DNA from: Acidobacteriota bacterium
Lineage (GTDB): Bacteria; Acidobacteriota; Holophagae; Acanthopleuribacterales; Acanthopleuribacteraceae
Length of the DNA stretch: 64,000 bases
Assembly (NCBI GenBank): GCA_020439745.1
Contig: JAGQSC010000019.1
Location: 372,001-436,000, forward strand
Direction of reading: 5' to 3'
Part shown: positions 1 to 64,000 of the stretch, piece after piece
How the letters are laid out: every line of letters starts with the position of its first letter
Position numbering within the stretch: position 1 is the stretch's first letter
The notes under the pieces: model-generated
Databases searched by the model: none
The model's input: only the letters and a program-made list of their open reading frames with translations
What the model was told of the DNA's origin: nothing
Program-made: the position numbers and the translations under genes

Positions 1-300
1 GTGAAGGTGAATGACGAGTCTGCCAAGCCCCATAAGTCCATCAGAATAGGCGATGTCGTGACACTCAAACGCGATGGACAAACGTGCGCCTACACGGTCA
101 TGAAGGCGATCGAGAAACGCGTCAGCGCCAGTGATGCTATTCAGTGCTATCAATTAGAGGTCGACCCAGGCCTGGACCTTGATCAGAAGCAGATGCTGCA
201 GACCATTCGAGATCTGGCAAGGCTACAACCCAAGTCCAAGGGGCGACCCTCAAAAAGGGACCGCCGTGTTATGCAGCGATTCAAGGAACACATCGAATGA
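1..300 (+). CDS. S4-domain RNA-binding protein, Hsp15-like, C-terminal part
   Basis: This is the tail of a small S4-domain protein of the Hsp15/RqcP type, which binds ribosomal RNA or stalled 50S subunits. The readable 99 residues begin inside the S4 fold: KVND, then AKPHKSIRIGDVV, which matches the family's second half (KVNG..AKPS..V..GD.V). They end in a basic GRPSKRDRR segment typical of the family C-terminus. The GTG at position 1 is almost certainly an internal valine codon, because the N-terminal DKWLW/R-type half of the S4 domain is missing and must lie upstream of the window. The stop overlaps the galE start (ATG within AATGA), so the two are probably co-transcribed. Confidence 0.8.
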   Translation: MKVNDESAKPHKSIRIGDVVTLKRDGQTCAYTVMKAIEKRVSASDAIQCYQLEVDPGLDLDQKQMLQTIRDLARLQPKSKGRPSKRDRRVMQRFKEHIE

Positions 301-1286
301 GAACGCTGGTTGTGGGAGGTGCCGGCTACATCGGTAGCCACGTCGTACTGGCACTACTCGATGCCGGTCCATTCCATGTCGCCGTGCTAGACGATTTCAG
401 CACAGGGCACCGCATCAACGTACCCGATATGGCCGAGCTTTTTGAAGGCGACTTTCGCGACCGTACGTTTCTGCACCAGGTATTCCGAGCATTTCGGCCG
501 CAAGCCGTCATACACCTCGCTGCGCTCAAAGCGGCCGGTGAATCGATGAATATTCCCGTGACCTATGCCAATCACAATTTGATCGGTTCTTTGGGCCTGA
601 TTCATACCTGTCTGGAATATGGGATTGAGGCGTTTGTCTTTTCTTCGACGGCTGCCGTGTATGGCGATCCTGTTTACCTTCCTCTGGACGAAGATCACCC
701 CACCAAACCCATTAACTTCTATGGCTACACCAAGCTTGCTATTGAGGAACACCTGAGTTGGTACAGCCAGCTTTCAGGCCTTAGCTATGCGAGTTTGCGC
801 TATTTCAATGCGGCCGGTTACGACGCCTCAGGCCGTGTACAGGGACTTGAAACAGATCCGCGCAACCTCATACCCATTGTCATGGAGACCGCAGCCGGAT
901 TGCGCCCGTCCCTGTCCGTATTTGGAGATGACTACCCCACCCCTGATGGCACCTGCGTTCGTGACTACATCCACGTCACAGATCTTGCCGACGCGCATGT
1001 CCGCGCGCTGGAAGCTGTTGCAAAGCATGGCTCACTGATATGCAATTTGGGAACCGGAAGTGGGTTCAGTGTTTTGGAAGTGTTGGCGTCTGCCAGAAAG
1101 GTCACCAGTCGGCCGATCCCGTCCGTGATCAGCGCGCGACGCCCAGGTGACCCACCCCAGCTGTGGGCGTCCAACGATCGAGCAACCCGATTGCTGGGCT
1201 GGAAGCCGCAACACTCTGACTTAGGCACACTCCTAAACACGGCCTGGCAGGTGATTCGCCCACAAATTCTGGAGGAGCAAACTTGA
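297..1286 (+). CDS. galE: UDP-glucose 4-epimerase
   Basis: This enzyme interconverts UDP-glucose and UDP-galactose in the cytoplasm, supplying galactosyl residues for surface glycans. It is an extended short-chain dehydrogenase of 329 residues, close to the usual 330-340. Visible motifs are the NAD-binding GGAGYIGS at residues 7-14, the catalytic serine region SSTAAVYG at about 126-133, and the YxxxK pair Y142/K146. The start overlaps the preceding stop by four bases and the end overlaps the next gene by four, suggesting a three-gene operon. The two glycosyltransferases further downstream (5.2-7.3 kb) may use its products, but that link is inference. Confidence 0.96.
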   Translation: MRTLVVGGAGYIGSHVVLALLDAGPFHVAVLDDFSTGHRINVPDMAELFEGDFRDRTFLHQVFRAFRPQAVIHLAALKAAGESMNIPVTYANHNLIGSLGLIHTCLEYGIEAFVFSSTAAVYGDPVYLPLDEDHPTKPINFYGYTKLAIEEHLSWYSQLSGLSYASLRYFNAAGYDASGRVQGLETDPRNLIPIVMETAAGLRPSLSVFGDDYPTPDGTCVRDYIHVTDLADAHVRALEAVAKHGSLICNLGTGSGFSVLEVLASARKVTSRPIPSVISARRPGDPPQLWASNDRATRLLGWKPQHSDLGTLLNTAWQVIRPQILEEQT

Positions 1287-2863
1287 ACTCATACGACGTC
1301 GTGATTGCGGGAGGTGGTCTTGCAGGCCAATGTTTGGCTCGACAGTTGCGCCTGGCCCATGCCAACTTGCGACTTGCAGTCATCGAAAAGGCCGCTTTGC
1401 CCTATCCCACGGCTGCCCACAAAGTAGGTGAATCATCCGTAGAAATTGGCGCTCACTACTTTGCTCGCAAGCTCAAATTGGCGGACCACATTGCCAAAGA
1501 CCAACTCCCAAAATACGGACTACGCTTCTTCTTTGGGCACGATGATAATCGACAGATTGGTGACCGCCTTGAACTGGGGGTGAGCGAGACCTACCCTACT
1601 CCAAGCTATCAGTTTGACAGGGGCATCTTAGAAAACCACCTGGTGACCTTAAACCGCGATGCCGGTATTGACGTCTTCGACGGGACCCGTGTCACGGGCA
1701 TCAACACGTCTGAGGTTGAACATCAAATCACAGCCATACACAAGGGTCAGGAACGCCTATTCAAGACAAAATGGTTCATCGATGCGGCGGGTCGGGCAGC
1801 GCTCCTCAAACGCAAGCTGGGATGGCAACAATCCAACAACCACGATATACATGCCGTCTGGTTCCGCGTGGCCGACCGCGTGAAAATAGACGACTGGTGC
1901 TCGGATCCTGAATGGATCGCACGTTGCAAGAGTCCCGGAAGTCGCTGGTTGAGCACAAACCACCTGATGGGCAACGGCTATTGGGTATGGTTGATTCCGC
2001 TGAGTTCCGGCAGCACCAGTGTCGGTATTGTGGCTGACTCCAACATGCACGCACTTGCTGACATGAACAGTCACGACAGGGCTTTGGCCTGGCTGAACGC
2101 ATTTGAACCTCAATGTGCACAAGCGCTCAAACACCTTCCTCCACAGGACTTTCTGGCGCTCAAACACTTTTCCCATGGCAGCATGAACGTTTTTAGCGTT
2201 GATCGGCTTGCGGTGACCGGTGAAGCAGGCGCTTTTCTGGATCCCTTTTATTCGCCAGGATCTGACTTCATCGCACTGTCGAATACCCTGATCGCCGATC
2301 TGGTAGACAGAGACATTAAGGGAGAGTCAATCCTGGCGAGAACTCAGGTATATGACCAAATATATCTGGGATTGGTGGACGCAACGCTGCCGGTCTACCT
2401 TCATCAGTACCCTATTTTTGGCCACCATCAAGTGATGCCTGCAAAGATCGTTTGGGACTATATTTCATACTGGTCAACGGTTGGTTTCTTGTATTTCTGG
2501 GAGCGCTTGACCGACATGTCTTTCCTGGCCCGAAACAAACAGAAACTGAAACAAGCGGCTGAACTCAACGTGGCGATGCAGGAAGACTTCAGGAAATGGG
2601 CCACCGCCATGCCACAGACTCAGCGCACCACTTTTGTGGATCAATTCGCTATCCCACTGTTAGCCGAACTGAACACGCATTTGAGCGAATATGACCCGCA
2701 GGCAAATGCCGAAGAGAGGTTTGAGCGCAACATTTGCATCATGAATGACGCGGCGGCCGAGATACGTGCCGCCTTTGACGGTCAAATTATGGACCCAGAA
2801 GGCATGTTGACGCGTGTCTTACAGGACATCTTGGGCAAGCGTCAAATAGCCACATTGACGTAG
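1283..2863 (+). CDS. FAD-dependent oxidoreductase, flavin-dependent halogenase-like
   Basis: A 526-residue flavoprotein of the tryptophan/polyketide halogenase superfamily. The N-terminus carries the FAD-binding GGGLAG at residues 10-15, a KVGESS segment at 47-52, and the halogenase signature WxWxIP (W234, W236, I238, P239). A DPFYSPGSDF block near residue 320 is also typical of this superfamily. Family knowledge: such enzymes use FADH2, oxygen and a halide to halogenate aromatic or carrier-bound substrates, although many homologues are uncharacterised. The start is TTG at 1283, supported by GGAGGAG at 1271-1277. It overlaps galE by four bases (TTGA). No flavin reductase, carrier protein or biosynthetic enzyme adjoins it, so the substrate is unknown. 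The gene ends in a 22-base convergent overlap with ybaK. Confidence 0.8.
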   Translation: MNSYDVVIAGGGLAGQCLARQLRLAHANLRLAVIEKAALPYPTAAHKVGESSVEIGAHYFARKLKLADHIAKDQLPKYGLRFFFGHDDNRQIGDRLELGVSETYPTPSYQFDRGILENHLVTLNRDAGIDVFDGTRVTGINTSEVEHQITAIHKGQERLFKTKWFIDAAGRAALLKRKLGWQQSNNHDIHAVWFRVADRVKIDDWCSDPEWIARCKSPGSRWLSTNHLMGNGYWVWLIPLSSGSTSVGIVADSNMHALADMNSHDRALAWLNAFEPQCAQALKHLPPQDFLALKHFSHGSMNVFSVDRLAVTGEAGAFLDPFYSPGSDFIALSNTLIADLVDRDIKGESILARTQVYDQIYLGLVDATLPVYLHQYPIFGHHQVMPAKIVWDYISYWSTVGFLYFWERLTDMSFLARNKQKLKQAAELNVAMQEDFRKWATAMPQTQRTTFVDQFAIPLLAELNTHLSEYDPQANAEERFERNICIMNDAAAEIRAAFDGQIMDPEGMLTRVLQDILGKRQIATLT

Positions 2864-3327
2864 GTGGGTTCCAAGACCCGTTCCAGATCTTCAGTGGAAA
2901 TCCCTACCAGGAACCCTTTCGCGCCGCCGTTGATAAAAACCTCGTCCAGGTCTCGTATGGTCGATTCCGCAAAAACTCGCAATTGGTGTCGGGTTCCAAA
3001 CGGTGAGGTGCCGCCCACAGCATAGCCAGTCACCTTAAAGGCCTTTTCTGGGCTGCAGGGTTGGATCTTCTTGCAACCGATCTGCCGCGCCAGTTCCTTG
3101 GTCGACACACGATGTGGTCCGTGCATCAGGATCAAGAGCGGGACGCCTTCATCGTCTTCCATCACGAGTGTCTTGATGACAGACTCTTCCGCCAGCCCCA
3201 ATTGTTCCCAAGCCCTTTTGGCGCCGCCACGTTCGACATAATCATAGTGCCAAACAGTAAAGGGCACTTTATGGCGGTTCAAAAGTTGGGTGGCTGGTGT
3301 CGCGTGTGGCTTGGGTCTACTTCCCAT
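2842..3327 (-). CDS. ybaK: Cys-tRNA(Pro)/Cys-tRNA(Cys) deacylase YbaK/EbsC
   Basis: A 161-residue single-domain YbaK/aminoacyl-tRNA-editing protein that hydrolyses mischarged Cys-tRNA(Pro) in trans to prolyl-tRNA synthetase. It has the usual family length. Family blocks visible are the N-terminal THATPATQLL-like opening, K-T-L-V at the position of the conserved lysine, and the late GGTSPFG and INGGAKGF glycine-rich blocks that form the editing pocket. It lies alone on the minus strand and its 3' end overlaps the convergent halogenase-like gene by 22 bases. The assignment is secure at family level. The exact tRNA specificity is taken from the family. Confidence 0.92.
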   Translation of the reverse strand: MGSRPKPHATPATQLLNRHKVPFTVWHYDYVERGGAKRAWEQLGLAEESVIKTLVMEDDEGVPLLILMHGPHRVSTKELARQIGCKKIQPCSPEKAFKVTGYAVGGTSPFGTRHQLRVFAESTIRDLDEVFINGGAKGFLVGISTEDLERVLEPTYVNVAI

Positions 3328-3402
3328 GCCGCCTCCTTGAGGTCAAAAGGTCGAGGCGCTATTTTAACGCGTTCTGTGCCCACACAAATCCCGAATTTGG
3401 TT

Positions 3403-3411
3403 TGCTAGAAT
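3403..3411 (+). promoter_or_regulatory. possible extended -10 promoter
   Basis: TG at 3403-3404, one base, then TAGAAT at 3406-3411 forms an extended -10 element in the 110-base gap between ybaK and the isocitrate-dehydrogenase-type gene. No good -35 hexamer is visible at the expected spacing, which is tolerated for extended -10 promoters. The match to the sigma-70 consensus is five of six in the -10. Confidence 0.35.
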
Positions 3412-3444
3412 ACACAAGTAGGTATCTGGCAGGAGTAGATGGGC

Positions 3445-4446
3445 ATGAGTGAAGTCGTATTGATCCAGGGAGATGGTATCGGACCCGAGATTTCGGAGGC
3501 CGTGGTAGCCATCCTCAAGGCAGCAGGCGCCGATATCACGTGGGTGCCCGCCACAGCGGGCATGACAGCCTATGAGCAGAGCGGGAATCCGTTGCCAGAT
3601 GACACGATTACATTGATTGACAAACACAGATATGCGCTGAAAGGTCCACTAACCACACCCGTTGGCAAGGGCTTTCGCTCCATCAATGTAGGACTACGCC
3701 AGAGATTCCAGCTGTATGCGAATATCAGACCCGCCAAACGGTTCGTCGGCGTTCATACGCCCTTTCCTAAAGTCGATCTGGTTATGTTCCGCGAGAATAC
3801 ACAAGGCCTTTATAGTGGAATTGAGCGTTGGGCGAACGAAGCAAAGACCCATGCCGAAAGCATCGCCGTCGTCACGCGTGAAGCCAGTGAAGACATTATT
3901 CGCGCTGCATTTGATTACGCCCGTCAGAACAGCCGTAGGCGTGTCACCTTGGTCCATAAAGCCAATATTCTCAAACTTACGACCGGTCTGTTTCTTGACG
4001 TGGGACGCGAAATCTCCGCGCAGTACCCAGAAATCGAGTTCGAAGACATTATTATCGACAACATGGCCATGCAAATGGTGATTCGTCCAGAGCGTTTCGA
4101 TGTCGTTGTGACGACCAATTTGTTCGGGGACATCCTTTCAGATCTCGCTTCAGGTTTGGTGGGCGGCCTTGGACTTACCGGCTCGGCCAACATAGGACGG
4201 CACCATGCGATTTTTGAAGCCGTCCATGGCTCAGCACCCGACATTGCTGGTCAGGGCAAGGCCAACCCGACTGCGTTGCTCCTTTCTGCGGTCATGATGT
4301 TGGAACATTTGGGTCAGGTTGATTGCGCCCGTCGCATAGAAGCCGCGGTGCACCGAGCTCTCGCCGACAAGATCATCTGCACCCCGGATGTCGGAGGCAA
4401 AGGCACCACGGCCACATATGCAGACGCCGTAATCCAACTGCTTTGA
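3445..4446 (+). CDS. isocitrate dehydrogenase, NAD-type (isopropylmalate/isocitrate dehydrogenase family)
   Basis: A beta-decarboxylating dehydrogenase of about 333 residues, the short length of NAD-dependent isocitrate dehydrogenases and isopropylmalate dehydrogenases. The protein starts with an IQGDGIGPEI block. It contains RENTQGLYSG and a lysine-rich VTLVHKANI block. The metal/substrate-binding TTNLFGDILSDLASG and the cofactor loop EAVHGSAPDIAGQGKANP are also present. These most resemble NAD-isocitrate dehydrogenase, which would feed 2-oxoglutarate to the TCA cycle and to the 2-oxoacid:ferredoxin oxidoreductase at the window end. Isopropylmalate or homoisocitrate dehydrogenase cannot be excluded. 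AGGAG at 3431-3435 fits the ATG at 3445 (spacing nine) better than the ATG at 3439. The stop overlaps the next start by one base (TGATG). Confidence 0.82.
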   Translation: MSEVVLIQGDGIGPEISEAVVAILKAAGADITWVPATAGMTAYEQSGNPLPDDTITLIDKHRYALKGPLTTPVGKGFRSINVGLRQRFQLYANIRPAKRFVGVHTPFPKVDLVMFRENTQGLYSGIERWANEAKTHAESIAVVTREASEDIIRAAFDYARQNSRRRVTLVHKANILKLTTGLFLDVGREISAQYPEIEFEDIIIDNMAMQMVIRPERFDVVVTTNLFGDILSDLASGLVGGLGLTGSANIGRHHAIFEAVHGSAPDIAGQGKANPTALLLSAVMMLEHLGQVDCARRIEAAVHRALADKIICTPDVGGKGTTATYADAVIQLL

Positions 4447-5192
4447 TGCGTACACCCCTGCTCGTTTTGGCGTTGGTGCTCGTTTTGGTGCTCGTTTGGG
4501 GCCCCAGATGGCTCGTCCAATCAGCTTTGTTTCCCGCGCCAAAGACCGAAGTGGGCCAGCCTCCTCCAGGATGGCAGTCAGGTAGGCACCAAGGCACTAG
4601 TTACTGGATTCACGAAGGCGAAGGTCCAGTGGTCTTGTATTTCCACGGCAACGGTGAACACTTGGGGACCATTAGAGACTCGGGCCTTTTGCAAGACTTA
4701 CTCTCATTGGGCACGGTAATCTGCATTGATTTTCCGGGTTACGGCAACAGCTTAGGAAAGGCCACGCCCGATAACCTGATTCATGCGGCAAGATCCATGG
4801 CCGATTGGGCCAGATCCCAGTATCCTGACCGACCTCTTTATGCTGTGGGATGGTCACTGGGCGCCGCTGTGGCGGCGCAACTCGATGGCTTGGATGGCCT
4901 TGTCTTGCTCAGTCCCTGGACCTCCCTTGAAAACGTTAGCAAGGATCATTACCCCAGTTTCGTGGTCTGGTGGGCCGTGCCTAAGGCATTCGACACTCTG
5001 AGTCGAATGAGCCACCACCAGCGTGTCCTGGTCGTACACGGTGATCACGATCCAGTCATTCCCCATAAACACGGGTTAGCCGTAGCGGCAGCCGCCGGCA
5101 TACAACCCATTACCTTGCAGCTACAAGGCCATGTAATTATTGACTCGGACGCCTGCTGGAAAGCGGTCAGAGGGTTCATTCATCCTCTCTGA
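4446..5192 (+). CDS. membrane-anchored alpha/beta hydrolase
   Basis: A 248-residue alpha/beta-hydrolase-fold protein with an N-terminal Leu/Val-rich membrane segment (about residues 5-18) that would place the enzyme outside the cytoplasmic membrane. The catalytic triad is visible: nucleophile Ser137 in GWSLG, an acidic residue in GDHD (Asp200 or Asp202), and His229 in QGH. The oxyanion region YFHGNG lies at about 65-70. This resembles the BEM46/YfhR-type hydrolases, whose substrates are poorly known. The longer frame starting at 4323 is rejected because it lies inside the preceding gene. The ATG at 4446 is coupled to that gene by a one-base overlap. The membrane segment is encoded by short imperfect repeats of GCTCGTTTTGG. 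Confidence 0.8.
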   Translation: MRTPLLVLALVLVLVLVWGPRWLVQSALFPAPKTEVGQPPPGWQSGRHQGTSYWIHEGEGPVVLYFHGNGEHLGTIRDSGLLQDLLSLGTVICIDFPGYGNSLGKATPDNLIHAARSMADWARSQYPDRPLYAVGWSLGAAVAAQLDGLDGLVLLSPWTSLENVSKDHYPSFVVWWAVPKAFDTLSRMSHHQRVLVVHGDHDPVIPHKHGLAVAAAAGIQPITLQLQGHVIIDSDACWKAVRGFIHPL

Positions 5193-5218
5193 CGCCGGGT
5201 TTGTGCTATGGTGCAGCC

Positions 5219-6202
5219 ATGGTTACCGTCATCATTCCCATTTACAATGAACGCGACAATTTAGACGCGTTGTTTCAGGAATTATTAGAGGTACTCAAGC
5301 AATTGGATCGCGAGTGGGAAGTCGTGGCCGTGAATGACGGCAGCACAGATGGCTCCGAACAGGTATTGGACGCATGGGCCGATCGAGAACCGCGCATTCA
5401 CGTGGTGCACCTACGTTCAAATCGCGGGCAGACCACGGCCATGATGGCAGGTTTCGATTTCGCACAAGGCGATGTGATCGTGCCGATGGATGCAGACTTA
5501 CAAAACGACCCCGCTGATATTCCGCGCTTGCTAACCAAAATGGACGAAGGCTATGACGTGGTTTCGGGTTGGCGCGCTAAACGAAAGGACAAGTTGCTCT
5601 CGAGGAGATTGGTCTCCAAGATCGCAAACGGCCTGATTTCAAAAGTGGCTTCCATTCCCCTGCGCGATTTCGGTTGCACCTTGAAGGCATATCGGCGCGA
5701 GATTATGCACGACGTGCGATTGTATGGAGAAATGCACCGGTACATCCCTGTTTTTGCCAGCTGGCACGGTGCCCGTATTACCGAGCTTGAAGTGAACCAT
5801 CGACCCCGCACTCGTGGCTCTTCCAAATACGGTCTGGACCGCACCCATCGTGTGATGCTCGATTTACTGGTCATCGGGTTCATGGATCGGTTTGTGAGTA
5901 AGCCCATCCATCTGTTTGGAAGTATTGCCTTGTTTAATTTCGGCATAACGGTTCTCAGTGTACTGGCGTCTATCTATTACAAATTTTTCGGTGATAAGTC
6001 ATTCATCGAAACGCCACTGCCCTTACTGGCAGCCATGACTTTCATTACCGGTGTCATGTTTGTATGTATGGGTTTGTTGGCAGAACTGGTGATGCGAACC
6101 TATTACGAATCACAACAGAAGCGCACCTATTCGGTTCGATCCGTGCGAAACGGAACCGTCGAGTCGATTGCCATGGCCAAACGCCCCAGCAGATCTGCAT
6201 AA
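5219..6202 (+). CDS. glycosyltransferase family 2, polyprenyl-phosphate glycosyltransferase type
   Basis: A 327-residue GT-A fold glycosyltransferase followed by two membrane helices (about residues 230-255 and 268-290), the layout of GtrB/ArnC-like enzymes that transfer a sugar from a nucleotide donor to undecaprenyl phosphate on the inner membrane. Visible motifs are the opening VTVIIPIYNE, NDGSTDGS at 39-46, and the metal-binding MDADLQND with Asp91/Asp93. I chose the ATG at 5219 because the family protein begins there. An upstream in-frame TTG at 5201 would add six residues without a ribosome site. The last 76 bases overlap the convergent glycosyltransferase on the other strand. Confidence 0.88.
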   Translation: MVTVIIPIYNERDNLDALFQELLEVLKQLDREWEVVAVNDGSTDGSEQVLDAWADREPRIHVVHLRSNRGQTTAMMAGFDFAQGDVIVPMDADLQNDPADIPRLLTKMDEGYDVVSGWRAKRKDKLLSRRLVSKIANGLISKVASIPLRDFGCTLKAYRREIMHDVRLYGEMHRYIPVFASWHGARITELEVNHRPRTRGSSKYGLDRTHRVMLDLLVIGFMDRFVSKPIHLFGSIALFNFGITVLSVLASIYYKFFGDKSFIETPLPLLAAMTFITGVMFVCMGLLAELVMRTYYESQQKRTYSVRSVRNGTVESIAMAKRPSRSA

Positions 6203-7287
6203 CGCTTGGCTGCAGCCATCCACGACGCGTTTTCAACCACAAAGATCCGAGCTCGCGCACCCATGCGCCTCAGATCATCTGGACGGGCGACACCATTTTT
6301 GAGCACCTGAACCCACGACGATTCATTTGCCACCAAGAGACCTGTTTGCTCATGGACCACCAACTCGGAGTTTCCAACCACGTCGCTTGCCAAGACGGGT
6401 AAACCACAAGCCATGGCTTCAAGTGCCAAATTCGAGTGACCCTCGTAATGCGAGGTGTTGATTAGTGCCCAGCTCTTCTGCAATTCCTGGCGTAACGCCT
6501 CACGGGTCAGCCAACCCGTGAATCGGACACGATCGGAAATACCCAAAGAGTGGACTCGTTTTTCGAGTGAGGGACGGAGCGGACCATCACCGACCACCGT
6601 CATTCGACATTCTGCGATGTCCGCCATTGCATCAAGGGCCAACACGATATTTTTTTGTGCCTGCAATCGGCCACCACAAACAAACGTGGGCAAGGATGTT
6701 CGAAACCCATCGTTGGGTGCAAAGAATTCGACGTCCACACCGTTGGGTATCACCGTCACCTGCTCGTCAGCCAACTTCGCCACAAACGGTGCCATGCTAC
6801 GGGCATTGACCGTCGCTGCGGCACTGTGCCGCAGGATCCGTTTCATCAACGGTTTCAATAATAGGTGCATCCATTGCACACGTTGCTCCAGGCCCGGAAC
6901 ATCACCGCCTCGAAACGCGACGGCGTATGGAATACGCCAACGCGACAAGAGGCCGAGTCCCAGAAGTCCTGTTGGGAACGCAAAAAAGATGAGACATACT
7001 TCCGGACGATGGGCATCCATGACTTGGGGAAGTGTGCGCCGGGCATGCACCACAAAGGACGCCATGGTTCGAAGTCCAGCGCGATCCCTATCGGGTCGAT
7101 AACTGGCGCAACGCCATACAGATACACCGTCTTCATCGCGTCTCGTCGTTTTTGAAAGTCCGCTGTCAGTGGTCAGAACGGACACCTGGTGACCGAGTAC
7201 CACAAGCTGTTTCGCAATTTGGCTTGAAGCCCAACCCCCTCCGCCGCCGATGGGCGGATACTCATAATTCATGATCAAGATGCGCAT
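6127..7287 (-). CDS. glycosyltransferase family 4 (GT-B)
   Basis: A 386-residue GT-B glycosyltransferase. The N-terminal domain opens with YEYPPIGGGGG, the usual glycine-rich acceptor-side loop. The C-terminal donor domain shows VIPNGVD, GGRLQAQKN, the phosphate-binding VGDGPLR, and the retaining-enzyme EX7E element HYEGHSNLALEAMACG. It likely adds a sugar to a surface polysaccharide or lipid in the cytoplasm, but donor and acceptor cannot be read from sequence. Its 3' end runs 76 bases into the convergent family 2 glycosyltransferase, an unusually long coding overlap. Its start is divergent from arsM across a gap of about 70 bases. Confidence 0.9.
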   Translation of the reverse strand: MRILIMNYEYPPIGGGGGWASSQIAKQLVVLGHQVSVLTTDSGLSKTTRRDEDGVSVWRCASYRPDRDRAGLRTMASFVVHARRTLPQVMDAHRPEVCLIFFAFPTGLLGLGLLSRWRIPYAVAFRGGDVPGLEQRVQWMHLLLKPLMKRILRHSAAATVNARSMAPFVAKLADEQVTVIPNGVDVEFFAPNDGFRTSLPTFVCGGRLQAQKNIVLALDAMADIAECRMTVVGDGPLRPSLEKRVHSLGISDRVRFTGWLTREALRQELQKSWALINTSHYEGHSNLALEAMACGLPVLASDVVGNSELVVHEQTGLLVANESSWVQVLKNGVARPDDLRRMGARARIFVVENASWMAAAKRYADLLGRLAMAIDSTVPFRTDRTE

Positions 7288-7359
7288 TTAGGGATGCTAT
7301 CACGCGATCATAGGAATAGAATGACTGCTTTGCACGTTGACCTAGCACAAGGAGAACCC

Positions 7360-8394
7360 ATGGATACAAACACAAGGCGCGCCGACGTTCAGGCCTACTA
7401 TGGCGAAACCCTCAAATCATCCCAAGACCTTAAAACCAGCGCCTGTTGTCCAGTGGACTCCGTCCCTGCCTACCAAAGGGATGTCTTAAAACTAATCGAG
7501 CCCGAAATCTTGGATCGTTTCTACGGATGTGGCTCACCGATGCCCGAGAGCCTGGACGGTTGCACTGTGCTTGATCTTGGCTGTGGTACCGGCAGAGATG
7601 TCTATCTGGCCGCCAAGCTGGTGGGTCCCAACGGCCACGTCATCGGTGTCGACATGACTGAGGCACAACTTGAAGTGGCCCAGCGTCATTTGTCGATTCA
7701 AATGGAGCGATTCGGGTTCTCAACTCCAAATGTCAGGTTTCACTTGGGCAATATTGAAGATTTGAGGTCACTGGGAATCGCCGATGACTCGGTGGATGTG
7801 GTCATTTCGAATTGCGTTATCAATCTATCAGCTGACAAAGGAGCGGTCTTCAAAGAGATATTTCGCGTCCTAAAACCGGGTGGCGAGCTATTTTTTGCCG
7901 ATATTTTTGCCGATCGACGGGTGCCATTGCCGCTACAGTCCGACCCTGTCTTGGTCGGTGAATGCCTCGCAGGAGCTATGTACGTCGAGGACTTTCGTCG
8001 CTTGATGAGAGAACTGGGATGTCTTGATGTCCGCATACTATCCACGACTCCGGTTCAGCTTGAGGACGATGAGATCGTCAACAAAGTTGGAGGCATTAGG
8101 TTCTATTCCCGAACAATTCGCGCCTTCAAATTGAATGAGCTTGAAGACATCTGCGAGGATTACGGTCAACGGGCCACTTATTTAGGTTCGATTACCTCCA
8201 GTCCCGATGCAATGACCCTCGACGACCATCATGTGTTCCCAAAGGGTAAACCCATGGCCGTGTGTGGGAATACAGCGTCCATGTTACAGGCCACACGTTT
8301 CGGAAAACATTTCCATATTGAAGGTGATCGATCACAGCATTATGGGGCATTCGATTGCAGCCCCTTGACGACATCTGGAGCGAGTTGTTGCTAA
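7360..8394 (+). CDS. arsM: arsenite S-adenosylmethionine methyltransferase
   Basis: A 344-residue ArsM that methylates trivalent arsenic. The SAM-binding motif LDLGCGTG lies at residues 71-78. The four arsenic-site cysteines of the family are present as Cys29 (or Cys30), Cys57, Cys142 in SNCVINL and Cys192 in GECLAGAM. Their spacing (28 and 50 residues) equals that of the algal enzyme's Cys44/72 and Cys174/224, which I recall from the family. The protein ends in a Cys-Cys pair, seen in several ArsM proteins. The ATG at 7360 is preceded by AAGGAG at 7349-7354, so the longer frame from 7294 is rejected. No arsR, arsB, arsC or acr3 gene is nearby. Four bases separate its stop from the convergent M1 peptidase. 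Confidence 0.92.
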   Translation: MDTNTRRADVQAYYGETLKSSQDLKTSACCPVDSVPAYQRDVLKLIEPEILDRFYGCGSPMPESLDGCTVLDLGCGTGRDVYLAAKLVGPNGHVIGVDMTEAQLEVAQRHLSIQMERFGFSTPNVRFHLGNIEDLRSLGIADDSVDVVISNCVINLSADKGAVFKEIFRVLKPGGELFFADIFADRRVPLPLQSDPVLVGECLAGAMYVEDFRRLMRELGCLDVRILSTTPVQLEDDEIVNKVGGIRFYSRTIRAFKLNELEDICEDYGQRATYLGSITSSPDAMTLDDHHVFPKGKPMAVCGNTASMLQATRFGKHFHIEGDRSQHYGAFDCSPLTTSGASCC

Positions 8395-8398
8395 GGAA

Positions 8399-10015
8399 TT
8401 AACTTTTGGTCAACATCCAGCCCTGGGGGTCCACAACGACTTCAGCTCCTTTGGGTACCTCAAGCGATACACGGCCACCCTTGGGAACCAGACGTCTCAT
8501 TTCACCGCCCACCGAGAGTGGAAAGGGCATGGTGATGTCCGCATCCAGCCAACGCAGCGTTATTTCTTCGTGCTCACCGTGGGACTGGCGTTCCATGACC
8601 CAGGCTGGGGGCTTGGCGTGATGCAGGTAGTGTTTCCAAAACCAGTCTAGTTTGCCGGCTTTCCGTTCAACTAGTGACACGAAATCCTGCGTATTTACAT
8701 TGTTACCGTGGGTGTATTGGGGATCGTTGCAAAACGCATGGAGGATCTCAAAAAAGGTCTCGTCACCCACAAGAAAACGCAGCGTGTGCAGTACCCAAGC
8801 TCCTTTTTGGTACACGTCTTGGTGATAGGCAACGCTCGCTGGCACGTGATCACCCTGAATCAACGCCTTCTTATTGGCAATACGGGCCTTGAGTTCGGAC
8901 ATATAGGCAAAATAAGCGTCTGCACCCAAAGTGTCTTCCACATAAAGCGCTTCTGCATATGACGCAAAACCCTCTTGAATCCAAAAGTCAGCCCAGTCAG
9001 AAACGGAAACCTTGTTGCCCCACCACTCGTGCGCCAGCTCGTGCAGGAGTATGGTATCGAAACCATACTCATTATTTTTAAATCCCGCGCCATAAGCGAC
9101 CAGGGTCTGATGTTCCATCCCCAGAAAGGGCGTCTGTACAAACCAGCATTTATCCTCGAGGTAAGGATACTCGCCAAAATACTTGCCTAGAACACCCAGA
9201 ATGCCGGGAATCTGTTGTGCCGTGGAAGATGCTTTGTCTAGGTCCTCAGGTAATGCCCAAAACATCAACTCATAATCGCGTTCCCCATCAAGACCATGAT
9301 AGGGGACGCGGATCGCTTCGTATGGGCCTATGTTTACGGTTACCAGATACGTATTGATGGGATACGAAACGTGCCAACGCGACGTGGTGGTACCGTCCTG
9401 ATTATCGAGCACACCCTCGAGCCTTCCATTGGATAACGACGTCAAACCCTGCCTCGCCGTGATTTCGATGTTCATGCCTCGATCAGGTTCATCGGCAGGG
9501 TCATCCTTACAAGGCCACCAGAAATCGCCCCCTTCGCCTTGACATGCCACGCCGATCCAAGGCTCGCCGGTCTTGGTCTTTGCCCAGACAAACCCGCCAG
9601 ACCAGGGAACATGTGCCGAAGTAACCGGCTTCCCGCTGTAGCCAACGGTCACTGAAAACTCATCCCCTTTGCGAATGGCTCTGTCGGCACGTATGACGCC
9701 TGCTTTGTGGTCGAACCTCAGCGCTTCGCCATTGTCCATTGACACATCGTGTACGGTAAAAACGGCGTCCAGATCACATTCAAATGTCGTGATGTCCATC
9801 AATGCGATGGCGGTGATTGTACAAGTGCCCTCAATGGATTGGGACTCGTCATTGACCACAACCTGCAACGCATAATGTTGCACATCATAAGCCTCCAGGG
9901 TCGGCCTAATGACGCCTCCCGAATCGCGATGGGTGAGAAAGTTCTGACCCACAAAAGGCAGTGCTGCAGCTAGGAACAAGCAAACGATCAACCAGCTGTA
10001 TTTCTTGAAATTCAT
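8399..10015 (-). CDS. secreted M1-family zinc metallopeptidase
   Basis: A 538-residue aminopeptidase-N-like enzyme. Residues 1-24 form a signal peptide (lysines, then LIVCLFLAAALPFVG), so it acts in the periplasm or outside the cell. The zinc site is HELAHEWWG with His325, Glu326 and His329, and the third ligand is Glu348 in WIQEGF. The exopeptidase motif, usually GAMEN, reads GMEHQ at 299-303, as in divergent M1 members. The protein is shorter than the 850-900 residue aminopeptidase N because it lacks the large C-terminal helical domain. It may cleave N-terminal residues from exported peptides. It is a plausible type II secretion client, but that is inference. Confidence 0.9.
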   Translation of the reverse strand: MNFKKYSWLIVCLFLAAALPFVGQNFLTHRDSGGVIRPTLEAYDVQHYALQVVVNDESQSIEGTCTITAIALMDITTFECDLDAVFTVHDVSMDNGEALRFDHKAGVIRADRAIRKGDEFSVTVGYSGKPVTSAHVPWSGGFVWAKTKTGEPWIGVACQGEGGDFWWPCKDDPADEPDRGMNIEITARQGLTSLSNGRLEGVLDNQDGTTTSRWHVSYPINTYLVTVNIGPYEAIRVPYHGLDGERDYELMFWALPEDLDKASSTAQQIPGILGVLGKYFGEYPYLEDKCWFVQTPFLGMEHQTLVAYGAGFKNNEYGFDTILLHELAHEWWGNKVSVSDWADFWIQEGFASYAEALYVEDTLGADAYFAYMSELKARIANKKALIQGDHVPASVAYHQDVYQKGAWVLHTLRFLVGDETFFEILHAFCNDPQYTHGNNVNTQDFVSLVERKAGKLDWFWKHYLHHAKPPAWVMERQSHGEHEEITLRWLDADITMPFPLSVGGEMRRLVPKGGRVSLEVPKGAEVVVDPQGWMLTKS

Positions 10016-10314
10016 GTTCTTCCTTGTTGTTCACCGCAGGACAGCGTTCATTCCGATACTTGGTTGGTCACAAAGAGCGTTCCTCGGGTTTTACACCCTT
10101 CAGCAGGTCACACGTGATTTTGTTCTCACAAATGCAAGCATGTTGACGGATGTGGCGCTATTCAACTTATGCCACATTTTTTGCAAAGGCAAGTTAAACC
10201 CGCACGGAACTGCGTCTGAACGGGTGGGCCCCATTTAGCGACAGAGGATGCTAATTGCGCAACGAGGTCCACCCGAAAACGACACACCAACACGATGAAC
10301 GGTGTTTTCTTGAG
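10016..10314. other. intergenic region upstream of the M1 peptidase and downstream of pspA
   Basis: About 300 bases with no credible coding sequence. The short frames here have no ribosome site and no family resemblance. It should hold the promoter of the M1 peptidase gene, which is transcribed away from it on the minus strand. I could not assign clear -35/-10 elements or a terminator for pspA. Confidence 0.5.
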
Positions 10315-10983
10315 CTAGTCCTTTTTTGGGGACTTTCGCTTGCTTTTGAGTTGGTCCAAAGCCTGTTCCACCTCCGCCTGGTGCTCCAACTCGAGAAAAC
10401 GGCGATCCAATTGGTTTGAGGCGGGAACTTGCAGCTCAGCATCGGCTTCAAGCCGGTCTATTTTTGATTCATAGTGTTCAAATCGCTCCAACGCTGCATC
10501 GGATTCCAACCGATAGATATGATTTGACACCTTCTTGCTTTTGATCAATTGACGGCGTCGTTCTTCTAAGCTCGCTTGCCGCATGCGAACAGAGTTCAGC
10601 TTTTCTTCCAGCCTTTGGATATCAGTTCGGTACTGATGAACGACAGTTTCCAGATCATTGAGTCGCAATTTCGCCTGTTCCGACCGGCTCTCATATGCGA
10701 ATTTCTGTTCCAGTGCCTCACGTGCCAAGTCGTCTCGGCCCTTGCTCACTGCAAGCTCGGCGCGCTGACTCCAGGTGCTTGCTTTTTCGTCGTTCTGAGC
10801 AATTTGACGGGCCAGTCGCTTCTCATCGGCGATAACCTCAGCAGCCGACGATTTGATTTCCATCAAGGTGTCTTCCATCTCATGAACCATGAGCTTCATC
10901 ATCTTGGCTGGGTCTTCGGCTCGATCCAACATAGCGTTGACATTTGCGTTCACGATTTCACCGATCCGAGAAAAGATACCCAT
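10315..10983 (-). CDS. pspA: PspA/IM30 family membrane-stress protein
   Basis: A 222-residue PspA/Vipp1-family coiled-coil protein that assembles on the inner face of the cytoplasmic membrane and maintains its integrity under stress. It opens with the family's amphipathic helix MGIFSRIGEIVNANVNAMLD and continues with the diagnostic EDPAKMMKLMVHEMEDTL block. Almost the whole remainder is charged heptad-like helix. The start is the ATG at 10983, preceded by GGAGG at 10988-10992. The track's longer frame adds 19 residues without support. No pspB, pspC or pspF is adjacent. It lies downstream of the kinase/propeller genes on the same strand, 125 bases away. Confidence 0.93.
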   Translation of the reverse strand: MGIFSRIGEIVNANVNAMLDRAEDPAKMMKLMVHEMEDTLMEIKSSAAEVIADEKRLARQIAQNDEKASTWSQRAELAVSKGRDDLAREALEQKFAYESRSEQAKLRLNDLETVVHQYRTDIQRLEEKLNSVRMRQASLEERRRQLIKSKKVSNHIYRLESDAALERFEHYESKIDRLEADAELQVPASNQLDRRFLELEHQAEVEQALDQLKSKRKSPKKD

Positions 10984-11108
10984 AATCAACCTCCGCTGCT
11001 TAAAGGGCAATTTCCAAGCCAAACTCAGACAAATGGCCAAGTGCCTGAAATGAAAGATATTATGTGATTTTTAGCCCGTATCTGCTACATCGTTTGTGCG
11101 CAATAGCG

Positions 11109-12263
11109 CTAATTTTTTTCGGAAACCGAAACAGAATGGACGAGGAAACCGGACTCTTGGGCAATCACCAGCTTCCGAGTTCCCATAAACAACGCACAGT
11201 GGGCCTGCTCCAATCCGCCTGTCAGCCATGTATGTTCGAATTGAGGATAGGTTGTGAGCATCACGCGGTGGGGTGACGTAAAAGCTATCAACCCGGACTC
11301 GCCGGATCCAAAAACGCCGTCCATGTGAATTAGGCCTTGAGGGAAACCGCCCAATTCCCCCACATCAAGACGGTCCTCTTGTCTAACGGCCAGAAATACA
11401 CGGCCATCACCGGTAAGTATCAGAGCCCGGTCCTCAGCCACACCCAGTAACTGAGTCATGGGTACACCCAACTGGCCGGTCGACACGCTACCATCCTCCC
11501 AAAAAGCCAATTCCCCAGCGGCGGTGCCAGCGAAGATGCGATTTCCCGAAGGTGTGACTGCAAGGGTAGAGATGGGTGCCACCATGTCGACCAGTGGTGG
11601 AGTGGCATTGAGATTTGGGCCCATCATCAACAAGGAGCCATTTGTCCAGGCCCATTGACCTTGCAGGACAACAACCCGAGGGTAAATGGCGGTCATCGCC
11701 TCAGCTTTTTCTTGTCCGGAATCCATGTCCCACAGACGTACCATCCCCTGATTGTGTCCCGTCGCTATGATGGTCGCTTGGTCATTGACGGCTAAGTCGC
11801 AAATTGGGTCATTAGACCTGGTCAATACGCGAGCTTCACCATCGGCCCATTGGTTGAGGCTATTGTCGTCGCCCACAAAGAAGAACGACGAGCCCGTGCC
11901 GCGCCGTAAGATTTTGGCACTGTGATCGTCGAATGACGCCGCATTGTCGCTTTGGTACCTGATCTGGATCAGTCTGCCTTCAGGCTCTCGGAGAAATCCA
12001 TATCCAGCATCTCCAAATGTGCACGTAACGCCGGGCGGCAAAACCGCTTCTTGCTGCACTTCCAGTCCCGGTACACCCAAAAGAAAAAGGCTTTGTTGAT
12101 CGGACCGCGCAAACACCTGTTTTGAATCAGGCGAAAAGGAGATCTGTACTATGGCCCCAGATCGTGTCCCAAAGCGTGCAACACGCCGTAGACCGTCTAC
12201 CTCAAAAAGAAACAGATCTCCGCGCTCCGTACCCGCTGCTATGAAGGCATCAGACACGGACAA
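11109..12263 (-). CDS. WD40-like beta-propeller protein, probably the second half of the upstream kinase
   Basis: A 384-residue all-beta protein made of about seven blades of roughly 45 residues, with recurrent blade ends such as GMVRLWDMDSG, GELAFWEDG and GDLFLFEVDG. No signal peptide or catalytic motif is seen. It begins at a TTG codon only eight bases after the kinase stop and has no ribosome site. The reading frame is open upstream of the TTG through a run of nine A shared with the end of the kinase gene. Read there after a -1 shift, the two frames join with a propeller-like sequence (SLDEYGLITSLSVSD). So this is either translated by frameshifting, a separate coupled protein, or the product of a one-base error. 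Confidence 0.75.
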   Translation of the reverse strand: MSVSDAFIAAGTERGDLFLFEVDGLRRVARFGTRSGAIVQISFSPDSKQVFARSDQQSLFLLGVPGLEVQQEAVLPPGVTCTFGDAGYGFLREPEGRLIQIRYQSDNAASFDDHSAKILRRGTGSSFFFVGDDNSLNQWADGEARVLTRSNDPICDLAVNDQATIIATGHNQGMVRLWDMDSGQEKAEAMTAIYPRVVVLQGQWAWTNGSLLMMGPNLNATPPLVDMVAPISTLAVTPSGNRIFAGTAAGELAFWEDGSVSTGQLGVPMTQLLGVAEDRALILTGDGRVFLAVRQEDRLDVGELGGFPQGLIHMDGVFGSGESGLIAFTSPHRVMLTTYPQFEHTWLTGGLEQAHCALFMGTRKLVIAQESGFLVHSVSVSEKN

Positions 12264-12271
12264 TGAAGTGA

Positions 12272-13996
12272 TTAAGCCATATTCATCAAGCGATTGTTTA
12301 AATGAAGGCTTTTTTTTTCCGAAGTGATATCAAATACAGCCAGTTCATTGGCCTGATTGGTCGCCACGAGCCAGCGATCACTTTGATTGAACGCCAAAAG
12401 AGATAAACCGTTTTCTGCTGGCCATTGATAGATTCGAATGGGCTCATCCCAATTTGGCTCGCCACGCAGGAATAGTCCCCGTGCCGTTTGCAACGCGATC
12501 AACGCCTTTTTGCCATGAGCCGCCACAACGGTCTTTACGGGATCGGTCTGCCATCCTTCGCACATGTTCCACTGCACGGTTTGTTGCGATTCAAGATCGA
12601 CCAAGTTCAGCCAACAACCGCTATCTGTAACTGCAGCAAGCTGAGTTCCACCGCCACACAATGCCCCATCGTTCAACGAATTCAACTTGAAGCGTTTTGT
12701 GTCGACGGGATGGACCCAATCGACGATCTTCACAGTTCCATCCGCTTGTAGCAACACGAATTTCGATTTGTTGGGCACGAGCACGGGGTTCTTAATCAAA
12801 TTGGGATCTTCAAGCTGCCATTCGGTCTGTGGATGCCACACATCAAACAGGACCGGCGCTTCCCATTGAACGGTTGGCGTCACTGGTTTATCCGATCCAG
12901 ACAATAACATCACTACCAATGCAATGAGTGCAGCCAGGATGATCAATAGTGGCCATCGATACTCTTCCCACCATGGCCGCTTGGCTTGCACCATGGCTTC
13001 CATCTGTTGCCGGGTCACAATGGGATAGGACGAACTCGCCCAGGAGTCTTCTTCCGTTAAAACGCCCAGTGCTGACTTAAAGTCAGACATGGTTTGATGC
13101 CGCTCGTTTTTTTCTTTCATCAATGCGACTTCGATGCCTTTACAGATGTTCTCCGGCAAATCGTCGCGCTTGCTCGCGAGTGGTTCAGGAGGGTCCTTCA
13201 CCTGTTTCTTGATCAATTCAAAGAAACTAAAGCCATGGAAGGGAGGAAGACCCGTTACCATTTCATAAGCAAGTAATCCCATCGCGTAAATATCGGTTTG
13301 TGTCGTTATTTCCTGGTCTCGGCACTGCTCCGGGGCCATATACATCGGCGTTCCCATTAACTGACCCGTACCGGTTAACTTCAGACGCGTCGTCTCCAGT
13401 TCACCATGGGCAATATGGACCAGACCAAAATCGAGGATCTTCACCATGGGCCCACGTTTGGTTTGCTGCACCATGATGTTACTGGGCTTCAGATCTCGGT
13501 GCACAATGCCCTCAGCATGAACGGCTTGCATGGCGTCGCACATCTGGCCAAACAACCGAAGGAAAAGCGGAACAGGCATCCCATTGGGATGTTCGGCTTT
13601 CATGTACTCGCCCAGGTCCTGTCCGTCAATGAAGTCCATCACGATGAAGGGCTGACCAGCATAAACATCGTAGTCCACCACGCTCACCACGTGAGGATGT
13701 TCAATACGCGCAATGGCTCGAGCCTCGCGTTTGAACCGACGCAACGCCACTTCTCCATCGGATTCAACAGCCGCTATTCGTATGATCTTAATGACGAATT
13801 TCTTGTCCAACGACTTGTGGCGCACGAGATACACCAAGCCCATGCCACCCTGGCCTAACTCTCGCTCTACGACATACTTATCGCCGATGGTGACGCCTAT
13901 CAACGGATCGCGTGACGCACCTGATTCTTCCTGGCGCTGCCAAGCCACAGTTTCTTCATTCCCGTCAGACGGTTTATGAGGGTCTTTGTCAGGCAT
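12272..13996 (-). CDS. Ser/Thr protein kinase with transmembrane helix and C-terminal beta-propeller
   Basis: A 574-residue bacterial Hanks-type kinase. The kinase domain spans about residues 40-310 with the glycine loop GQGGMG (48-53), ATP-binding Lys70, catalytic HRDLKPSN (166-173) and DFG (189-191), so it should be active. A single membrane helix follows at about 350-366 after WWEEYRW. The C-terminal 190 residues are WD40-like blades facing the periplasm. These blades are too few for a closed propeller and stop abruptly at NRLMNMA. A run of nine A lies 20 codons before the stop, and the -1 frame continues directly into the downstream propeller ORF, giving a fusion of about 970 residues. 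Its substrates are unknown. Confidence 0.92.
   Translation of the reverse strand: MPDKDPHKPSDGNEETVAWQRQEESGASRDPLIGVTIGDKYVVERELGQGGMGLVYLVRHKSLDKKFVIKIIRIAAVESDGEVALRRFKREARAIARIEHPHVVSVVDYDVYAGQPFIVMDFIDGQDLGEYMKAEHPNGMPVPLFLRLFGQMCDAMQAVHAEGIVHRDLKPSNIMVQQTKRGPMVKILDFGLVHIAHGELETTRLKLTGTGQLMGTPMYMAPEQCRDQEITTQTDIYAMGLLAYEMVTGLPPFHGFSFFELIKKQVKDPPEPLASKRDDLPENICKGIEVALMKEKNERHQTMSDFKSALGVLTEEDSWASSSYPIVTRQQMEAMVQAKRPWWEEYRWPLLIILAALIALVVMLLSGSDKPVTPTVQWEAPVLFDVWHPQTEWQLEDPNLIKNPVLVPNKSKFVLLQADGTVKIVDWVHPVDTKRFKLNSLNDGALCGGGTQLAAVTDSGCWLNLVDLESQQTVQWNMCEGWQTDPVKTVVAAHGKKALIALQTARGLFLRGEPNWDEPIRIYQWPAENGLSLLAFNQSDRWLVATNQANELAVFDITSEKKSLHLNNRLMNMA
12310..12318 (-). other. A9 homopolymer, putative -1 frameshift (slippage) site
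   Basis: Nine T on the plus strand, read as nine A in the mRNA, near the end of the kinase frame. The codons are GAA AAA AAA AGC. A one-base backward slip gives AAA AAG CCT and opens a stop-free frame through the kinase stop into the propeller gene. Slippage by RNA polymerase or ribosome on A runs is well documented in bacteria. A missing base in assembly would give the same picture. Confidence 0.55.
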
Positions 13997-14074
13997 CAGC
14001 TCAAACTTTCGCGCGATTCAATGACCGCTACATTAGCACGACTCCACCCAGCACACAATTTGTTGCCAGATCGA

Positions 14075-15118
14075 TTACGGTTTGGGAATGAACCCCTGTT
14101 TTACCAACAGTTCTGCGTTCAAGAGCGCAGCTCCAGCCGCACCTCTTATCGTGTTGTGAGAAAGCACCACGAATTTCAAATCCCAGATTGGACAGGGACG
14201 GATTCGACCCAGACTGATGGTCATACCCCCGCCCATGTCTCTGTCGACTTTGGGTTGGGGCCGGTTGTCATCTTCAAAAACACACATGAGTTGATCTGGC
14301 GAGGAGGGTAGGCCGGCAACGATTTCAGGTGGACGAAAGCGCAGGAGCTCCTCTTTGAAATCCGTGGCACTAGCTGAAGTGGCCAATGACAGATTCACAC
14401 ATTCAAAATGGCCATCTGAGACATTGACTCGGTTGCAGTGAGCCGTGATTGAAAAGTCCGCCGGTGCGTCCACTGATCCCAGAATTTTCTGTGGTTCCGT
14501 TTCCAACTTGTCTTCTTCACCCGAAATGAAGGGAAGCACATTGTCATCGATGAGCTCGGGAGGAGGGCCGGGAAAACCCGCACCAGATCGGGCTTGGAAC
14601 GTGGTCACTTGGACCTTGCGTAACCCAAAAGATCGTTGTGCGACGGCCAAAGGAAATGCCACGCCGATCGTGGCGCAGTTGGGATTGGTCACGATGAATG
14701 ATTTCCAGTCTTTTTCCTGACGCTGAATAGGAATCATTTGGGTATGTGCAGGGTTCAGTTCCGGTATGACGAGCGGTATGTGTTCCACCATACGATAGGC
14801 GCTGGCATTGGAGATGACCGGTGTACCAAAGGAAGCAAAAGCGCGTTCCGCCACCCATGCCTCTTCTTTCGGCAGGGCTGAGAACACGAAATCAACCGCC
14901 AGAGGCGGCGTACACGTTTTGACGACCAAATTGGCGATGGCGGGACTGAGTGCTGTTTGCATGCGCCAATCGACCGCATCTCCAAAAGACTTCCCCGCCG
15001 AACGCTCTGAGGCACAAACCTCAGTCACCTTGAACCAGGGATGCCCCTCGAGCATTTCAATCAACCGCTGGCCAACAGCACCAGTTGCCCCAAGAATCCC
15101 CACGTGTAATTTCGTCAT
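14075..15118 (-). CDS. asd: aspartate-semialdehyde dehydrogenase, archaeal/fungal-type
   Basis: This enzyme reduces aspartyl phosphate to aspartate semialdehyde, the branch compound for threonine, methionine and lysine. It has 347 residues with the NADP-binding GATGAVG at 10-16 and the catalytic Cys148 in TNPNCATIG. The late SHNTIRGAAGAALLNAEL block is characteristic of the archaeal/fungal branch of the family rather than the usual proteobacterial one. Its start overlaps the aspartokinase stop (ATGA), making it the last gene of the five-gene hom-thrC-thrB-lysC-asd operon. Confidence 0.95.
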   Translation of the reverse strand: MTKLHVGILGATGAVGQRLIEMLEGHPWFKVTEVCASERSAGKSFGDAVDWRMQTALSPAIANLVVKTCTPPLAVDFVFSALPKEEAWVAERAFASFGTPVISNASAYRMVEHIPLVIPELNPAHTQMIPIQRQEKDWKSFIVTNPNCATIGVAFPLAVAQRSFGLRKVQVTTFQARSGAGFPGPPPELIDDNVLPFISGEEDKLETEPQKILGSVDAPADFSITAHCNRVNVSDGHFECVNLSLATSASATDFKEELLRFRPPEIVAGLPSSPDQLMCVFEDDNRPQPKVDRDMGGGMTISLGRIRPCPIWDLKFVVLSHNTIRGAAGAALLNAELLVKQGFIPKP

Positions 15119-16479
15119 GATCCAGTTCCTTTCGCATTGAGAATAGCATCCGTGGCTAAACGAACATCGGCCGACTTCACCACAATGGAGATCGAGTATT
15201 CCGATGAACCCTGAGCTATGACCATAACATTGACACCCACCTCGCCAAGTGCCGAGAAGATCTGGCCAGCGATGCCCACGCGCCCGCGCATATCTTCCCC
15301 AACCACCGTGACAATAGCAGCATCTTTGATCACCGATATGCGATCTACACGGTGTTCATCGGAGATCCAGCCGGCCAAATCCATATTCACGGCTGAAACA
15401 GCCGATTCGGATTCGCGTTCGTGTACGACAAAGCTGATGTTGTGCTCCGAAGAGCTTTGGCTAATCATGAGCACATTCACACCGGCTGCGGCGATGCTGC
15501 CAAACACCTTTGCCGCAACGCCCGGCACCCCCACTAGTCCGTAGCCGCCAACCGTGACCACCACAACAGGATCCACCGTGGATACAATTAGCTGCGAACC
15601 TCTTCGTTCAGGCTCGTGACAGATCAAAGTGCCTGGCTGGTCTGGTCTAAGTGTGTTTTTGATGCGCAGCGACGTCTGCGAATCCAATAGCGGCCACATC
15701 GTGAAGGGATGGACCACCTTGGCCCCGAAATAGGCAGCCTCGGCCGATTCTCGAAATGAAATTTCCGGGATCAGTGTCGCAGCAGCGTGATGTCGCGGAT
15801 CCGCCGTGTAGATGCCATCGACATCCGTCCAAATCCACACTTCGTCGGCCTCCACAGCTGCCCCAACGATCGAAGCCGTGTAGTCGGATCCGTTGCGACC
15901 TAGTGTAGTCGTTTCGCCAGCGGCGTTCCCGGCAATGAATCCACCGACCACCATCACCCCGTGATGCGCTAATGCACGCTCCACCGCAGCCTGTATGCGT
16001 TTCGTGGTTACATCAAACACCACCCGTCCACCCAGGTAAGCACCATCGGTACAGATAAGTTCACGAGCATCAAGTGCAACGGCACGAATGCCGCGATGTT
16101 GCAAGCTGGCGGCTAGGATGGGTGCCATCAATGATTCACCTAAAGACATGAGCTTGGCGCGATCGGCATCACTTTCAGGGGCGCGCACCTTTTCCAGTTG
16201 TCGGCCAACCAAAGCGCTGAGCTGGCGCTGATGCGACGGAGCCACAACCTCGCTCACCAGCGCGAGGAATCGATCGGCCAGGTTGGTCACAGCCGATTGG
16301 GCGGTCGCATGGTCGGTAATCCCCTGAAGAAGGTCTGTAATACCAGCAGGGGCCGAAGTAACGATGATCAATGGTTGTCGAGCTTGTGCGATCAACTGCA
16401 CCACACCCATCACGCGAATAGCATCACGTACTGAGGTGCCGCCGAACTTGTACACCCGAATCGCTAGTGTGGGTCCCAA
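15115..16479 (-). CDS. lysC: aspartate kinase
   Basis: Aspartokinase phosphorylates aspartate in the first step of the threonine/lysine pathway. The N-terminus carries the ATP-binding KFGGTSV. The substrate region includes GRNGSDYTASIVG and a TDVDGIYTADPR block. The last 150 residues form two ACT domains (SIAAAGVNVLMISQSSSEHN and LGEVGVNVMVIAQGSSEYS) for feedback control by pathway amino acids. The start is uncertain. I prefer TTG at 16479 with AGGGGG upstream, which overlaps thrB by 16 bases. A GTG at 16515 is the alternative. A homoserine dehydrogenase domain is absent, because hom is separate in the same operon. Confidence 0.94.
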   Translation of the reverse strand: MGPTLAIRVYKFGGTSVRDAIRVMGVVQLIAQARQPLIIVTSAPAGITDLLQGITDHATAQSAVTNLADRFLALVSEVVAPSHQRQLSALVGRQLEKVRAPESDADRAKLMSLGESLMAPILAASLQHRGIRAVALDARELICTDGAYLGGRVVFDVTTKRIQAAVERALAHHGVMVVGGFIAGNAAGETTTLGRNGSDYTASIVGAAVEADEVWIWTDVDGIYTADPRHHAAATLIPEISFRESAEAAYFGAKVVHPFTMWPLLDSQTSLRIKNTLRPDQPGTLICHEPERRGSQLIVSTVDPVVVVTVGGYGLVGVPGVAAKVFGSIAAAGVNVLMISQSSSEHNISFVVHERESESAVSAVNMDLAGWISDEHRVDRISVIKDAAIVTVVGEDMRGRVGIAGQIFSALGEVGVNVMVIAQGSSEYSISIVVKSADVRLATDAILNAKGTGS

Positions 16480-17330
16480 ACGACACCCCCTGTTTCCGGT
16501 TTCATGACCCAACACTTTTGGATGCTCAAGTCACTATCACGAATGCGCGCACAATGGGAATCGCCCTCAAGAATCCAAGCACAGACCGTAGGACCCGATC
16601 CGCTGAGAAACGGGCCAATTGCCCAAGGTTGACGTTGCAACCACTCAAACACCATCAGAGACTGTGGTAACGCAGCGAAACGGTAGGGTTGATGTCGTAC
16701 GTCTTGACTGGAAACAGCCAATTTAGCGGCATCTCCGCCCCTCAGTCCCGCCAAAAGCGTATCAACTAGGTGATTGGTTTCTTCGAGTACGTCAACGTGG
16801 GGCGCAGCCGGGACGAGAATCCGCATGTCCTGGGTGGCTGCTTCACATGAGAGAGTGACACAAAGCACACGAATTGACGGGTGAATTGGGTGTTGGATGT
16901 TGCCGTCCCTCAACCCGCCAAAAACGGCGGGCATCACATTGTCAGGATGACCTTCCTGACGACATCCCCACTCGGCAATAACGTCGCGGTGGACGGTCCC
17001 CGTTTCAGCGAGCTCAGCCAATGCTGCCGCTGCAACCCATAATGCTGCCGAACTTCCCAGTCCCGATGAGACGGGGATCTCACTGTTCAGTTGCACATGA
17101 AAGCGCTGGGCGTCCCATCCAAAATCCTTGCAGGCGCGATGATAGGCCCGAACAAATGGGTGGGTATTATCAGATCGGAAACGCTCTCGCCCTTCGCCAC
17201 CAAGTTCGATCCGCCAAGCCTCGCTTGGGATGGCAACGACATCAAACCAGAGTGGCAGTGCAAGGCCAAGACGGTCGTAGCCCGGCCCCAAATTGGCCGA
17301 AGTCGCCGGCACACGGATCCGCCAACTCAT
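16464..17330 (-). CDS. thrB: homoserine kinase
   Basis: Homoserine kinase of the GHMP family, 288 residues, converting homoserine to phosphohomoserine for threonine synthase. The protein opens with [14 protein letters not shown], the family N-terminal block. The ATP-binding GHMP motif reads [11 protein letters not shown], and a late glycine-rich [11 protein letters not shown] closes the active site. The start is the ATG at 17330, which overlaps the thrC stop (ATGA). A longer open frame reaching 17528 runs through thrC and is rejected. It is flanked by thrC and lysC in the threonine operon. Confidence 0.95.
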
Positions 17331-18379
17331 CGCAGCCCCAATAATCCTGCGAGCGCGTCCAAAGCTGCAGGACAACGCGCGACCTCTTTCGTACAATCCA
17401 CCGCAGTTTGTGGGTCTTTTAGGCCATGTCCGGTCAACACACAGACAATCACGTCCCGCTTTCGGAATGGGTGTTGTTTGGATCTCTTGATTACGCCTGC
17501 CACCGAAGCCGCAGAGGCCGGCTCGCAAAAGACGCCTTCACTGCGTACCAGAAGTTGATAGGCCTCCAAAATCTCATCATCGGTTACGGCATCAATGGAA
17601 CCACCCGACTCGTCTCGGGCTGCAACAGCGGTTGCCCAACTTGCGGGGTTCCCAATACGAATGGCAGTTGCCACCGTTTCAGGTTGGTCCACCACTCGAC
17701 CCAAGACGATGGGAGCCGCACCTGCGGCCTGAAACCCGAGCATAACCGGCAGCCGCCGTGAATAGCCTGCAGCTTTGTATGCTTGATAGCCACGCCAATA
17801 GGCGGTGATGTTGCCTGCATTGCCTACAGGTAAAGCGTGATAATCCGGCGCATCGCCTAACTCGTCAACGACCTCAAAGGCTCCGGTCATTTGGCCATCA
17901 ATACGGAACGGATTTACAGAGTTGGCCAACGCTAAGGGAAACCGATCCGACAAATCTCGAACCAGGTTCAGGGCCTCATCAAAATTGCCATCAATTGCCA
18001 CCAGATCTGCTCCAGCAATGGCTACTTGAGCCAACTTTCCCAGCGCCACCTTACCCTCGGGTATCAACACCACACAACGGATGCCCGCTCGGGCGGCATA
18101 CGCGGCCGCCGATGCGGATGTATTGCCGGTTGAAGCACAAATCACTGCCTGCGCTCCGGCCTCCAGTGCCTTGCTCACCGCCATCGTCATCCCCCGATCC
18201 TTGAAGGATCCGGTGGGATTGAGCCCTTCATATTTCAGGTAAACCTGAGCACCCACGATCTCCCCAATCCGCGGAGCGCGTATCAGTGGTGTAAATCCTT
18301 CCATCAAACTCACCACGGGCGTTCTATGCGTAAGGGGCAACAATTTGCGATAGTGATCGATCAATGCCGCTCTAGCCAT
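17327..18379 (-). CDS. thrC: threonine synthase
   Basis: A PLP-dependent lyase of 350 residues that forms threonine from phosphohomoserine. The Schiff-base lysine is Lys60 in [10 protein letters not shown], and the phosphate-binding loop appears as [30 protein letters not shown] is the conserved asparagine loop. The length matches the short class of threonine synthases seen in Gram-positive bacteria and archaea. The gene overlaps hom by eight bases upstream and thrB by four bases downstream, indicating tight translational coupling within the operon. Confidence 0.96.
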
Positions 18380-19343
18380 GATTCACCTCCAGCACTCTAT
18401 TCAAATCCACCAAAAGAGCCGTTCCGGTTTCTTCGGCCCCCGCACCGGGACCAATGAGGGAAACCGTCCCCAACAGCTCGGTAGTCACAGCGATTCCGTT
18501 CGTCGCGCCCGATATGCGTGCCAACGGATCAGTTTCAGGTAGGGACATCAAACGCACTGACGCGCTTTTGGGGTCCAATAGGCCTACCAACTTCAGCCTC
18601 TTGCCGGCCGCGACGGTTTCAGCTACCAAACGCTGGTCAAGATCGCGGATACCAGCGATCTGTATGTCCTGTGTGGTATGTGATACCCCAAAAGCGACTT
18701 GGGCCAAGATCATCAGCTTGGCGCGAATATCCAGCCCATCTACATCGGCTGAAGGATCGGGTTCTGCATAACCCAACCGGGTAGCCTCAGTGAGTGCGTC
18801 TGCGTATTGGGAACCCCCCTCCATCTGGCTAAGGATGAAGTTTGACGTGCCATTGAAAATGCCCTGAAGCCGCTTTATCTGAGCACCTTGAAGGGCATGG
18901 ATGAGTTGTATCGCAGGCGTCCCGCTCATGACGGTCGCTTCGACGCCATAGATGACATGGTTTTCGCGGGCCAGTTCGGCAAGTGCGAGATAGCTGTGAG
19001 CAGCTGGACCTTTGTTCGCAGTGATCACGTGTTTTCCGGCTCTGAGGGCAGCGGTTTGAATATCCATAACATTGGATGGGTTGTCCAGGTCTGTCGGCAA
19101 GGTTTCAATCACCACGTCGATATGGGGGTGCGCCACCAGTTCCTCGAGGGTCAGTGTTTCGTGGGGCTCCTGTAGCCAGTCGGCCAGTTGGCTGGGTGGT
19201 TGATGATCACGGAATAGCCGGCATCCGTTGCGTTTGGTCGCAATAGCAGCCACAACGCAACGCACCTGAGTCTTTGACAGGACTCGCATGAAGCCTTGTC
19301 CCACATTACCAAAACCTATGAGTGCTAACCGCAACGGCTCCAT
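18372..19343 (-). CDS. hom: homoserine dehydrogenase
   Basis: This enzyme reduces aspartate semialdehyde to homoserine with NAD(P)H. At 323 residues it is a short form without the C-terminal ACT regulatory domain of longer Hom proteins, so feedback control probably rests on the aspartokinase. The nucleotide-binding GFGNVG lies at residues 10-15. [10 protein letters not shown] and [13 protein letters not shown] are family blocks around the catalytic lysine and substrate site. [18 protein letters not shown] is the best-known signature of the family. It is the first gene of the threonine operon, and its promoter should lie in the 90-base gap shared divergently with the FHA/phosphatase gene. Confidence 0.95.
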
Positions 19344-19432
19344 GGAGCTCCCCCTAAAAGCGAGTTAGCGCCACAAGATACCACACATACCGTTTACCAA
19401 CAGTCTGCATTTTTAGGTTAAGCTGATCGCAC

Positions 19433-21106
19433 ATGGTTTCCTATCGCCTGCACATCAAACCCCCAGAGGGATCCTCTTTCGTTTATGACGGACCAAACAG
19501 CCCCGTTGTGCTTGGACGGGCACCAACCTCTGACCTTGTAGTTGCCGACCAATTCCTCTCGCGTCACCACGTGCGGGTGGCCCCCCACGCCAATGGTCTG
19601 GTGATTGAGGACCTGCAATCGCGAAATGGCACGTTTGTGAACGGTCATCGCATCAACGGCGCAGCCACAGTCAAACACGGCGACATGATCCAGATCTCAG
19701 AAACGGTCATTCGTGTGGACACGAATCTGTTTGACATCAGTGATGACGGTGCGCCGATCACCAACGAAAACATGATTATCAAGCCTGCATCCGACTTGGT
19801 CCGCACCCAGGAATTCAAGACATCTGAAGCTTGGCGGAGCGACCACGTTTTGCGCGGATACGTGGAACGCCTCGAATTGCTCAACGAAATCCATGAGGCG
19901 CTGGGCCAGTCCATGTCGCTTTCGTCGTTACTGCAATTGATCCTCGACCGAGTCTTCCATCTGTTGCAACCCCAACAGGCCGTCATATTCTTGAAAGACG
20001 CTGATGGTTCGTACAGCAAAGCAGCCAAACGAACCCAACAAGGTCTGCCTGACGATGTGCCCCTATCCCAAAGCCTGATTACAGAGGTTGCTGAAAAGGG
20101 TATGGCGGCGCTGGTTTTTGACTTGGCGACCGACAAGCGGTTCTCAGCCTCAGAGAGCATTCAAACGGCAGGTATCCGGTCACTCATGGCTTCGCCCCTT
20201 CAAGACGATTTGGGTTCGCTTGGTTTTATCGTCTTGAGTTCGAAAGTTGTCAAGCGCCAGTTCACCGAGCAGGACATGGCATTACTCGCTTCGTTGGCGT
20301 CTGTGGCCGCACTGAAGATTCGAAATGCGGCACTCAGCGAAGAAGCGGCTATCCGCAGAGCTTTGGAACAGGAACTGTCGCTGGCCCGAACCATTCAGGT
20401 GATGTTGATTCCAGACCAATTGCCTGATCTCAAGGGTTACGACATCGTTGCTCACAACGCGCCTTCTCGTGCAGTTTCTGGCGACTACTACGAAGCGGTA
20501 ACCCGAAAAAACGGCGAGGAATGCGTATTTATGGTGGCTGACGTCAGCGGCAAGGGGGTTGCAGCATCGCTTTTAACCGCTTCGCTTGAGGCCCTTTCCG
20601 CAAGTCCCATTGAAGATGGTTTGTCACCATACCAAATATGCGAAAAGCTATCGCGACTGTTGATCAAACGTACTTCGGCGGACCGATACGCCACCATGTT
20701 TCTGATGACATTAAGCCGAGATTCGGGGGTTTTGACGTTTGCCAATGCCGGTCACAACCCAGCTTTGTTGATTCGCGCCGATGGACGCGTTGAGCCCCTC
20801 GAAAGAACCGGCCTACCTATCGGATTACTTCCCATACACACTTACACCGAAGTGCAGAAACAATTGGAGTTGGGTGATTTCGTTTTGATCTACACCGATG
20901 GACTGACGGAAGCGCGCAATGTTCATGGTGATGAGTTCGAAATGGAAAAGCTGATTGATGTATGTGTGCAACATCGCGCTGAGGAAGCCGCAGATATTGG
21001 TGATGCTATTGAAGCCGCGCTCCAAGATTTCGTGGGCGATACGCCGTTTGACGACGACCGCACCTACATCATCATCAAACGGGACCCAGTGCCACCAGTT
21101 CCTTAG
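19433..21106 (+). CDS. FHA-GAF-PP2C (SpoIIE-type) protein phosphatase
   Basis: A 557-residue cytoplasmic signalling protein with three domains. Residues about 20-100 form an FHA phosphothreonine-binding domain (GRAPTSD, SRHH, SRNGTFVNG). Residues about 150-300 form a GAF sensor domain. Residues about 310-550 form a PP2C/SpoIIE-type Ser/Thr phosphatase with MLIPDQLPDLKGYD, the metal-binding VADVSGKGVAA, and FANAGHNPALL and YTDGLTEA blocks. Such proteins reverse kinase signalling, often on anti-sigma antagonists. The Hanks-type kinase in this window could be its opposite partner, but they are not in one operon. No convincing ribosome site precedes the ATG. The 3' end overlaps epmC by 32 bases. 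Confidence 0.92.
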   Translation: MVSYRLHIKPPEGSSFVYDGPNSPVVLGRAPTSDLVVADQFLSRHHVRVAPHANGLVIEDLQSRNGTFVNGHRINGAATVKHGDMIQISETVIRVDTNLFDISDDGAPITNENMIIKPASDLVRTQEFKTSEAWRSDHVLRGYVERLELLNEIHEALGQSMSLSSLLQLILDRVFHLLQPQQAVIFLKDADGSYSKAAKRTQQGLPDDVPLSQSLITEVAEKGMAALVFDLATDKRFSASESIQTAGIRSLMASPLQDDLGSLGFIVLSSKVVKRQFTEQDMALLASLASVAALKIRNAALSEEAAIRRALEQELSLARTIQVMLIPDQLPDLKGYDIVAHNAPSRAVSGDYYEAVTRKNGEECVFMVADVSGKGVAASLLTASLEALSASPIEDGLSPYQICEKLSRLLIKRTSADRYATMFLMTLSRDSGVLTFANAGHNPALLIRADGRVEPLERTGLPIGLLPIHTYTEVQKQLELGDFVLIYTDGLTEARNVHGDEFEMEKLIDVCVQHRAEEAADIGDAIEAALQDFVGDTPFDDDRTYIIIKRDPVPPVP

Positions 21107-21602
21107 CAAATAGCTTGGCCCTGGCCGGCATACCATCTGCGCGGTATCGCGCTACTTGTGTGCGAACCGCCAGCTCAAATTCTGGAGAACAGCCAATCGA
21201 GCCACTCAAATTATCTGCACTCAACACAAATGGATGTCCACAAGCGTCCGCGAAAAGCCACTCTAATGCTTGAGGCTTCACTTCAACAGCTTCGAACACA
21301 CGTTGCTGCTTAGTCGTGCGACCATCAGGCTGGTACCAATAACCATAGTCGTCTATCTGTCGTCGTCGCGCCCCAGCTATACACCAATGGGCCACTTCAT
21401 GTAACGCGCTGGAAAACGTGTCTGCACGAAAAAAGATCACGTGTCGATCGGATAGCTGGGTTGCGGCACGATAAAAGGGCTCATCGCCGCCAGCTCTGAG
21501 GACCGTACGATATCGGCGCTCGAACAGCCCATCAAACACGCTAATCAATGGGGTTGTATCGCGATTCCAATTCAAGCGGTTGTCAATCTCCGATGCAGCC
21601 AT
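21075..21602 (-). CDS. epmC: elongation factor P hydroxylase (EpmC/YfcM family)
   Basis: A 175-residue protein that closely follows the EpmC family, which hydroxylates the beta-lysylated lysine of elongation factor P. The conserved run includes HEVAHWCIAG with His68, Glu69 and His72 as metal ligands, then DDYGYWYQPDGR and EVKPQALEW. The family is best known from gammaproteobacteria, so its presence here is unusual. EF-P, EpmA and EpmB are not in the window. I chose the ATG at 21602, which overlaps the sigma-factor gene by 31 bases. The longer frame to 21665 adds non-conserved residues. The gene is the last of the group DUF1460-sigma-epmC and is convergent with the phosphatase gene. Confidence 0.9.
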   Translation of the reverse strand: MAASEIDNRLNWNRDTTPLISVFDGLFERRYRTVLRAGGDEPFYRAATQLSDRHVIFFRADTFSSALHEVAHWCIAGARRRQIDDYGYWYQPDGRTTKQQRVFEAVEVKPQALEWLFADACGHPFVLSADNLSGSIGCSPEFELAVRTQVARYRADGMPARAKLFAKELVALGPV

Positions 21603-22180
21603 GCCCGAGCCATTCGCCACTCCCGTTTCACCGTTCGATCGGAGATTTCCAAGACTTCGGCACATTCTTCAACCGTGAGTCCGGCAAAGTATCGCAGACT
21701 CACGATCTTGGCCTGCCTTTCATCTAGTCTTTCCAGTTCCGTGAGGGCATCGTCCAATGCCAACACATCGACTTCACTCTCACGAGCCTTTTCCATGGCT
21801 TCGCTCCAGGTGACCTTCATTGCGCCATCCCCACGCTTTTCTCGGTTCTTGTGTCGGGAATGGTCGACCAAAATACGTCGCATCATGGTAGCGGCAAGTG
21901 CAAAAAAATGAGCCCGATTCTGCCAAGACACACGTTCCTGGTCAATAAGCTTCATGAACGCTTCATTGACAAGCGCCGTAGCTTGAAGCGTGTGACCGAC
22001 CCGCTCACGAGCGAGGTAATTCCGAGCAATTCGACGCAACTCGTCATAGATCATCGGTAACAACTGATCTAAGGCCCCGGAATTGCCTTCCTGCCAGTCC
22101 CTCAAAAGAGCGGTAACACTGTGGTCGGTGATGAGATTACCCTCCTTGACTGGGATTATGAATGTCAGACTGCGGGGCAA
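21572..22180 (-). CDS. ECF-family RNA polymerase sigma factor (TIGR02999-type)
   Basis: An extracytoplasmic-function sigma factor with sigma-2 (LLPMIYDELRRIARNYL, then FMKLIDQ and HFFALAATMMRRILVDHSR) and sigma-4 (LRYFAGLTVEECAEVLEIS, then the helix-turn-helix) regions. This is the subfamily widespread in Acidobacteriota and Planctomycetota and often linked to Ser/Thr kinases rather than an anti-sigma. The first standard start in frame is TTG at 22180, but homologues begin about 16 codons later. There a perfect AAGGAGG (22141-22147) precedes an ATC codon at 22132, so translation may start at a non-canonical codon. No anti-sigma gene is adjacent. It overlaps both neighbours. Confidence 0.9.
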   Translation of the reverse strand: MPRSLTFIIPVKEGNLITDHSVTALLRDWQEGNSGALDQLLPMIYDELRRIARNYLARERVGHTLQATALVNEAFMKLIDQERVSWQNRAHFFALAATMMRRILVDHSRHKNREKRGDGAMKVTWSEAMEKARESEVDVLALDDALTELERLDERQAKIVSLRYFAGLTVEECAEVLEISDRTVKREWRMARAWLHRRLTTA

Positions 22181-22988
22181 TGGGACGCATCACCATCATA
22201 CCGTCAAACCTGTTACTGCTGCGTATCATGTCTTCCACCGTTTGATCGCTGACGACCACCTTCTTGAGATCGGACGATGCATGGAGCAGGTGGACACGCC
22301 CATGAACGCGCACCGCGAAACCCACGTGCGCAATCACCAATCCCGGTTTTGAGAACGTAAGTGCGATGATGTCACCATCCCGAATACCAGCTTCGCTTGA
22401 CGCAATATCGGCTTCCTCAATGCGGTACCGCGTCGTGGCATTCAGCCGATCCTCGGCAGCTTTAATTGCCGCATAGGTTACGGGGTCGCTGAGCGACGGA
22501 TAATACTGGGGATTCTGAGTCATAAACGACACAACCTTTGGATTGACCTTACCACCAAGTTCCTTTGTGAGATCAGTAATCAGGCCCCTACGTGAAGCGT
22601 CCCAGACCCAATCACAAAAATAGTGGAGCCTTGAGGCATACCCATTCACCACCGCATCGCGATAGCGTACCGATGCCAGTTCGCGGCAAAAGCGCTCATA
22701 TGTCACAGGTGTCTGTTGGACCGCACGACTCATCGCGAGGACATTGTCCATCAACGTCGTGCAGTCAAAGGCATCCAAATTGACCACTAACCGCTCTTCT
22801 CCCTCCTGCTCAAGGGTTCTTGCCTGGTACGGGGCTCCCAAAAACAAACGCGCCGTCTCAATCACCCGTTCTTGAAATTCGCCCTGCTGCAAAACCTTGG
22901 CTGCCAAGCGTTCGAACTGGACTTTCTGGTCCTGGACACCGCTCTGAATTAGCGTGAATATGATGAGATGGGTGAACATGTCGCACAT
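22137..22988 (-). CDS. exported DUF1460 (AmiA-like NlpC/P60-fold) hydrolase
   Basis: A 283-residue DUF1460 protein. The family has a papain-like NlpC/P60 fold and includes N-acetylmuramoyl-L-alanine amidase-like enzymes acting on peptidoglycan fragments. A signal peptide-like segment (FTHLIIFTLIQSG) opens the protein, suggesting periplasmic action. The likely catalytic cysteine lies in DAFDCTTLMDN (about residue 76), and histidines occur in LVIAHVGFAV and LLHAS. The 44-base overlap with the sigma-factor frame implies translational coupling, and the sigma gene's AAGGAGG lies just before this stop codon. Its start ATG at 22988 lacks a strong ribosome site, and ATG at 22979 is an alternative. 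Confidence 0.85.
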   Translation of the reverse strand: MCDMFTHLIIFTLIQSGVQDQKVQFERLAAKVLQQGEFQERVIETARLFLGAPYQARTLEQEGEERLVVNLDAFDCTTLMDNVLAMSRAVQQTPVTYERFCRELASVRYRDAVVNGYASRLHYFCDWVWDASRRGLITDLTKELGGKVNPKVVSFMTQNPQYYPSLSDPVTYAAIKAAEDRLNATTRYRIEEADIASSEAGIRDGDIIALTFSKPGLVIAHVGFAVRVHGRVHLLHASSDLKKVVVSDQTVEDMIRSSNRFDGMMVMRPIAPQSDIHNPSQGG

Positions 22989-23062
22989 TTTAACGTAACT
23001 ATGAAATCCATTGGCGCGTTCAATGCGTAATGATATACAGTAGAGTCATTAGGGGAGAAGGT

Positions 23063-23482
23063 ATGCGCGATAGAAAACCTCGTGCAAGCAGAGCACGCCT
23101 ACGCGGCAAGGTTAGGGCGACCATCGATGGCAAGTATCATGGGTGGGTTCGCGACGTGAGTTTCGAAGGTTGCCAAATCGTGATTACGAACTGGATGCAA
23201 GTCGATCGCCTAAGCCATGTTGTTCGGCTGGACTTACCTAAAGTGAACGCAATCGTGCTGCATGGCTCGCTTCAACGCGTGAAGCTCAGCAAAGACCCAG
23301 ATGGAACCACCAATTACGAGATAGGGTTTCGATTTGACACCGATAGTCCCGAGTTTGAAAGGTACAGTGAATGGCTTCAACATGTCGCCTCAGGTACCAA
23401 ATCAGGTCAAGTCAAGATTTTCCAAAGCGATGATCAAATCGTGGTTAGCCGGCTGGCCGACCAAATCAACAGACTGATCTGA
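23063..23482 (+). CDS. PilZ domain protein
   Basis: A 139-residue protein consisting mainly of one PilZ domain, a c-di-GMP receptor module. The N-terminal arginine cluster RKPRASRARLRG supplies the RxxxR motif, and RDVSFEGCQI supplies the (D/N)xSxxG motif, the two elements that contact c-di-GMP. The start is the ATG at 23063 after AGGGGAGAAGG, and the 11 extra residues of the longer frame are rejected. It stands alone on the plus strand, one base from the convergent histidine kinase. Its output partner is unknown. Confidence 0.87.
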   Translation: MRDRKPRASRARLRGKVRATIDGKYHGWVRDVSFEGCQIVITNWMQVDRLSHVVRLDLPKVNAIVLHGSLQRVKLSKDPDGTTNYEIGFRFDTDSPEFERYSEWLQHVASGTKSGQVKIFQSDDQIVVSRLADQINRLI

Positions 23483-23483
23483 A

Positions 23484-25193
23484 TCAAACCGACAGCGCAA
23501 GGGTGAGCGGAAACACCAGTGTGAATGTGCTGCCCTTTCCCACGCCATCGCTTTCGGCCCATATATCTCCACCCAATTCCTTCATCGCCAACGAACAGGT
23601 ATGCAGACCAAAACCGCGGCCAACGCCTTTGGTGGAGTAACCGAAATCGAACACGCGGTCTTGAGAAGCATAGGCCAAGCCTGAGCCATTGTCCTTGATG
23701 CGACAATGAACATGCTTGTGATTGACCAATAGCTGCACTTCTATGTGTCGTTCACCAGGTTGATTCTCCAAAACGGCTTCACGCGCGTTCTTGATCAAAT
23801 GAAGGAGCGCATAACGAATCTTGGCTTTGGGCAAGGTCAGCAACGGAATGGGTTCCATGTTTAACCCCAAAGTCGTACTGGATTCTTCAAGCGCCGTCGA
23901 TTCCAAATGCACGACTTCCTTGACAAGGGCACAGAGGTCCACCGTCTCGTCGAAGCCGCCGAAACCCGCATAATCTTGCTGGTCTTTCACGATATTGCGG
24001 ATGCTAGTGAGGTGATCATGCATGCGCTTCACCTCGTCGCGGATAAAATCTCGCTCTTCGGCCAATCGACGACACAGCGCTGAAAGAAAGTCAGGCACCT
24101 TTGCCAGTCTTTCATTGGAAGCATCTTCAAACATGGACCGAGTTTCTTCAATTAACTTCATGGTTTTTTCGAGTTTGCGCAGACTGGAGCTTGATACCCG
24201 TTCCAGAATCAACTGGCCCGAAATATTGACGCTGTTGAGCGCGTTGCCCACATTGTGGAGGACCCCGGTAGCGATTTCGGCCATGCCGGCTTGATGCGCC
24301 TGCTCTAACAACGACTCCTGCGCCTTCTTGAGTTCGGCTGTTCTGGCCTGAACTTCCTTCTCCAACTCTTGCTTGTGTCGAGCCAGTTCACGGGTCTTTT
24401 CGTCCAATGCCACGTTGGATTTCACGAGATCGTGATAGGTGTGATAGAGATCGGTTTGCATTTGGTTGATGGCTATGACCACATCGTCGATTTCGTCGGG
24501 TTGCGTTGCCGGCTGCCTGTCTAGCGACAAGACGTTGGGTTTCTCGCCCGTAAATCGATTGTTGATGGCAAATTCTGCGATTCGGTCCAAATGACGAATG
24601 ATCAATGTGTTGAAGATGATAAACATGAACAAGGCCACCAAAAATGTCTTCACACCCTGAGTGGCGAGCACAATCAAGAACTTCTGCTTCAAACGCTGGA
24701 AAATACCAATCAAACTAGCTTCCACACTCAGGTAGCCCACAGTTACCCACTCGCTTCCATTCTGGTGAGACAGCTTAAATGAGCGCGTCTTCACGTAGCG
24801 TTCACGGTGTGTCCCTCTTTGTATGGCCTGTCCCTCTTCCTCTGGGATGACCTCCACGTAAACCACGTCCGGCAACCGCAATATGCCCTCCGTTACGGTG
24901 CTCACTTGGTCATGATCCAAGTTCCACAGGGCATCACTAATGGACTCGCAAAAGCTGGACTCAATCTGGTCCATGCGTTGATCGAGTAGATGCATGTCCG
25001 ACGTGTAGTCAAAATAGAGTTGGACTGCCGTGGCCAAAAGAGCGATGCCGGTACTGCACATGACAATGTACAGCACGAGCTTCCTCGAAATCCCGGCCCG
25101 CTTGAGATCGCGAACGATGGTTTTCCAAAACAAAGGCAGTTCCTGGCCAGAAATTTTTCGATGCCAAAGCCACCCGACACCGCACAACCACAA
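23484..25193 (-). CDS. membrane sensor histidine kinase
   Basis: A 569-residue inner-membrane sensor kinase. Two membrane helices (about residues 40-60 and 180-205) enclose a periplasmic sensor domain. A HAMP-like region and coiled coil (about 250-300) follow. The dimerisation region has the unusual H-box TGVLHNVGNALNSV, a recognised variant, and the ATPase domain has KNAREAV, DNGSGL and GFGLHTC. It should autophosphorylate, but no response regulator is encoded nearby. The adjacent upstream gene encodes a periplasmic solute-binding protein, which may present a ligand to this sensor. The start is a TTG at 25193 with AAGG upstream, and a TTG at 25133 is an alternative. Confidence 0.88.
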   Translation of the reverse strand: MWLCGVGWLWHRKISGQELPLFWKTIVRDLKRAGISRKLVLYIVMCSTGIALLATAVQLYFDYTSDMHLLDQRMDQIESSFCESISDALWNLDHDQVSTVTEGILRLPDVVYVEVIPEEEGQAIQRGTHRERYVKTRSFKLSHQNGSEWVTVGYLSVEASLIGIFQRLKQKFLIVLATQGVKTFLVALFMFIIFNTLIIRHLDRIAEFAINNRFTGEKPNVLSLDRQPATQPDEIDDVVIAINQMQTDLYHTYHDLVKSNVALDEKTRELARHKQELEKEVQARTAELKKAQESLLEQAHQAGMAEIATGVLHNVGNALNSVNISGQLILERVSSSSLRKLEKTMKLIEETRSMFEDASNERLAKVPDFLSALCRRLAEERDFIRDEVKRMHDHLTSIRNIVKDQQDYAGFGGFDETVDLCALVKEVVHLESTALEESSTTLGLNMEPIPLLTLPKAKIRYALLHLIKNAREAVLENQPGERHIEVQLLVNHKHVHCRIKDNGSGLAYASQDRVFDFGYSTKGVGRGFGLHTCSLAMKELGGDIWAESDGVGKGSTFTLVFPLTLALSV

Positions 25194-25225
25194 GATTGCC
25201 TTACTCGGGTTTTTTTGTTCAAAGG

Positions 25226-25978
25226 CTAGCTGATTAAGTAAGAATCCTGGATCTTTTTGACCGCCCCGTCAAGGCGCATTTTGCGGATGGTTTCGTCAAA
25301 ACCCGCCATTTTTGACCGAAACCATGAATCCTTTCGGACCAGCAAGTTAAAGTCGACTTTGTCCAGAACGCCACTGAGCACCCGAAGCCGATCCGCGTAT
25401 CCCAGCTTGTTCATGAAATAGCGCATCACCGGTTCAGGGTCCACTGACACGTCAACTCGCTTCAATGCCACCATTTTCATGGACTGTTCCAATGTTTTGG
25501 TCCACGTTACGTTGAAGTCACCCAGCAACCGTTCGGCCCATCCGTTTCCTATGTACGATGCAATCCTAAAAGAAGACAGCTCGTCCAAAGATTGGATCTG
25601 ATTCAAACGCTCGTAATGTTCGTGGTCGGACGCACAATACAGTCGCATATCTACGGTAATCACCGGCTCGCTCGAAGCCAGGCAGTATTCGGATCGTTCG
25701 GGTGTGACAACCGTACACATCGCATCTGCCTGACCTTGCCGAACCAGCTGTTGTGCGCGACCCCATGGTAGGCCTCGATGTTGTACCTTGAGCTTCATGC
25801 GGTTACCGATGGCCTCATTGACAATGTCTACAAAGATCCCTTTGATCGGTTCGCCATTGTCACGCCAACTGAAGGGCGGGTAATCATGAAAATAGACGAG
25901 ATCCAGAAGCTGCTCATCGGATCTCTTGGCAACTGCGGCAGTCCACATCAGCCATTGGAGAAAACTTCGTCTTTGCAT
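25226..25978 (-). CDS. periplasmic solute-binding protein, family 3 type
   Basis: A 250-residue family 3 (amino-acid-type) solute-binding protein. The N-terminus MQRRSFLQWLMWTAAVA has the twin-arginine pattern RRSFL, so export may use the Tat pathway. YFHDYPPFSW and GIFVDIVNEAIG are the usual opening of the fold, and ERSEYCLASSEPVI is the hinge region. The ATG at 25978 is preceded by GGAAGG, so the 68-residue longer frame is rejected. No ABC permease or ATPase genes are present. It lies 32 bases upstream of the histidine kinase in the same orientation, which suggests a sensing rather than uptake role. That role is inference. Confidence 0.83.
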   Translation of the reverse strand: MQRRSFLQWLMWTAAVAKRSDEQLLDLVYFHDYPPFSWRDNGEPIKGIFVDIVNEAIGNRMKLKVQHRGLPWGRAQQLVRQGQADAMCTVVTPERSEYCLASSEPVITVDMRLYCASDHEHYERLNQIQSLDELSSFRIASYIGNGWAERLLGDFNVTWTKTLEQSMKMVALKRVDVSVDPEPVMRYFMNKLGYADRLRVLSGVLDKVDFNLLVRKDSWFRSKMAGFDETIRKMRLDGAVKKIQDSYLIS

Positions 25979-26075
25979 GGTGACCTTCCACCTAAACACG
26001 ATTCTAACCGAACCTGCCGTCTGATGTGTAATATAGGCGTTGAGAATAGTCCCGTCGAATGGGTCCGAGGTGCAC

Positions 26076-27071
26076 ATGACCATTGAAAAACAGTTGGGTA
26101 TCGAGACGCCACTGATCTGCGGACCCATGTACCCGTGCAGTAATCCCGAATTGGTTGCGGCTGTTTCTGAGGCGGGCGGCATCGGTGTTGTCCAGCCAGT
26201 ATCACTCGTCTACGTGCATAAGTACCCCTTCCGTGAGGGCATCCGTGCCATCCGCAAACGCACCGAAAAACCCATCGGCTTCAATGCCCTCATCGAACAC
26301 GCCTCAAAGACCTATGAGAACCGCATGAGAAATTGGATCGAGGAAGCACTCGAGGAAGGGATCCGATTCTTCATCACTTCACTTGGTAATCCCAAATGGG
26401 TGGTGGATATGGTCGCGCCCCATGGAGGTATCGTTTACCACGACGTCATCCACGCAAAACATGCGGCCAAGGCGAAAGACGGAGGAGTCCACGGTTTCAT
26501 CGCCGTGAATAATCGTGCCGGCGGGCACGCAGGCAACCAATCGCCAGATGCCCTCCTCGAAGAAATCAAACCTTTCGGTCTTCCTGTGGTCTGTGCGGGC
26601 GGCGTGGGTACCGCCGGCGAATTCGTAAACGCCATGGCTATGGGGTATGACGGCGTGCAGATGGGGACACGCTTCATCGCAACCACCGAATGCACGGCAC
26701 ACGACGACTATAAGCAAGCCATTGTCCGATCATCCGAATCCGATATTGTGCTCACTGAACGCCTCACCGGGGTTCCTGTATCCGTCATCAACACGCCATA
26801 CATTGAACGTGTTGGCACCCAATCAGGTCCGTTTGCCAGGTGGATGCTTCGTGGTCGTCAACGGAAGAAAATCATGCGAACGCTGCTGTTTCTTCGATCT
26901 GGACTGAAATTCAAACGATCACTGTTCCGCGAAGTGTCGGATAGAGATTATTTGCAGGCGGGCAAAAGCGTGCATGGTATTCACCGCATCGAGTCTGCTG
27001 CGGATCTTGTCAAGACCTACGCGGCTGCGCTTGAACAATCCAAAACGATGGGGGAAACATGTCCGAGTTGA
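26076..27071 (+). CDS. nitronate monooxygenase family FMN enzyme
   Basis: A TIM-barrel flavoprotein of the nitronate monooxygenase (2-nitropropane dioxygenase) family, about 331 residues. The opening TPLICGPMYPCSNPELVAAV and GIGVVQP block is typical. NNRAGGHAGNQ holds the catalytic histidine region, and VCAGGVGT and GYDGVQMGTRF are the FMN phosphate-binding blocks. Such enzymes oxidise alkyl nitronates, and some family members are enoyl reductases. The ATG at 26076 follows CGAGG, so the 12-residue longer frame is rejected. The stop overlaps the next gene by 13 bases, so the two form an operon. It is divergent from the solute-binding gene. Confidence 0.85.
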   Translation: MTIEKQLGIETPLICGPMYPCSNPELVAAVSEAGGIGVVQPVSLVYVHKYPFREGIRAIRKRTEKPIGFNALIEHASKTYENRMRNWIEEALEEGIRFFITSLGNPKWVVDMVAPHGGIVYHDVIHAKHAAKAKDGGVHGFIAVNNRAGGHAGNQSPDALLEEIKPFGLPVVCAGGVGTAGEFVNAMAMGYDGVQMGTRFIATTECTAHDDYKQAIVRSSESDIVLTERLTGVPVSVINTPYIERVGTQSGPFARWMLRGRQRKKIMRTLLFLRSGLKFKRSLFREVSDRDYLQAGKSVHGIHRIESAADLVKTYAAALEQSKTMGETCPS

Positions 27072-27520
27072 TGAGATCTTGGGATCGCATGTCGTCTTAT
27101 CCCATGGGACGTTTTCTGTTTAATCGGCTAATCGCTTGGCGCATTCCCTATACAGGCTCTATCCGCCCGAAGGTACTTCAATTGTCGCCTGGAAGCGCTA
27201 AGGTATTTTTCAAGGATCGACGCGCTGTACGCAATCACTTATCCTCCATTCACGCCATTGCGCTGATGAACATTGCCGAGTTCAGCACGGGTCTCGCGCT
27301 GATCAGCCAACAACCCAAAAACGTGCGCACGATTCTCGTCGGCCTCTCGATTGAATACCTCAAGAAAGGCCGAGGCACTATGACAGCTACTTGTTGCGAC
27401 GAAGGTGGTGTCTTGTCTGGGGAAAAAGAGGAACGTCGCCTGATTAGCGAGGTCCGCGACAGTAACGGCGATCTGGTTGCCAAAGCTGAGGCCCGTTGGT
27501 TACTAGGTCACACCAAGTAG
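27059..27520 (+). CDS. hotdog-fold DUF4442 protein, probable thioesterase-like
   Basis: A 153-residue DUF4442 protein of the hotdog superfamily. The block RAVRNHLSSIHAIALMNIAEFSTGLAL is the expected helix with the IHA motif. Catalytic identity is uncertain, as this family is weakly characterised and is linked to acyl-CoA thioesterase activity. It overlaps the upstream nitronate monooxygenase gene by 13 bases, implying joint expression. It also overlaps the convergent methyltransferase gene by 13 bases at its end. Confidence 0.72.
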   Translation: MSELMRSWDRMSSYPMGRFLFNRLIAWRIPYTGSIRPKVLQLSPGSAKVFFKDRRAVRNHLSSIHAIALMNIAEFSTGLALISQQPKNVRTILVGLSIEYLKKGRGTMTATCCDEGGVLSGEKEERRLISEVRDSNGDLVAKAEARWLLGHTK

Positions 27521-29019
27521 CAATGTCGGGCAAAGATCTCCAGTTGAGTCGCCACCCACAATTCAGCCGCTTTCAGCTTTTCCTGTAACGATTCTCCCCC
27601 CAATGCGACGAGTTCTGCTTGTTCCAATGCGATGGCCGCATCTTCCAATTCTTCGCGGCTGTGGGTGCCATCCAACAACTGCGCCAAAGCACACTGCGCC
27701 TGACTCATTTGCATGGCCCGATGGTAAAGATTGGTCACTGTATGGTCGCGTAGGGCTTCGGCTCTGGCATACCACCACATTTCCGGCCGGTCACCCACCA
27801 CAGATTGATGCCGTTTTGGGCCATAATTCAATTGCACTCCGTCTGCCAATACTAACTGCGCCATCAAGTGCATAAGGCCGCCTTGCTCGGATTCACTCAA
27901 CCTCGCACCCATCATCATTTCAACTTGTGATACCAATTGCACAAAAGGCATACGACCTTCGGTTTCCAACAAGGTCAAAGCGGTTTTTTCACATCGTTTG
28001 GTAACCGTGATCTGAACTTTACCCACGGTCATGGTGGCGGGCTCATCCCCATCAATTTCAGATGGGTCAAAAGCCACATCTGCGGATAAATTGAAAGGAC
28101 TCACATCAATAGCATTGAGGTCGCGTAGTACTTGATGACCTGGATGAACCAACAAACTGCAACGAAAACGGCGATTGGTGAGGTAGTCCATGTACTGTTC
28201 TCGCAGCAAGAGATTAGAGCAAGCTTCCAACTCCCGTGCTGCAACGGTACCGAGATTCGCCAGATGCATGCTCGGCAAATGGGCGTCGGCCAAGTATTGC
28301 AAACCTCTCACCTGCTCCATGAATTCAAGAAAATAGACGGGCTGATTCACATCTTCCAGATGGTCATGAGCCAGATACCTTGGTGACTGACCCAATAGCA
28401 AGTCGCACTCTTCGCGCACGAAACGGCCATAAGCAGTATCCGTTTCCGCCAATGCCTGCCTCAGGAAGCGTAGGAGTGATCTTGCCTCCTGACTCCGTGC
28501 ATGCGGGTCTGACATAGGTTCCAGATGGAACAGCATCAAGTCGCGCAATGACTGAACCGAGTTCCAACCCGGTTTTGTGTTGTAACTGACAAACGCAATG
28601 CCGTTGGGGGCGAGATTCTCTCGACAGCAACGCAGAACGTGGCCACGCACATCTTCGTCCACCCAGGCATACACACCATGCACAATGACATAATCAAACT
28701 GACCATCTTCAGGCTGTAGATCCGTTAGCGACTGCTGTCGCACTTCAACCTGATTCAGTCCGTCCTGTTCAATGCGCGAACGTGCCATTTCAATCTGTTT
28801 TCGCGAAAGGTCAATACCAAGGAAGCGACTGTCTGGATAGTGAACCGCCATGGGAAGTAAGTTTCCACCGTTGGCACATCCTATTTCCAACACTGTGCAG
28901 GAATTTGGCGGTGCGGTAGGAATCCCCAGCAGCCGACCCACCATTGCCAACCTTTCGATATGAGCCAACGGGAATGCGTAGCTTGCGTAGGGTATCTCGT
29001 CATAAGGATTGGACGTCAT
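27508..29019 (-). CDS. SAM-dependent methyltransferase with regulatory domain (PKMT-like)
   Basis: A 503-residue class I methyltransferase with an N-terminal SAM domain (VLEIGCANGGNLLPM, then DLSRKQIEMA and DYVIVHGVYAWV) and a long C-terminal half that resembles the methyltransferase regulatory domain plus a winged-helix-like region. This layout is shared with the rickettsial outer-membrane-protein lysine methyltransferases PKMT1/2. Methylation of a surface protein is therefore a possible role, but only by analogy. The ATG at 29019 overlaps the transporter stop (ATGA) and is preceded by GGAGAAGG, so the start seven codons upstream is rejected. Confidence 0.8.
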   Translation of the reverse strand: MTSNPYDEIPYASYAFPLAHIERLAMVGRLLGIPTAPPNSCTVLEIGCANGGNLLPMAVHYPDSRFLGIDLSRKQIEMARSRIEQDGLNQVEVRQQSLTDLQPEDGQFDYVIVHGVYAWVDEDVRGHVLRCCRENLAPNGIAFVSYNTKPGWNSVQSLRDLMLFHLEPMSDPHARSQEARSLLRFLRQALAETDTAYGRFVREECDLLLGQSPRYLAHDHLEDVNQPVYFLEFMEQVRGLQYLADAHLPSMHLANLGTVAARELEACSNLLLREQYMDYLTNRRFRCSLLVHPGHQVLRDLNAIDVSPFNLSADVAFDPSEIDGDEPATMTVGKVQITVTKRCEKTALTLLETEGRMPFVQLVSQVEMMMGARLSESEQGGLMHLMAQLVLADGVQLNYGPKRHQSVVGDRPEMWWYARAEALRDHTVTNLYHRAMQMSQAQCALAQLLDGTHSREELEDAAIALEQAELVALGGESLQEKLKAAELWVATQLEIFARHCYLV

Positions 29020-29921
29020 GCTGGTTTCCTTCTCCGCCATTTGACTTGTGCCAGGGTGACACCCACGATGACTAAGGTACCACCCAATACAATCGGAGCG
29101 CTTGGTATCTGGCTAAGAAAAATCCAAGCAAACAAGGCTGTGAATGGAGGCTGCAGATTAGTAAATACAGCTACTTGACTTGTTTCCATGTGTTGCAATG
29201 CCCAATACCATAAACTGAACGAGACCACGGAGGTCATACCACTCAGGTAGGCGAGGCCCAACCAGCCCTGCCAGCCTGGACCCGACCAATCGAAACCCAT
29301 CAACACAATCGGTGCCACGGGCAGCAGGCTCAAAGCGCCTATGGCAAAACTCACCGTATTGACAGCCAACGAGTCGTGTTTTTTGAGTAGATTCTTGCCC
29401 ACCAGCGTGTAGACGGCCCAAAAAACAACGGCTAATGCCAGCAACAGATCCCCTTTCAAGTAGGCTGGATCGAATTGGAGTCCCCGCGTGCGCAGCACCA
29501 CATAGACACCCAGAAAGGCTACCAACACTCCGGCTACCTTGCCGCCGGTTAATGGTTCTTTCAACCAGAGACGCGCGGCCATGAGCACCAAGGCTGGCGT
29601 AGCCGCATACAGCAAAGCGCCATCGATGGCCGGGGCGAAGTGAATGCCGTAAAGAAACAACAACTGATTCATGGTGATGCCCGTCATGCCAAGTACAACG
29701 GCTTTTGGCCAATCTTCGCGAGGTAATTGGGGCAGTCGGCGGTTCCGCACGAAAAAGACACAGGCAATCAACACGGCACTGAGATTAATGCGAAACCAAC
29801 CTAGTTCCAGCACCTCAAATCGTTCGGTCGCGAATTTGGCCACCAGGAATGTTCCTGCCCCTATCATGGCACCCACAGTCAAAGCTAAACGCGGCCATAG
29901 AGGATTGACGGTTCCGGGCAT
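29016..29921 (-). CDS. EamA/DMT-family transporter
   Basis: A 301-residue inner-membrane protein with ten predicted hydrophobic helices in two five-helix EamA repeats. Family members include metabolite exporters and permeases with varied substrates, so the cargo is unknown. The last residues WRRRKPA are basic, as is usual for the cytoplasmic end. It precedes the methyltransferase and is coupled to it by a four-base ATGA overlap. Confidence 0.87.
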   Translation of the reverse strand: MPGTVNPLWPRLALTVGAMIGAGTFLVAKFATERFEVLELGWFRINLSAVLIACVFFVRNRRLPQLPREDWPKAVVLGMTGITMNQLLFLYGIHFAPAIDGALLYAATPALVLMAARLWLKEPLTGGKVAGVLVAFLGVYVVLRTRGLQFDPAYLKGDLLLALAVVFWAVYTLVGKNLLKKHDSLAVNTVSFAIGALSLLPVAPIVLMGFDWSGPGWQGWLGLAYLSGMTSVVSFSLWYWALQHMETSQVAVFTNLQPPFTALFAWIFLSQIPSAPIVLGGTLVIVGVTLAQVKWRRRKPA

Positions 29922-30005
29922 TCAAACTCCTTAAGCGCCGAGTCTAGTCGATTGTAGGGACGAATGCTGTATCATTTATCGATCAAAAACATGGAAGAGG
30001 TTGTT

Positions 30006-31796
30006 ATGCGAGGGATCATCTGTACGTTGCTTATTCTTTTTGGCGCTTGGACGCACGCCACCGAAAAAAAACCAACGGTAGCTGAGGCACAGTCCTTCAT
30101 GGACGATGTGGAGGCAGAGTTAGCAAGGCTCGGCGTTGAGGCCAGCCACGCCGCGTGGGTGAACGCGAATTTCATCACCTACGACACGGAGATACTGACC
30201 TCTAAGGCCACAGAAAGACTGTTGGTCGCCAACATGGACTATGCCAAGCAAGCCACGCGATTTGACGGATTGGAGTTACCTGCCGATTTGGCCCGTAAAT
30301 TCAAATTACTAAAACTGACCATCACACTACCCACACCGAGCGATCCCAAGCTGGCCGAGGAACTGACGCAAATCACGACCCGAATGAAAGGCGTATACGG
30401 CAAGGGCCGTTACTGCCGTGAAGACGGCACATGTCTCTCATTGGGCGAGCTAAGCGCCACGTTGGCTTCCAGTCGCGATCCTGAAGCGCTCTTGGAAGCG
30501 TGGCAGGGGTGGCGTACGATTTCGCCTGAGATGCGCAAGGATTTCACGCGTTACGTCGAACTGGCGAACCAGGGTGCACGTGATCTCGGATTCAAGGATC
30601 TAGGCGACTTATGGACGTCGGCCTACGATATGCCCGGAAAGGACTTCCAGGCCGAACTAGACCGACTCTGGACTCAAGTTAAACCTCTATACGAGAGTCT
30701 CCACGCATACGTCCGTATGAAACTGCGTCAACACTATGGCGATGAGGTCGTTCCCAAAGACGGACCCATACCAGCTCACTTGTTGGGGAATATGTGGTCA
30801 CAAACCTGGTCGAATATCTATCCTCTGGTCGCACCTGCATCTTCAGATCCAGGCTACGACCTGACGGCTATTCTTCAGGAACGCAAGACAGACCCCATCC
30901 AAATGGTCAAATACGGAGAAGCCTTCTTCACATCCCTCGGTTTTGAGCCGCTTCCAGACACCTTCTGGGAGCGATCACTGTTCACCAAGCCTCAGGACCG
31001 CGATGTGGTATGCCATGCCAGCGCATGGTGTCTGGACAATATTGACGACTTGCGTATCAAGATGTGCATCGAAATCAACGATGAAGACTTTATTACGATC
31101 CATCACGAGCTGGGCCATAACTTCTATCAACGTGCCTACAACCAACAACCCACCATGTTCTTGGGCAGCGCCAACGATGGCTTTCATGAGGCCGTGGGCG
31201 ACACATTGGCGCTCTCGATCACACCCAAATACCTGGTGGACCTGGGATTTCTGAACGAAGAACCCGACCCATCGAAGGATACGGGTCTGCTTCTTCGCCT
31301 TGCTCTCGACAAGGTAGCTTTCCTGCCATTCGGACTACTCATCGACCAATGGCGCTGGAAGGTCTTTTCCGGTGAAGTAACTCCTGAATCGTACAACCAA
31401 GCCTGGTGGGCGCTTCGTTTGAAGTATCAAGGTATCGCACCACCGGTCACGCGCAGTGAAGCGGATTTCGATCCAGGTGCCAAGTATCACGTGCCCGCAA
31501 ATGTCCCCTACACCCGTTACTTCCTAGCTCATGTCCTTCAGTTCCAGTTTCACCGTGCACTGGCAAAGGAAGCAGGCCAAACTGGGCCGCTTCATCGGGC
31601 ATCGATTTATGGCAGCAAGAAAGCAGGCGAACGCTTGAACACCATGCTAGAGATGGGATTGAGTCAACCTTGGCCGGACGCGTTGGCTGCGCTGTCGGGA
31701 GAGACCTCCATGGATGCAAACGCGGTGATTGATTATTTCGCACCACTTAAAGCATGGCTGGACGAACAAATCAAAGATCAGCCCAAGGGATGGTAA
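30006..31796 (+). CDS. secreted M2-family (ACE-like) dipeptidyl carboxypeptidase
   Basis: A 596-residue zinc metallopeptidase of family M2, which includes angiotensin-converting enzyme. The signal peptide RGIICTLLILFGAWTHA points to export. The zinc site is HHELGHNFYQRAY (HExxH), with the third ligand Glu in EAVGDTLALS about 30 residues later. The block CHASAWC and the catalytic-end PYTRYFLAHVLQFQFH are also typical. The expected activity is removal of C-terminal dipeptides. The ATG at 30006 is preceded by AGAGG and starts the signal peptide, so the 14-residue extension is rejected. The stop is three bases from arfB. Confidence 0.9.
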   Translation: MRGIICTLLILFGAWTHATEKKPTVAEAQSFMDDVEAELARLGVEASHAAWVNANFITYDTEILTSKATERLLVANMDYAKQATRFDGLELPADLARKFKLLKLTITLPTPSDPKLAEELTQITTRMKGVYGKGRYCREDGTCLSLGELSATLASSRDPEALLEAWQGWRTISPEMRKDFTRYVELANQGARDLGFKDLGDLWTSAYDMPGKDFQAELDRLWTQVKPLYESLHAYVRMKLRQHYGDEVVPKDGPIPAHLLGNMWSQTWSNIYPLVAPASSDPGYDLTAILQERKTDPIQMVKYGEAFFTSLGFEPLPDTFWERSLFTKPQDRDVVCHASAWCLDNIDDLRIKMCIEINDEDFITIHHELGHNFYQRAYNQQPTMFLGSANDGFHEAVGDTLALSITPKYLVDLGFLNEEPDPSKDTGLLLRLALDKVAFLPFGLLIDQWRWKVFSGEVTPESYNQAWWALRLKYQGIAPPVTRSEADFDPGAKYHVPANVPYTRYFLAHVLQFQFHRALAKEAGQTGPLHRASIYGSKKAGERLNTMLEMGLSQPWPDALAALSGETSMDANAVIDYFAPLKAWLDEQIKDQPKGW

Positions 31797-31799
31797 GAC

Positions 31800-32225
31800 A
31801 TGGGTCTGCGCGTGAACGATCTCATAGAAATCGGTGAAGACGAGCTCCACGAAGATTTTGAGCGGGTGTCGGGACCGGGCGGACAGCATGTGAACAAAGT
31901 GGAAACGGGCGTCGTTCTCAAATTTGACGCCGCTCGTTCCACGGCCCTTCCAGACGAGGTTAAAACTCGTCTGGCAAAGGTAGCTGGAAAACGAATGACC
32001 GAAGCCGGTGTTTTGGTGATACATGCACGCAGATATCGAAGCCGTGAACGCAATCGGGTTGATGCCCGCCAGAGATTAGTGGTTCTCGTTCAAAGGGCTT
32101 GCGAAAAACCCAAGAAACGTGTGGCATCCAAGCCAACTGCCGCAGCAAAACGGGCAAGGTTAGAGGACAAAAAACGTCAATCGCTCAAGAAAAGGCACAG
32201 GCGGTCGATGGATCACGAGGATTGA
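31800..32225 (+). CDS. arfB: alternative ribosome-rescue factor ArfB (peptidyl-tRNA hydrolase)
   Basis: A 141-residue stop-codon-independent release factor (YaeJ/ArfB). The catalytic GGQ lies at residues 27-29 within SGPGGQHVNKVET, and the C-terminal tail (KKRVASKPTAAAKRARLEDK and beyond) is strongly basic, which lets the protein enter the empty mRNA channel of stalled ribosomes. It rescues ribosomes on truncated mRNA and complements tmRNA. It sits three bases after the M2 peptidase gene, probably in one transcript, without obvious functional connection. Confidence 0.93.
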   Translation: MGLRVNDLIEIGEDELHEDFERVSGPGGQHVNKVETGVVLKFDAARSTALPDEVKTRLAKVAGKRMTEAGVLVIHARRYRSRERNRVDARQRLVVLVQRACEKPKKRVASKPTAAAKRARLEDKKRQSLKKRHRRSMDHED

Positions 32226-32290
32226 TCGTTTGCACTGCCCCAGCAGTGCGGCTATAGTCAAATTCATTCTTTCCGGTACAGGCCCCTCCT

Positions 32291-33649
32291 TTGAACAACG
32301 AGTTCATCGCAAAAGTCATCTACACCAACCAGCTGGCTAGCCGCGAGCAGATCATGGCGGCCCGAGCCTATGTTACGCCTCAAAAGACCATTGCCGACGT
32401 GCTGGTGGAGCAGGGCATCATCGCTTCCGATGTGTGCCAGAAACTCATGGTCTTTATTCGGCAAAATACGCCAGGGGCCAGTCCACAGCAAGCCAGTCCA
32501 ACGCCACCCGAAGCAAAGGCACCAGAGCCTCCTGCGCCTAAGGCCGAGATCCAGATTGAGGCTGGTACCCTTGATGCCTACCTGCAGGAAGCACGGCGGA
32601 ACAATGCATCCGACTTGCATGTAACGCCCAACAACCCCGTAGCCTTTCGAAGATTTGGTAAGCTGGTGAGTATTCATGATCACGTGCTCGACAAACATGC
32701 GGTTGAGAACCTCTTGCGGGCCTCAATCAGCGGCGAAATGATCGAAGCCTTCATCAAGAAAGGCGATCTGGAATTCGTTCATCAAATCGGAAGTGATCGG
32801 TACCGCTCGGTCATGATGCGAGAACGCAACGGCTGGACGTTTACGGCACGGGTAATTCCCAATGAAATCCCCTCATTCGCTGCTTCCAACCTGCCCCCTT
32901 CATGCCTGAACCTCATCAAATGGACCCAGGGCATGATTCTCATTACCGGTCCGGTAGGTTCAGGAAAGTCGACCACCATGGCTACGCTGGTCAATATGCT
33001 CAACCAGGAGCGCAGCGATCACATTATTACCATCGAAGATCCGATTGAGGTGGTCTATCCGCCCGGCAAGTGTCAAATGACACAACGGGAGATCAAGAAA
33101 CACACGGAAAGTCAGGCCACCGCATTGCGGGGGGCACTCAGACAAGATCCAGACGTGCTCGTGATCAGCGAGCTTCGCGATCTGGAATCGATGCAATTAG
33201 CCGTGTCGGCAGCCGAGACCGGGCACTTGGTGTTGGCCACGATGAACACAACCAGTGCCTCTCGAACCATTTATCGCTTGGTGGATTCGTTCCCTCCAGA
33301 CGAACGACAGATCATCCGCAATATGGTGTCAGAATCACTACGAGGCGTGATTTCTCAACAGCTCATCCCCCGAATGGATGGTACCGGTATGGTTCCCGCT
33401 TATGAAGTGCTGTTGGTCAACAAGGCCATTTCCAATTTGATTCGCAAGGACAATGCCCACATGATTGGTTCAGCCATGATGACCGGCCGCGCTGGTGGCA
33501 TGGTCTTGTTGGACGATTCGTTGCAGACATTAGTCGACCAGAAACTGATTGATGGGCGGGAAGCCTTCTACCGCGCCATCAATGTGAAGAATTTCGCCAA
33601 GTACGTGGCCGGCGACGGACAAATGCACTTGGAGTTAATCAGTGATTGA
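32291..33649 (+). CDS. PilT-like secretion ATPase with N-terminal extension
   Basis: A 452-residue PilT/PilU-class ATPase. Residues about 1-55 form an extra helical domain like the N-terminal module of GspE/PilB ATPases. A Pro/Ala/Glu-rich linker (about 60-85) follows, then the PilT core with Walker A GPVGSGKST and Asp-box ISELRD. The His box that reads LHTNSA in PilT is here MNTTSA, so the catalytic histidine is replaced by Asn319. That predicts weak or altered ATPase activity, perhaps a partner subunit for the PilT that follows. No pilin or pilus genes lie nearby. The start is TTG at 32291 without a strong ribosome site. Confidence 0.88.
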   Translation: MNNEFIAKVIYTNQLASREQIMAARAYVTPQKTIADVLVEQGIIASDVCQKLMVFIRQNTPGASPQQASPTPPEAKAPEPPAPKAEIQIEAGTLDAYLQEARRNNASDLHVTPNNPVAFRRFGKLVSIHDHVLDKHAVENLLRASISGEMIEAFIKKGDLEFVHQIGSDRYRSVMMRERNGWTFTARVIPNEIPSFAASNLPPSCLNLIKWTQGMILITGPVGSGKSTTMATLVNMLNQERSDHIITIEDPIEVVYPPGKCQMTQREIKKHTESQATALRGALRQDPDVLVISELRDLESMQLAVSAAETGHLVLATMNTTSASRTIYRLVDSFPPDERQIIRNMVSESLRGVISQQLIPRMDGTGMVPAYEVLLVNKAISNLIRKDNAHMIGSAMMTGRAGGMVLLDDSLQTLVDQKLIDGREAFYRAINVKNFAKYVAGDGQMHLELISD

Positions 33650-33657
33650 GACACGTC

Positions 33658-34704
33658 ATGCCTAAGATTGATCAACTCTTTGAGATCATGCTGCAAAAGG
33701 GCGGGTCCGACTTGCACATGAACCAAGGTCAAAAGCCCAAACTCCGCGTTCATGGGCACTTGGAATCGATTGAATCGTTTCCTGTCCTCACAGAACCGAT
33801 GATGGTCGAGCTAATGCGCGAGATCGCGGATCAGTCCTATTGGGACCGCTACGTTAAGAGAGGCGATATCGATTTTGCTTATTCCATGGGCGATCGGGCG
33901 CGCTTTCGCGCCAGTTACCTGAAGCAGATGCACGGTTTGGGTGCCGTGTTCCGCACGATTCCCTCGAAAATCCTGACACTGGAACAGTTGGAAGCGCCCG
34001 ACTCGTTCAAGAGCTTTGGTGAATTGCGTTCTGGACTCATCTTAATTACGGGACCCACAGGCAGCGGCAAGTCGACCACCTTGGCTGCCATTATCGATTT
34101 CATCAATTCCCACAAACGTCGCAAGATCATTACCATTGAAGAACCCGTCGAATTCATGCACCAAAGCAAGCAAAGTACCGTCATTCACCGCGAGGTGGGA
34201 CCCGATACCGACAGCTTTTATTCGGGCCTTAAGGGTGCACTGAAGAGCGACGCCAATGTGATATTGGTCGGCGAAATGCGTGACCGGGAAACCATTGAGT
34301 TGGCGCTGACAGCCGTTGAAATGGGTATTCTTGTATTCGGTACTCTTCACACCAATTCCGCTGCCAAAACCGTGGACCGAATTGTGGATGTGTTTCCCGC
34401 CAAACAAAAGGACGAGATTCGTTCCGTTCTGGCCAACACACTTCGCGGCGTCGTCTCGCAGCAACTGCTACGCAGTTCCGATGGCAGTAGGCGCTATGCA
34501 GCACAAGAGATCCTGCTCTTTACAGGCTCCCTTCCAGCCGTCATCCGTTCAGGAGACACCAACAAGCTGCAAGCTGTCATTCAGGCGGGCAAAAAGAATG
34601 GCATGCGCACTATGGACGATCACTTGATGGAATTGGTGACAGCCGGAAAAGTGAGCAAAGAGGAAGCACTGCTCAAGGCATTCGACAAGGCACGTTTTTC
34701 CTAA
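33658..34704 (+). CDS. pilT: PilT-type pilus retraction ATPase
   Basis: A 348-residue PilT-class motor ATPase that depolymerises type IV pilin fibres. It has GPTGSGKST (Walker A, about 128-136), the Asp-box ITIEEPVEFMHQ, Walker B ILVGEMRDRET and an intact His box FGTLHTNSAAKTVDR. The ATG at 33658 lies eight bases after the upstream PilT-like stop, so the two ATPases are co-transcribed. The longer TTG start at 33646 overlaps the upstream stop and adds four residues. There are no pilus structural genes in this window. Confidence 0.93.
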   Translation: MPKIDQLFEIMLQKGGSDLHMNQGQKPKLRVHGHLESIESFPVLTEPMMVELMREIADQSYWDRYVKRGDIDFAYSMGDRARFRASYLKQMHGLGAVFRTIPSKILTLEQLEAPDSFKSFGELRSGLILITGPTGSGKSTTLAAIIDFINSHKRRKIITIEEPVEFMHQSKQSTVIHREVGPDTDSFYSGLKGALKSDANVILVGEMRDRETIELALTAVEMGILVFGTLHTNSAAKTVDRIVDVFPAKQKDEIRSVLANTLRGVVSQQLLRSSDGSRRYAAQEILLFTGSLPAVIRSGDTNKLQAVIQAGKKNGMRTMDDHLMELVTAGKVSKEEALLKAFDKARFS

Positions 34705-34705
34705 A

Positions 34706-35380
34706 TCAATCGTATTGGCGGATAAACGCACTCAAATTGCGCTCTGGATCATCGTCGAAGTGTTTTTCGGTCAGTACCAAATCCACCATTCGATCCAATC
34801 TGAAGTTACGAAAATCTCCGCGTAACACGCACCACGCCGCTAAAGACCAGGTACTACCCCAAAAATACATCCCCAACGGATGGACGTCGCGCCTGCTTGC
34901 TTCTCCCTTTCGATTGGTATAGTCAAAGCGCACCACCAGGCGAGCATGCAATGCTTGACGCAAAATGTCCGTCCGCTCCAATACCAGACTACCAATATGA
35001 AAATCTGGGGCAAATAGCGTGGTTGCTTCGATAACAGGTTTCAAGGAGTCTGGTAACGCGGCGTCTACCTTTGCCAGCACGCGCGAGGCAGCGGCCGACA
35101 AACTTGCGCCACCCCATGCCGAAACCATTCGGGCACCTAACGTGAGCGCTTCTATCTCTTCTCGATCAAACATAAGTGGCGGAAAATCAAACTCTTTGGC
35201 GAGCATGTAGCCCACACCGGCCTCGCCCAGAATGGGCACACCAGAACCAGACAGGTCCGCGACATCACGGTAAATGGTGCGTACGGACACCTGCAACGCA
35301 TCCGCTAATTGGGCCGCCGTCATGAAGCGACGGTGGCGCAGATGCAAAATGATTTGGAAAAGGCGGTCGGCGCGGCGCAT
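34706..35380 (-). CDS. WYL-domain transcriptional regulator (YafY family)
   Basis: A 224-residue regulator with an N-terminal helix-turn-helix (LHLRHRRFMTAAQLADALQV, then VSVRTIYRDVADL) and a C-terminal WYL-type domain (HPLGMYFWGSTWSLAAWCVL). YafY-type proteins are usually repressors that sense small molecules or nucleic acid. No target operator is visible. The gene is convergent with pilT, one base apart, and is upstream of a 77-base gap before the hemerythrin gene on the same strand. Confidence 0.85.
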   Translation of the reverse strand: MRRADRLFQIILHLRHRRFMTAAQLADALQVSVRTIYRDVADLSGSGVPILGEAGVGYMLAKEFDFPPLMFDREEIEALTLGARMVSAWGGASLSAAASRVLAKVDAALPDSLKPVIEATTLFAPDFHIGSLVLERTDILRQALHARLVVRFDYTNRKGEASRRDVHPLGMYFWGSTWSLAAWCVLRGDFRNFRLDRMVDLVLTEKHFDDDPERNLSAFIRQYD

Positions 35381-35457
35381 GTCACACCAAAAACAGGCTT
35401 GCTGGGATCATGACGTCACCTCGTAACGACCAGGGTAAACGATGTGCCTTGACAGCA

Positions 35458-36006
35458 TCATGTCAGTAGGCGCTGCCAATGCCGTTCCACCGTAGCCTTC
35501 ATGTCGGCAATCAAACTTCCATGTTCACGTTGAAGGGAATCCCACTTGGCTTCACTTTCCCCAAGCAAATGAGATGCTTCGCGAGGATGCACGAATTGAG
35601 CTGTCACGGGAAACAGGGCACGATCTTCGCGCAGATGATGGTGCTCAATCAAGTGTTGCAATCGCCGAGCCTCCTCCAACAACGCCAACAAATGGTCCCT
35701 GAGGTCGAGGCCGGGTTGATGATGGAGCTTCGACTCATAAGAAGATGCAAGTTTTTGAATTTTTTGGTGTTCGGCGAGGAATGTACTGGCTGGCCAGTAT
35801 TTGAGTGGCTCAGCGCGCTTAAACACAGGAATCACAAGCGTGTCTTCAAGTTCAATATGTAAATTGAGCTGTTTATGGTACACGCAGAACAACTGCGCCG
35901 CTTCGGCGAAACGATAAGACGCCAGAGCCAACAAATGTGCGTGAAACACCGACTCCAAGGCCTCATGCATCTGTCGATAGCATGACTGCCAATCAGACTT
36001 CGACAT
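35458..36006 (-). CDS. hemerythrin domain protein
   Basis: A 182-residue cytoplasmic four-helix hemerythrin-like protein. Likely di-iron ligands are present in the expected spacing: FHAHLLAL near residue 22, HIELEDTLVIPVF (His/Glu), EHQKIQKL, and HLIEHHHLREDRALFP. Such proteins bind oxygen, iron or nitric oxide. The function of this subgroup is not fixed. It overlaps the peptide deformylase gene by 14 bases at its start, so they are co-transcribed, def first. Confidence 0.82.
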   Translation of the reverse strand: MSKSDWQSCYRQMHEALESVFHAHLLALASYRFAEAAQLFCVYHKQLNLHIELEDTLVIPVFKRAEPLKYWPASTFLAEHQKIQKLASSYESKLHHQPGLDLRDHLLALLEEARRLQHLIEHHHLREDRALFPVTAQFVHPREASHLLGESEAKWDSLQREHGSLIADMKATVERHWQRLLT

Positions 36007-36547
36007 CAGCCTCGTCGCCCAGCCAGAACTGGTGAAATTCGTCTAGATAGGTCAGTTGGTGCGTGTCCTCGAGCCTGTCCACATACAGAACCCCGTCCAG
36101 ATGGTCGAACTCATGCTGAAACACTGTGGCCAGAAAATCTTCAGCCTCAAGGACACAACGCTCGCCCTCAAGATTGGTGTAGTGCACTCGCACTTGCCGG
36201 GGGCGAGTTACTCTCCCGCGCAGGCCCGGTACTGAAAGGCATCCCTCCCAAAAAGATTGCGGGGTTTCGTCCAACACCTCAATTTCGGGATTGAAATACA
36301 CACCCAAACGGGTTTCCCCACCGTAGGTATATCGGTCATTTTCCGGATCCAACTCAATGATGGCCATGCGGATCGAGGCACCAACCTGTGGTGCAGCGAG
36401 CCCCACGCCGTCGTGCGCGTGCATGGTATCAACCATATCCTCAATCAGCTTCTTCATTTCCGGCGAATGGATCTCGCTGTCACTTACCTTTCGTGCCCGC
36501 TGCCTCAGCAAGGGGTGACCCATTCGCAGAACGTCCAAAACTGCCAT
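35993..36547 (-). CDS. def: peptide deformylase
   Basis: The enzyme removes the formyl group from nascent protein N-termini. All three motifs are present: GVGLAAPQ (47-54), EGCLSVPG with the metal ligand Cys103, and QHEFDH with His135, Glu136 and His139. Length is 184 residues, slightly longer than the 165-170 common in bacteria because of a C-terminal acidic tail. The start at 36547 follows GGGAGGCGGT, so the longer frame is rejected. It is co-transcribed with the hemerythrin gene. Confidence 0.96.
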   Translation of the reverse strand: MAVLDVLRMGHPLLRQRARKVSDSEIHSPEMKKLIEDMVDTMHAHDGVGLAAPQVGASIRMAIIELDPENDRYTYGGETRLGVYFNPEIEVLDETPQSFWEGCLSVPGLRGRVTRPRQVRVHYTNLEGERCVLEAEDFLATVFQHEFDHLDGVLYVDRLEDTHQLTYLDEFHQFWLGDEADVEV

Positions 36548-36612
36548 ACCGCCTCCCAGACCAGATGCAAACATTCTAGCGCAAGCGGCGGTTAGTTGGG
36601 ATGAGGCTGTCT

Positions 36613-37095
36613 CTAGCTCTTTTTCTTGTAAAGGCCGTCAAACACCGAAGTGAACGTGGCACCTGCATCTTTGCTGACTTCCCAATGCTGTCTGACCGAA
36701 CCGTCCGGGTTAGGCGTCCAAGTAATGCGATTTACCAATATGCGACCTTCCTTTCCCGTTGTTTCTCCAGACAAGACCATGGACCCTTCATTCAGACCGC
36801 CTTGCAAATGCAAGGTCGTGCCGTTTTGCCACACCCAGAACTGTTCCCAAACCGCGTCTTTGGAGTTGTAAAAATTAAAGCTGGAACCCTTGGAACCCGA
36901 TGCCCCTTCCCAGTTTTCCTGCAGCACGCAACCTTCAAACATGGGTTGAATGGAGTTCGTGCCCACCAGTGTTCCAGCCGTGTCATAGACATTCCATTCA
37001 CCAATCCAAAAATCAAACTGCCCTTTGTGTGCCTCATCGCATGGAGGCTGTGCAAAGCTGGCTAAGGCCACACCAAAGATCATCAAACTACGCAT
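36613..37095 (-). CDS. exported hypothetical protein, DUF1579-like
   Basis: A 160-residue exported protein. The signal peptide is MRSLMIFGVALASFA. The mature part begins with a KGQFDFWIGEWNVYD-type block resembling DUF1579/lipocalin-like proteins, and ends in SRQ/W-rich beta strands. No catalytic motif is seen. The ATG at 37095 follows AAGGAG, so the extension to 37143 is not used. No functional context is visible. Confidence 0.65.
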   Translation of the reverse strand: MRSLMIFGVALASFAQPPCDEAHKGQFDFWIGEWNVYDTAGTLVGTNSIQPMFEGCVLQENWEGASGSKGSSFNFYNSKDAVWEQFWVWQNGTTLHLQGGLNEGSMVLSGETTGKEGRILVNRITWTPNPDGSVRQHWEVSKDAGATFTSVFDGLYKKKS

Positions 37096-37179
37096 TGAAT
37101 ACTCCTTCAAACCTAAGTTAAACGTGTCTTTTGAACTAAACACCCATACGCATTTCAGATGTGAAGGATCGTAAAATCT

Positions 37180-39681
37180 TCAAGGACAAAGATCGTCGAG
37201 CAAATCGAGTACCGATTGTTGGGGCCACATGGCCACCTGTTGGTAGAAGGCCAACAGGCAGGAGTCATCCAGTTGGTCGATCCAGTCGCGAATCAAAGCC
37301 TGATCGGCCAGGGAAAGCGCATTGGTGGGACGCATGCGTGTCCCAATTTGGGGCGTTTCGCAGTTGATCTTCTCGAACAAGAAACTATGGGACAACGAGC
37401 CCGCAGTCACCCGGTTCAAACCGGTAACAAAGGCGCTTGGTTCCGAAATCAACTCATTGAAGGCGGCACCTGGAAGGAGATTAAGGCCCCCGCTGTTAGC
37501 AGCCGTGGCATTGTGGCAACTGGTGCAGTTCGCATTGAAGATGGGTTGAATGTCTAAATCAAAATCTACATTGGGGGTGATGGGAATGGCTGACAAGTTG
37601 TCGCAGCCGGTACCACCCGCATAACGACCCAGTTGCAACAGCAAGTCCCATGAACCGGTCAGCGTAGATGACTGCTGTTGGCTGGCGAATTGGCTGGAGC
37701 CGGTATCGTTCACCGCGTCCACGAAGTAGGTTCCCAAGCCATGGGCCGTGGGCACGGCAAAATGGAAATAGCCCATCACATCGGATAGGCGCCGGTGCAA
37801 GAACCCCGTGGTCCCGAATCCCGGCAAGAGGTCGCGACCTCCGGCCACATCGATCCAGCCATTTGGGGTGGTGAAGGCGAGACCCAAATCCACCTGTGCC
37901 GGGGCATTCATCAGGTCGGTCACTCTGCCCCTGACCATCAAATCAGAAAGGTAGAAATGGAGATCTAATGTGGCGTTGCTCTGACCAGGAAGCAGGGCGA
38001 ACCCAATGAAGGCGTGGTCCACCCCGTCAGGAGCGGGTTCGCCCGCACTGATCAGTCCGCCATCGCCCGTCAACAACAGGTCCACCATACCGGTAATCAT
38101 CCCGCCGCTAACGACCAGGCCATTACCTTGCGGGCCCACGCCACCCGTGATCGGGATAGGCGTGCCATCCAGTTGATAAAAGCGTAACTCGGTGTCGGCT
38201 GCCAGCAAACTGCTGGGCAGGACGCGACCGTCATGGACTGCACCAGTCAGCGTGGCGGACAAGTTGCGATAAATGTGAACGGGCGTTTCAGCCGTATCTA
38301 ACAGGCCCTCGTTGTTCTGGACCGTCAAACGAGCGGTATAGCTGCCGTGGTCGACATAAATGTGGCTGGGGCTGGCGCTACTGCTGGTGCTGCCATCACC
38401 AAAATCCCAGCTCCGCGAGGCGATGGCGCTTCCGGGTGCCGTCGACATGTCCGTGAAATCGATGTTGAGCGGGGCCACACCCTCCGGCGGGTTGGGATTG
38501 GTGGTGAAGTCAGCAACCGGCGGCGTGCCTCCGACATACCGAATCTGCCAGATGGGGTACCAAGTACCCAAGGCGTCATCACCACCACTGTGGCTGGTGT
38601 AAAGGTGGCCATCTGCGCCGAACTTCATATCGGTACCGGTGATATCTTCGGTAAAGAAGGCACCCCCATCGCCCGGGATCAAGGACAACGTATCGCGATC
38701 GGGTCCGGTCACATGCCAACGCCTGATGCCACTCAACCAATTACTCACATACACCGTGGGCCCACCGGGCGCAAAAGGACCACTATGGGCAATGGCGATG
38801 CCCAAAACCGACGGAGTCCAGGTTGCCATGACGCGATGATTGGGATCTGGGGGGTTGAGAAATCCGCCCGCGTCCCCATCCACGTTCCACGCGCCGTTTG
38901 AGCCCATTTGAGCCCATGAGATCCGATCGGTGGCGTCGCCATTCTCTGAGTTGTAGATAACGTTGGGCACGAGATTTCCGGGGTACACCGTGAAGCGAAA
39001 GGGATTGCGAAAACCGACCGCCCAGACTCGCGATGCGATGCTATTGGGATCACCATCCCAAAACGGGTTGTCGCTTAAACCCTGGCCGTTATCGCTGCTG
39101 ATGCGAAGGATCTTACCGTGCCAGTAGTCCACGTGCTGCACTCGGGGCAAGCCATCAAACAGGGGCCAGACACCATCATACCCGTCGTCCCCGATCCCCA
39201 ACAACAATGCGTTGGGATTGGCCGGATCCATGATCAGGCAGCCCGCCTTATGAAAGATGGCCGTGCGGGGAAATCCGCTTAACAGCACCGTTTCCGAGCC
39301 CGGTTCCATGGCTGTGAACGACGCATTGGCCGTGAGACGAACGACCCTCTGATCCGTAGTGGTTGTGTAAAAAACATAGATATAGCGGGTATTGGCGAAG
39401 TCTGGATCGACAGCCATGCCCAAAAGTCCACATTCACCATCAAAGTCCACCACGGCCGTTAAGTCTGCGAACACCGTGGCCGGCTGAAAAAGGCCTGATC
39501 CATCGGGTTGGAGAACAAGGATTACACCCCGTTTTTCACAAGCATACAATCGCCCGGCAGGGTCAAACTCAATGGTGGTCACGCCGTTACCGGAATGGAT
39601 AAGCGTTGCCGTGTATTGCGGATCTACGAATACAGGTTGGGCTATGGACCAACAGCTCAACAACAAAAAAATGAAGCGCAC
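37180..39681 (-). CDS. secreted sugar dehydrogenase with PKD and cytochrome-c-like domains
   Basis: An 833-residue exported protein with several domains. A signal peptide (RFIFLLLSCWSIAQP) is followed by a six-bladed PQQ-dependent glucose/sorbosone dehydrogenase-like propeller (about 20-370, with FDPAGRLYACE and CGLLGMAVDPDF). A PKD domain (about 390-465, with SWDFGDGSTS) follows, then beta-rich domains, and a C-terminal cytochrome-type domain (about 720-830) with a CxxCH heme motif (NCTSCH) and a candidate Met ligand. The combination suggests an extracellular sugar oxidase with its own electron carrier. The GTG at 39681 follows GGGGGTAA. ATG at 39705 is an alternative start. Confidence 0.85.
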   Translation of the reverse strand: MRFIFLLLSCWSIAQPVFVDPQYTATLIHSGNGVTTIEFDPAGRLYACEKRGVILVLQPDGSGLFQPATVFADLTAVVDFDGECGLLGMAVDPDFANTRYIYVFYTTTTDQRVVRLTANASFTAMEPGSETVLLSGFPRTAIFHKAGCLIMDPANPNALLLGIGDDGYDGVWPLFDGLPRVQHVDYWHGKILRISSDNGQGLSDNPFWDGDPNSIASRVWAVGFRNPFRFTVYPGNLVPNVIYNSENGDATDRISWAQMGSNGAWNVDGDAGGFLNPPDPNHRVMATWTPSVLGIAIAHSGPFAPGGPTVYVSNWLSGIRRWHVTGPDRDTLSLIPGDGGAFFTEDITGTDMKFGADGHLYTSHSGGDDALGTWYPIWQIRYVGGTPPVADFTTNPNPPEGVAPLNIDFTDMSTAPGSAIASRSWDFGDGSTSSSASPSHIYVDHGSYTARLTVQNNEGLLDTAETPVHIYRNLSATLTGAVHDGRVLPSSLLAADTELRFYQLDGTPIPITGGVGPQGNGLVVSGGMITGMVDLLLTGDGGLISAGEPAPDGVDHAFIGFALLPGQSNATLDLHFYLSDLMVRGRVTDLMNAPAQVDLGLAFTTPNGWIDVAGGRDLLPGFGTTGFLHRRLSDVMGYFHFAVPTAHGLGTYFVDAVNDTGSSQFASQQQSSTLTGSWDLLLQLGRYAGGTGCDNLSAIPITPNVDFDLDIQPIFNANCTSCHNATAANSGGLNLLPGAAFNELISEPSAFVTGLNRVTAGSLSHSFLFEKINCETPQIGTRMRPTNALSLADQALIRDWIDQLDDSCLLAFYQQVAMWPQQSVLDLLDDLCP

Positions 39682-40146
39682 GAAATTACCCCCAAAAGCC
39701 ACCATTTTGCCATTGTGTGCGTGACCGATTCAGCAACCAATGGCCCAATTGTGAATTGGCTCACAGTTCAGTGGTCAGAGGTCAGAAGTAATTCCATCTG
39801 TTCGACCAGCATTAACACAGCCGATCGCGCTGACGTCGCATTCATTTCCGAAGGAATGATCCTGGTGCGCAATTGCTTCTTCAAGTGAATCAACCCCCCC
39901 CAAGTCACCGTCTCCGCGCATGAGAAGTTCAACAAAATCTCGGTCATGGTTTTCTATCGCCAGCATTGATGGCATGCACGAAACGCAACCATACCGCTTC
40001 ACACGCATTCCGTTCTGCACGCGAGTACACGAAATGCCTATCCCCCGCAAGCCATAACCCTTAAGATCACTGTGAAACAATCCATATCTCGCACTAAATT
40101 AACATACACTCGCCATGCGATTCAGTGAACCATGCAAGGACGACTC
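39682..40146. other. long non-coding stretch with possible gene remnant
   Basis: About 460 bases between the dehydrogenase start and the small membrane protein. No intact gene is credible. On the minus strand a short coding-like segment (from about 39966 down to a stop at 39768) becomes one reading frame only if a run of eight G (39895-39902) is shifted by one base. I cannot name its family. Three GTCAG-like repeats sit around 39769-39785. No terminator was found. Confidence 0.4.
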
Positions 40147-40575
40147 ATGAACACCAAGAAGCTCTTCCTGACAGCCACCATCCTCATACTCATCACCGCC
40201 GGATTGCATACCATGGGTCATTTCTCACCCCCACCCGAAGACGCCAGCCTTGCCGATCTGCAGCAACACATGGAGCAGACGCGATTGAGCCTGCCTATGA
40301 GCATGGAACCCAGCATGATGGATGTACTGAAGAGCCTTAGCCTGACCATGACCATCCTGCTTTTGGCCCTTACCTGTAGCAACATCCTGGTCCTTAGGCT
40401 TGCCGCCGGGAATGCCCGTCTGTTGACGGCTTTCGTGCACCTGAATCAAGTCATCGTTATCGCGTTGGTTGGTCTATACAGTACCTATGAGGTGTTCCCA
40501 CCCTTGGTATGCTTTGCCGTGGTGGGTTTCGTCCTATTGATGGCGCAATGGTCCATCTTCAGACAGAAGAGATAG
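40147..40575 (+). CDS. small inner-membrane protein of unknown function
   Basis: A 142-residue hydrophobic protein with four predicted membrane helices, at about residues 5-20, 64-84, 91-110 and 115-135. No conserved catalytic motif is visible. It starts at the ATG at 40147 after AAGGA. An upstream ATG at 40132 adds five residues and is less well supported. It lies alone, convergent with the SRPBCC gene by about ten bases. I do not recognise a function. Confidence 0.7.
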   Translation: MNTKKLFLTATILILITAGLHTMGHFSPPPEDASLADLQQHMEQTRLSLPMSMEPSMMDVLKSLSLTMTILLLALTCSNILVLRLAAGNARLLTAFVHLNQVIVIALVGLYSTYEVFPPLVCFAVVGFVLLMAQWSIFRQKR

Positions 40576-40585
40576 CAGCTCTTTC

Positions 40586-41089
40586 CTAAACGCGGGTACG
40601 TTTTTCTACAGCCTTCTTTAATCGCGTCAGTGACTGGTACCAGCCTTCACAAGTGGCTTCGTAGAGCGCCGTGTATTTGGCATCGGTGGCCACGCCGTAG
40701 TCATGTAGCTCCAATCGACAGAATCCGTCGCCCAAGGGCCAGATTTCGTAGATGTTCAGAGGCAACCAACGCATGCCACGTTGGTCGCTGCCGTCTGAAA
40801 CCACCGGCTCCCCTTGAGCGGACGTCCACTGCAATACCACGCGCCTGGGCCATTCCAACTCGCGATACAACGCTTCACCGGTCATCGCATTCTCGCCGTC
40901 CCATTCAAACGTCACGATTCCACCGGGTCTTGGGTCCGACACGCAACGCGTAGACCACCAGGTCACCAAAAACTCGTCCTCGGTGAGAAAGCGAAACACG
41001 GTTTCTGCAGGTGCCTGAATGTCGACCCATGCATTGACGGCACGGGACACAACGGGTTTTCCGTAACTCTGTTTGGGTAACAGATACAT
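40586..41089 (-). CDS. SRPBCC (AHSA1/START-like) protein
   Basis: A 167-residue single-domain SRPBCC fold protein. The DIQAPAETVFRFLTEDE and WWSTRCVSDPRPGG blocks match the AHSA1/activator-type subfamily, which binds hydrophobic ligands in a large cavity. No signal peptide is present, so it is cytoplasmic. Its ATG overlaps the gspD stop by one base (TGATG), making it the last gene of the secretion operon by translation coupling. A role in secretion is not otherwise indicated. Confidence 0.78.
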   Translation of the reverse strand: MYLLPKQSYGKPVVSRAVNAWVDIQAPAETVFRFLTEDEFLVTWWSTRCVSDPRPGGIVTFEWDGENAMTGEALYRELEWPRRVVLQWTSAQGEPVVSDGSDQRGMRWLPLNIYEIWPLGDGFCRLELHDYGVATDAKYTALYEATCEGWYQSLTRLKKAVEKRTRV

Positions 41090-43266
41090 CAGTCGCGTTC
41101 ATCCTTGAAGTTCTCGAATTCCTTGAGAATCTTCTCCTTGAATTCGGTTGAAATCTCAATAGACTTCTCTTCGCTGTCTACAAGTCTTGGTGTAATTAAC
41201 ACGATCAGCTCAGCCTTACTGCTGGACGCATCGCGGTTGGTGAACAGGTGCTTCAAAAGAGGGATCCGACCCAGAAAAGGCACGGTGTTCTTGCCCCACT
41301 GCTCACTGTCCGAGATCATGCCGCCCATCACAATGGTCTGATTGTCGCGGACGATGATCTCGGTTGCCAGGTTATTGGTGGAAATAGAAGGTTGACTATT
41401 GGCAGCCGACACTTCAGCGCCTACGGAGGAAATACCCAAATTAATCTCGAGTCGTATGACACCGTTGGCATTGATATGCGGCGTAAATTGCAAATCGACA
41501 CCGGTCTTGCGGTATTGCACGTTATTGGAGGTGATGACGTTGTTGTTGGTATTGCCGCCCCCGGGAATATTGATGTTGGAGGTGATGATAGGGATATCGT
41601 CACCGATCGAAATCGATGCCTGTTTGTTGTCCAACGCCATGATGTGTGGCTGTTGCAATACGTTTGCATAACCCTTGTTCTTGGCTGCATTCACGGCGGC
41701 CACCACATTCTTGGTGAGCGTGGTGTAGCTGTACGAGAACGTACTGCCGTCTGCGGAATAGCCAAACGACCGATTGCGCCCCTCCGCCTCCTGGTCGCCG
41801 GAAGCAATACTCCAATTAAAACCCAGGTTATAGCCATCCTTGAGTGAGATATTGAGGACGGTGACTTCCATAAACACTTGACGCGGCAACACATCTAAAC
41901 GCTTCACGGTCTTCAGGATCTTGTAGTACTCGCGAGGAGTCGTGTTAAAGATCAATGCGTTGTTGTCCACGTCGACAATCATGTTGCGTGCCGCTTCAGC
42001 GCCCGGCAGGTTCTGTAGTGCTGGATTCTCTTGGCCGCCTTGGTTGTTGGGCCGGTTGTTGATGTCTTGGGTTCGGTTGTTTTGGTCTTGGGGATTCTGG
42101 TTGGGGCTTGTGGAGCGGCGTTGTGATGCGCCAGCGCTTCCAAGTCCACCCACGCCTGCACCGCGAAACCCATAGATCTGGCTCAAAGTGCTGGATAACG
42201 AATCAGCTGTGGTGTTCTGTACATAGTAGATAAACACCTGTGGTTCTTCGAACTGGGCCTCTTTGTCTAGTTTCTCAATCCAGAATCCAAGCTCATCAAA
42301 CACTTCAGGCACGCTGGAAGCGACCATGATGGCATTCAAGCTCACAATGGGGAAGAACTTCACGCGATCGTCGCCCTCAAACCCATAGGCAGCGAGTATT
42401 TCTAACAACTCGTTGGATGTGTCCACAGCGTCCACATACTGCAGCGAATAGAGCACCATCTTGCGATTGGCCAGCACATTCACATCGAAGATCGGAATCA
42501 CTTCCATGGCTTTGCTGATGAAGTTGTATTTGTCCATGATGATCAGCAAGTTATTGATGGGCTCTTCCATGATCCGAGCTGAGGGACTAAGAAACTCCCG
42601 GATCACGGCCGTGATGTCCTGAGGCGTGGTATAGCGCAACGGCACAATCTGGATGGCCAATTCCTCACGCATCAGGTTTGGGTTAGGAAGCGTCCCGTGC
42701 AGGATGTGGATACCGGGCATAATGTCCGGTGAATCGATGGGAACGATGCGAATAAACGAGTCATTCACGATGTACGTCAAGTTGTGGAGTTTTAGGACCA
42801 GATCGAATACATCGAAGGTCGTCATTTTCTGGTCACCTTCGACCATGCTGATGGTGATGGTCTGGTCTTTGACACTGGGGTCGATGATGTAATTGATCTT
42901 CATCACTTCGCAAAGCGCGTGGATGATGTCGTAAAGCTTGGCATCTTCAAAGTTTAGGATGGGGCTTGGCGGATTGTTTTTGACGGGCCGATCGGTGGGA
43001 TATGCCTTTTTGTCCTCTTTCTTTGTGGTCAGGAACTCGGAGTCGCCTTTGGGATCGTTGATATTATCGACCAACACGATTTCAGGTTCCGGCTTTTCCT
43101 CTTCAACATCGTCAGGTACTTCTACGTGATCCACCTGCTCGCCTATACGATGTTCGAAGTCTTTGCCCTCGAAGGCTTTGTCAACTAAACTCTGTTTTTT
43201 CTTACACGCCGGAATACTGATGACACATGCCATCAACAAAAGCGTCCACCATCGGCTCTTCATCAT
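41089..43266 (-). CDS. gspD: type II secretion system secretin GspD
   Basis: A 725-residue outer-membrane secretin, the export pore of the type II system. The N-terminus has a signal peptide ending in ISIPACKKK that could be processed as a lipoprotein (lipobox-like IPAC). N-domains follow to about residue 380. An Asn/Gln-rich low-complexity insertion then lies at about 385-430, inside or near the last N-domain. The C-terminal secretin core ends with IPLLKHLFTNRDASSSKAEL, just upstream of VLITPRLV. A VMGGMISDSE block is also present. It is preceded by the other Gsp genes in one operon on the minus strand. Confidence 0.94.
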   Translation of the reverse strand: MMKSRWWTLLLMACVISIPACKKKQSLVDKAFEGKDFEHRIGEQVDHVEVPDDVEEEKPEPEIVLVDNINDPKGDSEFLTTKKEDKKAYPTDRPVKNNPPSPILNFEDAKLYDIIHALCEVMKINYIIDPSVKDQTITISMVEGDQKMTTFDVFDLVLKLHNLTYIVNDSFIRIVPIDSPDIMPGIHILHGTLPNPNLMREELAIQIVPLRYTTPQDITAVIREFLSPSARIMEEPINNLLIIMDKYNFISKAMEVIPIFDVNVLANRKMVLYSLQYVDAVDTSNELLEILAAYGFEGDDRVKFFPIVSLNAIMVASSVPEVFDELGFWIEKLDKEAQFEEPQVFIYYVQNTTADSLSSTLSQIYGFRGAGVGGLGSAGASQRRSTSPNQNPQDQNNRTQDINNRPNNQGGQENPALQNLPGAEAARNMIVDVDNNALIFNTTPREYYKILKTVKRLDVLPRQVFMEVTVLNISLKDGYNLGFNWSIASGDQEAEGRNRSFGYSADGSTFSYSYTTLTKNVVAAVNAAKNKGYANVLQQPHIMALDNKQASISIGDDIPIITSNINIPGGGNTNNNVITSNNVQYRKTGVDLQFTPHINANGVIRLEINLGISSVGAEVSAANSQPSISTNNLATEIIVRDNQTIVMGGMISDSEQWGKNTVPFLGRIPLLKHLFTNRDASSSKAELIVLITPRLVDSEEKSIEISTEFKEKILKEFENFKDERD

Positions 43267-43289
43267 GAATTCTTGCCCTTTGTATCGAT

Positions 43290-43874
43290 TTATATCTTAT
43301 TGTCCATACTGCTTTTCTTAGCATCTTCAGGTTTGGCAGCAGGTTGCTTGGCTGGCGGCGTTTCTCGTTTTTGAAAACGAGACTCGCGTTTTTTGTCATC
43401 CTTCTGCTCCGACTCGCTTCGAGTCGTAATAATCTCTGGTTCCGCGGCACGCATGGCGCGTTCGCGCGCTTCACGTCCGCCGACTGCAGCCTTAGTCCCG
43501 CCGCGGTTCTTTTTCTTGTCCGAATACATGGTCACCAAAATCGGCCGATCATTGGAACCCTTGAGCTGAACGGCCTCGCGACTTACTTCCACCACCGTAT
43601 AACCCTGGATGGTTTCGTTCACACGGAAACGCGATGACTTGGGACGACCCTCTTCGGTATAGGTAAACAATGCGTATTTGATCTCTCCGATGATGATGGT
43701 GCCGTCCAGTGTGGGCATGCCCAGGTTTTGAATGACCGGCGCTACATCTTCCTGAGGCGTTTCAACCACCTGACCGCGGTCCGGATCAAACGGGTTTCGT
43801 CTGAGGATGTTGTCCAAATAATCCTGGGCCAAGGCCGGAGACACCATGAGCGCCAGAAAGATCGTTATGCGCAT
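43290..43874 (-). CDS. gspC: GspC/PilP-like type II secretion component
   Basis: A 194-residue protein with a cleavable-looking signal (RITIFLALMVSPALA) and not the membrane anchor expected of GspC. The middle (about 45-120) resembles the HR/PilP domain that docks to the secretin (LGMPTLDGTIIIGEIKYAL, GYTVVEVSREAVQL). There is no PDZ domain, only a long K/R/E-rich tail. So it occupies the GspC position but has PilP-like design. GGAGGAGG precedes the ATG at 43874. It lies between gspM-like and gspD genes. Confidence 0.75.
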   Translation of the reverse strand: MRITIFLALMVSPALAQDYLDNILRRNPFDPDRGQVVETPQEDVAPVIQNLGMPTLDGTIIIGEIKYALFTYTEEGRPKSSRFRVNETIQGYTVVEVSREAVQLKGSNDRPILVTMYSDKKKNRGGTKAAVGGREARERAMRAAEPEIITTRSESEQKDDKKRESRFQKRETPPAKQPAAKPEDAKKSSMDNKI

Positions 43875-43875
43875 G

Positions 43876-44811
43876 TTATTCCTCCTCCATCTCTTGTTTG
43901 GACGGCAGTCGCTTGTCCAGGGTCTTAATTTTGTCAATGCGATTGGCGTTGGGCGTCAATCGCTGGTTTTCAGCAGCAGGCAACCGTCCATTGTCCGAAA
44001 TAGGCGGTGGGCCGCCAATTTTACTCGATTTATCACGCTGGGGCATGATTTGTTCGCGTAAAGTGGGCATGGGCTCAGGTTTTTTGGCCGGCTCCCGTTT
44101 GCTGACAACGGGTTCCTCACCCTCAATATCCGTGACTTCCTCGCCCATCTCTTCTTCTGAGATCTCTGGTGTGATGCGCGGTCGTGGTTCCAGTTCGACA
44201 AACTCAAAGGTCCCTTCCCCAGCTGAGTAAAGCGTGGAAATAACCATCGATCCTCGAATGCGATCGATATTAGGATCCTCTTCCTTGGAGGGTCGTCGGC
44301 TGCGGCGTCGGCTGTATGAGTTGATGTTCAGGGTGTCCAGCCCGTAATAATAGGGTTGCTCACGCAACATGTCGAAGAACTGGAGCATCTCCTCTAAAGA
44401 ACAGTCGTATCCGAAATACGTCCGCAACTCCAAGATACCCTTGTCTTCCGAGACCACTTCCGATTTGCGCTTGTTCTGACTGTTCATTCCTATTTGGGCT
44501 TTCTCGCCCACTTTCGCCAGGAACTCCTGTACCTTGAAACTGGCATCGGACTCGTTAGGCATCATCAATACCCGATCCTCCGCGTCACTCAAAACATCAT
44601 TGAACCGTTCGATGTCGGCAATCAGTTTCTCTTCGTCCACTTCCAACTTTTGCCAGTAGACATCCTGCGCCGTTTTCTCGCTCTCGATACGCAACAGCAT
44701 GTCCTGCTTCTTCTTATCAAATCGGTCATAAACCTCGACAAAAGCTCCAATGGCAATTGCGGCAATCATGAAACGCAGCAACCGTTTCTCACGTGAGCTG
44801 TATTTCTTCAT
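43876..44811 (-). CDS. gspM: GspM/PilO-like assembly-platform protein
   Basis: A 311-residue inner-membrane protein with one N-terminal helix (about 12-28), a coiled coil (about 30-80), a ferredoxin-like periplasmic domain (about 85-200) and a Pro/Glu-rich tail (about 210-311). This layout fits GspM and its pilus counterpart PilO. It is longer than the usual 160-190 residues because of the tail. The ATG overlaps the gspL stop (ATGA). It is assigned mainly by order in the operon and topology. Confidence 0.78.
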   Translation of the reverse strand: MKKYSSREKRLLRFMIAAIAIGAFVEVYDRFDKKKQDMLLRIESEKTAQDVYWQKLEVDEEKLIADIERFNDVLSDAEDRVLMMPNESDASFKVQEFLAKVGEKAQIGMNSQNKRKSEVVSEDKGILELRTYFGYDCSLEEMLQFFDMLREQPYYYGLDTLNINSYSRRRSRRPSKEEDPNIDRIRGSMVISTLYSAGEGTFEFVELEPRPRITPEISEEEMGEEVTDIEGEEPVVSKREPAKKPEPMPTLREQIMPQRDKSSKIGGPPPISDNGRLPAAENQRLTPNANRIDKIKTLDKRLPSKQEMEEE

Positions 44812-46220
44812 CGCAATGCCTCCAGCTGGATCCGTGCTCCGAAGGTAAATTTCTTTTTCACCGGATCGCGCCCAGGCGTAATGGCATTCTTGGTGTCGAC
44901 GTCGGTCAGGAACGGAAGTGACTGAAGTTTCGATCGGACGGCAAACGGTTCTTCGGACTCCCCTTGAATGGTCAACTGATCTCCGTCTCGTATGGAAAAA
45001 CTGGTGAGGTACGTGTGGTCCGGCAATGCGTTGGTTAGTTCCGAAAGGAGTTTCAAAGCCATAGAATCGGAGTAGCGAAACTTGTAAAACGACTTTACCG
45101 CATCGGATTTGGTTTCGTGTTCCAACTGCAGGGCACTTAGTTCCTCGACGCGGCCTTTCAGTCGCTCGCTCTGCTGCAAGGTGAAAGTCAACTCTTCGTC
45201 AATCTTCTTATAGGATGTGTATTCGCCATAGAGCAAATACACGCAGACAAGCACCCCCACAAATGAAGCGATCAACAACGGCAAGTGCCGGTGTCGCTTG
45301 CGCAGTGACTGAGGCAACAAATTAAGCTGCAACGGATTCTTATCAAATACAGCGGTAATGGCCAAACAGACACCAATCACCGATTCCGGGGGTATCTCTT
45401 TTTCCAAGCTGTCCTTGAGCGGGTCGAAGCGGAACCCGAATTGATGACGGAGCATCATTTCCGCCTCTTCATCGACTGCACCGCTAAGGAAGAATTTGTC
45501 CACTTCATTGGGATCTAAGCGCGCTTCGCTGAATGCCTGCTCCAGCCCTGCCATCAAGTCGCGGTGCAGGGTTTCTTTAGCTATGCGGATGCGCTCCGAC
45601 AACACCAACTTGCCCTCGCGAATAATCGTTAACTCAATGGCCTCGGTGGCAAAGTGAAAGACCGCTACTTTCTGTGTGGCATGTGCTTCGCCTTCAAGCC
45701 GTGTCAGCCCATTGGTCAACCCAATGGACTCTAGAGTTACGCCCGCAAGCTGGAGGTTCCAGCGGTTGATACGCGCATACATCGCGCCCAATACTTCCTT
45801 GCGTATGGCGATCACCAATACCGCCAATTGTTCGTGGCGGCTAACGATCTGGTGGAAAAAATCGAATTGATCATAGTTACCGGGAAAGAGATTCTCCAAT
45901 TGGTATTCAAGAACCTCGTCCAATGAGTCCGCCGCTTCCAGCGGGAACTCGACCATTTGCAGCTGCACGTCTCGTTGGGACATCCCCAAATAAGCCTCGC
46001 CGCGCTTCAGGCGGTGTTCATCCATAAAATCTTCAATGAACTGCTTGACGTCCTCATCAGATTTCTGAGATAGATCCTCAAGAACCGCACTTGCCACAAA
46101 TCTAATCTGATTGAAGCGATTCCGCACTGCGGTCAGAACCAAACGGTCCTGGTTAATGGCGAGCCCCCACCCTTTCGTGCGCAGGTTCACTTCCATTTGT
46201 AGGTCTGCCTTAGGCTTCAT
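44808..46220 (-). CDS. gspL: GspL-like protein (fused PilM-like and PilN-like parts)
   Basis: A 470-residue bitopic protein. Residues 1-300 form an actin-like cytoplasmic PilM/GspL domain (YLGMSQRDVQLQMVEFPLEA, HFATEAIELTII, and FFLSGAVDEEAEMML). A membrane helix follows (about 313-333), then a PilN-like periplasmic coiled coil and small domain. It links the ATPase GspE to the periplasmic parts. Its ATG overlaps the gspK stop (ATGA). Confidence 0.85.
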   Translation of the reverse strand: MKPKADLQMEVNLRTKGWGLAINQDRLVLTAVRNRFNQIRFVASAVLEDLSQKSDEDVKQFIEDFMDEHRLKRGEAYLGMSQRDVQLQMVEFPLEAADSLDEVLEYQLENLFPGNYDQFDFFHQIVSRHEQLAVLVIAIRKEVLGAMYARINRWNLQLAGVTLESIGLTNGLTRLEGEAHATQKVAVFHFATEAIELTIIREGKLVLSERIRIAKETLHRDLMAGLEQAFSEARLDPNEVDKFFLSGAVDEEAEMMLRHQFGFRFDPLKDSLEKEIPPESVIGVCLAITAVFDKNPLQLNLLPQSLRKRHRHLPLLIASFVGVLVCVYLLYGEYTSYKKIDEELTFTLQQSERLKGRVEELSALQLEHETKSDAVKSFYKFRYSDSMALKLLSELTNALPDHTYLTSFSIRDGDQLTIQGESEEPFAVRSKLQSLPFLTDVDTKNAITPGRDPVKKKFTFGARIQLEALR

Positions 46221-47200
46221 TCGTCTTCTTCCTCGGTATTGATGCTGCCATCTACGTGTTCCATGCTGAAATCCACGTGCGCCATGGTCATAAAGAGCTG
46301 TTTTCCACCTACGTAGCGCACGCTGTCTTCCACCGTGTATTTGACGCCCGACTCATACAAATGGCCGGTTGATTTTATGCGAAATTGATTGCCACGGTAG
46401 GCAATAAAGAATCTGTTCAACTTGTCGGCAGCTTCTATGGACACTAATTCACCTGCCTGATTGACATTGTCAAAGATCTTCTCTTCACGGGCGGCAATAA
46501 TGGTATCAGCCTCCTCGGGCGTGATTTCCAGGAATGCGATTAAGATCTCTTTCGGGCATGAGTTGATGTCGAACCTGCCCATGTTTGGGTTATCGACCGA
46601 TAGGATGTCCTTGAGGCCGGGCATTTGTTTGCCTTCGCTCATGCGACCATAAAACATGTCCTCGGTGACGCCACGAACCATCATGATTTCTTCGATACTC
46701 ATGAATGATCCGTTTCGTGGGCGATAGGGTGGACTCAGGCTGGCATAATACTCGGACTCTGCGCCATTCATTCGGACTTCCTCATCCTGATCACGCCAAT
46801 CGAGGACTGCATCGACCAGTTGATCCAATTCTGTTTCGTCCTCGGTAAAAATCTTAAAAGCTTGACGCCATAATTCGGTGTTCTCCGAATTGATGGGCAT
46901 CTTCGAGGTTTCACTTTCCATCAGGCAAATCGCGTAGCCATCCTCGAATTCAAAGGTCATTTTGGCTTTCTGTTGAAACTCTTCGTCAGCACGATTACGC
47001 GATACGGCGTAGGTATATTTGGCATGTTCCACACCCGCCCGGGCCAGCCAGTAAGCACGCGCACGGTCTCGAAAAAGCACCGTTCGATCCACATCGCTGC
47101 GCGATTCATAAGCCATTGCCAATGCGATGACGCTCATGATGATGACGATCCAAAGAACCGTAATCAGAATGCTGGAACGTTGGTTAGAACGGAACATCAT
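46217..47200 (-). CDS. gspK: type II secretion minor pseudopilin GspK
   Basis: A 327-residue minor pseudopilin that caps the pseudopilus. The N-terminal segment SILITVLWIVIIMSVIALAMA is the membrane helix. The family block AVLDWRDQDEEVRMNGAESEYY (about 137-158) and helix-hairpin-helix SFMSIEEIMMVRGVT support GspK. The leader end is not a typical G/FT pseudopilin site, which is normal for GspK. It overlaps gspJ by 17 bases. Confidence 0.92.
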   Translation of the reverse strand: MMFRSNQRSSILITVLWIVIIMSVIALAMAYESRSDVDRTVLFRDRARAYWLARAGVEHAKYTYAVSRNRADEEFQQKAKMTFEFEDGYAICLMESETSKMPINSENTELWRQAFKIFTEDETELDQLVDAVLDWRDQDEEVRMNGAESEYYASLSPPYRPRNGSFMSIEEIMMVRGVTEDMFYGRMSEGKQMPGLKDILSVDNPNMGRFDINSCPKEILIAFLEITPEEADTIIAAREEKIFDNVNQAGELVSIEAADKLNRFFIAYRGNQFRIKSTGHLYESGVKYTVEDSVRYVGGKQLFMTMAHVDFSMEHVDGSINTEEEDE

Positions 47201-48212
47201 TGCCTCGATCCCGACGCATGTTTTGCAGGTCGTACACCGGTATCACCATACGAATACCCGGCAAATCCTCTGTCTCTGTGTGATCGTCCAATCCCGGCTT
47301 TTCGAAAACCAGAATGAACTCAATCGCGCCCGGGTACCCATTGTCTTCATTGAAGTCCCAGGACTCTGCCCAATCCTCTTCGGTATCTTCTTCATCGGCA
47401 CCATGTTTCTTGGGGATGCGGTAGCGGACCGAAAATTTGCGCAACGGGCCCAATAACGCCAAGCTATGGCTAGCCTCAATCTCGGTATCCATGAAGGACA
47501 TGTCTTCCTCGGTATCATCCTCGGTTTCGACATTTTCAAGCTCTTCAACCGGTTTGCCTTCCGCGTCCACAGTCGGAGGTGGTTGTTCTTGCTGTTGGGT
47601 TTCCATCACAAATAGGTTCTTTTCTTCGACTGCCAACCACAACCCACCCTCAAGTATTTCGGCTTCGGCATCCAAAAACCCTTCGGGAGCCGTTAGCGAT
47701 TCGGGTGGCGCGTAACTGCCATCTTCAGATGGTTCCTCCACTTGAACGACAAAATATTTGACGGCACATTGGCCCGGGAAATCCGATAGGAATGACACGG
47801 TGGAAAGGAAACTGATACCCTGGGGCCCGCCTTTGATGAAATGGGCGCCACCCGGCAATGTGAACGATTCGTTGCCCACGTTATTTTGACGCACGTTGGT
47901 GCGGTTCTGGTTCTGGTTCTGCATGCGCGGATCGACCGGTTTCTGTTGCGGCGTATTTGCCTGACGTCGACCAAGGGGGCTGCTGTTGTCTTGGCGGACC
48001 AAGTTGTCTGCGTCACGCCGATAAAAGATACTCGATGATTGGCGTTTAATCATATCGAGCACGGTCCGGCGTTCGTAATTCTCGGAGATCCGGGTCTGTT
48101 CAGCTTCCCAGGCACGCATGCTAGACGTCAACGATCCAGCGATCATCGCCACCACAAGCGCGCCCAAGAGCACCGCCACCATGAGCTCCAATAGGGTAAA
48201 TGCCCGTCTCAT
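47184..48212 (-). CDS. gspJ: type II secretion minor pseudopilin GspJ
   Basis: A 342-residue minor pseudopilin. The prepilin leader is MRRA followed by FTLLELMVAVLLGALVV, with the conserved Glu at position five of the mature helix. It is longer than typical GspJ (about 200) because of an acidic/Gln-rich central stretch around 60-110 and 210-240. The ATG at 48212 overlaps the gspI stop (ATGA), so the frame extending to 48278 is rejected. Confidence 0.85.
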   Translation of the reverse strand: MRRAFTLLELMVAVLLGALVVAMIAGSLTSSMRAWEAEQTRISENYERRTVLDMIKRQSSSIFYRRDADNLVRQDNSSPLGRRQANTPQQKPVDPRMQNQNQNRTNVRQNNVGNESFTLPGGAHFIKGGPQGISFLSTVSFLSDFPGQCAVKYFVVQVEEPSEDGSYAPPESLTAPEGFLDAEAEILEGGLWLAVEEKNLFVMETQQQEQPPPTVDAEGKPVEELENVETEDDTEEDMSFMDTEIEASHSLALLGPLRKFSVRYRIPKKHGADEEDTEEDWAESWDFNEDNGYPGAIEFILVFEKPGLDDHTETEDLPGIRMVIPVYDLQNMRRDRGNDVPF

Positions 48213-48598
48213 TCGTCCTCGCCCCAAAGGTAGTAGGTGGTCAATTGGTATGAGCTGCGCCCTCGGCCGTCCGGCCAACTGGTTTCCGCTACAATGCGTA
48301 ACATCACGGTGTGGGTATCGGACTCCATTTCCATGGATGCTTCATCAATCAGAACCTGCCAGTCGTAATCACCATCGTCACCACTCAACTCAGCGTATTC
48401 CGACCAATGTTCAGCCTCGTTCAGGTCCAGAAGGGTCCAATGTAATTGATTCTCAGTAATAAAGACGGCGCGTTCGTAGTTCTGCACCCGCAACACGGCA
48501 TTCAACGACTCCGTTTGAGCGCGAATCAACACGACCATGGCAATGGACAGAATCATGACAGCCGCCATGACTTCCAAGAGTGTGAATCCGCGTTTCAC
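48209..48598 (-). CDS. gspI: type II secretion minor pseudopilin GspI
   Basis: A 129-residue minor pseudopilin with leader MKRG and the helix FTLLEVMAAVMILSIAMVVL. The conserved glutamate at position five of the mature protein is present, and TENQLHWTL is a typical GspI block. It starts with GTG overlapping the gspH stop. It is part of the pseudopilus tip with GspJ and GspK. Confidence 0.9.
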   Translation of the reverse strand: MKRGFTLLEVMAAVMILSIAMVVLIRAQTESLNAVLRVQNYERAVFITENQLHWTLLDLNEAEHWSEYAELSGDDGDYDWQVLIDEASMEMESDTHTVMLRIVAETSWPDGRGRSSYQLTTYYLWGEDE

Positions 48599-49170
48599 AG
48601 GGGTGCCTCAGATTGAGCTTCAGCCTCATCCAGCATCTCGAACCATTGCTCGGGTTCAAGATCGATAATCTCGCTTCGACCGGTAATCAGATTCAGTCGG
48701 GAGAGGGTCATTAATTTGAAACTCTCTTCTTTGGGAACCCCCAACACAATGCCTACTCTGGATAAACCGCGGCCTTCCGACAAATAGATACCATTGGCCA
48801 CAGAGTCCACCTGCTCGTCTTCCGTTTCCTCGACTGGCGCCACGTCCTCGCTTTGGCTGTGGATCAAACGATCGTTTACAAGGATGCCCAGCACCTTGGC
48901 TTTGGAGAAGAAATGGGCCTTGGCTTGCACACCAGATTTGGGTTCGATGTAGGAAAGCGTGCCTTCTTCGAAATTGGGGATCAACACGATGGGTTCACTG
49001 TGCGCTTTGGAGACGTCCCACATGTTGCGCAGAAACGCCACGCACGCGGTACCATCCCGACGAACCTGCGCGGAGTCACTGCCATTGGCCAGCATCAGCG
49101 CAGTTGCACCGGTCAGGATAAGGATGATGATGACCACCACCATCATCTCGACCAAGGTGAACGCCTTCAC
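48595..49170 (-). CDS. gspH: type II secretion minor pseudopilin GspH
   Basis: A 191-residue minor pseudopilin with the leader MKA and helix FTLVEMMVVVIIILILTGAT. The rest is a beta-rich globular domain with an acidic patch around 115-125. The start is GTG. It lies between gspG and gspI and has no coding problem. The assignment rests on the prepilin signature and operon position. Confidence 0.85.
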   Translation of the reverse strand: MKAFTLVEMMVVVIIILILTGATALMLANGSDSAQVRRDGTACVAFLRNMWDVSKAHSEPIVLIPNFEEGTLSYIEPKSGVQAKAHFFSKAKVLGILVNDRLIHSQSEDVAPVEETEDEQVDSVANGIYLSEGRGLSRVGIVLGVPKEESFKLMTLSRLNLITGRSEIIDLEPEQWFEMLDEAEAQSEAPL

Positions 49171-49178
49171 GTTGAGTC

Positions 49179-49592
49179 TCAGTCCTCGTCCGTTTTCCAG
49201 GACGTAATGTCGGCAGCATCATCCTCGCCACCGTCTTGTCCATCTGCACCCAATGACCACACGTCGAAAGGTCGACCATCGTTACCGGGCGCAATGTACT
49301 CATATCGGTTGCCCCAAGGGTCCTTCGGTTCATGAGGCAGGTAGGGACCATTCCAACGTCTGACATTGTCCGGTTCTCGGGTCAGATCGCGCAACGTATC
49401 TGGAAACCCACCTGTATCCATCCGATACAGGCTGATCGCCTGTTCAATACTACGAATATCTTGTTTCGCAGCGGTAATTTCCGCACTTCCAACCTGATGG
49501 AAGAATTTTGGGGCAATGACTGCTGCCAGGATTCCGATGATCACGACAACCGCCATCATTTCAATTAGCGTAAACGCCTTCACTCGATTCAT
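49179..49592 (-). CDS. gspG: type II secretion major pseudopilin GspG
   Basis: A 137-residue major pseudopilin that forms the pseudopilus piston. The leader MNRVKA is followed by FTLIEMMAVVVIIGILAAVI. Family features include IRSIEQAISLYRMDTGGFP and the calcium-binding C-terminal block PKDPWGNRYEYIAPG with FDVWSLGADG. GAGGTGA precedes the ATG at 49592. A prepilin peptidase (gspO) that would process it is not in the window. Confidence 0.96.
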   Translation of the reverse strand: MNRVKAFTLIEMMAVVVIIGILAAVIAPKFFHQVGSAEITAAKQDIRSIEQAISLYRMDTGGFPDTLRDLTREPDNVRRWNGPYLPHEPKDPWGNRYEYIAPGNDGRPFDVWSLGADGQDGGEDDAADITSWKTDED

Positions 49593-49614
49593 GGCTCACC
49601 TCTTCTTTAATCAA

Positions 49615-50844
49615 TCACATCGCGGTTTGGCTCAAACTGGTGACCGCCAGCAGCATGGCGGCCACAATCAGGCCCACGACAACAAACATACACAGGATCA
49701 TGACCGGCTCGAAAAGTGCGATGAACCGCTTCATCGACTTTTCCAAATTGGCCTGATACATGACGGCAATTTTCTGGAACATATCGCCCAATCGACCCGT
49801 TTCTTCACCCACGGTCACCAGGTGCACCGCGATTTTAGGAAACACGCCGGACTGAACCATAGGTAAGCTCATACCGTCGCCCTTCTTAATGCCCTTGATG
49901 ATGGGGTCCATTGCCTTCTGATAAACCCTGTTATCAGTCAGGTCCTTTACGATATTCATGGCTTCCAACAGAGACACGGAACTCTTCAAAAGAATGCCCA
50001 GCGCGTTGGCGAATCGGGTCACTTCAATCTGCGTGATCAGGCTGCCAACCAGAGGCGCTTTCATTTTCATTTGATCCCATTTCAGTCGACCTTCTTCCTT
50101 GCTGGTCCACTGACGGAAGGCAATCACCGCGGCGATCACCGCAAGGGCCAGAGGCCACTTGTAGGCTGCCAAGAAGCTGGTCACTTGCACCAGGAATTGG
50201 GTTACAAAGGGCAACTCGATTCCCACCTTGTCAAACACAGCCTGGAACCGTGGCAATACAAACATCACCATGACCAGAACTGTGCCCAAACCTGTCAGCA
50301 AGAGAATGGCTGGGTAGATCATGGCAGAAATCAAGAATGACTTGAGCTCTTGCCGCTTTTGCAGATAGTCACGTAGGTTTTCCAGAATCTGTTCCAACAC
50401 ACCTGCTGCCTCGCCTGCCCGAACCATGTTCACAAACAAGCGTTCAAAGACCTTGGGATGACTGCCCAGAGATTCGGAAAGCGACTTACCGGCCGACACG
50501 TCCTTGAGCACCTGCTTAATGACATCGCGCATGGGCTCATGAGCCGTGGTTTCGATCAATAGGTTAAGCGCTCTTGCCAGCGGTAATCCAGACCGCAACA
50601 AGGTGGACAACTTATCTGTGAAGTCCAGCACGTCTTGGCCAGAGATTCGTTGTGACGGCAGGAACTGTTCAAGATCAATGTTCTTGATATTCAATTCTCG
50701 GCGTTGCTGTTCTTCTGAGACCGAGATCGGGAAAAGACCCAACTTGGCGAGCTTGTCCAGAGCTACTTGTTTGCTACCCACCTCAAGCTGGCCAGATTCC
50801 ACTTTGCCCTGGCTGTTGGTGGCCTTGTAGTAGTAGGTGGTCAT
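49615..50844 (-). CDS. gspF: type II secretion platform protein GspF
   Basis: A 409-residue polytopic inner-membrane protein that forms the central platform. It has two GspF domains (about 70-190 and 272-395), each ending in long hydrophobic helices, for example ISAMIYPAILLLTGLGTVLV and FEPVMILCMFVVVGLIVAAM. The block VNMVRAGEAAGVLEQILENL and its repeat VTVGEETGRLGDMFQKIAVM mark the two halves. The ATG at 50844 overlaps the gspE stop by one base, so the longer frame to 50913 is rejected. Confidence 0.95.
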   Translation of the reverse strand: MTTYYYKATNSQGKVESGQLEVGSKQVALDKLAKLGLFPISVSEEQQRRELNIKNIDLEQFLPSQRISGQDVLDFTDKLSTLLRSGLPLARALNLLIETTAHEPMRDVIKQVLKDVSAGKSLSESLGSHPKVFERLFVNMVRAGEAAGVLEQILENLRDYLQKRQELKSFLISAMIYPAILLLTGLGTVLVMVMFVLPRFQAVFDKVGIELPFVTQFLVQVTSFLAAYKWPLALAVIAAVIAFRQWTSKEEGRLKWDQMKMKAPLVGSLITQIEVTRFANALGILLKSSVSLLEAMNIVKDLTDNRVYQKAMDPIIKGIKKGDGMSLPMVQSGVFPKIAVHLVTVGEETGRLGDMFQKIAVMYQANLEKSMKRFIALFEPVMILCMFVVVGLIVAAMLLAVTSLSQTAM

Positions 50845-52589
50845 TACATATCTTCCTGAGTGACGCGGAACAGCTCTTCCACCGAAGTGACACCTTTGAG
50901 TACCTTGCTCCAACCATCTTCGCGCAAAAACCGCATACCCTTCTTGCGCGCAAGCGCACGCAACTGACCGATATCGGGTTTTTGCATGATCAGGTGGCGC
51001 ACCTCGTCATCCAGTTTGAACAACTCATAAATGCCCATGCGCCCTGTGTACCCTGTTTCGCTGCAATTCTTACAACCGGTGCCCCGATAGAACTTAACCG
51101 ATGTCGGATCATCCACAAGTTTGTAGATGTGTTTGTGAAAACCGAAATCGGGTTGATAACCTTCCTTACATTGTGGACAGACCATTCGCACGAGACGTTG
51201 GCCCAATACACCGAGCAGTGTGGATACAAGCAGATAGTCCTCGATACCCATGTCAAGCAAACGGTTCACGGCACCAGCCGCATCGTTGGTGTGAATGGTT
51301 GAGAACACCATATGACCCGTAAGACTGGCCTGGATGGCTACGTCCGCTGTCTCCGCATCGCGAATCTCACCGACCATGATGATGTCGGGGTCCTGTCGCA
51401 TCATGGTGCGCAAACCATTGGCGAAGGTCAGACCCACCTTCTCATTCACGTGGATCTGGTTCACCCCTTCCAGCTGGTATTCCACGGGGTTTTCAACCGT
51501 CAGGATCTTTTTCTTCGCGTCATTAAGCAAATTGAGCGCCGCGTACAAGGTGGTCGTCTTACCACTACCCGTGGGACCGGAGACAAGGACGATGCCATGG
51601 GGATGTGAGACGAGTTCGCGGAAATCACGCTCGACTTCGTTGGCCAATCCCAACCTGCCGAGATCAATCAGCGATATGGTTTCCTTGTCGAGCAGACGCA
51701 ACACCACCGACTCACCATACAGCGTGGGGACGGTCGAAATACGAAAGTCAATTTCTCGACCCAAAATACGCATTTTGAGACGGCCGTCCTGAGGGACCCG
51801 TTTTTCGGCGATGTCCAATTTGGAAATAATCTTGATACGGGAAATAACTGCAGGCGCCAATGACTTAGGTGGAGACTCGCCTTCTTGAAGAACACCGTCT
51901 ATCCGATAACGAACCTTGAGTGTCTTTTCAAAGGGTTCGATGTGGATGTCACTGGCCCGATGTTCGACGGCTCGATTGATGATCAAGTTCACCAGACGAA
52001 TCACGGGCGCTTCCGAGGCGAGATCCTTCAGATGCTCCACATCGTCGTAGTCCTCGTCAAAGGATTCCACACCATCCACGATCTTCTCGAGCTGGGTAGC
52101 CCCTTCACCGTAGACGCGTTCCAACGCATCCTGAATATCGGTGGGTGTGGTCATCTTCAGGCCCAGTGTGCAATCCAGTTGCTGGCTCAGTGCACGCAAC
52201 GCCGCACGATTTCCCGGATCCTCCACCGCCAGCTCCAGATGCTTCTTTTCAGCATCATAAGTCAAAGGCAGGATGTGGTTGTTCTTGAGGAATTTGACCG
52301 AGATGCCTTCCAATTCGGGTGGCGCTTCGGGGTACTGTTCGGGGTCTAGAAACTCGTAATGGAGCTGTTCACACAAAATCAGACAGGCGTCCCGCTCCGT
52401 CAAAAATCCCATATCCACCAGGATCTTGCCGATCTTTGTGCCGGACTCACGTTGCAATCCCAAAGCGCGTTCCAAATCCTTGGGCGTGATGCGATTGCGT
52501 TCAATGAGGTATTGGCCAAATCGTTTCCTGGCCAAGGTAATGAGCGGTTTTTCGTCTGCAACAGTGGGTGAATCGTAGTTATCTTCCAA
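50844..52589 (-). CDS. gspE: type II secretion ATPase GspE
   Basis: A 581-residue cytoplasmic secretion ATPase that drives pseudopilus extension. It has an N-terminal MshEN-type domain (about 20-160), Walker A GPTGSGKTTT, Asp-box ENPVEYQL, Walker B IIMVGEIRDAET, an intact His box STIHTNDAAGAV, and the zinc-binding tetracysteine CPQC and CKNC. It is the first gene of the operon E-F-G-H-I-J-K-L-M-C-D. The region upstream must carry its promoter. Confidence 0.95.
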   Translation of the reverse strand: MEDNYDSPTVADEKPLITLARKRFGQYLIERNRITPKDLERALGLQRESGTKIGKILVDMGFLTERDACLILCEQLHYEFLDPEQYPEAPPELEGISVKFLKNNHILPLTYDAEKKHLELAVEDPGNRAALRALSQQLDCTLGLKMTTPTDIQDALERVYGEGATQLEKIVDGVESFDEDYDDVEHLKDLASEAPVIRLVNLIINRAVEHRASDIHIEPFEKTLKVRYRIDGVLQEGESPPKSLAPAVISRIKIISKLDIAEKRVPQDGRLKMRILGREIDFRISTVPTLYGESVVLRLLDKETISLIDLGRLGLANEVERDFRELVSHPHGIVLVSGPTGSGKTTTLYAALNLLNDAKKKILTVENPVEYQLEGVNQIHVNEKVGLTFANGLRTMMRQDPDIIMVGEIRDAETADVAIQASLTGHMVFSTIHTNDAAGAVNRLLDMGIEDYLLVSTLLGVLGQRLVRMVCPQCKEGYQPDFGFHKHIYKLVDDPTSVKFYRGTGCKNCSETGYTGRMGIYELFKLDDEVRHLIMQKPDIGQLRALARKKGMRFLREDGWSKVLKGVTSVEELFRVTQEDM

Positions 52590-52917
52590 CGTATGCCGTT
52601 CCTTCCCCGAATCGGTTCCAAACTGTTTAATGTATCACAAGCACGGTGGGCTTTGACCTGAGTCCGTATGACCCGACTCAATGCCTTAGACGCGGCCCCC
52701 GGCGGGAAAGTCGCATTTTTTTCGGCTCCAGATGGAACCCAATCTTTAACTTCCCGCTCCCCAAGCGCTATGGTATATTGTTCAGCTTGCAAAACCGGGT
52801 CCGGCGTTGTGGGGTTGCATCCATAGCTTATTTGGTCCAAGACCTCAGTCAAACGAGAAACCGGTTCTTCTGACGAGTCATGTACTCGGAGCAAGATATG
52901 CGCCCAGATCGGTAATC
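52590..52917. other. divergent promoter region between gspE and tgt
   Basis: About 330 bases with no coding sequence, separating the type II secretion operon (minus) from tgt-yajC-secDF (plus). It must hold promoters for both. On the plus strand TTAACT (52749-52754) and TATGGT, separated by 17 bases, are a weak sigma-70 pair. Nothing stronger is visible. The tgt frame is open in the last 110 bases, but those residues are not conserved. Confidence 0.45.
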
Positions 52918-54048
52918 ATGAATCCAATCTCATTCAAACATCTGGCTACAGACGGACGCGCCCGCCGCGGCGAGGCTGTGACGACACATGGAACGTTCCA
53001 GACGCCAGCCTTCATGGCAGTGGGCACCCAAGCCACGGTCAAGGGGCTCACGCCGCCCCAGATCGGTGAGACTGGCACAGAAGTTGTCTTGGGCAATACC
53101 TACCATCTGAATCTGAGACCCGGTTCAGAGCGCATTCAGCGATTAGGCGGATTGCACAAGTTCATGGGCTGGTCCGGACCCATTCTTACGGATAGTGGGG
53201 GCTTCCAGGTTTTTTCCCTGTCCGAGTTGCGGAAGACCACCGATGAAGGGGTCGTATTCAAGTCGCACATCGATGGATCCATGGTGTCGATGACACCGGA
53301 ACGCTCGATACAAATACAGGCCGAGCTGGGCTCGGATATTGCCATGGCCTTTGATGACTGCGCGCCCTATCCGGCCAGCCGCGATGAAGTTGAAGCGGCC
53401 ATGGGCCGCACCCACCGATGGGCAGAACGCTGCCTAGACGTCAAACGCCCTGCCCACCAGGCTTTGTTTGGCATCGTCCAGGGCGGGGTATTTCCCGATT
53501 TGCGACGCGAAAGCGCAGGTTGCCTGACTCAGATGCCATTTGACGGGTTTGCCCTGGGCGGATTGAGTGTGGGCGAGTCTAAAGACGAAATGGCCTTGAT
53601 CCTCGGTGATACCACCGAGCTTTTACCCAAAGAGAAACTGCGGTACCTGATGGGTGTAGGTACACCCGCCGATCTGGTACTTGGCATCGGCAACGGCATC
53701 GATATGTTCGATTGCGTGATGCCCACCCGCAATGCGCGCAACGGCTGCGCCTTTACTTCCGAAGGCAAAGTGGTGATCAAACAGGCTCAGTACCGCGACG
53801 ATGAGTCGCCCTTGGACCCTGACTGCAGCTGCTACACCTGTCACACCTACAGTCGTGCTTACCTGCACCACGTGAATCGCGCCCAAGAAATGATCTCGGG
53901 CACGCTGTTGTCACTACACAATTTGACCTATTACCAATCCGTCATGAACGGTGCCCGCCAGGCCATTGAAAAGGGCCAATTTGAGGCATTTGCGGCACAG
54001 ATCGCATCCATTCACGGCGAGACACAACCAATTCTGGAGACACATTGA
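52918..54048 (+). CDS. tgt: queuine/preQ1 tRNA-guanine transglycosylase
   Basis: This enzyme exchanges guanine-34 of Asn, Asp, His and Tyr tRNAs for the queuosine precursor preQ1. It has 376 residues, the usual length. Visible elements are the substrate block LTDSGGFQVFSLSELRK, GGLSVGESKDEM, the catalytic DMFDCVMPTRNARNG, and the zinc site CSCYTC with the later histidine in AYLHHV. The ATG at 52918 matches the family N-terminus. The gene overlaps yajC by one base, the common tgt-yajC-secDF arrangement. Confidence 0.96.
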   Translation: MNPISFKHLATDGRARRGEAVTTHGTFQTPAFMAVGTQATVKGLTPPQIGETGTEVVLGNTYHLNLRPGSERIQRLGGLHKFMGWSGPILTDSGGFQVFSLSELRKTTDEGVVFKSHIDGSMVSMTPERSIQIQAELGSDIAMAFDDCAPYPASRDEVEAAMGRTHRWAERCLDVKRPAHQALFGIVQGGVFPDLRRESAGCLTQMPFDGFALGGLSVGESKDEMALILGDTTELLPKEKLRYLMGVGTPADLVLGIGNGIDMFDCVMPTRNARNGCAFTSEGKVVIKQAQYRDDESPLDPDCSCYTCHTYSRAYLHHVNRAQEMISGTLLSLHNLTYYQSVMNGARQAIEKGQFEAFAAQIASIHGETQPILETH

Positions 54049-54380
54049 TGTTTGACCAAATCTTGCTGATGTTACCCGAAACACAGCGCCAACAATCGCC
54101 AGCCTACTCACTCATTATGATTGTGGGCCTGTTTGCCATTATGTATTTCTTTTTGTTACGGCCTCAAATCAAGCAGCAAAAAGAAACCAAACAGATGGTG
54201 GATGCCTTAAAGGCCGGCGACAAGATCATCACCACAGGCGGGATCTGGGGTGAAATCGACAACGTTGAGAAAGATCGCATCAGACTTAAGGTGGCAGACA
54301 AGGTGAAAATTGTCATTTCTCGCTCCGCTGTCGCGGGCCACCAACAAGACAGCACCAAAAAAGAGGAAGAATCTAAATAA
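54048..54380 (+). CDS. yajC: preprotein translocase accessory protein YajC
   Basis: A 110-residue single-span inner-membrane protein. The helix AYSLIMIVGLFAIMYFFLL is followed by RPQIKQQKETKQMVDALKAGDKIIT, the standard YajC signature. The TGATG overlap with tgt marks the ATG at 54048 as the start. YajC forms a complex with SecDF and YidC. A possible hairpin follows the gene before secD. Confidence 0.95.
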   Translation: MFDQILLMLPETQRQQSPAYSLIMIVGLFAIMYFFLLRPQIKQQKETKQMVDALKAGDKIITTGGIWGEIDNVEKDRIRLKVADKVKIVISRSAVAGHQQDSTKKEEESK

Positions 54381-54386
54381 CGCTCT

Positions 54387-54410
54387 GCCGCACGCAAGCT
54401 GAGGTGCGGC
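54387..54410 (+). other. intercistronic hairpin between yajC and secD
   Basis: GCCGCAC (54387-54393) and GTGCGGC (54404-54410) form a seven-base-pair stem with a ten-base loop. No run of T follows, so it is not a standard terminator. It might adjust transcript stability or secD expression. It may also be chance. Confidence 0.35.
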
Positions 54411-54444
54411 CATGGATGGGTAAGGATACGTTTAGGAGTTAATC

Positions 54445-56034
54445 ATGAGGTTTCGTTGGACAGTCATCGCGCTTGCGGTACTCGTAAGCCTGTTTGTACT
54501 CTTCAAACCCGCAGACGATGAAGATAGTTGGAAAACACCCAACATCACCCTGGGTTTGGACCTTAGAGGCGGCATTTTTATGCAGTTGGAGGTGGACACG
54601 GTTGACGCACTCCACCAGTTCATTGAAGAACAGGCCGGTTCGATCAAAACCAGTCTTCAGGGAGACGAGTTCACGGTAGCAGGTTCCGACTTCGACATCG
54701 AAAAGGAGCAGGTCACCCTGACCGGCGTGACTTCCAGTACCAAACCTGAAGTGCTGAGCGAATTGAATGATCGCTACGGCAACGACTGGATCGTCAAGCA
54801 AGAGGGCAGCGACTTCACCTTCAAGGTTCGCGATCGCAAACGATCTCAAGTGATGGACGACGCAGTATCGCAGGCGGTCTACAAGATTCAAAACCGCATC
54901 GGCGAACTGGGTGTGACCGAGCCAGTGATTACACGAGCACTCAACTCGAACCGGATTATCCTTGAGCTCGCAGGCGCCGACGATGTGGAACGCGTGCAGA
55001 AGATTGTGAAAGAGCCCGGAAAACTGGAGTGGCGTTTGGTGCACCCGAACTCGCCCATTGGCGCGCCTTCAGAGGCAGAACTGCTTCGTCCCTACGGCGG
55101 GACCGTTCCAGCCGGAACCAAGGTTTTCCCGACCACGGCTCCCAACGGAAGTCCTTCATATCTGTTATTGCAAGAGGTGAAACTCACGTCCCGTCACATC
55201 TTGGACGTGCATCCCAGTCGCGATGATCGTGGATTGCCTGCTGTGGGTGTGACGTTGAACCGTGAAGGTGGCAAGATCTTCGAGAACACCACCAAAGACA
55301 ACGTGGGTCAGTTCCTCGCGATTGTTTTGGACAAGAAGGTGCTCAGTTACCCACGCATTGAATCCATGCTTTCCGACCGCTTCATTATTCGCGGTCAGTT
55401 CACGCAGCAGGAAGTCGTGGACATGGTCATCAAGATCAAATCCGGTAGTCTGCCAGCGGAAGTTAGAATCTTGGAAGAACGCGTGATTGGACCCACTTTG
55501 GGACGAGATGCGCGTAACCAAGGAGCCATTTCCGCGGCCATCGGATTGGTACTCGTCATCTTCTTTATGATGTTCTGGTACTCGCGCGCTGGTGTGTATT
55601 CGGTCTTGGCGCTGGTACTCAACTTGATCCTGATCCTGGGCATATTGGCAGGTCTCGGCGCGGTCCTGACGCTTCCGGGCATTGCGGGCTTCATCCTCAC
55701 GATTGGTATGGCGGTGGACGCCAACGTGCTCGTATTCGAGCGTATACGTGAGGAACTGAAGAAAGGCCAGATACCCAAACAGGCTGTGGCCATCGGCTTC
55801 AAAACCGCGTTCATCACCATCATGGACGCCAACATCACGACCTTCATCGCGGCCTTCTGTTTGCTGTTAATGGGCGAAGGACCGATTAAGGGTTTTGCCG
55901 TGATGTTAATGATCGGTATCGTGTGCAGTATTTTCACGGCTGTGTTCTGTTCGCACACATTCTTCTTGAGCTATTTGGCTCGAAAACAACCCGATACGCT
56001 CGGGATATGGCCAATTGGTCGTCAAAACGTATAA
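54445..56034 (+). CDS. secD: protein translocase subunit SecD
   Basis: A 529-residue inner-membrane protein of the RND superfamily that pulls preproteins across the membrane using proton flow. It has one N-terminal helix, a large periplasmic P1 region (about 30-340) and five C-terminal helices. The LDLRGGI block (about 38-44), QNRIGELGV and the helix-region sequences GIAGFILTIGMAVDANVLVFERIREEL, here only cited in part, are diagnostic. GGAG precedes the ATG at 54445. It is directly followed by secF. Confidence 0.96.
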   Translation: MRFRWTVIALAVLVSLFVLFKPADDEDSWKTPNITLGLDLRGGIFMQLEVDTVDALHQFIEEQAGSIKTSLQGDEFTVAGSDFDIEKEQVTLTGVTSSTKPEVLSELNDRYGNDWIVKQEGSDFTFKVRDRKRSQVMDDAVSQAVYKIQNRIGELGVTEPVITRALNSNRIILELAGADDVERVQKIVKEPGKLEWRLVHPNSPIGAPSEAELLRPYGGTVPAGTKVFPTTAPNGSPSYLLLQEVKLTSRHILDVHPSRDDRGLPAVGVTLNREGGKIFENTTKDNVGQFLAIVLDKKVLSYPRIESMLSDRFIIRGQFTQQEVVDMVIKIKSGSLPAEVRILEERVIGPTLGRDARNQGAISAAIGLVLVIFFMMFWYSRAGVYSVLALVLNLILILGILAGLGAVLTLPGIAGFILTIGMAVDANVLVFERIREELKKGQIPKQAVAIGFKTAFITIMDANITTFIAAFCLLLMGEGPIKGFAVMLMIGIVCSIFTAVFCSHTFFLSYLARKQPDTLGIWPIGRQNV

Positions 56035-56046
56035 CGGGGAGTCATC

Positions 56047-57429
56047 ATGAGTCAGATTGATTTTATTGGAAAACGAGGGCGCTTTGGTGCCTTGTCAATC
56101 ATCCTGGTGATCGCTTCACTGGTTTTGATATTCACCAAGGGCGTCAACAAGAGTGTGGATTTCGCCGGCGGTTCTCAGATCACCGTCCAGTTCCCAAGTG
56201 CAGAAATCAACACTGCTGATGTTCGCGCTTCTGTCAGTCACGTGGACAACAAGGCGCAGATCGTACGCAACCAAGTATCCACCGGATCTTCGTTCACCGT
56301 GAAGATCAAGGAGCCAGAGGTCGAAGAAGGCAAGGAAGCTGAAGCGTCAAGAGCACGCAGACGTCAACTGGAGCACGCATTTGCCGAATTGAGCGGTGAG
56401 GGTGGAACCTTGGCTGCAATTCTAAAGAAAACAGATGTCGACTCCATGACGCAGGCACTGGTCCTGGAGAACCCCTACGGATTGAACGACACAGACGAAG
56501 TGATTCAATCCACCTATCGCTCAACGGCTGAAAAAGTGGTTGCTGCCGCGGCCACTCAAGACAGTGCTGAAGCCATTGCTCAGGCAGCCGACGCCGAGCG
56601 TGCGGATCAACTGTATAGCGGCCTGGAATTGATTTATCCGGCGATCAACCGCACGACCGCAGACTTGCTCAACGCGTTGTTGATCAAGACCAACCCGCTC
56701 CAGCGTCCATTGGGGGATTCGTACAAAGATATCGCCGATCAGGTCATCAAACACCGCGCAACCCAATCCGACTTTGTGACGGACCTGTCCGGGGTGTTAT
56801 CTGCCGTTCAAGTCAAAGACGGTGAAGACAAAGCCGCACTGGACAGTTTCTTCAATAACCGGTTCCGGTTGGGTAACTACAACATCACCTCTAACGAGAC
56901 CTTCTCTCCGTCGATCGCGTCTGAATTGTTGGCCCACGCATGGGAAGCCGTTCTGTTGGCCATGGCGGGCATCCTGATTTACATCACGATCCGCTTCACC
57001 TTGGGTTATGCGCTAGCTTCCATCCTTGCATTGGCGCATGACGTGACCATTGCGTTGGGCGCGTTCTCTTTGGTGGGCCTGGAATTGTCGAACCCAGTGG
57101 TTGCCGCGTTCCTAACCATCGTGGGTTATTCGTTGAACGACACGATCGTTGTGTTCGACCGTATTCGCGATAATCTGCACTCCGAACGCAAACCCGATGT
57201 AGCGGAAACTTTGAACCGCTCCATCAACGAAACCCTTAGCCGAACCCTGGTCACGTCGCTGACAACCTTGTTGGTGGTGATTGTGATTTATGTCGGTGCC
57301 AACGTGACGCTCTCCGATTTTGCCTTCCCCTTGTTGATCGGTATTATCGTGGGAACCTATTCATCGATCTTTGTGGCCAGTCCTTGTTTATTGGTCTGGC
57401 ACAATCGGTTCAAGTCAATCGTCACTTGA
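56047..57429 (+). CDS. secF: protein translocase subunit SecF with enlarged periplasmic domain
   Basis: The SecD partner, with the C-terminal six-helix core intact (SPSIASELLAHAWEAVLLAM, SLNDTIVVFDRIRDN, NRSINETLSRTLVTS, FAFPLLIGIIVGTYSSIF). The protein is 460 residues, about 140 longer than usual SecF. The extra residues lie in the periplasmic P1 domain, about residues 115-270, and are rich in Ala, Glu and Asp, with a helical character. No frameshift or stop is involved. An additional role, for example chaperone contact, is possible but unproven. A strong terminator follows. Confidence 0.93.
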   Translation: MSQIDFIGKRGRFGALSIILVIASLVLIFTKGVNKSVDFAGGSQITVQFPSAEINTADVRASVSHVDNKAQIVRNQVSTGSSFTVKIKEPEVEEGKEAEASRARRRQLEHAFAELSGEGGTLAAILKKTDVDSMTQALVLENPYGLNDTDEVIQSTYRSTAEKVVAAAATQDSAEAIAQAADAERADQLYSGLELIYPAINRTTADLLNALLIKTNPLQRPLGDSYKDIADQVIKHRATQSDFVTDLSGVLSAVQVKDGEDKAALDSFFNNRFRLGNYNITSNETFSPSIASELLAHAWEAVLLAMAGILIYITIRFTLGYALASILALAHDVTIALGAFSLVGLELSNPVVAAFLTIVGYSLNDTIVVFDRIRDNLHSERKPDVAETLNRSINETLSRTLVTSLTTLLVVIVIYVGANVTLSDFAFPLLIGIIVGTYSSIFVASPCLLVWHNRFKSIVT

Positions 57430-57472
57430 AAAAATCGGCCTAACCAGCCATATTAAGATCCATACATCAAGG

Positions 57473-57497
57473 CGGGACTCTTCGGAGTCCCGTTTTT
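57473..57497 (+). terminator. rho-independent terminator after secF
   Basis: An eight-base-pair perfect stem, CGGGACTC (57473-57480) and GAGTCCCG (57485-57492), with a TTCG tetraloop and a following run of five T (57493-57497). It lies 43 bases after the secF stop and before the rel/spoT start, so it ends the tgt-yajC-secDF transcript. Confidence 0.93.
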
Positions 57498-57512
57498 GGT
57501 TGAGGTCAATGG

Positions 57513-59726
57513 ATGGTAATCAAGAAAGCCGTGTCGTCGATGGCCAATTTCATGGGCATTGGAGCAACGCGTTTTGACGACGTGGCGACAGAGGTCCGAA
57601 CCCACCATCCTGACGCCGACATCGACTTCCTCGACCGAGCTTTTCGCCTAGGTGCGCAGGCCCATGAGGGCCAGACCCGGATGTCCGGTGAGCCCTATTT
57701 CAACCATCCCATTGAAGTGGCTATGATCCTTGCCAAGAGCAAGCTGGATCTGGAGACGGTGGCCTCGGGCTTCCTGCACGACGTCCTTGAAGATTGTGAT
57801 ATTACCGTTGAGGATCTGGACGCTCAGTTTGGAACGGCATTGGCTTTGATCGTGGATGGGGTGAGCAAGATCGGCAAGGTCAAGTTCCGCGACAAACATC
57901 AGGCACAGGCCGAGAACTACCGCAAGATGATTATGGCTATGGCCATCGACTTGCGCGTATTGATTGTCAAATTGGCTGATCGACTCCACAACATGCGCAC
58001 ACTATCCCATTTGCCCGACGAGAAACGTCGCCGTATCAGCCAGGAAACCCTGGATATTTACGCACCGTTGTCGCATCGCATCGGTATGGCTCATTTCAAA
58101 ACAGAGTTGGAAGAGCTGGCTTTTCAGAATCTGAAGCCCCAAGCCTACCGCGATCTGGACCGTCAACTGGCTTCTCGCGATAAGAAGAACCGCGAGATGA
58201 TCGACCAGACAACCAAATCCATTCAGCAGCTACTTGCCGAAAACAACATTCACGGTGAGGTCACCAGCCGCATCAAAAGTCACTATTCCATTTACAATAA
58301 ATTAGTCAACAAGAACACCACCATTGAGGGAATCTACGATTACTACGCCTTCCGTATCTTTGTGGATTCCGTTCGCGACTGCTATGCCATGTTAGGCATC
58401 CTCCATGAACGCTGGCGTCCGATTCCGGGTCGCTTCAAAGACTTTATTGCAACGCCCAAACCCAACCTATACCAGTCCCTTCACACCACGCTGATCAACG
58501 CATCAGGTTCGCCCTTTGAGGTACAGATACGTACCCAAATGATGCATCGAATCGCGGAGGAAGGGGTTGCTGCGCACTGGACCTACAAGAACGGACGTCT
58601 GATGTCCATCGGTAAGGCGGACTACACGCGTTGGCTGAAGAAACTCGCCGATGAACAAACCCAGGTCAAGGATGCCCACGAGTTTCTGGAAACCATTAAG
58701 GGCGAACTCAAGAGCGACGACATTCTTGTCTTCACGCCAGCCGGCGAAATCAAGACGCTGCCTCGAGGCGCCACGCCATTAGACTTTGCGTACATGATCC
58801 ACACCGAACTGGGTCACCGAGCCACAGGTGCCAAGGTTGACGGCAAAATGATTGGGTTGAGGGCCCAATTGCATAGCGGGAACATCGTCGAGATCACCAC
58901 GTCGCCCACCCAAACGCCATCCCAGGAATGGCTGAAAATTGTGCAAACACCTTCTGCGAGGAATAAGATCCGTCAGTGGTTGCGCGCTGAGGAAAAAACC
59001 AAATCCATTGATATCGGGAAGAAAATATTCGAAAAAGAGTTGCGCCGAAAGAAAGTACCGCTGAAAGCCATCACCAAGGACGTGATTGCCAAGCAACTCG
59101 ATAAGTTCCAGGCCAAGAAAATCGAGGACTTCTATTCTTCGATTGGTTTTGGGCGCATATCGCCCGTGAAAGCGGTTGAACCCTTTCTTCCAGACGAGGC
59201 CAAGGACAAAAAGACGGCGCTTGAAGTCAAAGAAAGTCGCATCAAAAGCGCCATCAATCGCATCACCAACCGGTCCAAGCAACAAGTGACCGTTCGCGGT
59301 CAATCAGACGTTTTGGTGTATCTGGCCAAATGCTGTCGCCCGATCATTGGCGACCCCATCGTGGGTTACATCACCAGGGGACGTGGCGTTGCCGTTCACA
59401 AATCGGACTGTAAGACTCTGAACCAAATGGGTGTCAGTCCAGAACGGCAAATTGATGTGGAATGGGAGCGCCATTCCGAAAAACAGATTTTCGGAGTTCG
59501 GGTGCGTGTGTACACCGAAGACCGGCCCGGAATGATTGCCGATATATCACAACGAATTGCCGCCACGGACACCAACGTCAAGCAGTTCAAAGCATCGGTC
59601 GATACGCAACGAAGTATGGGTATTTTCGATTTTGTCGTGGAGATCCACTCGCTTGACCATTTGGAAAAGGTGTTTGGGTCGCTGCGCCGCATTAAGGGCC
59701 TACTCAGCTACGAACGGCTTTCTTGA
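57513..59726 (+). CDS. spoT: bifunctional (p)ppGpp synthetase/hydrolase (Rel/SpoT)
   Basis: A 737-residue stringent-response enzyme that makes and degrades (p)ppGpp. The hydrolase domain has the intact HD motif GFLHDVLEDCD, indicating activity. The synthetase domain includes YDYYAFRIFVDSVRDCY and FEVQIRTQMMH. A TGS domain (VFTPAGEIKTLPRGATPLDFA) and a C-terminal ACT domain (VYTEDRPGMIADISQRIA) complete the standard layout. GAGG at 57502-57505 fits the ATG at 57513. Later in-frame ATGs at 57540 and 57552 are possible. It sits after the terminator, so it has its own promoter or is read through. Confidence 0.95.
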   Translation: MVIKKAVSSMANFMGIGATRFDDVATEVRTHHPDADIDFLDRAFRLGAQAHEGQTRMSGEPYFNHPIEVAMILAKSKLDLETVASGFLHDVLEDCDITVEDLDAQFGTALALIVDGVSKIGKVKFRDKHQAQAENYRKMIMAMAIDLRVLIVKLADRLHNMRTLSHLPDEKRRRISQETLDIYAPLSHRIGMAHFKTELEELAFQNLKPQAYRDLDRQLASRDKKNREMIDQTTKSIQQLLAENNIHGEVTSRIKSHYSIYNKLVNKNTTIEGIYDYYAFRIFVDSVRDCYAMLGILHERWRPIPGRFKDFIATPKPNLYQSLHTTLINASGSPFEVQIRTQMMHRIAEEGVAAHWTYKNGRLMSIGKADYTRWLKKLADEQTQVKDAHEFLETIKGELKSDDILVFTPAGEIKTLPRGATPLDFAYMIHTELGHRATGAKVDGKMIGLRAQLHSGNIVEITTSPTQTPSQEWLKIVQTPSARNKIRQWLRAEEKTKSIDIGKKIFEKELRRKKVPLKAITKDVIAKQLDKFQAKKIEDFYSSIGFGRISPVKAVEPFLPDEAKDKKTALEVKESRIKSAINRITNRSKQQVTVRGQSDVLVYLAKCCRPIIGDPIVGYITRGRGVAVHKSDCKTLNQMGVSPERQIDVEWERHSEKQIFGVRVRVYTEDRPGMIADISQRIAATDTNVKQFKASVDTQRSMGIFDFVVEIHSLDHLEKVFGSLRRIKGLLSYERLS

Positions 59727-59733
59727 GGTCGTC

Positions 59734-61053
59734 TTGATTCGCTTTATTGCCTTGGTTGCTTGCTTGGCCACACTGGCATGTCGTCAAGCGCCGCATCGAC
59801 CTAATGTCTTGGTGATTGTCATCGACACGCTTCGCGCAGACAAGCTCGGTTGCTACGGTTTTCCATTGGAAACCAGTCCCAACATGGACCGTATGGCGGC
59901 TCAAGGAATACGCTTTGACGATGTCATTGCGCCTTCAAGCTGGACCCGTCCCTCCATGGGTTCCCTGTTCACCGGCATTTATCCACGAACCCTTGGCATT
60001 TATCGCGAGCTCGGTGACGTGTTGGGCAACCCGTTTACAACCTTGGCCGAATATCTACAGGGTGTGGGCTACAAAACCTTTGGTATGACCGCAAACCCCA
60101 ACACCAATCGGGTTTTCAACTTCGATCAGGGTTTCGAAACCTATGTAGATAGCCATGTGGTCTTCGATTGGATGGGTCCAGACGACCAAACGAGCAATCA
60201 AGCCGTAAACAGGCTGAACCCTGCAAGAACCATCTTCAAAGAAGCGAATGAATGGTTGAAGCGACAAAACAACCATCCTGTCTACTTGCAGCTTACTTTG
60301 ATGGAAGTTCATGAATTTGACCGCGGTCCCCTGTCACTGATTCGTCGAGATTTTCGCGCCCATTTCCGCGATCAACCGGAATACAAGTATCTGCAGACCA
60401 TCAAACAGGTAGACAGTGATATTGGCTCATTTGTCGCAGACTTGACCAGTCGACCAGGCTGGGAGGACGCGATCGTTGTATTGGTGAGTGATCATGGTGA
60501 AGGGCTCGATGACCACACGTCGGTAACTCACGCGCGTTATCACGGATATCAGCTGTTCGAAAGCCAGGTTCGGGTACCGTGGATCATCTACACGCCAGAC
60601 AAGAGGTGGGGACAGTCTGTGATAACGGAGCGGGTGGGTTTGATCGATTTCACGCCCACGCTTTTACATCTGCTCAACATACCGACCCTAGAGGGCCTGG
60701 ACGGACGACCTCTACTCAACCAAGATGGCCAATACACAAGCGGCGGTCGCGACTACGAAATTACGGAAACCTATTTTCGAGATTCGGACAAGCTGGCAGT
60801 ATACGGATCCACGTGGAAGTACTTCGAAAATCGCGATCAGTGGCCCGGCCTGGACCCCCAAGAGCTGTATCCGCGGGGCGTCAAGGAGCAGGGACACGAA
60901 AATTCACAGTGGACCAAGCAACCCCAGCCAGCGATGGAAACCTACCTGACAAATTGGGAGTCTGCCTTCGCAAAACGACCTGCCGTCCACGACGGCCATG
61001 AACTGAGTGATGCCGAGCTGGAGCAGCTGAGGGCGTTGGGTTACGTTCAGTAA
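59734..61053 (+). CDS. sulfatase-fold lipoprotein hydrolase or transferase with Thr nucleophile
   Basis: A 439-residue alkaline-phosphatase/sulfatase-superfamily protein. The N-terminal segment IRFIALVACLATLAC suggests a lipoprotein. The metal-binding VIVIDTLRADKLGCYG and the late LVSDHGEGLDDH are present. The position that is Cys or Ser (formylglycine) in true sulfatases reads SSWTRPSMGSLFTG, with Thr as the likely nucleophile, as in phosphoglycerol/phosphoethanolamine transferases. So it is probably not a formylglycine-dependent sulfatase. The TTG at 59734 with GAGG upstream is the start. It ends one base before a convergent gene. Confidence 0.83.
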   Translation: MIRFIALVACLATLACRQAPHRPNVLVIVIDTLRADKLGCYGFPLETSPNMDRMAAQGIRFDDVIAPSSWTRPSMGSLFTGIYPRTLGIYRELGDVLGNPFTTLAEYLQGVGYKTFGMTANPNTNRVFNFDQGFETYVDSHVVFDWMGPDDQTSNQAVNRLNPARTIFKEANEWLKRQNNHPVYLQLTLMEVHEFDRGPLSLIRRDFRAHFRDQPEYKYLQTIKQVDSDIGSFVADLTSRPGWEDAIVVLVSDHGEGLDDHTSVTHARYHGYQLFESQVRVPWIIYTPDKRWGQSVITERVGLIDFTPTLLHLLNIPTLEGLDGRPLLNQDGQYTSGGRDYEITETYFRDSDKLAVYGSTWKYFENRDQWPGLDPQELYPRGVKEQGHENSQWTKQPQPAMETYLTNWESAFAKRPAVHDGHELSDAELEQLRALGYVQ

Positions 61054-61485
61054 CTACTTGCCCGGTTCGAAATCGTGCTTCATACGACCGAACCCACCGG
61101 CTTGAATCTCAACGGTAATGACATAGGGCTCGCCGCCTGACATACCAATTTGTGCCACAAAGCGCGCCTCCTCCATGCCATCAAAGAAGTTGGCCTGTTT
61201 GAACCATGAGTCGACCATATAGAGGCCTTGGTTTTCATCGTAATAGACGTCCTTAACCGCAGCGGACCGCGACAAGAACTCGGCCTTTTCGGGTTTTTTG
61301 ACCCTTTGTTTTACGGCCCGAACGGCGGTTTGGTAAACCTCCCACTCCGTGGCATATTCCCCAGAATTGGGCAGGAACTTCTGCAAAAAGGGCAGGTTAT
61401 CCGAGAATGACACGCCCAAGATCACAAGTCCGACAACCACAATGGCGGAAACCAGGACTTTTGAGGGACCTCGTCTCCGTCTCAT
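61054..61485 (-). CDS. membrane-anchored hypothetical protein
   Basis: A 143-residue protein with a basic start (MRRRRGPSK), one membrane helix (about 11-27) and a beta-rich domain of about 100 residues outside the membrane. It contains YATEWEVYQTAVRAVKQRVK and ends in GFGRMKHDFEPGK. No family is recognised. The start at 61485 follows GGAGGA and overlaps the upstream DUF2238 stop (ATGA), so the longer frame is rejected. Confidence 0.72.
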   Translation of the reverse strand: MRRRRGPSKVLVSAIVVVGLVILGVSFSDNLPFLQKFLPNSGEYATEWEVYQTAVRAVKQRVKKPEKAEFLSRSAAVKDVYYDENQGLYMVDSWFKQANFFDGMEEARFVAQIGMSGGEPYVITVEIQAGGFGRMKHDFEPGK

Positions 61486-62117
61486 AAATCCTCCAATGAA
61501 CTGAGCTGCCGATCGTGGTGACCCGATAGGGTAATAAGCGCGCATATGGCGCCAACCATGGCCAAGAACATATCCCATTGTGTGTCCCACACGTCGCCCT
61601 GCGTACCGAGAAAAGATTCTGCAGAATCGCCGCCTACGACGGCAGCCCACCATTCCAACATCTCATAAAAGGCACTAAAGGCCAGGCAAACACTGACGAT
61701 GAACACACAACGCCAAAAGCGGGTGAGTCGTCCCAGGTTCCGCAATATGAGTTCACGAACAAAAATAGCCGGGATGAAGCCCTGTGCGAAATGCGCCATG
61801 CGATCGTAGTGGTTTCGACTTATATCCAACCAATCACGCACCCATTCGCCCAAAGGCACGCGCGCATAAGTGTAGTGGCCACCTACAATTAAGATCAGCA
61901 TGTGCAGCCAAATCAAACGATAGAGCAATGGCGTCAAGCGAAACCGTTTTGCAGTGAGCGCTAGCAACGGTAAGGCGATTAACACCGGCGCTACTTCAAG
62001 CCACCAGGTAAAGCGGTCAAAAGGTGCCATTCCAGATACCACCAAAGCCGCGCAGATCAAACCTGCAAGGACAATGGGTTCCCGAAAATCAGCCAATGTC
62101 CCAGGTCTCTCCGGCAT
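61482..62117 (-). CDS. DUF2238 (YjdF-like) integral membrane protein
   Basis: A 211-residue polytopic protein with about six membrane helices. The blocks HYTYARVPLGEWV, RNHYDRMAHFAQGF and FYEMLEWWAAVVGGDSAESFLGTQGD, cited only in part, are diagnostic of DUF2238/YjdF. The function of the family is unknown. It overlaps korB by 29 bases and the following gene by four, so it is co-transcribed with korA-korB. Confidence 0.85.
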   Translation of the reverse strand: MPERPGTLADFREPIVLAGLICAALVVSGMAPFDRFTWWLEVAPVLIALPLLALTAKRFRLTPLLYRLIWLHMLILIVGGHYTYARVPLGEWVRDWLDISRNHYDRMAHFAQGFIPAIFVRELILRNLGRLTRFWRCVFIVSVCLAFSAFYEMLEWWAAVVGGDSAESFLGTQGDVWDTQWDMFLAMVGAICALITLSGHHDRQLSSLEDL

Positions 62118-63099
62118 GAAATAGCTTCTTCAGTGAGGCGTCTCCTTTGCGCTGCTTTGCTACCTTTATCTGATCGTGCAACATCGTTTCGTAAGTAGGT
62201 CGCGCGATACGCTTGAACACACCAACTGGGACGGGATACGCGGGGTACTCCATGCTGGCCAACATGTTGGGATAAAACGGCGCGTGCTCCTTGGAATTGT
62301 GAACCATCAGACCTTCAGGCGAGCTATCGCTGATTTTTTGCACAGTCAACCCAGAACCCGTGAAGAAGACTCCTTTCTTTTCCTCAGACCCGAAAATCAG
62401 GGGTTCGCCATCCGCCAAGTGAATCATGTGGTCATCGCGGACTTTCCGATCATAGACGTCGTCAAAGACATCCTTATTGAAAATTACGCAGTTCTGCAGG
62501 ATCTCCACAAACGAGGTTCCTTTGTGTTGTGCAGCCTCCATGAAGACCTCGGCCATGTGTTTGATATTGGCGTCATAGGTTCGCGCCACAAATGAGGCCT
62601 CGGCAGCCAAAGCGACCCGAATTGGATTGATGGGATACTCGATGGCGCCATCGGGACTGGATTTCGTTTTCATGCCCTGATCCGAAGTGGGACTGTACTG
62701 ACCCTTTGTCAATCCATAGACCTTATTGTTGAACAGAAGTATATTGACATCGATATTGCGACGCAACACATGCAGCAAGTGGTTGCCGCCTATGGACAGC
62801 CCATCACCGTCTCCGGTTATCACCCAAACGCTGAGGTTCGGATTGGCCAGCTTCACGCCAGTGGCCAGTGCAGGCGCACGACCGTGAATGGTGTGAAACC
62901 CGTAGGTGTTCATGTAGTATGGAAACCGGCTAGAACAGCCAATTCCCGATATGAACACAATATTTTCGCGAGGCACACCCAATTCGGCCATCACACCTTG
63001 AACCGCAGACAGGATGGCGTAGTCACCACAACCGGGGCACCACCTCACGATTTGATCAGACTGGAAATCCTTTTTTTGCAGGGTTGCTGATTCAGTCAT
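62089..63099 (-). CDS. korB: 2-oxoacid:ferredoxin oxidoreductase, beta subunit
   Basis: A 336-residue thiamine-pyrophosphate-binding subunit that oxidatively decarboxylates 2-oxoacids such as 2-oxoglutarate, passing electrons to ferredoxin. It has RWCPGCGDYAIL, with the Cys pair as iron-sulphur ligands, FISGIGCSSRFPYY, and the TPP-binding GDGDGLSIGGNHL. NNKVYGLTKGQYSPTS completes the TPP loop. The pair resembles KorAB, which would act next to isocitrate dehydrogenase. It follows korA by nine bases. Confidence 0.94.
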   Translation of the reverse strand: MTESATLQKKDFQSDQIVRWCPGCGDYAILSAVQGVMAELGVPRENIVFISGIGCSSRFPYYMNTYGFHTIHGRAPALATGVKLANPNLSVWVITGDGDGLSIGGNHLLHVLRRNIDVNILLFNNKVYGLTKGQYSPTSDQGMKTKSSPDGAIEYPINPIRVALAAEASFVARTYDANIKHMAEVFMEAAQHKGTSFVEILQNCVIFNKDVFDDVYDRKVRDDHMIHLADGEPLIFGSEEKKGVFFTGSGLTVQKISDSSPEGLMVHNSKEHAPFYPNMLASMEYPAYPVPVGVFKRIARPTYETMLHDQIKVAKQRKGDASLKKLFHAGETWDIG

Positions 63100-63108
63100 G
63101 CCTTTACC

Positions 63109-64000
63109 TCACTTCAAACCTTGGATGAATTCGCACAAATCGGACACCAAAAGAGGTTTGCCGCGAACCTGCTGATAAGGCGTTGTGGGAATATTGAACT
63201 GACCCTTAATCAACCAATCCAATTGACCTGTGTTGATTTCTGCCACTATGACCCGCTTGTACTGTCGCATGATGTCTTGCGTATTCGCCGGAAAAGGATT
63301 CAGGTAGCGGAAATGTGCTCCGGCCAATTTCACGCCGTGTTGGTTGAGCCATTCGACCGCCGTGAAGATGGAACCATAGGTTCCACCCCAACCCAGTATC
63401 AATGTGTCAGCAGTTTCATCACCGTAGACTTCCAGAGGAGGCACGTCATGGGCAATTCGAGCGACCTTCTCTTTTCGGTAATGGGTCATGCGTTCGTGGT
63501 TGTCGGGATCGTAGCTAATGTTGCCTTTTCCGTCGGATTTCTCCAATCCACCAATCCGGTGCTCAAGGCCGGCTGTACCAGGTACCGCCCATCCCCGTGC
63601 CAGCGTCTCAGGGTTTCGTTCGAAAGGAAGGAACTCGCTGTGAGCAGCCACATTTGAAACAGGTATATGGGGCAGGTCATTTTCGTCGGGAATCCGCCAG
63701 GGTTCCGCGCCATTGGCCAGGTACCCATCACTGAGAATAAACACGGGAACCATATACTTGGTGGCAATGCGAATAGACTCAATGGCATAGGTAAAACATT
63801 CCGCAGGTGTAGCCGGCGCCAAGATGACGACTGGCGAGTCACCGTTGCGGCCAAACATCGCCTGCAACAAGTCTGATTGTTCGGTTTTGGTAGGCATGCC
63901 CGTGGACGGACCCGCCCTTTGAACGTTAAGGATGACAAGCGGAAGTTCAGTCATGATGGCCAGGTTGATGGCTTCCGATTTCAGACATACGCCTGGTCCA
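63109..64000 (-). CDS. korA: 2-oxoacid:ferredoxin oxidoreductase, alpha subunit, partial
   Basis: The C-terminal 297 residues of the alpha subunit. The visible start is not the gene start: the frame continues through 64000 as GPGVCLKSEAINLAIMTELP, the expected family sequence, so an ATG at 63954 is internal. NVQRAGPSTGMPTKTEQSDL is diagnostic. A fused or separate gamma domain would lie upstream, outside the window. It is the first of korA-korB in the same transcript. Confidence 0.92.
   Translation of the reverse strand, partial: GPGVCLKSEAINLAIMTELPLVILNVQRAGPSTGMPTKTEQSDLLQAMFGRNGDSPVVILAPATPAECFTYAIESIRIATKYMVPVFILSDGYLANGAEPWRIPDENDLPHIPVSNVAAHSEFLPFERNPETLARGWAVPGTAGLEHRIGGLEKSDGKGNISYDPDNHERMTHYRKEKVARIAHDVPPLEVYGDETADTLILGWGGTYGSIFTAVEWLNQHGVKLAGAHFRYLNPFPANTQDIMRQYKRVIVAEINTGQLDWLIKGQFNIPTTPYQQVRGKPLLVSDLCEFIQGLK

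Follow-up and report, generated by a model that had tools for sequence, protein, structure and literature searches.

Two described systems place the C-terminus of a bacterial protein in another reading frame beyond a poly-A run. In tssM of Citrobacter rodentium, an A11 run causes about 20% frameshifting, and both forms are needed (PMC4256274). A two-ORF dnaX is likewise known from other bacteria through the work of Antonov and co-workers, including nine cases at runs of ten A's (PMC3711429). In many bacteria, selection against runs begins to show at a length of nine nucleotides (PMC1088944), and the polymerase of E. coli slips less readily on A than on T runs (PMC6260861). The frame break in a receptor kinase gene described here, within a 64,000-nucleotide stretch of an Acidobacteriota genome (hereafter the window), belongs to this known kind of phenomenon. 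There is about an even chance that this gene, one by descent, was split by a recent natural indel at an A9 run, possibly leaky via slippage; the dnaX slip site of the same bacterial family is a firmer result than this frame break.

The gene is read from the minus strand of the window, such that the nine T's on the plus strand at 12310-12318 are A9 in sense, within ACT TCG GAA AAA AAA AGC CTT CAT TTA AAC AAT CGC TTG ATG AAT ATG GCT TAA (Table 1). After the run, the -1 frame reads KKKPSFKQSLDEYG and remains open for 400 codons, across which the other two frames contain 18 and 19 stops, and a codon-usage signal is found on both sides of the run, on the same strand but in different phases. No ATG lies close to the beginning of the -1 frame, and the TTG at 12261-12263, from which an ORF runs to 11109, begins eight bases past the kinase stop with no Shine-Dalgarno-like sequence before it, by eye. 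Joining the frames yields a 962-aa protein in which the kinase is followed by a single predicted membrane helix and by 14 WD-like repeats, or approximately two propellers, for which KPSFKQSLDEYG is an example of a peptide spanning the junction. Re-reading the sequence bore out the original prediction of a kinase and a WD40-like ORF laid out in two frames around A9, with the second starting at a TTG that lacks a ribosome site eight bases past the kinase stop. The -1 frame proved uninterrupted, as expected, although the joined protein does not reach the suggested length of about 970 residues, and the kinase stop, which had been placed 20 codons past the run, is 12 sense codons past the K-K codons. 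The synonymous codon score of the -1 half (11109-12311) is low, at the 4th percentile, and is lowest in the first 100 codons past the run, a pattern compatible with weak expression or relaxed selection, without being decisive.

Table 1. Features of the split kinase gene, with positions in the window.
Feature	Position	Strand	Basis
Frame-0 ORF: Ser/Thr protein kinase, membrane helix and first four WD-like repeats, 574 aa	12272..13996	-	ORF, Pfam
Protein kinase domain, residues 41-288	13133..13876	-	PF00069, E 6.5e-45, 154 bits
Single predicted transmembrane helix, about residues 349-365, PLLIILAALIALVVMLL	12902..12952	-	read from sequence
A9 run, frame 0 = GAA AAA AAA AGC; frame-change site	12310..12318	-	sequence
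Frame-0 tail 3' of run, SLHLNNRLMNMA-stop	12272..12309	-	sequence
-1 frame continuation, 400 codons, ten WD-like repeats; first stop at 11109-11111	11109..12311	-	translation, Pfam, repeats
TTG-initiated mechanical ORF within -1 frame, 384 aa; without ribosome site or signal peptide	11109..12263	-	ORF list

The kinase translation contains the HRDLKPSN and DFG motifs of the kinase domain in bacterial Hanks-type Ser/Thr receptor kinases, with one hydrophobic helix recognised by eye (~349-365), and WD or beta-propeller Pfam matches were found on the -1 frame (WD40, E 1.8e-7). The 14 ectodomain repeats, placed by eye at a spacing of 37-44 residues, begin in frame 0 in four cases and in frame -1 in ten; repeat 4 (residues 529-572) straddles the junction, beginning in frame 0 and finishing in frame -1 at a normal length. 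They would correspond to two seven-bladed propellers, with the first split 4+3, making the earlier description of a complete set of blades a fair one for the regularly spaced repeats of the joined protein. The downstream half has neither a signal peptide nor a membrane helix, by eye, and hence could not alone reach the side of the membrane expected of the ectodomain. AlphaFold predictions of the two ectodomain halves, run without an alignment, had mean pLDDT values of 47 and 46, which is insufficient for fold searching.

Kinase-propeller proteins are encoded in one frame, at 1005-1020 aa, in three genomes of the same family (G003 C1:7.05 Mb, G005 C41 and G006 C6). These are colinear with the joined protein in their kinase, membrane helix and WD-like repeat ectodomain, but differ in their single reading frame, are about 38% identical, and have the N-terminus MGLSDLWK. 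A profile of these relatives aligned to the joined protein as one domain, over residues 22-763 and across the junction at 561-563, scoring 343 bits, compared with 311 for the kinase by itself; it also matched each ectodomain half separately, the second weakly. With the profile aligned through the junction, a codon signal on both sides of it, and stops in the other frames, the frame break is beyond chance. No free-standing homologue of the downstream half was found in the seven family genomes. Judged from the sequences of the colinear single-frame relatives, the register of the repeats, the lack of an own start or export signal, and this lack of a free-standing homologue, the kinase ORF and the WD-like ORF that follows it are one gene by descent, the two halves sharing a common ancestry across a frame break in the assembled sequence. 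The relatives and the repeat register support the proposal that both ORFs encode one protein, and these single-frame homologues are indeed fused; the A run is not kept at the same place in them, as A9 was found in no relative. The N-terminus MGLSDLWK also occurs in a separate gene of this genome (G000 C60), and the single-frame relatives are therefore probably paralogous to the window kinase, rather than its syntenic orthologue.

The syntenic orthologue is found in the only same-genus genome, G001 (JAJCXM010000026.1, MAG Holophagae bacterium OFTM365), at L015:5552-6865 (G001:C26), between asd and a PspA-like gene. Its kinase and membrane helix are 76% identical to those in the window, and it has the same neighbours, but it is 437 aa long and lacks both the propeller and the A9 run. 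No propeller match was found anywhere in the G001 genome, and hence the kinase lives without a propeller ectodomain in this sister species. The G001 protein ends about 65 residues past the membrane helix, the whole propeller having been lost or never present. In two other genera (three genomes), the MGLSDLWK kinase has a propeller and measures 1005-1020 aa; in both genomes of the window's genus it is only 368-369 aa and has none (L016:1721, G000:C60; L017, G001:C8), which looks like a second case of sensor-domain loss.

In the genome containing the window, dnaX carries a run of ten A's at C17:254953-254962 (L094:2004-2013), and the run is exactly A10 in all seven family genomes, representing five genera (others at L102-L108). 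Frame 0 of the family's dnaX is open for only 388-420 codons, with A10 starting 11-16 bases before the stop; a further 136-183 codons follow in the -1 frame as a tau extension, conserved at the protein level in the seven genomes. The closing motif of these extensions matches the C-terminus of single-frame dnaX proteins from a sister family (E about 1e-4, in a 14-sequence search). Elsewhere in the class, dnaX occupies a single frame of 501-691 codons in 13 of 14 genomes, and in the fourteenth it runs off the contig. No RNA structure was found 3' of the family's dnaX runs. The combination that defines a two-ORF dnaX, in which frame 0 stops early, just past A10, and a conserved tau extension lies in the -1 frame, is present in 7/7 family genomes. 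This conservation indicates that RNA polymerase slippage on A10 is very probably used in the family, and that tau would need recoding at the conserved slip site, suggesting that the whole family depends on poly-A slippage. Therefore frame breaks at A runs in these bacteria are not to be classed automatically as pseudogenes. The direction of slippage in dnaX is that which the kinase would need, and because the family's dnaX is built around such a slip site, slippage is biologically credible at the kinase and a leaky rescue plausible.

Across the genome, A9 and A10 runs occur at about 20 sites, most of them intergenic. The A10 run within a gene is that of dnaX; A9 is in frame at C60:133390 and just past the start in L092, and in G001 it is in frame inside three intact genes (L126, L128 and L134). 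The two true cases of A9 in coding sequence, against 2.6 expected from synonymous shuffles, do not indicate depletion, albeit from small numbers; strong slippage on A9 in this genome would lead one to expect otherwise. The apparent frame changes close to runs at c63:201649 and c60:322799, like the candidate breaks at L130 and L141 of G001, were rejected as ordinary gene boundaries or starts.

In the preferred reading, the product of one receptor-kinase gene would have its Ser/Thr kinase in the cytoplasm, one membrane helix, and in the periplasm an ectodomain built from about 14 WD-like repeats. This gene would have undergone a recent one-base natural indel at a mutable A9 run, in an ectodomain with which the genus can dispense. 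The main product would be the 574-aa kinase with an ectodomain stub, while RNA-polymerase (or ribosome) slippage on A9 could yield some full-length 962-aa receptor. A real and recent indel is our inference, as is the occurrence of slippage, some leakage at the kinase A9 being likely on general grounds. An indel is favoured over a programme because the run is unconserved, the G001 orthologue has no propeller, and A9 is tolerated in frame elsewhere. Counting against a recent indel, all 400 codons of the kinase's -1 frame are free of further lesions, and therefore either the mutation is young or the frame is still used; if unselected, the break would date to less than roughly 2% neutral divergence, under an assumed indel:substitution ratio of 0.05-0.1.

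Alternatively, the gene may truly be single-frame, with one base in error in the assembly or consensus. Homopolymers are the classic site of such errors, the G003, G005 and G006 relatives are in one frame, and the genome is a 65-contig assembly with the read type not given. However, 0/197 orthologues were split between frames relative to the same-genus genome (212 kb aligned; 393 kb of G001), in a test that found 36/60 planted frameshifts (60%), and dnaX is resolved exactly as A10 in all seven family genomes, which speaks for long A runs having been read correctly in the assembly. Given these observations, and the other A9 runs that are in frame, the break is more readily taken as real and an error as unlikely; the assembly looks sound, with no general sign of indel errors. 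Phase variation, with replication slippage toggling the ectodomain among cells and the assembled genome representing an 'off' state, would accord with an intact C-terminal half and with a homopolymer in the gene for an exposed part of a receptor, a class with known slipped-strand phase variation (PMC3711429), but is quite improbable, A9 being short for a contingency tract and dnaX having the only comparable break among the coding runs of the genome. A two-gene arrangement, in which reinitiation at the TTG would start the second product, is highly improbable: the proximity of this codon to the kinase stop would permit reinitiation, but it has no ribosome site, its product would remain cytoplasmic with 3+7 blades for want of a signal peptide, and no free-standing homologue was found in the seven family genomes. 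This reading was rejected on the missing start signal and the repeat that straddles the junction, which the profile alignment also crosses.

Functional slippage, whereby A9 is kept and one gene makes both the short kinase and the full receptor, is unlikely. It would operate through transcripts with altered numbers of A's, or through -1 ribosomal slippage on A AAA AAA, as for the gamma and tau forms of dnaX. This heptamer is in frame 0, the -1 frame is intact, A10 with a -1-frame tau occurs throughout the family, tssM is a close precedent (PMC4256274), and A9 is within the range of A/T runs, of about eight or more, associated with programmed poly-A slippage (PTR). The conservation that marks PTR is nevertheless missing, as the run and frame change are absent from both G001, which has no propeller, and the single-frame relatives. 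Nor is the heptamer accompanied by the stimulator of a programmed -1 ribosomal frameshift: no Shine-Dalgarno-like sequence was seen by eye upstream of A9, and a stimulatory RNA structure 3' of the run was rejected on fold z-scores of -0.68 and, in the 60 nt that follow the site, +0.31. Furthermore, the short form would have an incomplete propeller, with four of seven blades, A9 is not depleted in coding sequences and is found in frame in intact genes, and a singleton frame break is more often due to mutation or error (PMC3711429). With the run unconserved and no stimulatory structure, the original prediction that programmed slippage generates two receptors is not supported as such. It is rather unlikely that transcriptional slippage on A9 decides whether the ectodomain is added or omitted, so that a full sensor and a short kinase both arise from one gene, as dnaX does for its own products in the family; were slippage used, a single kinase gene would give rise to some receptors that have a complete sensor and others that lack one.

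Even if the break is a mutation, it exemplifies the loss of sensor domains from receptor kinases with the kinase retained, as in the same-genus relative. Compared with described systems, the gene resembles tssM1 of Citrobacter rodentium (PMC4256274) in the stop shortly past a poly-A run, the C-terminal domain in another frame, and the potential for short and full-length forms, whereas tssM1 encodes a membrane secretion protein rather than a kinase, has A11 rather than A9, and slips in a manner experimentally shown and required for function. The two-ORF dnaX (PMC3711429), including that of the window's family, differs in that its A10 is conserved across five genera and is followed by the stop within a few codons, where the kinase has an unconserved A9 and a stop 12 codons on, but shares with it the poly-A run, the frame-0 stop soon after, and the C-terminus encoded in the -1 frame.
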